Assembly (NCBI GenBank): GCA_031276235.1
Contig: JAISNL010000051.1
Location: forward strand, 1-35,515
Length of the DNA: 35,515 nt
From: Prevotellaceae bacterium
Lineage (GTDB): Bacteria; Bacteroidota; Bacteroidia; Bacteroidales; UBA932
Reading direction: 5' to 3'
Positions 1-35,515 of the stretch are shown in pieces. Both the position numbers and the translations under genes were made by a program. Under the pieces are notes generated by a model that was not told the DNA's origin, made no database searches, and saw only the letters and a list, made by a program, of their open reading frames with translations. Positions within the stretch are counted from its first letter, which is position 1. Each line of letters begins with the position of its first letter.

Positions 1-7
1 AATTTTT

Positions 8-50
8 TGGATTGCTTTGCTGACGCTTGCAATGATGCGGTGCGTGGTAT
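8..50. repeat. Degenerate REP-like repeat, related to the hairpin repeats at 32785 and 34531
   Basis: TGGATTGCTTTGCTGACGCTTGCAATGATGCGGTGCGTGG resembles TGGATTGCTTCGTCGCTACGCTCCTCGCAATGACG found later in the window. Confidence 0.5.
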
Positions 51-183
51 TTTGGTCGTCATCCTATATTTGCACAAAAAAAATAAACACTAAATTCGCG
101 GAAATAAAAATGCAAAAAAAATAATAATAACAAACGACAGAACAAAGGGAAAGAAAAAGATTATCACCGTCATAGGCACAAAG

Positions 184-438
184 ATGCCGTTCGCAAAGCT
201 AATTCCTTTCCCTATTGGTTATATTATAAAAGAAAATGAAAAAATTACTGAGACGTACACATACAGTATTGATGATATAAATATACGTCTTACTTATGAC
301 TGTATAAATGATACTAAAAATGTATATGCCGAATATATATACAAATTAAAAAACAATACATTAATAATCGCCTTTAAATCTATGGATTTTTCGGGAATTT
401 TATGTGGTGTTTATGGATTCTACAAGCGCATAAATTAA
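184..438 (+). CDS. Hypothetical short protein (84 aa)
   Basis: ORF only, no recognised family. Confidence 0.3.
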   Translation: MPFAKLIPFPIGYIIKENEKITETYTYSIDDINIRLTYDCINDTKNVYAEYIYKLKNNTLIIAFKSMDFSGILCGVYGFYKRIN

Positions 439-549
439 TTTTTTAACGCAAGCAATAAACCCACGTATGCAGTAAATAAGCAGTAAAAAATATTTACAAA
501 AGCATTAATACGTTTACAATAAGCGTATTATATGAAGATATAGTACTGC

Positions 550-591
550 ATGGGGTGCAAGGGGTCGAAAGTTCGAGTCTTTTCACCCCGA
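550..591 (+). other. 3' half of a tRNA-Pro(GGG) gene (anticodon loop to discriminator base); probable attachment-site remnant
   Basis: ATGGGGT anticodon loop, GCAAG 3' anticodon stem, GAAAG-TTCGAGT-CTTTT T-arm, CACCCCG-A acceptor 3' strand; no matching D-arm or 5' acceptor upstream. Confidence 0.65.
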
Positions 592-715
592 CAAATGAAA
601 TAAGTTGTTGAAAATAAATAAATTGCATTGATGCAAAATTTATTAGATACACTTAAATGCAGTTTAGATATAGTTATGAATTTACACTACGCAATTTTCA
701 AAAAAATTAAAGAAT

Positions 716-1192
716 ATGCGTAGAAAAAAAATTTTAATCTTACCGAACCTCAATGACAGAGGAGGAGATTTATTAAAAAAATGGTATGTATAATTGTCGC
801 AACGCAATCCGAGAACTGATAAGATGACGTGATGCCGTGTAGAACGATTCGAGGATATTAATATCAACTCTTTAAAAACATCAGCCAAACGCTATGCCTT
901 TGCTGAAAAAATTATTGCAGATTTGAAACGCAAACTGCATAACGGCTGGACAATATTTAACGACACCGAAAAATTTATTTACGAAGACCAGACGTAATAT
1001 TCGCATGAAGCGCGCGTGTATAAACGAGCGGTTGAATCCAATTTAACGCTTGTGTATTGGCTTTCGCGATATATCAAAGAAGAATTTAATTGCTCAGGCT
1101 TGAGCGAAGAAACTTTATGCACATACAAAAGCCGTTGTCGCGTATTTCGCATGTGGAGTGATGCCCGCAAATATATCCTTTTTTTGTTTTAA
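716..1192 (+). pseudogene. Decayed tyrosine recombinase/integrase, N-terminal and SAM-like core-binding portion only
   Basis: One frame reads MRRKKILILPNLNDRGGDLLKKWYV*LSQRNPRTDKMT*CRVERFEDINI..SAKRYAFAEKIIADLKRKLHNGWTIF..EDQT*YSHEARVY..LSEETLCTYKSRCRVFRMW; in-frame stops at 791, 830 and 995; no catalytic domain. Confidence 0.7.
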
Positions 1193-1298
1193 CTTGCTGT
1201 CCGAATTTTGGTGTACATTACAGTAAATAACGTTTTTTAGCAGAAAGATATTTTTGTTTTTCGCAGAAAAAAATTAATTTTGCGTAAAACAAAATGCG

Positions 1299-2342
1299 AT
1301 GAAATTATCGAAACCTGTTAAATTGATGACAACTGCAATACTTTTGTTTGCATCAGTGTTTATAACAAGCAAAACGCCAAATTTTGCCGAATGGTATATC
1401 AAAAACGTATATCCGCTAATTGCGGCGGCGCTTTCGTTTGTTTCGGCGCTGTTTCCGTTTTCGCTGTTTGATGTTTTTACTGTGCTTGTCGTCATTGCTT
1501 TACTTGCGATGCTTGTTTTAATGATTTTTAAAAAAATAAAATGGTCGAAAGGACTGTACATCATTGCATATTCGGGTTTGTCGCTGATAGCGTATTTTTA
1601 TTTTGCGTGGGGATTTGCCTATTTTCGCAATGATTTTTATACACGCTGCAATGTACGGAAGGCAGAATTTAATGCACAAAACTTTAATGAATTTGCAAAA
1701 AGTTTTATTACCGATGCAAATGCTGCATATTTTGAATTTGGCAGTATTGATAAAAATGACATAAACGAAAAAATAGAGCGGCAATACGAAAAACTGAAAG
1801 ATATTTTGAAAATAAAATATCCTAACGGAAAGCGAAAACCCAAGCAAATGTTATATGAATCACTGCACACAAAAACAGGCGTTTCTGGATATTTCGGACC
1901 GTTTTTCAACGAAATTCACGTTAATAATTTTGCTCTTGATTTGGAATATCCTTTTACTCTGGCGCATGAAAAAGCCCATCAATTTGGAGTTGCAAGCGAA
2001 GCCGAATGTAATCTGTATGCCTTTATTGTGTGCGCAACAGACAATGATGCACAACTGCGCTACAGCGCTTATATTTCAACAATTGGCTATGTATTGAACA
2101 ATTATTATAAAACATTTCCCGACGATTACAGAAATTTGATTGATAGCGTTGACAATAAAGTAATCGAAGATTTGAAATTAATATCCAAACATTGGACAGA
2201 TGCAAAAAATCAAACACTGTCAAACGTCCACAAAACTGTTTACGATACTTATCTTAAAACAAACAGTATTAATTCGGGAATAAAAAATTATTCGGAAGTA
2301 GTGAATTTATTAATATCAACATACAATATACTTGTAAAATGA
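1299..2342 (+). CDS. DUF3810 family membrane protein, zinc-peptidase-like
   Basis: N-terminal TM segments and the FGPFFNEIHVN...TLAHEKAHQFGVASEAECNLYAFIVC motif. Confidence 0.8.
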   Translation: MKLSKPVKLMTTAILLFASVFITSKTPNFAEWYIKNVYPLIAAALSFVSALFPFSLFDVFTVLVVIALLAMLVLMIFKKIKWSKGLYIIAYSGLSLIAYFYFAWGFAYFRNDFYTRCNVRKAEFNAQNFNEFAKSFITDANAAYFEFGSIDKNDINEKIERQYEKLKDILKIKYPNGKRKPKQMLYESLHTKTGVSGYFGPFFNEIHVNNFALDLEYPFTLAHEKAHQFGVASEAECNLYAFIVCATDNDAQLRYSAYISTIGYVLNNYYKTFPDDYRNLIDSVDNKVIEDLKLISKHWTDAKNQTLSNVHKTVYDTYLKTNSINSGIKNYSEVVNLLISTYNILVK

Positions 2343-3031
2343 CAACTGTTTTACGTATATCGGCAATTATGTTTACATATATGTTTTGCGCAGATATACA
2401 AGCGCAAACGGAAAGTCAATCATCGTATTTTCAGCAATATGTTGTTGAAGACAGCGATACTCTTTATCTTATGGATATAGATGAACTTACGGTGATAGCA
2501 ATACCGAAATTCAAAAACAAACGCGACTGGAAAAAATATTCACGAATGGTGTACAATCTTCCGCGAGTTTATCCTTATGCGCAAATAGCAAAAAACAAAC
2601 TTGCCGAAATGGACAGGCAGTTTGCGAAAATTCATAACAGGCGGCAACGAAAAGAATACATAAAAACTGTAGAAAAGGAAATGACAAACCAATACAAGGC
2701 TGCATTGAAAAAACTGACCATATCGCAGGGCAAAATGCTGATAAAACTTATAAACCGAGAAACGGAAACAACAGTTTATCAAATTGTGAAAGAAATGAAA
2801 GGCGGATTTTTAGCATTTTTCTGGCAAAGCGTTGCAAGTATTTTCGGCGCAAGCCTGAAATACAAATACGACAAAAACGGAGATGATGCTATTCTCGAAA
2901 AACTTGTAAACATATACGAACATGGCAATTATAACGAACTTTACATTAAAGTTTTTGGGCTTGGCATAGAAGAACACACAAAACAATTGCAGGAAAAACG
3001 AAATAAAAAACAAAACAAAGCAAATAAATAA
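2339..3031 (+). CDS. DUF4294 domain protein
   Basis: IPKFKNKRDWKKYSRMVYNLPRVYPYAQIAKNKL...QGKMLIKLINRETETTVYQIVKEMKGG; ATGA overlap with the upstream gene. Confidence 0.75.
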   Translation: MTTVLRISAIMFTYMFCADIQAQTESQSSYFQQYVVEDSDTLYLMDIDELTVIAIPKFKNKRDWKKYSRMVYNLPRVYPYAQIAKNKLAEMDRQFAKIHNRRQRKEYIKTVEKEMTNQYKAALKKLTISQGKMLIKLINRETETTVYQIVKEMKGGFLAFFWQSVASIFGASLKYKYDKNGDDAILEKLVNIYEHGNYNELYIKVFGLGIEEHTKQLQEKRNKKQNKANK

Positions 3032-3288
3032 TTCGTTCCAATCATTCGCAAGCGTTGGATATTTGCTCGTAAATATAACATTTTAAACCTCAAAATCACT
3101 GTTTGCAACAAACACAAAAATGAAATTAATTAAAGCAAATAAGCATTTTACTACAGAGCGTAATGCAAAATTTGTTTTTTTAGAAATTTTCTCTTAAAAG
3201 GCGCTCGCGAACAAAGACTATATGATATTTTTAAAATTCGGATGATATTTGTCGGCAATTTTGTACTTTTGCGTCTGCATACAGAAAA

Positions 3289-4248
3289 ATGACAGAAGAA
3301 GAAATAAAAAAAACATGGATGGTGATAGTTAATCCCAGCGCAGGAACTCGAAAAGGGTTAACCGACTGGCCTGTTATTTCAAATCAAATGTATCGTAGCG
3401 GACTTGATTTTACATGCGTTTTCACCGAAAAAAAATATCATGCCGTAGAGTTAACTGTAAAAGCAATAAACGACGGATTTCGCAAAATTGTAGCCATAGG
3501 CGGAGATGGCACTGTAAACGAAATTGTTAATGGAATTTTCATTCAAAAAAAAGCGCCTGTAACCGACATATCGCTTGCCGTCATTGCAGTTGGTACAGGT
3601 AACGATTGGGTGCGAATGCTCGGAATCCCCAAAACATATCAGGAAGCAATAAAGGCAATTTCGCAGGGACAAACTATTTTGCAGGATGTAGGATTAATAT
3701 CGTTTTACGAAACAAAAGTAAAACATCAACGCTATATGGCAAATGTAGCAGGCATGGGCTATGATGCCGCAGTAAATCGCGTTTTCAACAGGCTGAAAGA
3801 TGAAGGACGAAGCGGCAAATGGCTTTATATTTTAAGTGTAGCAAAAACGTTACTGGGATACAGAAGTAAAAAATTTAACATTATTGTAGATGGTGAAACA
3901 ATTCTCAGCAATGTTAATGTTTTCAGTGCAAATGTAGGCATAGGAAAATACAATGGAGGCGGAATGTTGCAGTTGCCTCAAGCCGAAATTGACGATGGAC
4001 TGTTTGATATTACAGTGATAAAAAAAATGAGCAAATTAAAAATCATTAAACATTTCAAAAAACTTTTCAACGGCAAAATATACAAATTACCAGGCGTTGT
4101 ATCTTTGCAGGGCAAACGCATCGAAATAAATTCAAAGCCCGAAACTCCTATTGAAATTGACGGCGAAGCGCTTGGTTACTGTCCGTTCGTATTCGAACTT
4201 ATACCTCAATGCATAAACGTAGTGGTAGGCAAAAATTATAAAAAATAA
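3289..4248 (+). CDS. Diacylglycerol kinase family lipid kinase (YegS/DagK-like)
   Basis: VNPSAGTRKG and GGDGTVNEIVNG motifs, AVIAVGTGNDWVR. Confidence 0.88.
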   Translation: MTEEEIKKTWMVIVNPSAGTRKGLTDWPVISNQMYRSGLDFTCVFTEKKYHAVELTVKAINDGFRKIVAIGGDGTVNEIVNGIFIQKKAPVTDISLAVIAVGTGNDWVRMLGIPKTYQEAIKAISQGQTILQDVGLISFYETKVKHQRYMANVAGMGYDAAVNRVFNRLKDEGRSGKWLYILSVAKTLLGYRSKKFNIIVDGETILSNVNVFSANVGIGKYNGGGMLQLPQAEIDDGLFDITVIKKMSKLKIIKHFKKLFNGKIYKLPGVVSLQGKRIEINSKPETPIEIDGEALGYCPFVFELIPQCINVVVGKNYKK

Positions 4249-4343
4249 TTACAATCGAATTTGTTGCTTGTAAAGAGATAAAAAACACACATCTATCAAC
4301 AAGCGACTTTAATATTTTTGTCTATCGTATCGAAATGATAAAA

Positions 4344-5318
4344 TCAATAATTCAAACTTTGTTTGATATTGTTCCATCTTTCATCGCTGAGTTTTGTACC
4401 CACTACTTCTACCACATTGCCTGCGCACAGAGAGCCTATCTCGCCGCAAATTTCTATAGGAAGTTTTTTAGCCATTCCATATAAAAATCCCGTAGCGTAC
4501 AGATCGCCTGCGCCAGTAGCGTCTATAGCTTTTGCAGGCAGAGCGCGTATTTTATAAAATTCATTACCCTGTTGTACGTATGAGCCTGACGCTCCTGTTT
4601 TAACAATTGCAATTTTACACAATTCGGCAAGTATTCTTACTGCTTCCTGCGGATTTTTGTCGGTGAATGTTTTAGCTTCCTCTTCGTTTGCAAATATTAT
4701 ATCAACGTACTTGTCTAATATTTCTGCCATAAATTTTTTATTTTCGGCAACTATATTGAAACTCGACATATCCATCGAAATTGTTATTCTGTGCCGTTTT
4801 GCAAGTTCAAGAGCGCGTTTCATCAATGCATAGTCTTGCACCAGATAGCCTTCGATATGTAAATAATCATAATCTTCAAATTGCTTGTCGCAAAGATCTT
4901 CTTCACAAAGATCGATAGCCGCTCCGAGATATGTACACATTGTACGTTCTCCATCGGGAGTTATCAACACTTTACAGTTTCCTGTAGTTTTTTCTACTGT
5001 TATTAATGCAGGAGTAGTTCCGTTTTTTTTCATGTCGTTAAGAAAAAAATTGCCAAGTTCATCTTTGCCTGTTTTTCCTATAAAAGCTGTTTTGATGCCA
5101 AGTCGGCTAAGCCCGTTCACGGTGTTGGCTGCCGAGCCGCCCGCAATAATATCATATTTGCATTGACGCTTTATGTCGTCAAAAATTTTGTTGGTTGTTT
5201 TTTCATCTACATGCGTCATACTTCCTTTTGGCAAATTATATTTGTGAAGCATTGAATCATCTGTGAATATTGCCAGAATATCAACAAGTGCATTTCCTAT
5301 ACCAAGAATTTTATTCAT
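4344..5318 (-). CDS. PfkB family sugar/adenosine kinase
   Basis: GNALVDILA, GGSAANTVNGLSRLG, DATGAGDLYATGFLYG. Confidence 0.88.
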   Translation of the reverse strand: MNKILGIGNALVDILAIFTDDSMLHKYNLPKGSMTHVDEKTTNKIFDDIKRQCKYDIIAGGSAANTVNGLSRLGIKTAFIGKTGKDELGNFFLNDMKKNGTTPALITVEKTTGNCKVLITPDGERTMCTYLGAAIDLCEEDLCDKQFEDYDYLHIEGYLVQDYALMKRALELAKRHRITISMDMSSFNIVAENKKFMAEILDKYVDIIFANEEEAKTFTDKNPQEAVRILAELCKIAIVKTGASGSYVQQGNEFYKIRALPAKAIDATGAGDLYATGFLYGMAKKLPIEICGEIGSLCAGNVVEVVGTKLSDERWNNIKQSLNY

Positions 5319-5575
5319 ATTTTTGTTGTTTGTTGTAAAAAATAATCGCCAAAATTAGCAAATAAAATTAAAATGTTTTAATATTTTTAAAAATGACATT
5401 AATAATTCAGGTCAACTCACTGAATAAAATGGCTTAATCAACTTCAAATAAAATGATTGAAAAGCTGATTTAATATCAAAACAATCTTGTTATCATACGT
5501 TATGCGTTTGATGAAAGACGCATAATATATTATCAACCGCGTAACCTTGCAAATAGATCAACACAACTAAAAATT

Positions 5576-5959
5576 TTACTTATAACAGTAAACCATATCA
5601 TAAAAATCATGTATTAGATTGTTGGTGTATAAATATGCAAATATAGGATACTCTTCTTGTAGCCTGTAACGAATATAATCTGTGATATTTGTTGGAATTT
5701 CAATATCATAAATTCCAGATTTTTCTTCGTTTTCAATTTCCATAATAGCATTTTTTTCATCTTTTCCCAATCGGATTCCGTATAAATACGAATCAATAAT
5801 ATGAAAAATCATACTTTCCGGACATTCCAATATCGTACTATCAGACAAATATTTAACCTGTGAAGGCAAAATATCTCCAACTGCCATTGGTCGTATTGAT
5901 ACGCGTTTTTCTATCATTTTCCGAATTACAGATGTTTTTTTCAAAAATAAGTTTTCCAT
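5576..5959 (-). CDS. Hypothetical protein
   Basis: 127-aa ORF with no recognised family. Confidence 0.5.
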   Translation of the reverse strand: MENLFLKKTSVIRKMIEKRVSIRPMAVGDILPSQVKYLSDSTILECPESMIFHIIDSYLYGIRLGKDEKNAIMEIENEEKSGIYDIEIPTNITDYIRYRLQEEYPIFAYLYTNNLIHDFYDMVYCYK

Positions 5960-6171
5960 AAATTAGTAATTAAATCATTTATTTTATTGTAATTGCCTAT
6001 TCTTATACCGCAACAAATTCCTCGTTTCTCTATTAATTTTAGCTTAATTCGTTAATAATAACCTGCGCAAAAATTTGTAAATGCGGTTGATTTCACCTTC
6101 CTATCATATATGATTGCATGAAACAAAGGTAAACATTTTTTCTTTGCCACAATCATTTTTGATAGAAAGTT

Positions 6172-6390
6172 ATGAATAAAGAAGTTATTTTAGTAAAAAT
6201 AGGATTGAAAATAAGAGAATTCCGTAAAGAAAAAAATTTATCTATAATGGAATTTTCCGATAAACTTGAAATCGAATATAATAATCTAATAAGAATCGAA
6301 AAAGGCAGAACTAATTTCACTATCGGCACGTTGTTGAAAATTTGCAAAGCGCTTGATGTAAAACTTGTTGATATTGTTAATGTTGAGTAA
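6172..6390 (+). CDS. XRE-family helix-turn-helix regulator
   Basis: GLKIREFRKEKNLSIMEFSDKLEIEYNNLIRIEKGRTNFTIGTLLKICKALDV. Confidence 0.88.
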   Translation: MNKEVILVKIGLKIREFRKEKNLSIMEFSDKLEIEYNNLIRIEKGRTNFTIGTLLKICKALDVKLVDIVNVE

Positions 6391-6510
6391 ATCGTTTGGT
6401 ATCTGTAATTTTCAAATTTTTATGTTACTGTTATTTGTTACAGCGAATGATTTTAAAATGTCTGAACAATATTTTGCATTATCGCAAATTATTGCTAATA
6501 TTGCACAATT

Positions 6511-9315
6511 ATGAAAAAATTTCTGGAATTAACCGCAATTGATTTATACCGCAAATTTGGCAACAATCTTTCGGATATTACCGTTGTATTTCCGAGCAAA
6601 CAGGCAAAAAATTTCTTCAATAACAGCCTGTATAATGTTGCAGGACAAACTTTATGGTCGCCAAATTATTTAACGCTCAACAATCTTTTTGAAAGTCTGT
6701 CAACATTTAATATTGCCGATACTTTGCAACTTGTGAGCGAGTTGTACGAAGCGTATGCGGACAATACAAAAACCAGTGAAAATTTTAATGATTTTTACTT
6801 TTGGGGCGAAATGCTTTTGCGCGATTTTGACGATATTGATAAAAACATGGTTGATGCTCAATTATTGTTTCAAAATTTGCAAAATCTTAAAAAACTGCAA
6901 CATACTTTTGATTTTTTAGACGAAAATCAGCAAATGGCTTTGATGCAGTTTTTTTCCAATTTTTCGATAGAAAAACAAAGTGAACTTAAGAAAAAATTTA
7001 TAGAAATTTGGGATGTTTTAGGTAATATTTATCAACAGTTTCGCAAAAAACTGCAATCTCAAAATCTGGCATATGAAGGAATGTTGTTCCGCTCAATTAT
7101 CGAAAATAAAAATCTGAATGTCAACGAAACATTTAAATATAAAAAATACGCATTCGCAGGATTTAATGTTTTGAATGTCTGCGAAAAAGAATTGTTTCAT
7201 TTACTCAAAAAACATGAAAAGGCTTTATTTTACTGGGATTATGATGGATATTACGTAAGAAACAAAAATCATGAGGCGGGATTTTTTATGCGCAATAATT
7301 TATCTGAATTTCCGTCGGAACTTGATGCAAAAAATTTTAATTCGTTTGCCGAAAACAAAAAAAAAATAAAAATAATATCATCACCTACCGAAAATGCGCA
7401 GGCAAGATATTTGCACGAATGGCTGAATTCCGAAAAAAATATTAACGATTCGGCAGTTGTTTTGTGCAATAAATCATTGCTTTTGCCGATATTGTATTCA
7501 TTGCCCGAAAATATTTCGAATGTAAACATTACAACAGGTTTTCCATTGTCGCAAACGCCGATATACAGCGCAATCAATGCATTGATAGATTTGCAAATAA
7601 AGGGCTTCAACAAAAGCATAAATTTGTGGAATAAAGAATATATATTGAATGTTTTACAAAATCAATATATACAAACACTTTCACCTGAAATAGAAAACAT
7701 TAAAAAAGAATTGCTGAAAAATAACAATTACAGATGCGAGATTGAAAATTATTGTAATGATGAAATTATAAAATTTATTTTCAAACCGATTGATGATGCT
7801 TGTGAATTTGTAAGTTATCTTATAGAAATATTAAAAAATATTTCGCAAAAAAATACCGCAACCGATCAATTATACGGCGAGGCAATATTTCGCACATATA
7901 CGGCGTTAAACCGATTGAGCGACATGCTGACCGACAAAAAATTTGCAATAGGAACAAAAACGCTTTCAATTTTATTGCGCCGCTTGCTTCTTGCCATCAA
8001 TATACCTTTTGAAAGCAAGTCAGCAACAGGATTGCGTATAATGGGAATTCTCGACACGCGGAATATTGACTTCAAAAATATTCTTATATTGTCGGCAAAC
8101 GACAGTTTATTGCCTGTAACCGACAACGAAGCATCATTTATACCGTACAATCTGCGCCGTGCCTTTGGACTTACAACATCCGACAAAACAGATTCTATTT
8201 ATGCCTATTACTTTTACAGACTGTTGCAGCGAGCCGAAGACATAACAATATGCTACAGTACGGCTGTCGCAGGTTTGAGCAAAGCAGAGCCAAGCCGATT
8301 CATATTGCAATTACAGGTTGAATCTGATTTTAATACTCATTTATTCGATATTCAGTCTCCAATAAAATTGCCCGAAATAAAAGAAATAAAAATAGAAAAA
8401 ACGCCTGAAATAATCAGACTTTTGCAAAGTCAATACAGCAATCCCGAATCATATCTTTCGCCACGCGCATTGAACATGTTTATTGACTGTTCACTGAAAT
8501 TTTATTTTCATTACATAGCAAAACTGAAGTTGCCTGATACCGAAACAGACTCAATAATTTTCGGTAATGTTTTCCATAAAGCCGCTGAAATTGTTTATGA
8601 AACAATAGGAAAATTTAAAAATTCACACATCAGCGAATCCGATTTAAACAGGTTCATTGATAACAAGCATCTTTTGCAAAACATTGTTGACAGAGCAATG
8701 CAAATAGAAGCCAAAATTGACGATTCTCCTAATTACGGCATTCAACAGTTAATAATGCGCGATGTAATTGTTGATTATGTTAAAAAATTGCTTGAATTTG
8801 ATAAAACTAATGTCCCGTTTACGCTTTATGAAATGGAAGCAACGCTTGTCGAAAAATTCAATTTGGATACGCCTGTCGGAAGTATCAATATTTACATTGG
8901 CGGACGTATCGACAGAATTGACATAAAAGAAAATGTTTTGCGCGTTATAGATTATAAAACAGGAGGAACAAGTAAAACAATAAAGTCAATAGAAGATTTG
9001 TTTATGGCATCTAAAACCCGCAACGGATATGCTTTTCAGACGTTTTTATATTCTATCATAATATCAAAACAAAAGCCAGAATTTCACGTTATGCCATCAA
9101 TTTTGTACATCAATAAAAAATTAACGGAAACGGGTGATATTCAGATAAAATTTGAAAAAGAAAACCTGAAAGATATTAGACACATCGAAAAAGACTTTTT
9201 TAACTGTCTGGCTGAAATAATTTCAAATATTTTTGATGAGCAAATTCCCTTTACACAAACAGAAAATGAAGATTTTTGCACATATTGCAATTTTAAACAA
9301 ATTTGCAGAAAGTAA
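6511..9315 (+). CDS. PD-(D/E)XK nuclease family protein (AddB-like)
   Basis: SPRALNMFIDCSLKFYFHYIAKLKL, VIDYKTGG nuclease motif, C-terminal FCTYCNFKQICRK Cys cluster. Confidence 0.82.
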   Translation: MKKFLELTAIDLYRKFGNNLSDITVVFPSKQAKNFFNNSLYNVAGQTLWSPNYLTLNNLFESLSTFNIADTLQLVSELYEAYADNTKTSENFNDFYFWGEMLLRDFDDIDKNMVDAQLLFQNLQNLKKLQHTFDFLDENQQMALMQFFSNFSIEKQSELKKKFIEIWDVLGNIYQQFRKKLQSQNLAYEGMLFRSIIENKNLNVNETFKYKKYAFAGFNVLNVCEKELFHLLKKHEKALFYWDYDGYYVRNKNHEAGFFMRNNLSEFPSELDAKNFNSFAENKKKIKIISSPTENAQARYLHEWLNSEKNINDSAVVLCNKSLLLPILYSLPENISNVNITTGFPLSQTPIYSAINALIDLQIKGFNKSINLWNKEYILNVLQNQYIQTLSPEIENIKKELLKNNNYRCEIENYCNDEIIKFIFKPIDDACEFVSYLIEILKNISQKNTATDQLYGEAIFRTYTALNRLSDMLTDKKFAIGTKTLSILLRRLLLAINIPFESKSATGLRIMGILDTRNIDFKNILILSANDSLLPVTDNEASFIPYNLRRAFGLTTSDKTDSIYAYYFYRLLQRAEDITICYSTAVAGLSKAEPSRFILQLQVESDFNTHLFDIQSPIKLPEIKEIKIEKTPEIIRLLQSQYSNPESYLSPRALNMFIDCSLKFYFHYIAKLKLPDTETDSIIFGNVFHKAAEIVYETIGKFKNSHISESDLNRFIDNKHLLQNIVDRAMQIEAKIDDSPNYGIQQLIMRDVIVDYVKKLLEFDKTNVPFTLYEMEATLVEKFNLDTPVGSINIYIGGRIDRIDIKENVLRVIDYKTGGTSKTIKSIEDLFMASKTRNGYAFQTFLYSIIISKQKPEFHVMPSILYINKKLTETGDIQIKFEKENLKDIRHIEKDFFNCLAEIISNIFDEQIPFTQTENEDFCTYCNFKQICRK

Positions 9316-9332
9316 AAAAAATACTAACTTTG
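9302..9332 (+). promoter_or_regulatory. Bacteroidetes-type primary sigma promoter
   Basis: TTTG-N19-TAACTTTG matches the TTTG/TAnnTTTG consensus, just upstream of the ATG at 9354. Confidence 0.7.
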
Positions 9333-9353
9333 CACATTCGTAACCGTTTTGGT

Positions 9354-10244
9354 ATGACAAAAAAATTAAATATAGGATTTGTGAGTTTTTCGGGCAATGC
9401 AAAAGGATACCGAAATGCAGTCGACAAGTTTGATAATTTGACGTTTAGCGGCGTATATTTTCCAAAAGATGACAATTCTTTTGAAAATTACAGTGAACAT
9501 CGTTTTGAAAATTATCAGGATTTGCTTGACGCATCGGATATTATTCTTTTTTTCAGTGAGAAAGCACAACGAAAACTTATAATCGAAGCAATTCGCAATT
9601 TGAAACATATTCTGATTGACGATTATACATGTATTTTGAATGAGACAGTAGTTTCGTTATGCAATTTTGTGGATGAAGCCGAAATCACAGCGCAGGTAGC
9701 AATGCCTAAACTGTATTATTGGGGAATTTGCGAAATAATAGAAACATATAAAAACATCCGCTATATACATTTCGACAAAAGTATTGATTATAGTTATCGG
9801 CGACCAACCGTTGATATAATTCCCGAAATACTTGCCATAATTAAACTTGCCGACAGCGAAGTTGTATCGCTGCACAATAAAAATTTACCGCTTCCTGTTC
9901 GGAAATCCGAATTGCTGCAAATAAATTTAGAATTTCTAAACGGTATCAGCGCAAGCATTAAAGCCAATCCGTGCGCCTTTTACGACAATCGCGAACTCAC
10001 AATCATTGCCGAAAAAAACATTGCACTCATTGATTTGCGCAAACGGGAATGGCATAATCTTGTTTACAAAACAATAACTGCAGAACCAGTGAAAGAACTT
10101 TTCACACTTGACGAAGTTCCTTTTATCGAACGTAACGAACTGAAAAACCTGATAAATTCAATCACAACAAAAACAGATCCTTTCATATCTCCAAAATCAA
10201 TACGCAGTTTGTGGAAATGCATAAAAATGATGAATGTAAAATAA
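9354..10244 (+). CDS. Divergent Gfo/Idh/MocA-like oxidoreductase or hypothetical protein
   Basis: Rossmann-like start LNIGFVSFSGNAKGYRNAV, LDASDIILFF; the ATG at 9354 is preferred over the TTG at 9303 because of the promoter position. Confidence 0.5.
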   Translation: MTKKLNIGFVSFSGNAKGYRNAVDKFDNLTFSGVYFPKDDNSFENYSEHRFENYQDLLDASDIILFFSEKAQRKLIIEAIRNLKHILIDDYTCILNETVVSLCNFVDEAEITAQVAMPKLYYWGICEIIETYKNIRYIHFDKSIDYSYRRPTVDIIPEILAIIKLADSEVVSLHNKNLPLPVRKSELLQINLEFLNGISASIKANPCAFYDNRELTIIAEKNIALIDLRKREWHNLVYKTITAEPVKELFTLDEVPFIERNELKNLINSITTKTDPFISPKSIRSLWKCIKMMNVK

Positions 10245-10381
10245 AAAATACGGCATTGTTGATTAAATATATACAAATTTCTATTCCTGTGCTGCATAAG
10301 CAAAAAACAGACAGTTTCAACATTTCCACTTTCTTTTAATAACATTTTGATTTCTTTTTCATTCTTGCCAAAAAAATGTAT

Positions 10382-10477
10382 AAGTGATGAAAAATTAATG
10401 GACAATAATAACTCCTAATGTTGTTGTGTAGTGAAAATGAGATTGCTTTGTTACATTTTATTTGTTTTTCATCACTT
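10382..10477. mobile_element. Short MITE/REP-like element with 13-bp terminal inverted repeats, related to the elements at 32716 and 34461
   Basis: AAGTGATGAAAAA...TTTTTCATCACTT; the right end TTGTTACATTTTATTTGTTTTTCATC matches the right end of the 32716 element. Confidence 0.5.
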
Positions 10478-11449
10478 AACCGTATTCTTTTTTTTGTTTT
10501 CAAATATTTGCAGATTTGCGGTGTTGCGTTCCCAAAATACGCCATTTGAATATCCCTGTATGTTGCTGTCTTTATCGGCTATTTGCAAGCGTTTTTCAGC
10601 AATGCAGCAATATTCTTCGTTCATTTCGATACCGACATACCGCCTGTTCAATTTTTTGGCGACAACAGAAGTAGTTCCCGAACCGAGAAAAGGGTCAAAA
10701 ACAATTCCATGTTCTGGGCAACCGGACAATATCAGTTTGGCTATCAATTTTTCGGGTTTTTGCGTAGGGTGGTCTGTATTTTCGGGCATCGACCAGTATG
10801 GAATGCTTATATCATCCCAAAAGTTGGATGGACATGTGAGCCTGAAATTTCCTTCGACTGTTTCTTCCCAGTCTTTTGGTTTTCCGTCTTGACGGTATGG
10901 AGCGATAACTTTTCTTTTTTGCCTCACCGACTTTATGTCAAAATAGTAATCATTCACATTTTTCACTCCAAACCAAATATCTTCCATTGCGTTTTTCCAG
11001 TTGTGCGTAGCGCCTCTGCCTTTTTCTCGCTGCCATGTGATGCGGTTGATTACTGTCAGATTTTCGCTCATTACCTGTTGCAGCGCAGATGTGCATTTCC
11101 AGTCTCCGCACAAATATAACGAGCCGTTGGGTTTGAGCATCGACACGATGCGTGGAAACCATGAACGCAAATAATCAGAATATTTGTCTTGCGACGAAGA
11201 TTTGAATTTGAAGCCGTTAAATTCTTTGGTCAGATTATAGGGCGGGTCAATAATAATCAGGTCGGCAAACTGTTGAGGCATGAAATCAATAATATCAAAC
11301 AAATCGTTATTGATGGTTTTATTAATAATATTTTCCTCTTTGATATTGTTTACGCCTTTCAAATTGCACAGTTTTCTATAGAAATATACATATTCGGAGG
11401 ATGTAAGAACAATTGTTTTATTTCGGGGCGACTTCTCTTTTTTTGTCAT
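10472..11449 (-). CDS. Site-specific DNA methyltransferase (N6-adenine/N4-cytosine, beta-class motif order)
   Basis: IIDPPYNL catalytic motif before FDPFLGSGTTSVVAKKLNRRYVGIE SAM motif; HPTQKPEKL. Confidence 0.9.
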   Translation of the reverse strand: MTKKEKSPRNKTIVLTSSEYVYFYRKLCNLKGVNNIKEENIINKTINNDLFDIIDFMPQQFADLIIIDPPYNLTKEFNGFKFKSSSQDKYSDYLRSWFPRIVSMLKPNGSLYLCGDWKCTSALQQVMSENLTVINRITWQREKGRGATHNWKNAMEDIWFGVKNVNDYYFDIKSVRQKRKVIAPYRQDGKPKDWEETVEGNFRLTCPSNFWDDISIPYWSMPENTDHPTQKPEKLIAKLILSGCPEHGIVFDPFLGSGTTSVVAKKLNRRYVGIEMNEEYCCIAEKRLQIADKDSNIQGYSNGVFWERNTANLQIFENKKKNTVK

Positions 11450-11486
11450 TTTATTTGGTTTTAGTAAAGATGTTTAATATTACAGA

Positions 11487-11906
11487 TTATGTTTCAATTG
11501 TAATGATTCGTTTTCCATTATCTGTTTCTTCTATTTTCACTGCAAAGGCATCATCGGGCAACAACTGCTCTATTTTCTCCGACCATTCTACAAGGCATAG
11601 ATTATTGCCGTAAAAATATTCTTCATATCCCAAATCATAAACTTCATCAATTTTATTTATGCGATAAAAATCAAAATGAAAAACCGACCCGCCTGCGGCT
11701 CGGCGATATTCGTTTACAAGCGCAAATGTAGGACTGTTCACAACATCCGTAACATTAAGCTGTCGGCATATTTCTTTTATAACTGTTGTTTTGCCTGCTC
11801 CCATTTTACCGTAAAATGCGATAATATGTCTGTCGCCGGCTACATTAAGCAAAACCTTGACGGCGTCTGCAAGTCCTGTTAAATCGGGTATTTCTATCGA
11901 AAGCAT
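11487..11906 (-). CDS. tsaE: tRNA threonylcarbamoyladenosine biosynthesis ATPase TsaE
   Basis: GKMGAGKTTVIKEICRQL P-loop, SPTFALVNEY, HFDFYRI. Confidence 0.92.
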   Translation of the reverse strand: MLSIEIPDLTGLADAVKVLLNVAGDRHIIAFYGKMGAGKTTVIKEICRQLNVTDVVNSPTFALVNEYRRAAGGSVFHFDFYRINKIDEVYDLGYEEYFYGNNLCLVEWSEKIEQLLPDDAFAVKIEETDNGKRIITIET

Positions 11907-12115
11907 TTTATTTTATATTTATTATGACTGTTTATCAGTTACAAAGTAATGGACACATCAAATTATCCAACTATTCATACTGAAAAACAGCGGCAAGTTA
12001 TAAAAAATTTTCAGAACCAAAAAACAGAAGAAAAAATATTTGTTGCAGAAATTTTATAGATATATTTAACCCTGAACCGATTAAACTCAATTCTGCAGAT
12101 TTGTATTGGCACATA

Positions 12116-12204
12116 TTAAAAAGGTATATACGTTTTATGTGAAATGTATATACCTTTTGAATGAAATGTATATACGTTTTTTTCTAAATGTATATACGAT
12201 TTTG
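12116..12204. repeat. Four tandem palindromic repeats with a GTATATAC core and exact 22-bp period
   Basis: GTATATAC at 12124, 12146, 12168 and 12190; flanks approximate AAAnGTATATACnTTT. Confidence 0.85.
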
Positions 12205-12254
12205 AGGAAGGATATGTGAATAGTTTTAACGCACCAATTCTGTTAATTTAGAAA

Positions 12255-12683
12255 TTATTCGTTGGACTTTGTCTTTTTTATATATTCAATATATTCCTCA
12301 AAAGTAACTTTGTTTCCTTCTTTGATAACTTCAATATATGAGTCTATTAAAGCATTAAGATTCTCTGCTGATATTTTATCTTCGTTTTCTTGTTCATTGG
12401 GTAATAATATGAGATTACTGTATGTTCTAAATATTGTTTTTCTAAATTGATCTGTATCAGATAATACATTGCGGATATATTTATTTGTTTTATTTTTGTT
12501 AAAGTTAGATATAATCCACCCCACAAGCACAGCTCCTAACCCTGCAAATATTGCATGCCCAATAGGATCTCTGTTTCTATAACTTTGCAATACAGTAATT
12601 GCTGGCGTAGATGCAAAAACTACATTTGATAATACAAACAAAAAACCGAATAAAAATACTGTTTTTAAAATAATTTTTTTCAT
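12255..12683 (-). CDS. Hypothetical membrane protein
   Basis: 142-aa ORF with an N-terminal hydrophobic segment MKKIILKTVFLFGFLFVLSNVVFAS and a second TM HAIFAGLGAVLVGWIISNF. Confidence 0.55.
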   Translation of the reverse strand: MKKIILKTVFLFGFLFVLSNVVFASTPAITVLQSYRNRDPIGHAIFAGLGAVLVGWIISNFNKNKTNKYIRNVLSDTDQFRKTIFRTYSNLILLPNEQENEDKISAENLNALIDSYIEVIKEGNKVTFEEYIEYIKKTKSNE

Positions 12684-12773
12684 TTTTTTTACTTTTTAAT
12701 TTTTCCTTACTCGTAAGGCTTTTCAGGTTACGCCTCGTTTTTAGAGATGGTTACTGAACTCCATCTATTGCCC

Positions 12774-13046
12774 AAAACTCAAATCCAATTTGAGATACGC
12801 ACATAAAAAAAGCGCGGACAAAATTTCTATTATCCGTTTTGTGAGGTTCTCAACTACCTAATCAACCAAATAACGAGTAAATGTCCACGCCGAAAATGGC
12901 GTGAACGACTATCATTACTCTTGGTTGATTTTGAAATTGTTGAGATTTCACAAAACCAGAATACCAGATAAACGCTTTTCCCAATAATATTAAAATGTGC
13001 GTACTGTTTGCCTGTTTTAATCCATAAGCATACAATATTTACATTA
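12774..13046 (-). ncRNA. Putative structured RNA (6S-RNA-like rod with central bubble); ends approximate
   Basis: Seven collinear nested helices between 12796 and 13003, TAACTTTG -7 box on the minus strand (13059-13052), terminator-like hairpin CTCAAAT-TGG-ATTTGAG-TTTT (12794-12774). Confidence 0.5.
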
Positions 13047-13239
13047 TGAGTGCAAAGTTATAACATTATTTTATAATAATGCATATTTTTACGAAAAATT
13101 TCACAGCAGGTAATTTCAAGTAGTAAATGCAACTATAATTTTCTTTGTGCTATAAGATTTTGCCTGCCTGAATTTTCAATTTTTTGAACATGAAAACATC
13201 TCTCAAAATTATGTCGCGATAAGTATCACACAGTTCTTT

Positions 13240-15852
13240 TTACAGTTTCCATTGCAGCGGTACGCTTAATTTGAGATTGAAATGTCGTCCGATATTGTAA
13301 ATTCCATCATTTTTGTAGCGCGACAAATGGTCGTAATACGTTTTGTTAAGTAAATTGTTTGCGGCGACATTCAACATCAGTTTTTGCCTGTTCCATCTTA
13401 ATTCAAACACCAAGCCTGCATTAAGTAAAAAATAATCGCCTGTCGGCAGTTCGTATTCGGCAATGCGAGTTTGTTCAAACGAATAGATACATTGCAAATA
13501 AATTGAAAGTCTATTTATTGTTTTGTTCCACAAAAAATTTGAACTGATATTGGCATTTATCTTTTGCGAAGGCATTAAAGGCAAATCGTTGTGTTTGTTG
13601 CGTCCGAAAGTATTACTGTACGAAGCATCAATATGCAGCCAGTCGAGCGGATGAGGATGCAAATGCAATCCTGTTTCGCCGCCGTACAGATAAGCATCCG
13701 TTTGATTATAATAATATACAGGCATATCGTCTATTTCCATATCGGATGGTTGCAGATAAATATAATTTCGTATATAATTAAAATAAGGATTTATAAACAG
13801 TTCCAAATGTTCCGATTTATAAATCAGAGAAGCATCGAGTTGATAGCTATTTTCGGTTTTGAGTTGAGTATTTCCAATTTCGTAACGATTTGTTCCTTCG
13901 TGAGCGCCATTGCTCAACAATTCAAACATGTTCGGGGAGCGATAACCCGACGAAAAAGTTGTACGAAACGACAGTTTGTCGTTCAAGGGTTGAAAAATGC
14001 CTGTTGAAAAATTCAATGCAAAATACGATTTTGAAAATGACGGGATATAACCTTCTTCATCTTTCGTTCCGTGTTCTTTACCCGAAATATGGCGTCCATC
14101 TATGCGTAAGCCTGCCATCAGGTAAGCTTTTTCGGAATAGTGGAAATCGGACACTGCAAATATACCCATATCAGATGTGGCAGCATCGGGTATCAGCATT
14201 TCTTCGCCTTTGTTTTTATTGGTTTGATACATTCCCTGACTTCCTATTGTCAACGTCCAGCGTTCGCTAATACGCGGCGAATACCATTTTGCATTATACG
14301 AAAATGTATTCAAGTTCATATCCAGCGCGGCTGTGCCATCTTCAAATTCTTTTCTGCTGTTGGAAATATATCCTGCATCTATTTTCAATTTTGAATTATT
14401 GGCAAAAAAGAATGTATTTTCGGAACTTACCAAATGTGTAGTCAAATCTTGAAAAGGCGATAATGGTTTGCGTCCGTTGGAATAAGGTTCTTCTTCTCCG
14501 CCTTCTTCTGCTTCAGTAAGTCCGTATTTTTCATTCAAAAAACTGTATTTTAACGAAGTTATGAACTTGTCGCCCGTGTATCCCAATACTGTTTTGAAAT
14601 CGCCTGTGCGGAAACGGCTGTTGTTTACAAAATTTTTATTGCCATCGGTATAATCTTTATGCGTTGTATAGCCGCCGAACAAGTTCAAATGAAAACGATT
14701 TTTTGACAATTTGAAGGCGCCTGTATTTCTCAAGCCTTTGGTATTTGTGTTATATTCCGAACTTAAAACGCTTTCTATGCCGTTTTCTTTTGCATAGCGT
14801 TCATCAACAAAATAGAGAATACCGCCCAAAGCATCGCTGCCGTATAAAAGCGATACAGGACCTTTAATAATTTCAACCTGTTCGTATCCGTTTTCGTCAA
14901 GCCCCAAGCCGTGTTCATCGCCCCATTGCTGATTTTCAATTCTTAATCCCTGCGAAAATACTGCTATACGATTTCCGCTAAGACCGCGAATAACAGGTTT
15001 TCCTATTCCCGTACCTGTACTCCAGTTACTGATGCCCGCTACGTTTGTCAATTTTTCCGCAAGCGATAATCCGTTCAATTCGGCGTTATGATTCAGCGTT
15101 AATTTTTCAACATTCACCACGTTTTCGCCTTGCAATCGCGATGAATTTTCGGAAACTACAATTTCCTGCAATTCATGTATCGATGGTTCAAGCAAAATCA
15201 CCTGATTGATATTCTGCGGCGACAGCGTTCCCAAATAAGTTTTGTATCCTACATACGAAATCTGCACAAAAAGCGGTTGTGAAGATGTAGTGATATAAAA
15301 ATTTCCTGATTCGTCAGTATATGTACCTGTTTTCGTATCTGGAAAATAAACATTTGCAAAGGCGACAGGCTCGCTGGTATTTTTATCGGCAACTTTGATT
15401 TGGTTTTGCGCAAACATATTTGCCTGTGCAAAACAAAGCATAAAAATTATGCAAACAGTTTTAATAACCGGTTGACATTTTGCGCACAAACCCGAAATAA
15501 GATAAGATATTGACGATATGCTGTAGCCTTGCGGAAGTTTCGGCGCCGCAACAGATTCATCTATACATGTAACCGTATCGCATTTCATACAGCGAAAATG
15601 CAGATGATTGTCGTTGTGATTGTTAATAGAGCAGTCGCGGCAAAGAGCATAATATGTTTTTCCGTTTTCGCTCGAAATTTTATGCACTTTGGCATCATTG
15701 CAAAAGCTTTGCAGGATGCGGTAAATAGTAACTCTGTCAATTGAACCCGACAATTGTTTTTCGATATCTTCGTGGCAAAGAGCCGAGTTTGAATTTTCTA
15801 AAATACTCATTACCATTTGTTTTGTTTTGGTATTTCTTCTCTGTTTTTCCAT
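13240..15852 (-). CDS. Fusion ORF: N-terminal Fur/Zur-family metalloregulator (about residues 1-127), internal signal-peptide-like segment (about 129-149), carboxypeptidase-regulatory-like domain, TonB-dependent outer-membrane receptor plug and barrel (ZnuD-like)
   Basis: HEDIEKQLSGSIDRVTIYRILQSF winged helix, HFRCMKC and GLCAKC zinc CxxC motifs, then KTVCIIFMLCFAQANMFAQ, PVAFANVYFPDTKTGTYTDESGNF, VIRGLSGNRIAVFSQGLR, VEIIKGPVSLLYGSDALGGILYF, SSGYRSPNMFELLSNGAHEGTNRYEIGN; no stop codon between the two parts. Confidence 0.88.
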   Translation of the reverse strand: MEKQRRNTKTKQMVMSILENSNSALCHEDIEKQLSGSIDRVTIYRILQSFCNDAKVHKISSENGKTYYALCRDCSINNHNDNHLHFRCMKCDTVTCIDESVAAPKLPQGYSISSISYLISGLCAKCQPVIKTVCIIFMLCFAQANMFAQNQIKVADKNTSEPVAFANVYFPDTKTGTYTDESGNFYITTSSQPLFVQISYVGYKTYLGTLSPQNINQVILLEPSIHELQEIVVSENSSRLQGENVVNVEKLTLNHNAELNGLSLAEKLTNVAGISNWSTGTGIGKPVIRGLSGNRIAVFSQGLRIENQQWGDEHGLGLDENGYEQVEIIKGPVSLLYGSDALGGILYFVDERYAKENGIESVLSSEYNTNTKGLRNTGAFKLSKNRFHLNLFGGYTTHKDYTDGNKNFVNNSRFRTGDFKTVLGYTGDKFITSLKYSFLNEKYGLTEAEEGGEEEPYSNGRKPLSPFQDLTTHLVSSENTFFFANNSKLKIDAGYISNSRKEFEDGTAALDMNLNTFSYNAKWYSPRISERWTLTIGSQGMYQTNKNKGEEMLIPDAATSDMGIFAVSDFHYSEKAYLMAGLRIDGRHISGKEHGTKDEEGYIPSFSKSYFALNFSTGIFQPLNDKLSFRTTFSSGYRSPNMFELLSNGAHEGTNRYEIGNTQLKTENSYQLDASLIYKSEHLELFINPYFNYIRNYIYLQPSDMEIDDMPVYYYNQTDAYLYGGETGLHLHPHPLDWLHIDASYSNTFGRNKHNDLPLMPSQKINANISSNFLWNKTINRLSIYLQCIYSFEQTRIAEYELPTGDYFLLNAGLVFELRWNRQKLMLNVAANNLLNKTYYDHLSRYKNDGIYNIGRHFNLKLSVPLQWKL

Positions 15853-15885
15853 AAAATTTATATTATATAATAATTATTAATGCCA

Positions 15886-15929
15886 CAAAGTTACAATAAT
15901 ATTTTAATATTGCAACACTGTTGCAATAT
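15886..15929 (-). promoter_or_regulatory. Promoter with overlapping perfect palindrome (candidate Fur/Zur operator)
   Basis: ATATTGCAACA-C-TGTTGCAATAT (15907-15929); minus-strand TTG-N19-TAACTTTG with the -7 box at 15893-15886; the -33 element lies within the palindrome. Confidence 0.7.
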
Positions 15930-16191
15930 CTTTTTTGGAAAATTATGGATGTCTTATTGACTTTAATCTGAAATAATCAATTATTCCTTGATGAAATTCA
16001 ATCTCTCTGTCAACAGTAATTACAAATAACAATCTGACCTTTGGAAATATTTTCAATATTATAACAACTTTTTCATCATTTTTTTAGTCTATTTGAATAC
16101 TTTAATTCTGTAATTTCATCTGCGGCGCTTCTCATTTTCAATAAAAACATTACCTTTGCGCTCAAACTTATTTAATAATCAAAGATAAATT

Positions 16192-16938
16192 ATGAAATTA
16201 TTGGAAGGAAAAACCGCGGTCATTACAGGAGCAGCTCGCGGAATAGGCAAAGCGATTGCCGTTAAACTTGCTTCGGAAGGAGCAAATATAGCATTTACCG
16301 ATTTAGTGTTAGATGACAACGCAAAGGCAGCAGAAAAAGAAATTGAAACCTTTGGAGTACAGGTCAAAGCATATTCATCCAATGCTGCAAATTTTGAAGA
16401 AACTCATAAAGTTATTGACGAAATAGTGAAAGATTTTGGGCGAATTGATATTCTTGTTAATAATGCAGGCATTACAAAAGACGGGCTTATGATGCGCATG
16501 AGCGAAGCGCAGTGGGATGCCGTATTGACGGTAAACTTAAAATCGGCATTCAATTTTATTCATGCCTGCACTCCGATTATGATGCGTCAGAAGGCAGGAA
16601 GCATTATCAACATGTCAAGCGTTGTCGGCGTTAGTGGTAATGCAGGACAAGCCAATTATTCATCGAGCAAGGCGGGACTGATAGGTTTGGCAAAATCTAT
16701 TGCGCAAGAACTTGGTTCGCGAGGAGTAAGAGCAAATTGCATTGCGCCGGGATTTATTATAACCGAAATGACGGCAAAACTCCCCGAAGATGTAAAAAAA
16801 GGCTGGGCTGAAAAAATTCCATTACGGCGAGGCGGAACTCCCGAAGATGTAGCGAATGTCTGTTTGTTTCTTGCGTCAGACCTTTCCTCGTATGTGAGCG
16901 GACAGGTTATCAACTGTTGCGGCGGAATGAACATGTAA
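16192..16938 (+). CDS. fabG: 3-oxoacyl-[acyl-carrier-protein] reductase FabG
   Basis: TGAARGIGKAIA, NNAGIT, YSSSKAGLIGLAKSIAQE, CIAPGFIITEM. Confidence 0.93.
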   Translation: MKLLEGKTAVITGAARGIGKAIAVKLASEGANIAFTDLVLDDNAKAAEKEIETFGVQVKAYSSNAANFEETHKVIDEIVKDFGRIDILVNNAGITKDGLMMRMSEAQWDAVLTVNLKSAFNFIHACTPIMMRQKAGSIINMSSVVGVSGNAGQANYSSSKAGLIGLAKSIAQELGSRGVRANCIAPGFIITEMTAKLPEDVKKGWAEKIPLRRGGTPEDVANVCLFLASDLSSYVSGQVINCCGGMNM

Positions 16939-17088
16939 TATGCAGCTTGCATTTTGCAGGCAAATCATACGAATAACTTCGATGGCGCGTTAACAACGTT
17001 TATGCTTAACATACTCGGCAAGTCAAAAAACAGTTTCTATTTCAGATACAGTAATCGCTTAAACGAGAGAAATCTCTAAAAATTCATA

Positions 17089-17116
17089 AATACTTCTGTC
17101 GTTTGGCGGAAGTATT
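17089..17116 (+). terminator. Stem-loop, possible terminator downstream of fabG (no U-tract)
   Basis: AATACTTCTGTC-GTTT-GGCGGAAGTATT (12-bp stem including G-U pairs). Confidence 0.3.
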
Positions 17117-17347
17117 GTTATATATTAAGCCAATAAACTTTTCTATCATATCAGATTACAGGCAAACAATATCTGCTATAGAGAAAGCATATCCGTATTA
17201 TTGATGAAAGTCAGCAAAATATTCATCTTCTGATTTTCCTAATTCGTTGACTGTGCGCGTCTTTACGCAGGCTTTGGATTGAAGTAATCCAGAGGAAACA
17301 TATAATACATAAATAAAAACAAATACAAAAAATAATTAATAAAAACA

Positions 17348-17410
17348 TTCTGGATTCGCTAACGCTCGCAATGACGCGCTGCGTGGTGCGGGCGAAAAAA
17401 TTTTTTGCCC
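17348..17410. repeat. REP-like repeat remnant plus GGGCGAAAAAATTTTTTGCCC near-palindrome
   Basis: TTCTGGATTCGCTAACGCTCGCAATGACGCGCTGCGTGG is similar to the repeats at 32785 and 34531. Confidence 0.55.
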
Positions 17411-17595
17411 CTACGGTCTTTTTGTGAATTGGCTGCGTTTCGGCGAGGCTTTCATCCGTTGCTGCAAATGTCTCCGAACCATCGGCGGGACTTTCGGAAA
17501 CAACGGCGGATTACGGGAAAAAACACGAGCGCGGCATGGTTAAGAAAGTATCATGCAATGTGCGACTTTGCTTGGTTGTAAGCATCCGCGTTTGC

Positions 17596-19650
17596 CTACG
17601 GCATGTTAGAGGGATATTCGATTCGTGCGTGATAGATGTTTTTCAGTTTAGATTTGAATATTTCTTTTGCAAGCGCAAGTTCGCTGAAAGTTAAATCAGA
17701 ATCGCTCAGGTAGCCGTTTGCAATTTGATAATCTGTAATTTTTTCGACCAAATCGCTTATCGTTTCCGGTGTTACTGTTTGCAGACTGCGCGAAGCGGCT
17801 TCAATAGAATCTGCCATCATCAGTACGGCAAGTTCTTTGCTGCCGGGATTTGGTCCCGGGTATGCAAATGCCGAAAAATCGGTTGCATCGGGGTTCTGTT
17901 CTCTGTATTTCGACAGAAAATATCTGGTATATGATTTGGCATGATGGGTTTTGATGAAATCAATAATTTTGTTTGGAAGATTATATTTTTTTGCAAGCGC
18001 TATTCCGTCTTCAACATGTTTGATAATAATTTTTGCACTTTCTTCAGGTTTCATTTTTTCGTGCAGCGAGTATCCCGTCAGTTGCTGATTTTCTATAAAA
18101 TATTCAGGGTTCATAATTTTACCTATGTCGTGATACAGTGCGCCTACTCGCACAAGCAGTGTTTCGCCGCTAATCTGTCTCACAACTTCTTCGGCAAGAT
18201 TGGCAACCTGCATGGAATGTTGAAATGTTCCGGGCGCTTTTTCGGCAAGCTGGCGCAGCAATGTTCTGTTGGTATCTGAAAGTTCCATAAGCGTGCTGTT
18301 CGATAAAAAACCGAAAAGTTTCTCGAACACATAAATCAGCTGGCATCCAAACAGCACAAATATGGCATTTGCTCCGAATATCAATAATGTTGTCAAATCT
18401 ATACTTTCAAAAAGTCCATCTTTTATCAGGCAAACCGTAACATACGATAATACATAAAACAGAAATATTAATCCTATTGCAACAAACAGACGTCCGCGCC
18501 TGTACCATGTGCGAAACTGCGAAACCGATATTATGCCTGCGGCAAGCGATACAAATGTAAATTCAAAACTGTTTGGAGCGTAAATAAACACAAGCATGAT
18601 AATTGTCAGATATATGAATATTGCAGTGCGCGAACGGAAAAACGTGCCTACGTAAATCGGCACAACAGTAAGCGGCACAATATAAATATTTATGCCAGAC
18701 TTTATAACCTGTATAGAGCCGAAAACCGCCACAATAGTCAGCAGAAGTATAAAAGCGAGATTTTGTGCGCGATTGAATATTTCGGGCTGATACCAGCTCA
18801 GCATCAGGTAAAGTTGAAACAAACATATAAGCACAAGCAAAATCTGACCTGACAGCACAAGCCAGAAGTTGCCCAAAAATCCTTCGCCGTTCATGTATTC
18901 TTTTTTAAAGGATTCGAGGATGTCAATATTTTTTGAATTTACGGTTTCTCCTCTTGCAATAAGTTTTGTGCCTGCTGGTACTATACCTTTTGTTATTGAA
19001 ATGTTTTCGACAAGCTGGTCTTTGATTTTGTTTGTTACGGCTTCATCAAAGTATATGTTTGTTTTTATGTAATTGCGAATATCAATTTTTGAAAAAATGT
19101 GCTGCAATGTAGCAGCGTCTGTCTGTTTGCTCAATTCCGAATGAATATGTCTGTATGCGTCTTCTGTATTAAAAATTTCGGATATGGGATAATCTTCGTA
19201 AATATTGTTTTTTATAATTGATATAACAAGGCTTTGGCGATTTGTAAATATTTGCGGAATATCGTTTTTTTGCACTATATATCGCTGATAAGCATCTTTG
19301 AGCAGGTTGAGCAGAATGTTTTTTTCGCGATTATATTTCGGTTCGGTCAATGTTTCAAGATTTGCCGAAAAAGCGCTTATCTGTTGCTGTTCTACGGATG
19401 CGTCATATTGAAAATACGGTTTGTATGTTTGCATTATTCTGTTATGGTCGGCATACAGTTCGTCGGCAGTTTTATATACAGGAAAGTCAAACGGGCTGAC
19501 AATATCTTCCGCCATCCATTGTTTGCCTTTTTGAAATTCGTAGTGAAAAGCCGAATTATGCGGCAGCGAAAGCACAAGAAGTATGCTGGCGCTTATAAAA
19601 AGTACAAGTTTTTCCCACGTTTTAATCGTATTTTTACTGGTTGTTGACAT
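17596..19650 (-). CDS. 7TM-HD (HDIG) protein, PgpH-like cyclic-di-AMP phosphodiesterase
   Basis: Large extracytoplasmic N-terminal region, multiple TM segments, then LVRVGALYHDIGKIMNPEYFIENQ...IKTHHAKSYTRYF HD domain. Confidence 0.88.
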   Translation of the reverse strand: MSTTSKNTIKTWEKLVLFISASILLVLSLPHNSAFHYEFQKGKQWMAEDIVSPFDFPVYKTADELYADHNRIMQTYKPYFQYDASVEQQQISAFSANLETLTEPKYNREKNILLNLLKDAYQRYIVQKNDIPQIFTNRQSLVISIIKNNIYEDYPISEIFNTEDAYRHIHSELSKQTDAATLQHIFSKIDIRNYIKTNIYFDEAVTNKIKDQLVENISITKGIVPAGTKLIARGETVNSKNIDILESFKKEYMNGEGFLGNFWLVLSGQILLVLICLFQLYLMLSWYQPEIFNRAQNLAFILLLTIVAVFGSIQVIKSGINIYIVPLTVVPIYVGTFFRSRTAIFIYLTIIMLVFIYAPNSFEFTFVSLAAGIISVSQFRTWYRRGRLFVAIGLIFLFYVLSYVTVCLIKDGLFESIDLTTLLIFGANAIFVLFGCQLIYVFEKLFGFLSNSTLMELSDTNRTLLRQLAEKAPGTFQHSMQVANLAEEVVRQISGETLLVRVGALYHDIGKIMNPEYFIENQQLTGYSLHEKMKPEESAKIIIKHVEDGIALAKKYNLPNKIIDFIKTHHAKSYTRYFLSKYREQNPDATDFSAFAYPGPNPGSKELAVLMMADSIEAASRSLQTVTPETISDLVEKITDYQIANGYLSDSDLTFSELALAKEIFKSKLKNIYHARIEYPSNMP

Positions 19651-19810
19651 ATAATCTCCGTTTATTGTGCGGTAAAAGTATATAAATTAAGATATAAAAG
19701 CAAATTTGCAGACTGTTTTTTATTATTAAAACAATGATTTTTAGAAGTATGTTTTATTAATTATTTTTACGGTAACACAATGCGTATTTTGTTGTTGAAG
19801 CGGAAAAAAC

Positions 19811-19912
19811 AGACAAAATAAAAGAATACGGACAAAATGAAAGGAAAATTATCAGACATAAAACAGCGCAGAACAGTTCCGCCCGATGCTCAATGATATT
19901 ATTTAAATAAAG
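19811..19912. repeat. Dispersed intergenic repeat, copy 1
   Basis: Contains CAGTTCCGCCCGATGCTCAATGATATTATTT (19874-19904), identical in inverted orientation to 28036-28066. Confidence 0.75.
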
Positions 19913-20029
19913 GATGAAAAAGATGCAAGAAAAAGTAAAACCGCTTTTTCGTGCAATTCCATTTCGCCGTTTTTTCAAAAAATATTATTTTAACGCCGCC
20001 TGAATAGATTGGAAAGTAGCGAGTGTTTG

Positions 20030-21202
20030 TTATGATATTACGCCCGAACCTACAAGTTCGTCTCCATCGTACCATGCCGCAAACTGTCCCGATGTTATTC
20101 CACGCTGAGGTTCATCGAAAACTATATACAAACCTTCCTGTAGGCGCACAAGTTTTGCTTTTTGCAATGGCTGCCGATAGCGAATCCGTACAGAATAATC
20201 ACGCTCATCTCCTGTGTGCATCGACAAATCGGTGCGGATGTAATGAATTTCGTTTTCTGCAATAAACAATGCCTTGCGAAATAATCCTTGGTGATTGAAA
20301 CCTTCGCCGACATAAAGAGTATTTGTTGCAACATCAATGCCTATTACGAAAAGCGGCTCATTGCGTCCGCCTATGTTAATGCCTTTGCGCTGTCCAATAG
20401 TAAAAAAATGAGCGCCGTTGTGCAATCCTATTTTTTTCCCCGAATTTGGTCGGTAAATATATGGTTTTGCAAGTTGCTCAACTGTATTATTGCTAATATT
20501 TTGATGCGATTTTTCGTAATAATCGGGTAATATTTCCACGATATTGCCCTGTTTTGCCGATAATTGCTGTTGCAAAAAAACGGGCAAATCTACTTTCCCT
20601 ACAAAACAAATTCCTTGGGAATCTTTGCGTTCAGCTGTGGGCAAATTCTGTTCGGCGGCAATACGTCTCACTTCGGGTTTTGTGATATCGCCAACAGGAA
20701 ACAGCGCTTTTGCAAGTTGAAACTGCGAAAGTTGGCAAAGAAAATAGCTTTGGTCTTTATTTTTATCTGTTCCTGCAAGCAGCGAATATATTGTTTTTCC
20801 GTCAACGTTTTTTTCTAATTTTCGGCAATAATGACCTGTTGCAACAAAATCGGCGCCTAATTTCACGGCTTCGTTCAGAAATGCATCAAATTTTATTTCA
20901 CGGTTGCAAAGCACATCCGGATTTGGAGTTCTACCTTTTTCGTATTCCGAAAACATATAGTCAACAACGTTTTTTCTGTAAATTTCGCTTAAATCAACAG
21001 AATGAAAAGGAATATCAAGTTTTCTGGCAACGAGCCGCGCAATATCCAAATCGTCTTTCCACGGGCAATCGCCGCGAAGCGTACCTGCAGTGTTGTGCCA
21101 GTTTTGCATAAACATCGCTATTACATCGTGTCCCTGCTTTTTTAGAATACAGGCGGCAACACTTGAATCAACACCTCCCGAAAGTCCTATGGCAATTCGC
21201 AT
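20030..21202 (-). CDS. mnmA: tRNA-specific 2-thiouridylase MnmA
   Basis: GLSGGVDSSVAACILKKQGHDVIAMFMQNW, CNREIKFDAF, FFTIGQRKGINIGG. Confidence 0.95.
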   Translation of the reverse strand: MRIAIGLSGGVDSSVAACILKKQGHDVIAMFMQNWHNTAGTLRGDCPWKDDLDIARLVARKLDIPFHSVDLSEIYRKNVVDYMFSEYEKGRTPNPDVLCNREIKFDAFLNEAVKLGADFVATGHYCRKLEKNVDGKTIYSLLAGTDKNKDQSYFLCQLSQFQLAKALFPVGDITKPEVRRIAAEQNLPTAERKDSQGICFVGKVDLPVFLQQQLSAKQGNIVEILPDYYEKSHQNISNNTVEQLAKPYIYRPNSGKKIGLHNGAHFFTIGQRKGINIGGRNEPLFVIGIDVATNTLYVGEGFNHQGLFRKALFIAENEIHYIRTDLSMHTGDERDYSVRIRYRQPLQKAKLVRLQEGLYIVFDEPQRGITSGQFAAWYDGDELVGSGVIS

Positions 21203-21267
21203 GATTTATAAAATTTTAAACAGATTTATTTTAAAATAAATATTTTCAATTATTGTAAATTAAAAAA

Positions 21268-21363
21268 GGGTAAGCTGTTTATATCGCACCGCTACAACCG
21301 CCTGCCCTTGCTATCTTCCGATCCTGGGGGATTCGGCGGGAGCTGGTCGTATAAGACTTACCC
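21268..21363 (-). ncRNA. ffs: Signal recognition particle RNA (small/4.5S type)
   Basis: Minus strand GGGTAAGTCTTA...CCCAGGATCGGAAGATAGCAAGGGCAGG...CAGCTTACCC: SRP GGAAG/AGCA loop and pairing ends; TACTTTTG -7 box upstream. Confidence 0.88.
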
Positions 21364-21487
21364 GAGCGCAAAAGTAATAAAAAAATCTTTATTACAATTC
21401 TATTTTGTACATTTGTGAAAAATTTATCAAAAAAAACAAAAATATTCTGATTTTTACACAATGTAAAAAAAAGAAAAAAACGAGAAA

Positions 21488-22051
21488 ATGAGAGAATTAG
21501 ATTTAGAAGAAAAGAAGAAGCCTGATTTTTTAAGAATGGCATCAAAATTCGGGTTAATAATGGGTTTGGCAACATCTGCCGTTCATTTTATTTTTTATTT
21601 GCTCGAAGGCAGCAATGTCAGTTCTTTTATTGTAACGATGTTGACATTGATTGCAGTTATATATATAATATACAAAGCAACAAAAAATTACAGAACCGAA
21701 TCAGGCGGGTATATTTCATATCGGCAGGCTTTGGTATATGGCGTAGCTATATTTATGTTTGCAGGAATTGTAGGCGCAATATATTCTTACATATTCAACA
21801 CTATTGATCCTGAATATGTTTATCGGCAACTCGAAACTGTAAAGCAACAATTTTTGGATGCTAAATTTGCAGAAATGGCTGTTGAGCAAATAATATCGGA
21901 CATGCGGGAAGGACTGGATTATCAAATGCAGCATCCTTTTCAGTCAATTTTGTCGGCAATATTCTGGAATACTTTTTTAGGAACGCTGTTTTGTCTTGTT
22001 TCCTCAGCATTTTTAAGAAAAAACAAACCTGAAATAATAAATGAATCATAA
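21488..22051 (+). CDS. DUF4199 domain membrane protein
   Basis: KFGLIMGLATSAVHFIFYLL...GGYISYRQALVYGVAIFMFAGIVGAIYSYIFNTIDPEY. Confidence 0.8.
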   Translation: MRELDLEEKKKPDFLRMASKFGLIMGLATSAVHFIFYLLEGSNVSSFIVTMLTLIAVIYIIYKATKNYRTESGGYISYRQALVYGVAIFMFAGIVGAIYSYIFNTIDPEYVYRQLETVKQQFLDAKFAEMAVEQIISDMREGLDYQMQHPFQSILSAIFWNTFLGTLFCLVSSAFLRKNKPEIINES

Positions 22052-22079
22052 TAATATTGTTAAATAAAATTGATTATAT

Positions 22080-23030
22080 ATGGATATTTCAATAGTAATT
22101 CCGCTGTACAACGAAGAAGAATCATTGCCCGAACTTATAGAATGGATTGAACGAGTGATGAATGAAAACAAACTCTCGTTTGAAACTATTTTAATTGACG
22201 ATGGCAGTACCGACAATTCGTGGAATATTATCGAAAAACTTCATTCCCTGAATGAACGCATACATGGAATAAGTTTTCGCCGCAATTACGGAAAATCAGC
22301 AGCGTTATATTGCGGATTCAATGCCGCAAAAGGCGATGTTGTAATAACAATGGATGCCGATTTACAGGACAGCCCTGACGAAATTCCCGAACTTTACAAA
22401 ATGATTAAAGATGATGGCTACGACCTTGTATCCGGCTGGAAAAAGAAACGCTACGACTCGAAATTGTCAAAAAATATTCCATCAAAATTTTTTAACAGAA
22501 TAACCCGCATGATGTCGGGAATCAAACTGCACGATTTCAATTGCGGACTGAAAGCATACAAGTCGAAAGTTATAAAAAGCATAGAAGTTTACGGAGAAAT
22601 GCACCGTTATATTCCCGTACTTGCAAAACAGGCTGGATTCAAAAGAATAGGAGAAAAAATTGTTCTGCATCGCGCCCGCAAATACGGAACTACAAAATTT
22701 GGCATGTCGCGTTTTGTTAACGGTTTCCTTGATTTGGCAACGATAACATTTATAACAAAATTCGGCAAAAAACCTATGCACTTTTTCGGAGTAGTAGGTA
22801 CTTTAATGTTTTTGCTGGGCGGCGTAATAGCAATTTGGCTGATTGTTCGCAAACTTTACTGTATAGCAAACTTTATTGATTTCAGAGATATAACATCACA
22901 ACCTCTGTTTTATATTGCGATGGTAACAATTATCATAGGCGTTCAATTGTTTTTAGCAGGATTTTTAGGCGAACTCATTTCGCGCAATTCCAACGAACGA
23001 AATAAATATTTTATAGACAAGGAAATTTGA
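22080..23030 (+). CDS. Family 2 glycosyltransferase (GtrB/DPM1-like)
   Basis: VIPLYNEEESLPEL, DDGSTDNSW, MDADLQDSPDEIPEL, two C-terminal TM segments. Confidence 0.9.
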   Translation: MDISIVIPLYNEEESLPELIEWIERVMNENKLSFETILIDDGSTDNSWNIIEKLHSLNERIHGISFRRNYGKSAALYCGFNAAKGDVVITMDADLQDSPDEIPELYKMIKDDGYDLVSGWKKKRYDSKLSKNIPSKFFNRITRMMSGIKLHDFNCGLKAYKSKVIKSIEVYGEMHRYIPVLAKQAGFKRIGEKIVLHRARKYGTTKFGMSRFVNGFLDLATITFITKFGKKPMHFFGVVGTLMFLLGGVIAIWLIVRKLYCIANFIDFRDITSQPLFYIAMVTIIIGVQLFLAGFLGELISRNSNERNKYFIDKEI

Positions 23031-23060
23031 CAAACCGCTGAAAAGAGAATTTGAGCATAT

Positions 23061-23813
23061 ATGGAACGATATTTTCTGCAACTTTCATACGATGGGAGCG
23101 ATTTTCACGGCTGGCAAATTCAGCGAAATGCAAGTACAGTACAGGCTTCGCTCGATGCCGCATTGACAGTTTATCTTCGTGAAAAAATTGAAACCACAGG
23201 AGCAGGACGAACAGATACGGGCGTACATGCAAATTTTTTTGTTGCACATTTTGATTGTTCCAACAATAATTTGGAAAAAAATCAATTGCTTCATTTGCAT
23301 AAATTAAATTCTATTTTACCTGAAAGTATTGCAGTTCTGAAAATCAAAAAAGTTCACAACTCCGCAAATGCACGATTTGATGCAACATCACGAACATATC
23401 GTTATTATATGCACAGGTCAAAAAATCCGTTTATCAGTTTATATTCCACTGTATTAAAAGGAAATGTAGATATTGATTTAATGAACGAAGCTGCAAAAAA
23501 ACTTTTCAAATATACAGATTTTACAAGTTTCAGCAAATTACACACGGATGTAAAAACTAATAATTGCATCATCGCCGAAGCTGCGTGGCATGAAGAAGGC
23601 GACAGACTGATTTTTACAATCACTGCAAACCGTTTTTTGCGAAATATGGTAAGGTCTATAGTTGGAACTCTGCTTGATGTTGGAAAAAACCGTATTACGA
23701 TTGATGATTTCTGCAAAATAATAGAACAAAAAAATAGATGCTGCGCAGGAAAATCGGTTGCAGCAAAAGGTTTGTTTCTTGCTGATATTAAATATCCTTA
23801 CGACATTGGATAA
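23061..23813 (+). CDS. truA: tRNA pseudouridine(38-40) synthase TruA
   Basis: YDGSDFHGWQIQRNASTVQ, GAGRTDTGVHA, RFLRNMVRSIVGTLLDVG. Confidence 0.95.
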   Translation: MERYFLQLSYDGSDFHGWQIQRNASTVQASLDAALTVYLREKIETTGAGRTDTGVHANFFVAHFDCSNNNLEKNQLLHLHKLNSILPESIAVLKIKKVHNSANARFDATSRTYRYYMHRSKNPFISLYSTVLKGNVDIDLMNEAAKKLFKYTDFTSFSKLHTDVKTNNCIIAEAAWHEEGDRLIFTITANRFLRNMVRSIVGTLLDVGKNRITIDDFCKIIEQKNRCCAGKSVAAKGLFLADIKYPYDIG

Positions 23814-24975
23814 TAACTTTACTGCCATCAAAAAGAGTTGTTGCAAAAAGATAAATGTCGCCGCCTTCGCCAATATTGAGTTTTGCGCGTAAATCGTCAA
23901 CCGATAATGGGAAATTACGAACCGTTATGTTTGCTTGTTTTATGCTTTTTAAATTAGTTTTCAATGCAGTTTTGCTAAATAAAAACATGTTTTCGACCAC
24001 AAAAATTCTTCCGCAAAAATCATTTATCAAACTGTCGGAAGTATAAATTTTACTGTTTATATTTAAAACATTCAGATTAAATTTTTTCGCCACGCTTTTG
24101 AATCCTCCCGATTTTTGAACGGATACATTCGGCTCATACAGATATTTTTGAACATTTTGTACAAAATTACATTCAATATTTTTTTCGGCAAGATGATTAA
24201 ATGAAAATATTTGTTTGCCATTGTCTGTGATATTCGCACATACAATTTCAATATTGTCTGTATCATAATTTTGTTCCAATTTAACAAGTAATTCCTTACA
24301 TTCGTTTTTCACGGCTATAATATGTATTTGCTGTATATTTTTCAATTTTCTTTTTATTTCTGTAATATCAAAAACAGGCGAAAGTTTTATAATAACAGTT
24401 TGCGATTTCTGTAAAAGAGTATCTTTGATTTTTGTAATGTCAGGCGAACAGTTTTCAAGCAGGATTTCCTTTTTATTATTTGAATTTCTGCGCGATGGAT
24501 CAATGTAAATACAATCAAATGTTGCATCATTTTCAAGAAATTCCTCGCTGCTGCAATTTGAAATTTCAACATTTTTCAAACCCAGAATATCAAAATTATG
24601 TCTTGCAAGTTTTGATAAATATTCATCTTTTTCTATATAAAAAGAATGACTGAAATGTTGTGATATAAATGAAAAATCTACACCGAAACCGCCTGTCAAA
24701 TCTACAAAATTTTTACCTTTGCACAAGTCTGCCTTATATTTTGCCGTTGCTTCTGACGAACACTGCTCTATCGATATTTTCGGAGGAAAAATAATTTTGC
24801 CGTTGATATACCACGAAGGTATTTTTTCTTTTGCCTGTTGACGTACAGCAATCTGTTCGAGAGCAAATCGAACGTTAATTTCCAAATTTTGTTTTGCTGC
24901 CAAAGCAAGCAAATGTGAATCATCATCAATATGCTGTCGTATGAAATTTTGAGTTTGTTCGTTGATATTAAACAA
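23788..24975 (-). CDS. Class I SAM-dependent methyltransferase with THUMP-like C-terminal domain
   Basis: FVDLTGGFGVDFSFISQHF, IYIDPSRRN; 26-bp tail-to-tail overlap with truA. Confidence 0.8.
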   Translation of the reverse strand: MFNINEQTQNFIRQHIDDDSHLLALAAKQNLEINVRFALEQIAVRQQAKEKIPSWYINGKIIFPPKISIEQCSSEATAKYKADLCKGKNFVDLTGGFGVDFSFISQHFSHSFYIEKDEYLSKLARHNFDILGLKNVEISNCSSEEFLENDATFDCIYIDPSRRNSNNKKEILLENCSPDITKIKDTLLQKSQTVIIKLSPVFDITEIKRKLKNIQQIHIIAVKNECKELLVKLEQNYDTDNIEIVCANITDNGKQIFSFNHLAEKNIECNFVQNVQKYLYEPNVSVQKSGGFKSVAKKFNLNVLNINSKIYTSDSLINDFCGRIFVVENMFLFSKTALKTNLKSIKQANITVRNFPLSVDDLRAKLNIGEGGDIYLFATTLFDGSKVIIQCRKDI

Positions 24976-25060
24976 TTTATTACTGTCTATCGTTAATTTG
25001 AATATTTTTAAATATGCTGAAAGATATAGATTTACGTCGAAAAGAAATAAAAAAATTCTG

Positions 25061-25132
25061 TACCCTCGGGCGGAATCGAACCGCCATTTAAAGTTTAGGA
25101 AACTTCCGTTCTATCCGTTGAACTACAAGGGC
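25061..25132 (-). tRNA. tRNA-Arg(CCT)
   Basis: GCCCTTGTAGTTCAACGGATAGAACGGAAGTTTCCTAAACTTTAAATGGCGGTTCGATTCCGCCCGAGGGTA: full cloverleaf, anticodon CCT. Confidence 0.93.
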
Positions 25133-25181
25133 ATCATTCAATTTGTCGTTTTATTTTACGCACATACGATAAATTGCATAT

Positions 25182-26210
25182 TTATTCATCCTGTAATTCT
25201 TTTTCGGCTTCAGGTTTACCATCGTATGCCCATTTCAGATAAATAGCGCCCCATGAAAAGCCTGCTCCAAATGTGGTGAGTATGATATTATCGCCTTTTC
25301 TCAGTTTTGGTTCAAAATCCCACATGCACAGGGGAAGCGTTGCTGCTGTTGTATTTCCGTATTTTTCGATATTTACCATAACTTTTTCAGGCGAAAGTCC
25401 CATGTGCTGTCCTACGGCTTTTATAATTCTAAGATTTGCCTGATGAGGAACGAGCCATGCTATATTTTCGGAAGTCAATCCATGTTTTGCCATCATTTTC
25501 AATGATGTTTCTGACATGTTTGAAACGGCGGCTTTATAAACGGGCTGCCCTTCCTGATATATGAAATGTTGACGGTTTACAACGGTTTCCATTGTTGCGG
25601 GATAAGTAGAACCTCCTGCTTTTTGATACAAATGTTTGCGTCCCGACCCATCTACATGCAGCATTTCATCTATAACTCCGTAGCCTTCGGTATTGGGTTC
25701 GATAAGTACTGCTCCTGCTCCATCTCCAAAAATAGGACAGGTCGCCCTGTCGGTGTAATCAACAAAAGTTGAAATTTTATCAGCTCCTATAAGAATTATT
25801 TTTTTATATCGTCCCGATTCTATGAATTTTGCAACTGTTGACAAGGCAAATAAAAAACTTGAACATCCTGCATTAACATCAAATCCGAATGCGTTTTTCA
25901 CGCCTACCAAATCGCTTATGATATTTGCTGTTGCAGGGAAAGGCATATCGGGCGTAACGCCGCACCATACAAGCAAATCCACATCATCAACATTTGTATT
26001 TGTTTTATTTATCAATCTGCGAACGGCTTTTTCTGCCATATAAGAAGTTCCCAATCCGCGTTCTCGTAAAATATGACGTTCCTTAATTCCAATGCGAGTC
26101 ATTATCCACTCATCGGAAGTATCTATCATTTTCATAAGTTCTTCATTTGTTAAAACGTATTCGGGAACGTAACCTGCAATACCTGTAATTGCTGCCGTAA
26201 TTTTATTCAT
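25182..26210 (-). CDS. fabH: Beta-ketoacyl-ACP synthase III FabH
   Basis: TSDEWIMTRIGIKERH, DVNAGCSSFLFAL, VPHQANLRIIKAVG, YGNTTAATLPL. Confidence 0.95.
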   Translation of the reverse strand: MNKITAAITGIAGYVPEYVLTNEELMKMIDTSDEWIMTRIGIKERHILRERGLGTSYMAEKAVRRLINKTNTNVDDVDLLVWCGVTPDMPFPATANIISDLVGVKNAFGFDVNAGCSSFLFALSTVAKFIESGRYKKIILIGADKISTFVDYTDRATCPIFGDGAGAVLIEPNTEGYGVIDEMLHVDGSGRKHLYQKAGGSTYPATMETVVNRQHFIYQEGQPVYKAAVSNMSETSLKMMAKHGLTSENIAWLVPHQANLRIIKAVGQHMGLSPEKVMVNIEKYGNTTAATLPLCMWDFEPKLRKGDNIILTTFGAGFSWGAIYLKWAYDGKPEAEKELQDE

Positions 26211-27165
26211 TGGATTTAAAATTTAATGATTTTTTGATTTTGTCAATCAGGTCAACACGTACAACAGATTCTGCCTGCAAAATCATGTTTTTTATTGCCA
26301 AAGGCGTTGATGCTCCGTGTCCTATAATAATGGGTGCATTAGCGCCAAGTACTGGAGTACCTCCGTAAAGTTCATAGTTGAATCTGTCGAAAAAATCGTT
26401 TTTAATATTAAGTTTTTTTGATATTCTGTAATTTGCTTCAGCCTGTTTGAGTATTATGTTTCCGGTGAAGCCATCACAAATAATGACATCGGCTTTTTCT
26501 CCTGTAAAAAGTTCATGTCCTTCTACATTGCCGATAAAATTAAATCGTCCATCTGCTTTCATAAGTTCGTAGGCTGCTTTGGTGAGCAAACTGCCTTTTT
26601 CTTCTTCTTCGCCTACGTTTACAAGCCCTACGCGCGGATTGTCGTAGCCGAGAATTTCTTTTGCATAAGTAGAACCGAGCAAGGCGTATTGCAAAAGATT
26701 ATCGGGTTTGCAATCAACATTTAAGCCGACATCTGCAATAATGGCAGTTTTTCCATTCAGCAGAGGTGCGTTGCTTGATATGCATGGTCGCAATATGCCT
26801 TCTATAAATTTAACCGTATATACAGCTCCGACCATCATTGCGCCTGTGCTTCCTGCGCTTGCTATGCTATCAATTTTTTTATCGGCAAGATATTCAAATC
26901 CTACCGTTATGCTCGAATCGTTTTTTTGGCTGAATGCTTTTGCAGGATGATCGTCCATACCGATAACTTCTGTTGTGTTTATTATTTCGAAATTATCGGC
27001 GGGGAAATTATTTTCTTTACATATTTTAATTATATTTTCTTCATTACCAAAAAGCACAAGTTGTGTATTTTTGTGCAAGCAATGATACGCATCGATAGCT
27101 CCTTTTACTACGTTCACAGGAGCAAAGTCGCCGCCCATTGCATCTATACCTACTTTCATACGCAA
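26203..27165 (-). CDS. plsX: Phosphate acyltransferase PlsX
   Basis: GIDAMGGDFAPVNVVKGAI, SAGSTGAMMVGA, CDGFTGNIILKQAE. Confidence 0.95.
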   Translation of the reverse strand: MRMKVGIDAMGGDFAPVNVVKGAIDAYHCLHKNTQLVLFGNEENIIKICKENNFPADNFEIINTTEVIGMDDHPAKAFSQKNDSSITVGFEYLADKKIDSIASAGSTGAMMVGAVYTVKFIEGILRPCISSNAPLLNGKTAIIADVGLNVDCKPDNLLQYALLGSTYAKEILGYDNPRVGLVNVGEEEEKGSLLTKAAYELMKADGRFNFIGNVEGHELFTGEKADVIICDGFTGNIILKQAEANYRISKKLNIKNDFFDRFNYELYGGTPVLGANAPIIIGHGASTPLAIKNMILQAESVVRVDLIDKIKKSLNFKSNE

Positions 27166-27256
27166 TAATATTTGTTAGACTTTAAAAACCAAATCATTGT
27201 GAGTAAAATATACATAATAATATTTCACTCGTACTTTTCAATTTCAAAATCTTATA

Positions 27257-27442
27257 TTATGCCGATACATTTTTGTCGATAATTAAACGACCTCTGTAAA
27301 ATCCACATTCGGGACATACGCGATGATAGAGAACTGCCGCTCCGCAATTCGAACAGTTTGCCAGTGTTGGCAATACCGCTTTGTAGTGTGTTCTTCTTTT
27401 ATCTCTTCTTTGTTTTGATATTCGATGTTTTGGATGTGCCAT
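27257..27442 (-). CDS. rpmF: 50S ribosomal protein L32
   Basis: MAHPKHRISKQRRDKRRTHYKA, CPECGFYRGR. Confidence 0.95.
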   Translation of the reverse strand: MAHPKHRISKQRRDKRRTHYKAVLPTLANCSNCGAAVLYHRVCPECGFYRGRLIIDKNVSA

Positions 27443-27490
27443 ATCAATATAATTTTAATTTGTTAATATTTTATTTCTTCTTAATTAATA

Positions 27491-27979
27491 TTACTTTACT
27501 ATCATTTTATTTAATATGTTTATCATTTCTTCATTACACTGGCTTTCGTCTGAATGTAATTTTTGAATAGGTAAACTTATACATATACTGTCATAAATAT
27601 ACTGAGCAAATTTTATTGTATCATCTCCGCGGTTTAAGTAAATTATTTCATCGTTCATATCTGTATTATTATCAGATTCTCCATATTTGACCAACAGCGT
27701 ACCTTCAAATTTAACATCAATGCTAACATCGTCTAAACATCTGTCGCAAACAGTAACAACTTTGCCGTTTATTGTAATTTTTGCTATCATTGAAGCGCTC
27801 ATGCGATTCAATTCAACGTTTACCGACAACTTGCCTTGTTTTATTTCCGAATAAGCAAACTGTTCAAAGAACTTATCGTCAATTTCGAATATAAAATCAT
27901 GTTTTCCGATAGATAAACCACTGAAAATCACATTATATTTACTCAAGTAATTCATCTTTTTCAATCTAAAACAGCACAA
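27491..27979 (-). CDS. DUF177/YceD family protein
   Basis: VTVCDRCLDDVSIDVKFEGTLLVKYG; located directly upstream of rpmF. Confidence 0.85.
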   Translation of the reverse strand: MCCFRLKKMNYLSKYNVIFSGLSIGKHDFIFEIDDKFFEQFAYSEIKQGKLSVNVELNRMSASMIAKITINGKVVTVCDRCLDDVSIDVKFEGTLLVKYGESDNNTDMNDEIIYLNRGDDTIKFAQYIYDSICISLPIQKLHSDESQCNEEMINILNKMIVK

Positions 27980-28035
27980 AGGTAATAAAAAAACCGTATT
28001 ACACTTGAACTTTGTAAAAATTTTAACTTCGGTTC

Positions 28036-28115
28036 AAATAATATCATTGAGCATCGGGCGGAACTGTGCGCTGTTTTGTGTATGGTAATTTCTTTCATTT
28101 TGCCTGTAGTTTTTG
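28036..28115. repeat. Dispersed intergenic repeat, copy 2 (inverted relative to 19811-19912)
   Basis: AAATAATATCATTGAGCATCGGGCGGAACTG...GCGCTGTTTTGTGTATGGTAATTTCTTTCATTTTGCC. Confidence 0.75.
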
Positions 28116-28251
28116 ATTTCTTTTTACCTGTTTATTGGGAGCAAAGATACAAAATCATACATTATCTTCTAAATATTTCGGCTCTTATTTTATTATATAT
28201 CAATAATCTGTAAATTATAAAAATCTATTTAGGCGTAACATTGAGCAATCA

Positions 28252-29667
28252 TTATTTTTTATCTGGCAAATTCAGTTCTTCCGCTTTTTTTTGCATGAAC
28301 TCGTATGCCTCGTTATAGTTATTTTTTATAATTCCATCCAATATTGCGTCTTTTATTGCATTTTTAATTATACCAACTTCACGGCAAGGATGCAATCCGT
28401 AGGTTTCCATAATCAGTTCGCCTGATATTGGCGGTTGAAAATTTCTGATTTTGTCTTTCTCTTCAATCTCTTTAAGTTTGGTACGAACAAGTTGGAAATT
28501 TGCAAGATGGCGTTTTTGAGTTTGTTCGTTTTTAGAAGTTATATCGGCTTCGCAAAGCAGCATCAAGTCGTCGATATCGTCTCCTGCATCGAACAGCAAC
28601 CTGCGAACAGCCGAATCTGTAACTTCATCAAGCGACAGCACAACAGGACGCAAATGCAATAAAACAAGTTTTTGTACATATTTCATCGTTTCGTTCATCG
28701 GTAATCGCAATTTTGCAAAGACTGACGGTATCATTTTACTTCCCACATATTCATGCCCGTGAAAAGTCCAGCCATGTTCGGAATCATAGCGTTTTGTTAT
28801 ATATTTTGCAATATCGTGCAGCAGGGCAGCCCAGCGCAGCCAAACATTATTTGTTGTTTTACAAATATTGTCAACAACTTCGAGCGTATGGAAAAAATTA
28901 TCTTTATGATGTTTTCCATCAACCGTTTGAACGCCTTTCAGGTCTGCAAGCTGAGGCAAAATAATGCTGAGTATGCCGGTTTGATCAAGCAATTTAAATC
29001 CTGTTGATGGTTTCGGCGACTGCAATATTTTAGTCAGTTCGCAACTTATTCGCTCCATTGACACTATTTTAAGGCGATGTTTATTGTTGCATATTGCTTT
29101 CAAGGCGATGTCATCTATTTTGAATTGCAACTGAGTGGCAAAGCGTATTGCACGCATCATTCGCAACGGATCGTCAGAAAAAGTAACATCAGGATTAAGA
29201 GGCGTGCGAATGATTTTATCGTGCAAATCCTGTATTCCGCCAAACGGATCAATCAACATGCCGAAATCTTCTTCATTTAAACTGATAGCCAGTGCATTGA
29301 TTGTAAAATCACGGCGATTTTGGTCATCTTCAAGAGTGCCGTTTTCAACAACAGGTTTACGCGAATCACGGTCGTAAGATTCTTTACGTGCGCCAACAAA
29401 TTCAAGTTCAGTTTCTTTGTAATGCAGCATTGCCGTGCCAAAATTTTTGAAAACGGAAACTTTTTTGATACCTGTTTTTTGAGCTACTTTTTTAGCAATA
29501 TCTATACCGCTTCCTTCAACAACAATGTCAATATCGTTAGACTGTCGCTGCAAAAAATAATCGCGGACAAAGCCGCCTATAACGAAAATGCGCCGCCGTT
29601 CACTTTTTGCAACTTCGGCAATTATGCTGAATATCTTTTTATCCAACGGATTTTTACGCTCTACCAT
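28252..29667 (-). CDS. cca: CCA tRNA nucleotidyltransferase / poly(A) polymerase family, with HD domain
   Basis: FVIGGFVRDYFLQRQSNDIDIVVEG, RRDFTINALAI, RWAALLHDIAK. Confidence 0.9.
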   Translation of the reverse strand: MVERKNPLDKKIFSIIAEVAKSERRRIFVIGGFVRDYFLQRQSNDIDIVVEGSGIDIAKKVAQKTGIKKVSVFKNFGTAMLHYKETELEFVGARKESYDRDSRKPVVENGTLEDDQNRRDFTINALAISLNEEDFGMLIDPFGGIQDLHDKIIRTPLNPDVTFSDDPLRMMRAIRFATQLQFKIDDIALKAICNNKHRLKIVSMERISCELTKILQSPKPSTGFKLLDQTGILSIILPQLADLKGVQTVDGKHHKDNFFHTLEVVDNICKTTNNVWLRWAALLHDIAKYITKRYDSEHGWTFHGHEYVGSKMIPSVFAKLRLPMNETMKYVQKLVLLHLRPVVLSLDEVTDSAVRRLLFDAGDDIDDLMLLCEADITSKNEQTQKRHLANFQLVRTKLKEIEEKDKIRNFQPPISGELIMETYGLHPCREVGIIKNAIKDAILDGIIKNNYNEAYEFMQKKAEELNLPDKK

Positions 29668-29763
29668 AATTATTTATTTCGGACAATTAGTAAAAAAAAT
29701 AAAATATTTACAATAAATTCGCACAAAAGTAGTAATTTTGTTCAAAAATAAAATTTTTATAAT

Positions 29764-30879
29764 ATGAAAATAAAAAAAACAGGCGTATCTCTTCCTGCAA
29801 TTCACGAAATGGGAAGAAAAATACAGCAATTGAGCATAGAAACAGGACAGGAATATTTATTTTTACAGCGCGGAATCAATTCGGTTGTGAATATTGATTT
29901 GAGCGAAGTTGTACAAAATATAGATTTCAACAGCAAAGAAATACAGACATATCCGCCAAGTCAGGGTCGAGCCGAATTGCGCGAAGCGATAAATAATGAA
30001 TATTTTGGAGGAAAAAGCGATATTTCTTGCATTTCGATTTGCGGCGGCGGAATGCCCGGCATTGACAATGCCTTCCAAATTGTGGATGTACATAAAATTT
30101 ATCTTCCTGTTTATCATTGGGGAAATTATCACAACGTAATGAAAATACGCAATATTGAATATGATGAATATGATTCGTTTGACAATTTGAACAGAATACT
30201 CCCCGAACTCAAAGATTGTGCTGTATTGCTGGGCGACCCGGGAAATCCTTTCGGCAACAAGTATGATGATGAGGAAATATTTGCCATGATAAAAAAACTT
30301 GACGATAACGGAACTGCAGTTTTTTATGACAGCCCGTACAGGCGCGTTTTCTACGACAAAAACGATAATTTTTATATTCGCCTTTTGGATATTGATAATC
30401 TTGTGATACTTGACAGTTTCAGCAAATCGCTGGGGCTTAGCGGGCAACGACTGGGATTTGTTCACAGCAAAAGCAACGAATTTAATCACGAAATGGCTGT
30501 TCGCCTCGCTTTTGCAACAAATGGAACAAATGCTTTTGCACAAATACTTGTTGAAAATTTACTTACTACGGAAATCGGCAAAAAAGCAGTAAACAATTTT
30601 AAAACAAAAACCGTAACCGAAATAACAAAAAACATAAAGTATCTTAAAGAATCGGGCTTTATTGCAAATGAATTTTATCATGAATCTGAACCAACAGGAA
30701 TTTTTGCAATTGTAAATATCAGTGAAGATGAACTGCTTGCAAACAGAATAGGCAGCGTATCGCTATCAAAATTTACATTATCGCGCAAAAATGAATCTGC
30801 AAAATATTCACGAGTCTGCGTTTCAATTGACCACGAAAAATTTGTGGAATTTTTTAAAAATATAAAAACAAAAAGATAA
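29764..30879 (+). CDS. PLP-dependent aminotransferase class I/II
   Basis: YPPSQGRAELREAI, LGDPGNPFGNKYDDEEI, YDSPYRRVFY, DSFSKSLGLSGQRLGF. Confidence 0.88.
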   Translation: MKIKKTGVSLPAIHEMGRKIQQLSIETGQEYLFLQRGINSVVNIDLSEVVQNIDFNSKEIQTYPPSQGRAELREAINNEYFGGKSDISCISICGGGMPGIDNAFQIVDVHKIYLPVYHWGNYHNVMKIRNIEYDEYDSFDNLNRILPELKDCAVLLGDPGNPFGNKYDDEEIFAMIKKLDDNGTAVFYDSPYRRVFYDKNDNFYIRLLDIDNLVILDSFSKSLGLSGQRLGFVHSKSNEFNHEMAVRLAFATNGTNAFAQILVENLLTTEIGKKAVNNFKTKTVTEITKNIKYLKESGFIANEFYHESEPTGIFAIVNISEDELLANRIGSVSLSKFTLSRKNESAKYSRVCVSIDHEKFVEFFKNIKTKR

Positions 30880-31006
30880 AACTATTCAAAATTCATTGAA
30901 TCATTGACACTGAAAATTTTATAAAATTGCGTATTACTTTCAAAAATTTGTTTTCTGCAAATTATAAATATAAACCGCTCTGAAAAGGGCATAAAAACAA
31001 AATAAT

Positions 31007-31384
31007 ATGGGAAAAATGAAAAATTGGTGGAAATACAGCGGCATATTGCTGATTGCCACAGGTATAATTCACTCTATTGTCGGGCTTGTAATGGGCTGCG
31101 ATGTTTATTGGGAAATTCTGAAATCAGGCTTTGTCAATGCCATTGAACCTCATTTTGCGGTAGATTTTGCTGCCTTTTGGTTTTTCATTTGCGGAATAAT
31201 TTTGATTATTTTTGGACAGACTTTGCATTATTACATTCGTAAAACAAAGCAACCGGCGCCGTTATTGTCAGGTTATTGGATGCTTGCGCTTTCCATTTTC
31301 GGCTGTATAGCCATGCCGTTATCGGGTATCTGGCTGTTTATTCCGCAAGCATTATTAATTATTTTTGCAAAAAGAATAAAGTAA
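31007..31384 (+). CDS. DUF6463-like small membrane protein
   Basis: WWKYSGILLIATGIIHSIVGL...FAAFWFFICGIILIIFGQ. Confidence 0.65.
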   Translation: MGKMKNWWKYSGILLIATGIIHSIVGLVMGCDVYWEILKSGFVNAIEPHFAVDFAAFWFFICGIILIIFGQTLHYYIRKTKQPAPLLSGYWMLALSIFGCIAMPLSGIWLFIPQALLIIFAKRIK

Positions 31385-31479
31385 TGAACTACGAAATCCA
31401 CATAAATCTCATAACACAAATATCGGTTATTGCATGTAGCGCTTGAAAAATATCAATATTAACCATTAAAAAAATCAAA

Positions 31480-32055
31480 ATGCAGTCAAGAATAGAAGAA
31501 GACCAAAAATGGGTTAAGCAGGTTTTAAATGGCAACACAAAAGCATACGCAAAATTGTTTACCCGATATAAGAACGCAATACATTTTTTGACGATGAAAA
31601 TGGTTGTAAATAAAAGCGATGCCGAAGACTTAACATACGAAACTTTCGACAAGGCATTTAGCAATATCGAACAGTATAATTTTAAATTTGCATTCAGCAC
31701 ATGGCTGTTTCGCATCGCCGAAAATACCTGTATTGATTTTTTGCGCAAGCGCAAAAACAATCATATTACCATCGAAAACAGCAATGATGACAATCAGGAA
31801 TTTGTAATTGGCGAAGATGTTATTCAATCCACCGTTTTGAATCCCGAAGAAACGATGATTCGCGAACAGCAAATAATATTTATGCAAAATTTACTTGAAC
31901 AGATTAAACCTAAATACAAAATTCTTATTGAATTGCGTTACTTCAAAGATTACTCATACGAAGAAATAGCCACAGAACTGAATATGCCTATCGGAACGGT
32001 AAAAACTTTACTGCATCGGGCAAAATTAGAACTCGGTAAATTAATAATACAATAA
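31480..32055 (+). CDS. RNA polymerase sigma factor, ECF/sigma-70 family
   Basis: DAEDLTYETFDKAF, FSTWLFRIAENTCIDFLRKRK, YSYEEIATELNMPIGTVKTLLHRAK. Confidence 0.93.
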   Translation: MQSRIEEDQKWVKQVLNGNTKAYAKLFTRYKNAIHFLTMKMVVNKSDAEDLTYETFDKAFSNIEQYNFKFAFSTWLFRIAENTCIDFLRKRKNNHITIENSNDDNQEFVIGEDVIQSTVLNPEETMIREQQIIFMQNLLEQIKPKYKILIELRYFKDYSYEEIATELNMPIGTVKTLLHRAKLELGKLIIQ

Positions 32056-32068
32056 ATAATACAAACAG

Positions 32069-32698
32069 ATGAATGAAATTTTAAAATATTTTACGAAACT
32101 AACCGAAAATCAACTGTCGCAATTAGCGCAGCTTGGCGACCTGTACGGATTTTGGAACGCACAGATAAACCTTATATCCAGAAAAGACATAGCAAATATT
32201 TATAAACATCATATTTTACATTCGCTTGCAATCGCAAAAATAATTTCGTTTGCTGCAAATACAAAAGTGCTTGATGTTGGCACGGGCGGCGGGTTTCCGG
32301 GCATTCCGCTTGCAATAATGTTTCCTGATACTCAATTTACTCTGGTAGATTCTATAAACAAAAAAATTAAAGCCGTGAATGAGATTGCCGAAAGCCTGAA
32401 ATTGAAAAATGTATGTGCAATGCAAATTCGAGCCGAAGAATTAAAACAAAAATTCGATTTTGTTGTAAGCAGGGCGGTTACTGATTTGCAAACTTTTATT
32501 TCGTGGATTTGGAACAGAATAAATCCCAACGGCAACAATGCTTTGCCTAACGGCATTATCTACCTCAAAGGAGGCGATTTAAACAACGAATTGAAATCTG
32601 TAAAAATATCAAAACGACAAATTGTAGTTTATGAAATAAATGATTTCTTTAACGATGATTTTTTTGAAACAAAACGGATAATTTATATTCAAAGGTGA
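32069..32698 (+). CDS. rsmG: 16S rRNA (guanine527-N7)-methyltransferase RsmG
   Basis: NLISRKDIANIYKHHILHSLAI, VLDVGTGGGFPGIPLAIMFPDTQFTLVDS. Confidence 0.93.
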   Translation: MNEILKYFTKLTENQLSQLAQLGDLYGFWNAQINLISRKDIANIYKHHILHSLAIAKIISFAANTKVLDVGTGGGFPGIPLAIMFPDTQFTLVDSINKKIKAVNEIAESLKLKNVCAMQIRAEELKQKFDFVVSRAVTDLQTFISWIWNRINPNGNNALPNGIIYLKGGDLNNELKSVKISKRQIVVYEINDFFNDDFFETKRIIYIQR

Positions 32699-32715
32699 AA
32701 TCATCATCGCATTAT

Positions 32716-32974
32716 GTGATAAAAAATAAATAAGGTATAACAAATAAACCTGAAAAAATCAGTGAAAGTGATAAAAACATAAAATTCTGGATTGCTTCGT
32801 CGCTACGCTCCTCGCAATGACGAACCAACCACGCAGCGCGTCATTGCGAGCGTAGCGAAGCAACCGAAGCTCGGCGTGAGCCAATCCAGAAAAGTGAAAG
32901 AAATAAGGTGAAAATTAGGTTTTATCATCACTTGTCTACATTAAGAATTGTTACATTTTATTTATTTTTCATCC
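32716..32974. mobile_element. MITE/REP-like element with terminal inverted repeats and central hairpin, copy A
   Basis: GATAAAAAATAAATAAGGTATAACAA...TTGTTACATTTTATTTATTTTTCATC; central TTCTGGATTGCTTCG...CAATCCAGAA hairpin (32785-32892); near-identical to 34461-34707. Confidence 0.7.
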
Positions 32975-33520
32975 CTATAATATTTTTGCATTTGCAAGTG
33001 CAGGATGTTTTTTATCTTTTTCGGAAAGAATAATATCCTGTTCGGGTATCTTCCAATCTATGCCTATCGTTGCATCGTTCCAGATGATTGCGCCTTCATT
33101 TTGCGGCGAATAATAATTGTCGCATTTATATTGAAATATAGTTTCGGCGCTTAATACCGCAAAACCGTGAGCAAAGCCACGCGGGATAAACAACTGCAAA
33201 TGATTTTCTTCGCTAAGTTCTACCGCCGCATATTGACCGAATGTGGGCGAATCTTTTCTAATATCAACGGCAACATCCAAAACTCTGCCTTTGATTACAC
33301 GTACAAGTTTGGCTTGAGCAAAAGGCGGCAGCTGATAATGCAAACCGCGCAAAACGCCGTATGAAGACATGGATTCGTTATCCTGTACAAACACAGTTTT
33401 ACAAACTTTATGTTCAAAATCTTTTTGCACAAACGACTCAAAAAAATAGCCGCGCGAATCAACCCGAACATTAGGTTTTACTATTAAAACACCTTCAATG
33501 TCTGTTTGTATTATTTCCAT
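32975..33520 (-). CDS. rfbC: dTDP-4-dehydrorhamnose 3,5-epimerase
   Basis: RGYFFESF, QDNESMSSYGVLRGLHYQLPPFAQAKLVRVIKGRVLDVAVDIRKDSPTFG, FIPRGFAHGFAVLS. Confidence 0.95.
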   Translation of the reverse strand: MEIIQTDIEGVLIVKPNVRVDSRGYFFESFVQKDFEHKVCKTVFVQDNESMSSYGVLRGLHYQLPPFAQAKLVRVIKGRVLDVAVDIRKDSPTFGQYAAVELSEENHLQLFIPRGFAHGFAVLSAETIFQYKCDNYYSPQNEGAIIWNDATIGIDWKIPEQDIILSEKDKKHPALANAKIL

Positions 33521-34410
33521 TATTTTTGCGATTTTGATTCATTAGCGATTTTCAACAAATACTGCCCGTACTGATTTTTAATCATTGGCTGAGCATTTGC
33601 AATCAACTTTTCTTTTGTAATCCATCCATTTGAATATGCAATACCTTCGATACATGCTATTTTCAATCCCTGACGTTTTTCAAGCACTTCTACAAAAATG
33701 GACGCTTCGGCAAGCGAATCGTGAGTACCTGTATCCAGCCATGCAAAGCCGCGCCCCAACAGTCGAACTCTTAATTCCTTGTTCTTCAAAAATTCCTGAT
33801 TTACTGTTGTAATTTCCAATTCGCCGCGTGCCGATGGCTTCACGTTTTTTGCAATTTCAACAACTTTGTTAGGATAAAAATATAATCCTACAACGGCATA
33901 ACTTGATTTGGGATGGAGAGGCTTTTCTTCGATGCTGATTACATTTTCACTGTCATCAAATTCAACAACTCCATAACGTTCAGGGTCATCTACATAATAG
34001 CCGAAAACAGTGGCTTTTGCTTCATGTTCGGCTGTGCGTACCGCTTCTTTAAGCATTGCCGAAAAGCCTGTTCCCTGAAAAATATTATCTCCCAAAACAA
34101 GACACACAGAATCATCTCCCACAAATTTTTCTCCTATAATAAATGCCTGCGCCAGACCGTCAGGCGAAGGCTGTTCCGCATATTCAAACGTAACTCCACA
34201 ATCCGAACCATCGCCAAGCAAGCGCCTGAAGCCGGGCAAATCCTGAGGAGTCGATATTATCAGTATTTCGCGTATTCCTGCCAGCATTAAAACCGAAACA
34301 GGATAATAAATCATCGGTTTGTCATATATTGGCAACATTTGTTTTGATATGCCTTTTGTAATCGGATACAGACGGCTGCCGGAGCCTCCCGCTAAAACAA
34401 TTCCTTTCAT
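33520..34410 (-). CDS. rfbA: Glucose-1-phosphate thymidylyltransferase
   Basis: [55 protein letters not shown]. Confidence 0.96.
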
Positions 34411-34460
34411 AATTATTGACTATTTTAAATAAAACATAAATCATACGAACTGCAAATATA

Positions 34461-34707
34461 GTGATAAAAAATAAATAAGGTATAACAAATAAACCTGAAA
34501 AAATCAGTTGACAGTGATAAAAACATAAAATTCTGGGTTGCTTCGTCGCTACGCTCCTCGCAATGACGAATCAACCACGCAGCGCGTCATTGCGAGCGTA
34601 GCGAAGCAACCGAAGCTCGGCGTGAGCCAATCCAGAAAAGTGAAAATTAGGTTTTATCATCGCTTGTTAAACGCTATGAGTTGTTATATTCTATTTATTT
34701 TTCATCC
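34461..34707. mobile_element. MITE/REP-like element, copy B
   Basis: Near-identical to 32716-32974, with about 28 bp missing near the right end (GTGAAAGAAATAAGGTGAAAATTAGG versus GTGAAAATTAGG); central hairpin 34531-34637. Confidence 0.7.
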
Positions 34708-34761
34708 CCATATTTTTCTAAATGCAGATTCATCTGCGTCCGAAATAATTAATAAAAGAAA

Positions 34762-34920
34762 ATGAAAGAAGTAGAGACAGCGGAAAATTTAGATGAAGTC
34801 CGTGAAAATATTGACCGAATTGATAGACAAATTGTCCAACTGATAGCAGAGCGCGGCGCATTTGTACGGCAGGCTTCCAATTTCAGAAGGAAGGCAGTCG
34901 CGAAGTGCGCAGAACCGTAA
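34762..34920 (+). pseudogene. Truncated/frameshifted chorismate mutase type II domain
   Basis: MKEVETAENLDEVRENIDRIDRQIVQLIAERGAFVRQASNFRRK then early stop. Confidence 0.6.
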
Positions 34921-35038
34921 AGCACGCCGGTTACTCGTTGAAAATATTCCCCTAAAAACGACTGCGAAAAGAATAGCTGTTACGTCTGTCGGCAAATAAG
35001 ACGCCTCCCATGCGAGCCGTACAGCAAAGAAAAAAGAG

Positions 35039-35068
35039 CCGCAGGGAAAAACAACCGCTGCGGTTTTT
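35039..35068 (+). terminator. Rho-independent-like terminator
   Basis: CCGCAG-N13-CTGCGG-TTTTT. Confidence 0.55.
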
Positions 35069-35105
35069 GCTTTACCTTTGCAGCGGAATTTTATTAAAAA
35101 ATGAC

Positions 35106-35375
35106 ATGAAAACAATGATTTGTTTAGTAGCGTCAGCCATTGCCCTAAGTGGCGTGGCACAGGCGCAAAGCAAAGAAAATAAGGGAAAAATCCTTGTACC
35201 GTTCTGCACTTCCGGCAGCAGCGGTATCGGTTCGAGCGACGCCGATTTGCATAGCTTGGCGGCGCAGGCGATGTGGAAACAAGGGAGACGATTTGGCGGA
35301 AATGAATCAAAAGAAAATGTTACGAATTGGGTTAAAAGTCTTGATTTGAAGCCCGCTCAAAGTAATAACAATTAA
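35106..35375 (+). pseudogene. Signal peptide joined to the C-terminal part of a flavodoxin (internally deleted exported flavodoxin)
   Basis: MKTMICLVASAIALSGVAQAQSKENKGKILVPFCTSGSSGIGSSDADLHSLA..GRRFGGNESKENVTNWVKSLDL; FMN-binding N-terminal half absent. Confidence 0.6.
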
Positions 35376-35515
35376 TACAAAAAAGATATGAAACGTAATA
35401 TAATTGGCATATTTAGGCAAGCGTTCAGTCGAAAGACGATTTTTGCCGCTTTTGTTTTTACTGATTATTGAGTTTTATTGTCCGGTAGTTTTTCGGCGAC
35501 ATGCCCGCGTGTCGC

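Follow-up and report, generated by a model that had tools for sequence, protein, structure and literature searches.

In a group of gut Bacteroidales, a single gene encodes one protein in which a Zur-like DNA-binding repressor is joined to a ZnuD-like TonB-dependent outer-membrane receptor, so that the predicted zinc-uptake channel appears to be made together with the switch that would turn its own gene off. The gene occupies an 870-codon frame of the window analysed here, a stretch of 35,515 nucleotides that forms one whole contig of a 2.6 Mb, 183-contig draft genome of a Prevotellaceae bacterium. The same uninterrupted fusion is present in nine other genomes and all ten promoters carry a conserved palindrome, suggesting that the Fur domain acts as an autogenous, zinc-dependent repressor, although this function is inferred from sequence alone.

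Domain architecture

The frame starts at ATG and contains no internal stop. A Pfam search placed four families above their curated cut-offs, namely FUR (PF01475; residues 4–99, 30.9 bits against 23.1), CarbopepD_reg_2 (PF13715), Plug (PF07715) and the TonB barrel (PF00593; residues 392–834). The Fur part includes the motif HNDNHLHF at residues 79–86 and two CxxC pairs (Cys88/Cys91 and Cys123/Cys126) and is followed by a signal-peptide-like segment (KTVCIIFMLCFAQANMFAQ, residues 131–149). The most hydrophobic 11-mer of residues 1–400 lies in this segment in all ten fusions, and Ala148 and Gln149 are invariant. The features and their positions are collected in Table 1. Directly downstream of the fused gene lies a 142-residue protein with a signal-peptide-like start, a membrane segment and no Pfam match, and a DNA N6/N4 methyltransferase (PF01555) is encoded further along with no evident restriction partner among the neighbouring open reading frames.

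Table 1. Positions of the fused gene, its parts and neighbouring features in the window
Feature	Positions	Strand	Residues	Basis
Whole fused gene	13240–15852	-	870 codons plus stop	same frame in nine other genomes
Fur/Zur-type domain	15475–15852	-	1–126	PF01475; nearest PDB sequences and folds 2o03, 3mwm and 7vo0
Presumed recognition helix of the winged helix (RVTIYRILQSFCN)	15697–15735	-	40–52	helix in both models; role by analogy with Fur proteins
Span of presumed metal ligands	15475–15684	-	His57, Cys71, His83, His85 (regulatory site); Cys88, Cys91, Cys123, Cys126 (structural site)	invariant in 22 Fur domains
Probable decayed start codon (ATT) of the once separate receptor gene	15463–15465	-	130	ATG or GTG in three deep members
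Signal-peptide-like segment, likely cut Ala148/Gln149	15409–15462	-	131–148	hydrophobicity; separate receptors begin here
CarboxypepD_reg-like domain	15154–15396	-	153–233	PF13715
Plug domain	14818–15078	-	259–345	PF07715
TonB-dependent beta-barrel	13243–14679	-	392–870	PF00593; fold match to ZnuD 4rdt
Perfect 21-base palindrome TATTGCAACA-G-TGTTGCAATA, presumed operator	15908–15928	.		conserved upstream of all ten fusions
-7 promoter element TAACTTTG	15886–15893	-		fits Bacteroidetes TAnnTTTG
Second, imperfect copy of the palindrome (16 of 20), overlying the -7 element	15878–15898	.		read from sequence
142-residue protein	12255–12683	-		signal-peptide-like start; membrane segment
DNA N6/N4 methyltransferase	10472–11449	-		PF01555

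Conservation of the fusion

The first-pass annotation of this region, made from the sequence alone, had described a single-frame fusion of a Fur/Zur metalloregulator with a ZnuD-like receptor, and this observation is confirmed. It had proposed that a fusion confined to this strain, with separate genes in all close relatives, would point to an error or a private mutation. Instead, the same frame without an internal stop was found in nine other genomes at 56–87% Fur-domain identity, six of them in the same genus, one each in two other genera of the family (genomes G011 and G034) and one in another family of the order (G567). Three of these match the records JAISYZ010000240, JAISDB010000109 and JAISPX010000048, which are 'Prevotellaceae bacterium' MAGs of a series from termite guts. 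All are draft genomes (MAGs where named), and four of the 11 searched genomes of the genus, which are 69–85% complete, show no copy. No fusion was seen in a class-wide sample of 395 genomes searched with a lightly consensus-adjusted form of the window protein.

The Fur part has no gap column across all ten sequences, and residues Asp39, Arg40, Val41, Thr42, Tyr44 and Arg45 in and next to the presumed recognition helix are invariant among them. Within the genus, dN/dS is 0.109 for the Fur part, 0.209 for the junction plus signal peptide, 0.172 for the CarboxypepD domain and 0.093 for the plug plus barrel, indicating that both halves are kept by selection as proteins. The fusion is thus neither a private mutation nor a chance open frame. 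The fused Fur is the only PF01475 match in the draft genome of the window, but most other searched genomes of the genus carry a second, canonical Fur of about 105 bits, and the fused protein is therefore not claimed to be the only Fur protein of these organisms.

Origin of the fusion

Other genera of the family hold a 55–61% identical Fur gene as a separate gene. In many of them, in particular in the two genera labelled g10 and g15, its stop codon lies a few bases before, or overlaps, the start of a TonB receptor gene. In most cases this receptor belongs to another lineage (about 24–28% identical), whereas in G183 it is the orthologous receptor (about 60%), with the Fur stop and the receptor start overlapping as ATGA. 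In all ten fusions the last Cys of the Fur fold is followed by four residues, a Lys and a hydrophobic stretch ending in Ala-Gln, and separate receptors align from this point onwards. The codon preceding the Lys is ATG in G011 and G567, GTG in G034, and ATT, ATT, ATC, ATC, ATA, ATC and GTC in the seven genomes of the genus of the window. The simplest reading is that this codon is the old receptor start, lost in the genus of the window, where no usual start codon between residues 95 and 148 is shared by all seven genomes. There the receptor is probably translated only as part of the fusion, while in the three deep members two products could be made.

Two relatives look like broken fusions. G441 (locus L103, positions 6360–8768) carries the orthologous receptor (62%) in a frame that begins MKRRNTKTKQPVISILEDANPALCR and passes directly to ISYVTGSCRKCSGILKTIC, such that Fur residues 1–26 are joined in frame to the Fur C-terminus with about 88–89 residues of the core missing; the receptor is thus still read from the Fur start codon. 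In the reverse case of G117 (locus L075, positions 1957–2490 of the reverse strand; the same record as L035), a separate Fur gene ends in a signal-peptide-like tail (CQKCSSLMKTVLLFVLVFAGQNDF; LMKTVLLFVLVFAGQNDF) and a stop, directly before another receptor-like frame. G117 is the sister of the fused G034 in the Fur tree (99/96), and G441 is the sister of the fused G034 in the receptor tree (100/100). The receptor tree places all fusions together with G441 and G183 on one side of a branch, but only weakly (58/89), and the fused receptors alone are not a clade because G441 and G183 nest among them. A Fur tree in which the fused sequences and G117 are held together is disfavoured (p-AU 0.028). 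These results are compatible with one origin followed by losses or with repeated fusion.

Upstream palindrome

The palindrome TATTGCAACANTGTTGCAATA scores 18–20 of 20 upstream of all ten fusions and ends about 13–15 bases before a TAnnTTTG -7 element (consensus quoted in PMC7366714). It is also present upstream of the split pair of G183 (19). In G415 (locus L105), a divergent Fur gene (30%) lies head to head with a 42% identical receptor with two copies of the same palindrome between them (score 18). In contrast, 13 receptors without an adjacent Fur gene, including those of G441, G491 and G659, score 14 or less. Fisher's exact test gives p = 1.9e-7, but since this value is not corrected for kinship the contrast between the sisters G034 and G441 is the better argument. 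Separate fur genes vary: g10 and part of g15 keep the palindrome, the group g21 mostly keeps only the weaker copy over the -7 element, which is the best match in several separate-fur relatives, and some genes (G042, G125 and G156) have none. No other site with two or fewer mismatches was found in the genome of the window, so that a local regulator is favoured over one with a wide regulon.

Predicted structure and metal specificity

The full-length model (mean pLDDT 66) shows a winged helix, dimerization strands, a helix at residues 131–139, a small beta domain and a barrel, whereas the plug region is poorly modelled, as is the stretch 127–149. The Fur domain alone models well (mean pLDDT 83) with the winged-helix and dimerization-domain fold of the Fur superfamily. 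The plug and barrel assignments agree with the 22-strand TonB-dependent receptors in their Pfam scores and fold matches, without an exact count of the strands.

Both halves independently have zinc proteins as their nearest solved relatives, which strengthens the assignment made in the first-pass annotation. For the receptor, the best PDB sequence is ZnuD (4rdr, 2.8e-26) and the best fold is ZnuD (4rdt), with the copper receptor OprC next. The best-scoring NCBIfam model is also ZnuD (NF038289), but at 165 bits against a cut-off of 950. For the Fur domain, the best PDB sequence is FurB, the Mycobacterium tuberculosis zinc regulator (2o03), with Streptomyces Zur (3mwm and 7vo0) close but with iron regulators interleaved in the profile search, and the Foldseek search is led by 2o03, a cyanobacterial zinc sensor (7ne9) and 3mwm. 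The NCBIfam Zur equivalog (NF008646) scores only 17.5 bits against a cut-off of 167. The eight presumed metal ligands are invariant even in relatives that are about 30% identical, and their roles as regulatory and structural sites are assigned by analogy with Zur structures. The second regulatory site of Streptomyces Zur lacks its two His residues here (Asn82 and Leu84). Zinc is thus likely but not proven. Just upstream of stand-alone ZnuD-like receptors in other Bacteroidales (locus L059, positions 5759–6100; locus L107, positions 6347–6697 on the minus strand; similar in L109 and L110) a small His-rich, probably exported protein (HHHDHFHC, with a C-terminal LRAPP motif) is encoded, which may be a zinc-handling partner.

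Proposed function

The favoured interpretation, with a probability of roughly 0.65, is that the gene is a self-regulating zinc-uptake unit in one polypeptide. When zinc is plentiful, the Zur-type domain would bind as a dimer to the palindrome just upstream of its own -7 element and block transcription. When zinc is short, the gene would be transcribed and translated from the Fur start codon as one chain, the Fur domain would fold in the cytoplasm while the internal signal peptide enters the Sec translocon, and signal peptidase would cut near Ala148/Gln149, releasing the receptor to the outer membrane to import zinc. A signal sequence keeps its N-terminus in the cytoplasm, so a folded N-terminal domain is topologically allowed, as in single-span membrane proteins. 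The Fur domain with its hydrophobic stub would remain on the cytoplasmic face of the inner membrane or be released by proteolysis, so that each receptor made leaves behind one repressor molecule, which shuts the gene once zinc returns. However, a dimeric DNA-binding protein held at the membrane or on a nascent chain might bind DNA poorly.

The sequences themselves establish one conserved frame, selection on both halves, the loss of the internal start codon in the genus of the window and a palindrome that accompanies the Fur part, whereas zinc-dependent DNA binding and repression, zinc as the metal, zinc transport, cleavage and the location of the Fur part are inferred, as is every step after translation. 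That the fused gene is genuine and conserved is close to certain and its translation as one chain in the genus of the window is very likely, while autorepression by the Fur domain is likely and export with cleavage that leaves Fur in the cytoplasm somewhat less so. The interpretation in the first-pass annotation is therefore only partly supported: the conserved fusion, the ZnuD-like receptor, the signal-peptide-like junction and the lack of a previous description in the open-access papers searched hold, but its suggestions of cleavage at the internal signal peptide, a tethered or released sensor and a strictly 1:1 output remain inferences, as does any response to metal.

A more far-reaching possibility, somewhat less likely than not, is that the signal peptide is itself a transcription factor, i.e. 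that the cytoplasmic n-region of an outer-membrane protein precursor is a metal-sensing repressor and every export event deposits one repressor of the same gene at the inner membrane, coupling export to transcription one to one. DNA-binding repressors stay in the cytoplasm, whereas outer-membrane receptors cross the inner membrane through Sec. A conserved protein that joins the two raises the question of how large and how folded a domain ahead of a signal peptide may be and would offer a built-in one-to-one counter between a transporter and its own repressor. The relatives provide natural controls in the form of separate genes, the fused gene, a fused gene that lost its Fur core together with the palindrome (G441) and a Fur gene that keeps only a signal-peptide-like tail (G117).

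Alternative interpretations

The chain could instead be cut in the cytoplasm between Fur and the signal peptide before export, giving an ordinary soluble repressor and an ordinary receptor precursor. The stretch 127–149 may be flexible, and this route needs no tolerance of a large n-region by Sec. However, only four residues separate Cys126 from Lys131 in all ten genomes, with no gap in that stretch, and no protease site is evident; the cut would also leave the receptor without a start Met but still with its signal. This alternative is considered unlikely.

About equally improbable is that the receptor is mainly made by internal initiation near codons 130–138, the Fur stop codon having simply been lost and the fused chain being a by-product. 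In addition to the ATG or GTG at codon 130 in the three deep members, an ATG is present at codon 138 in six of the seven genomes of the genus. However, codon 130 is not a usual start in any of these seven, and initiation at codon 138 would give MLCFAQANMFAQ, without a charged n-region, and is not possible from an ATG in G004 of the same genus, which lacks it. The adenines at -3 and -6 favoured in Bacteroidetes (PMC6847099) are missing before the remaining ATG/GTG codons, and G441 keeps the Fur start codon although the Fur core is gone.

It is less likely still that the Fur domain no longer regulates and is a tolerated or structural N-terminal extension, perhaps a zinc-binding aid to export. 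G441 shows that the receptor is kept without the Fur core, but the purifying selection on the Fur part equals that on the barrel, the presumed DNA-contact helix and metal ligands are invariant, and the palindrome is conserved with the Fur part and lost with it. An assembly or sequencing error, conceivable in a contig of a draft genome, is refuted by the nine relatives with the same junction at the same place.

Comparison with known systems

Zur repression of ZnuD-type receptors, fusions of repressors with enzymes and long signal peptides are known, but literature searches, limited to open-access papers, found no fusion of Fur with a TonB receptor and no DNA-binding repressor serving as the n-region of the signal peptide of an outer-membrane protein. 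The protein combines known elements in an arrangement for which these searches found no description, with a real chance that it is without precedent.

In Neisseria and other organisms, a zinc-responsive Fur-family repressor likewise acts on a TonB-dependent zinc receptor (PMC2895646, PMC4557270), but the repressor is a free cytoplasmic protein, whereas here it is translated as the N-terminus of the receptor and neither half passes the NCBIfam cut-off of the named family. The adjacent Fur and TonB receptor genes in other genera of the same family (G019, G183 and others) encode the same Fur subfamily, often with the same palindrome and with the stop of one gene at the start of the other, but they are two reading frames with a stop between them and the receptor is usually of another lineage. 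Trifunctional PutA (PMC5293562) is an autogenous repressor in which a DNA-binding domain is fused to the product of the gene it represses, in that case a membrane-associated enzyme, but the domain is a ribbon-helix-helix and the protein stays in the cell as one chain and is not exported. Membrane-tethered one-component regulators of the ToxR/CadC type also have a cytoplasmic DNA-binding domain followed by a membrane segment, but their periplasmic part is a sensor that stays attached, whereas here the segment is a likely cleaved signal peptide of an outer-membrane protein. Finally, the long signal peptides of autotransporters (PMC2805444) similarly place an extra N-terminal region ahead of the Sec signal peptide of an outer-membrane protein, but those extensions are short and are not DNA-binding domains.
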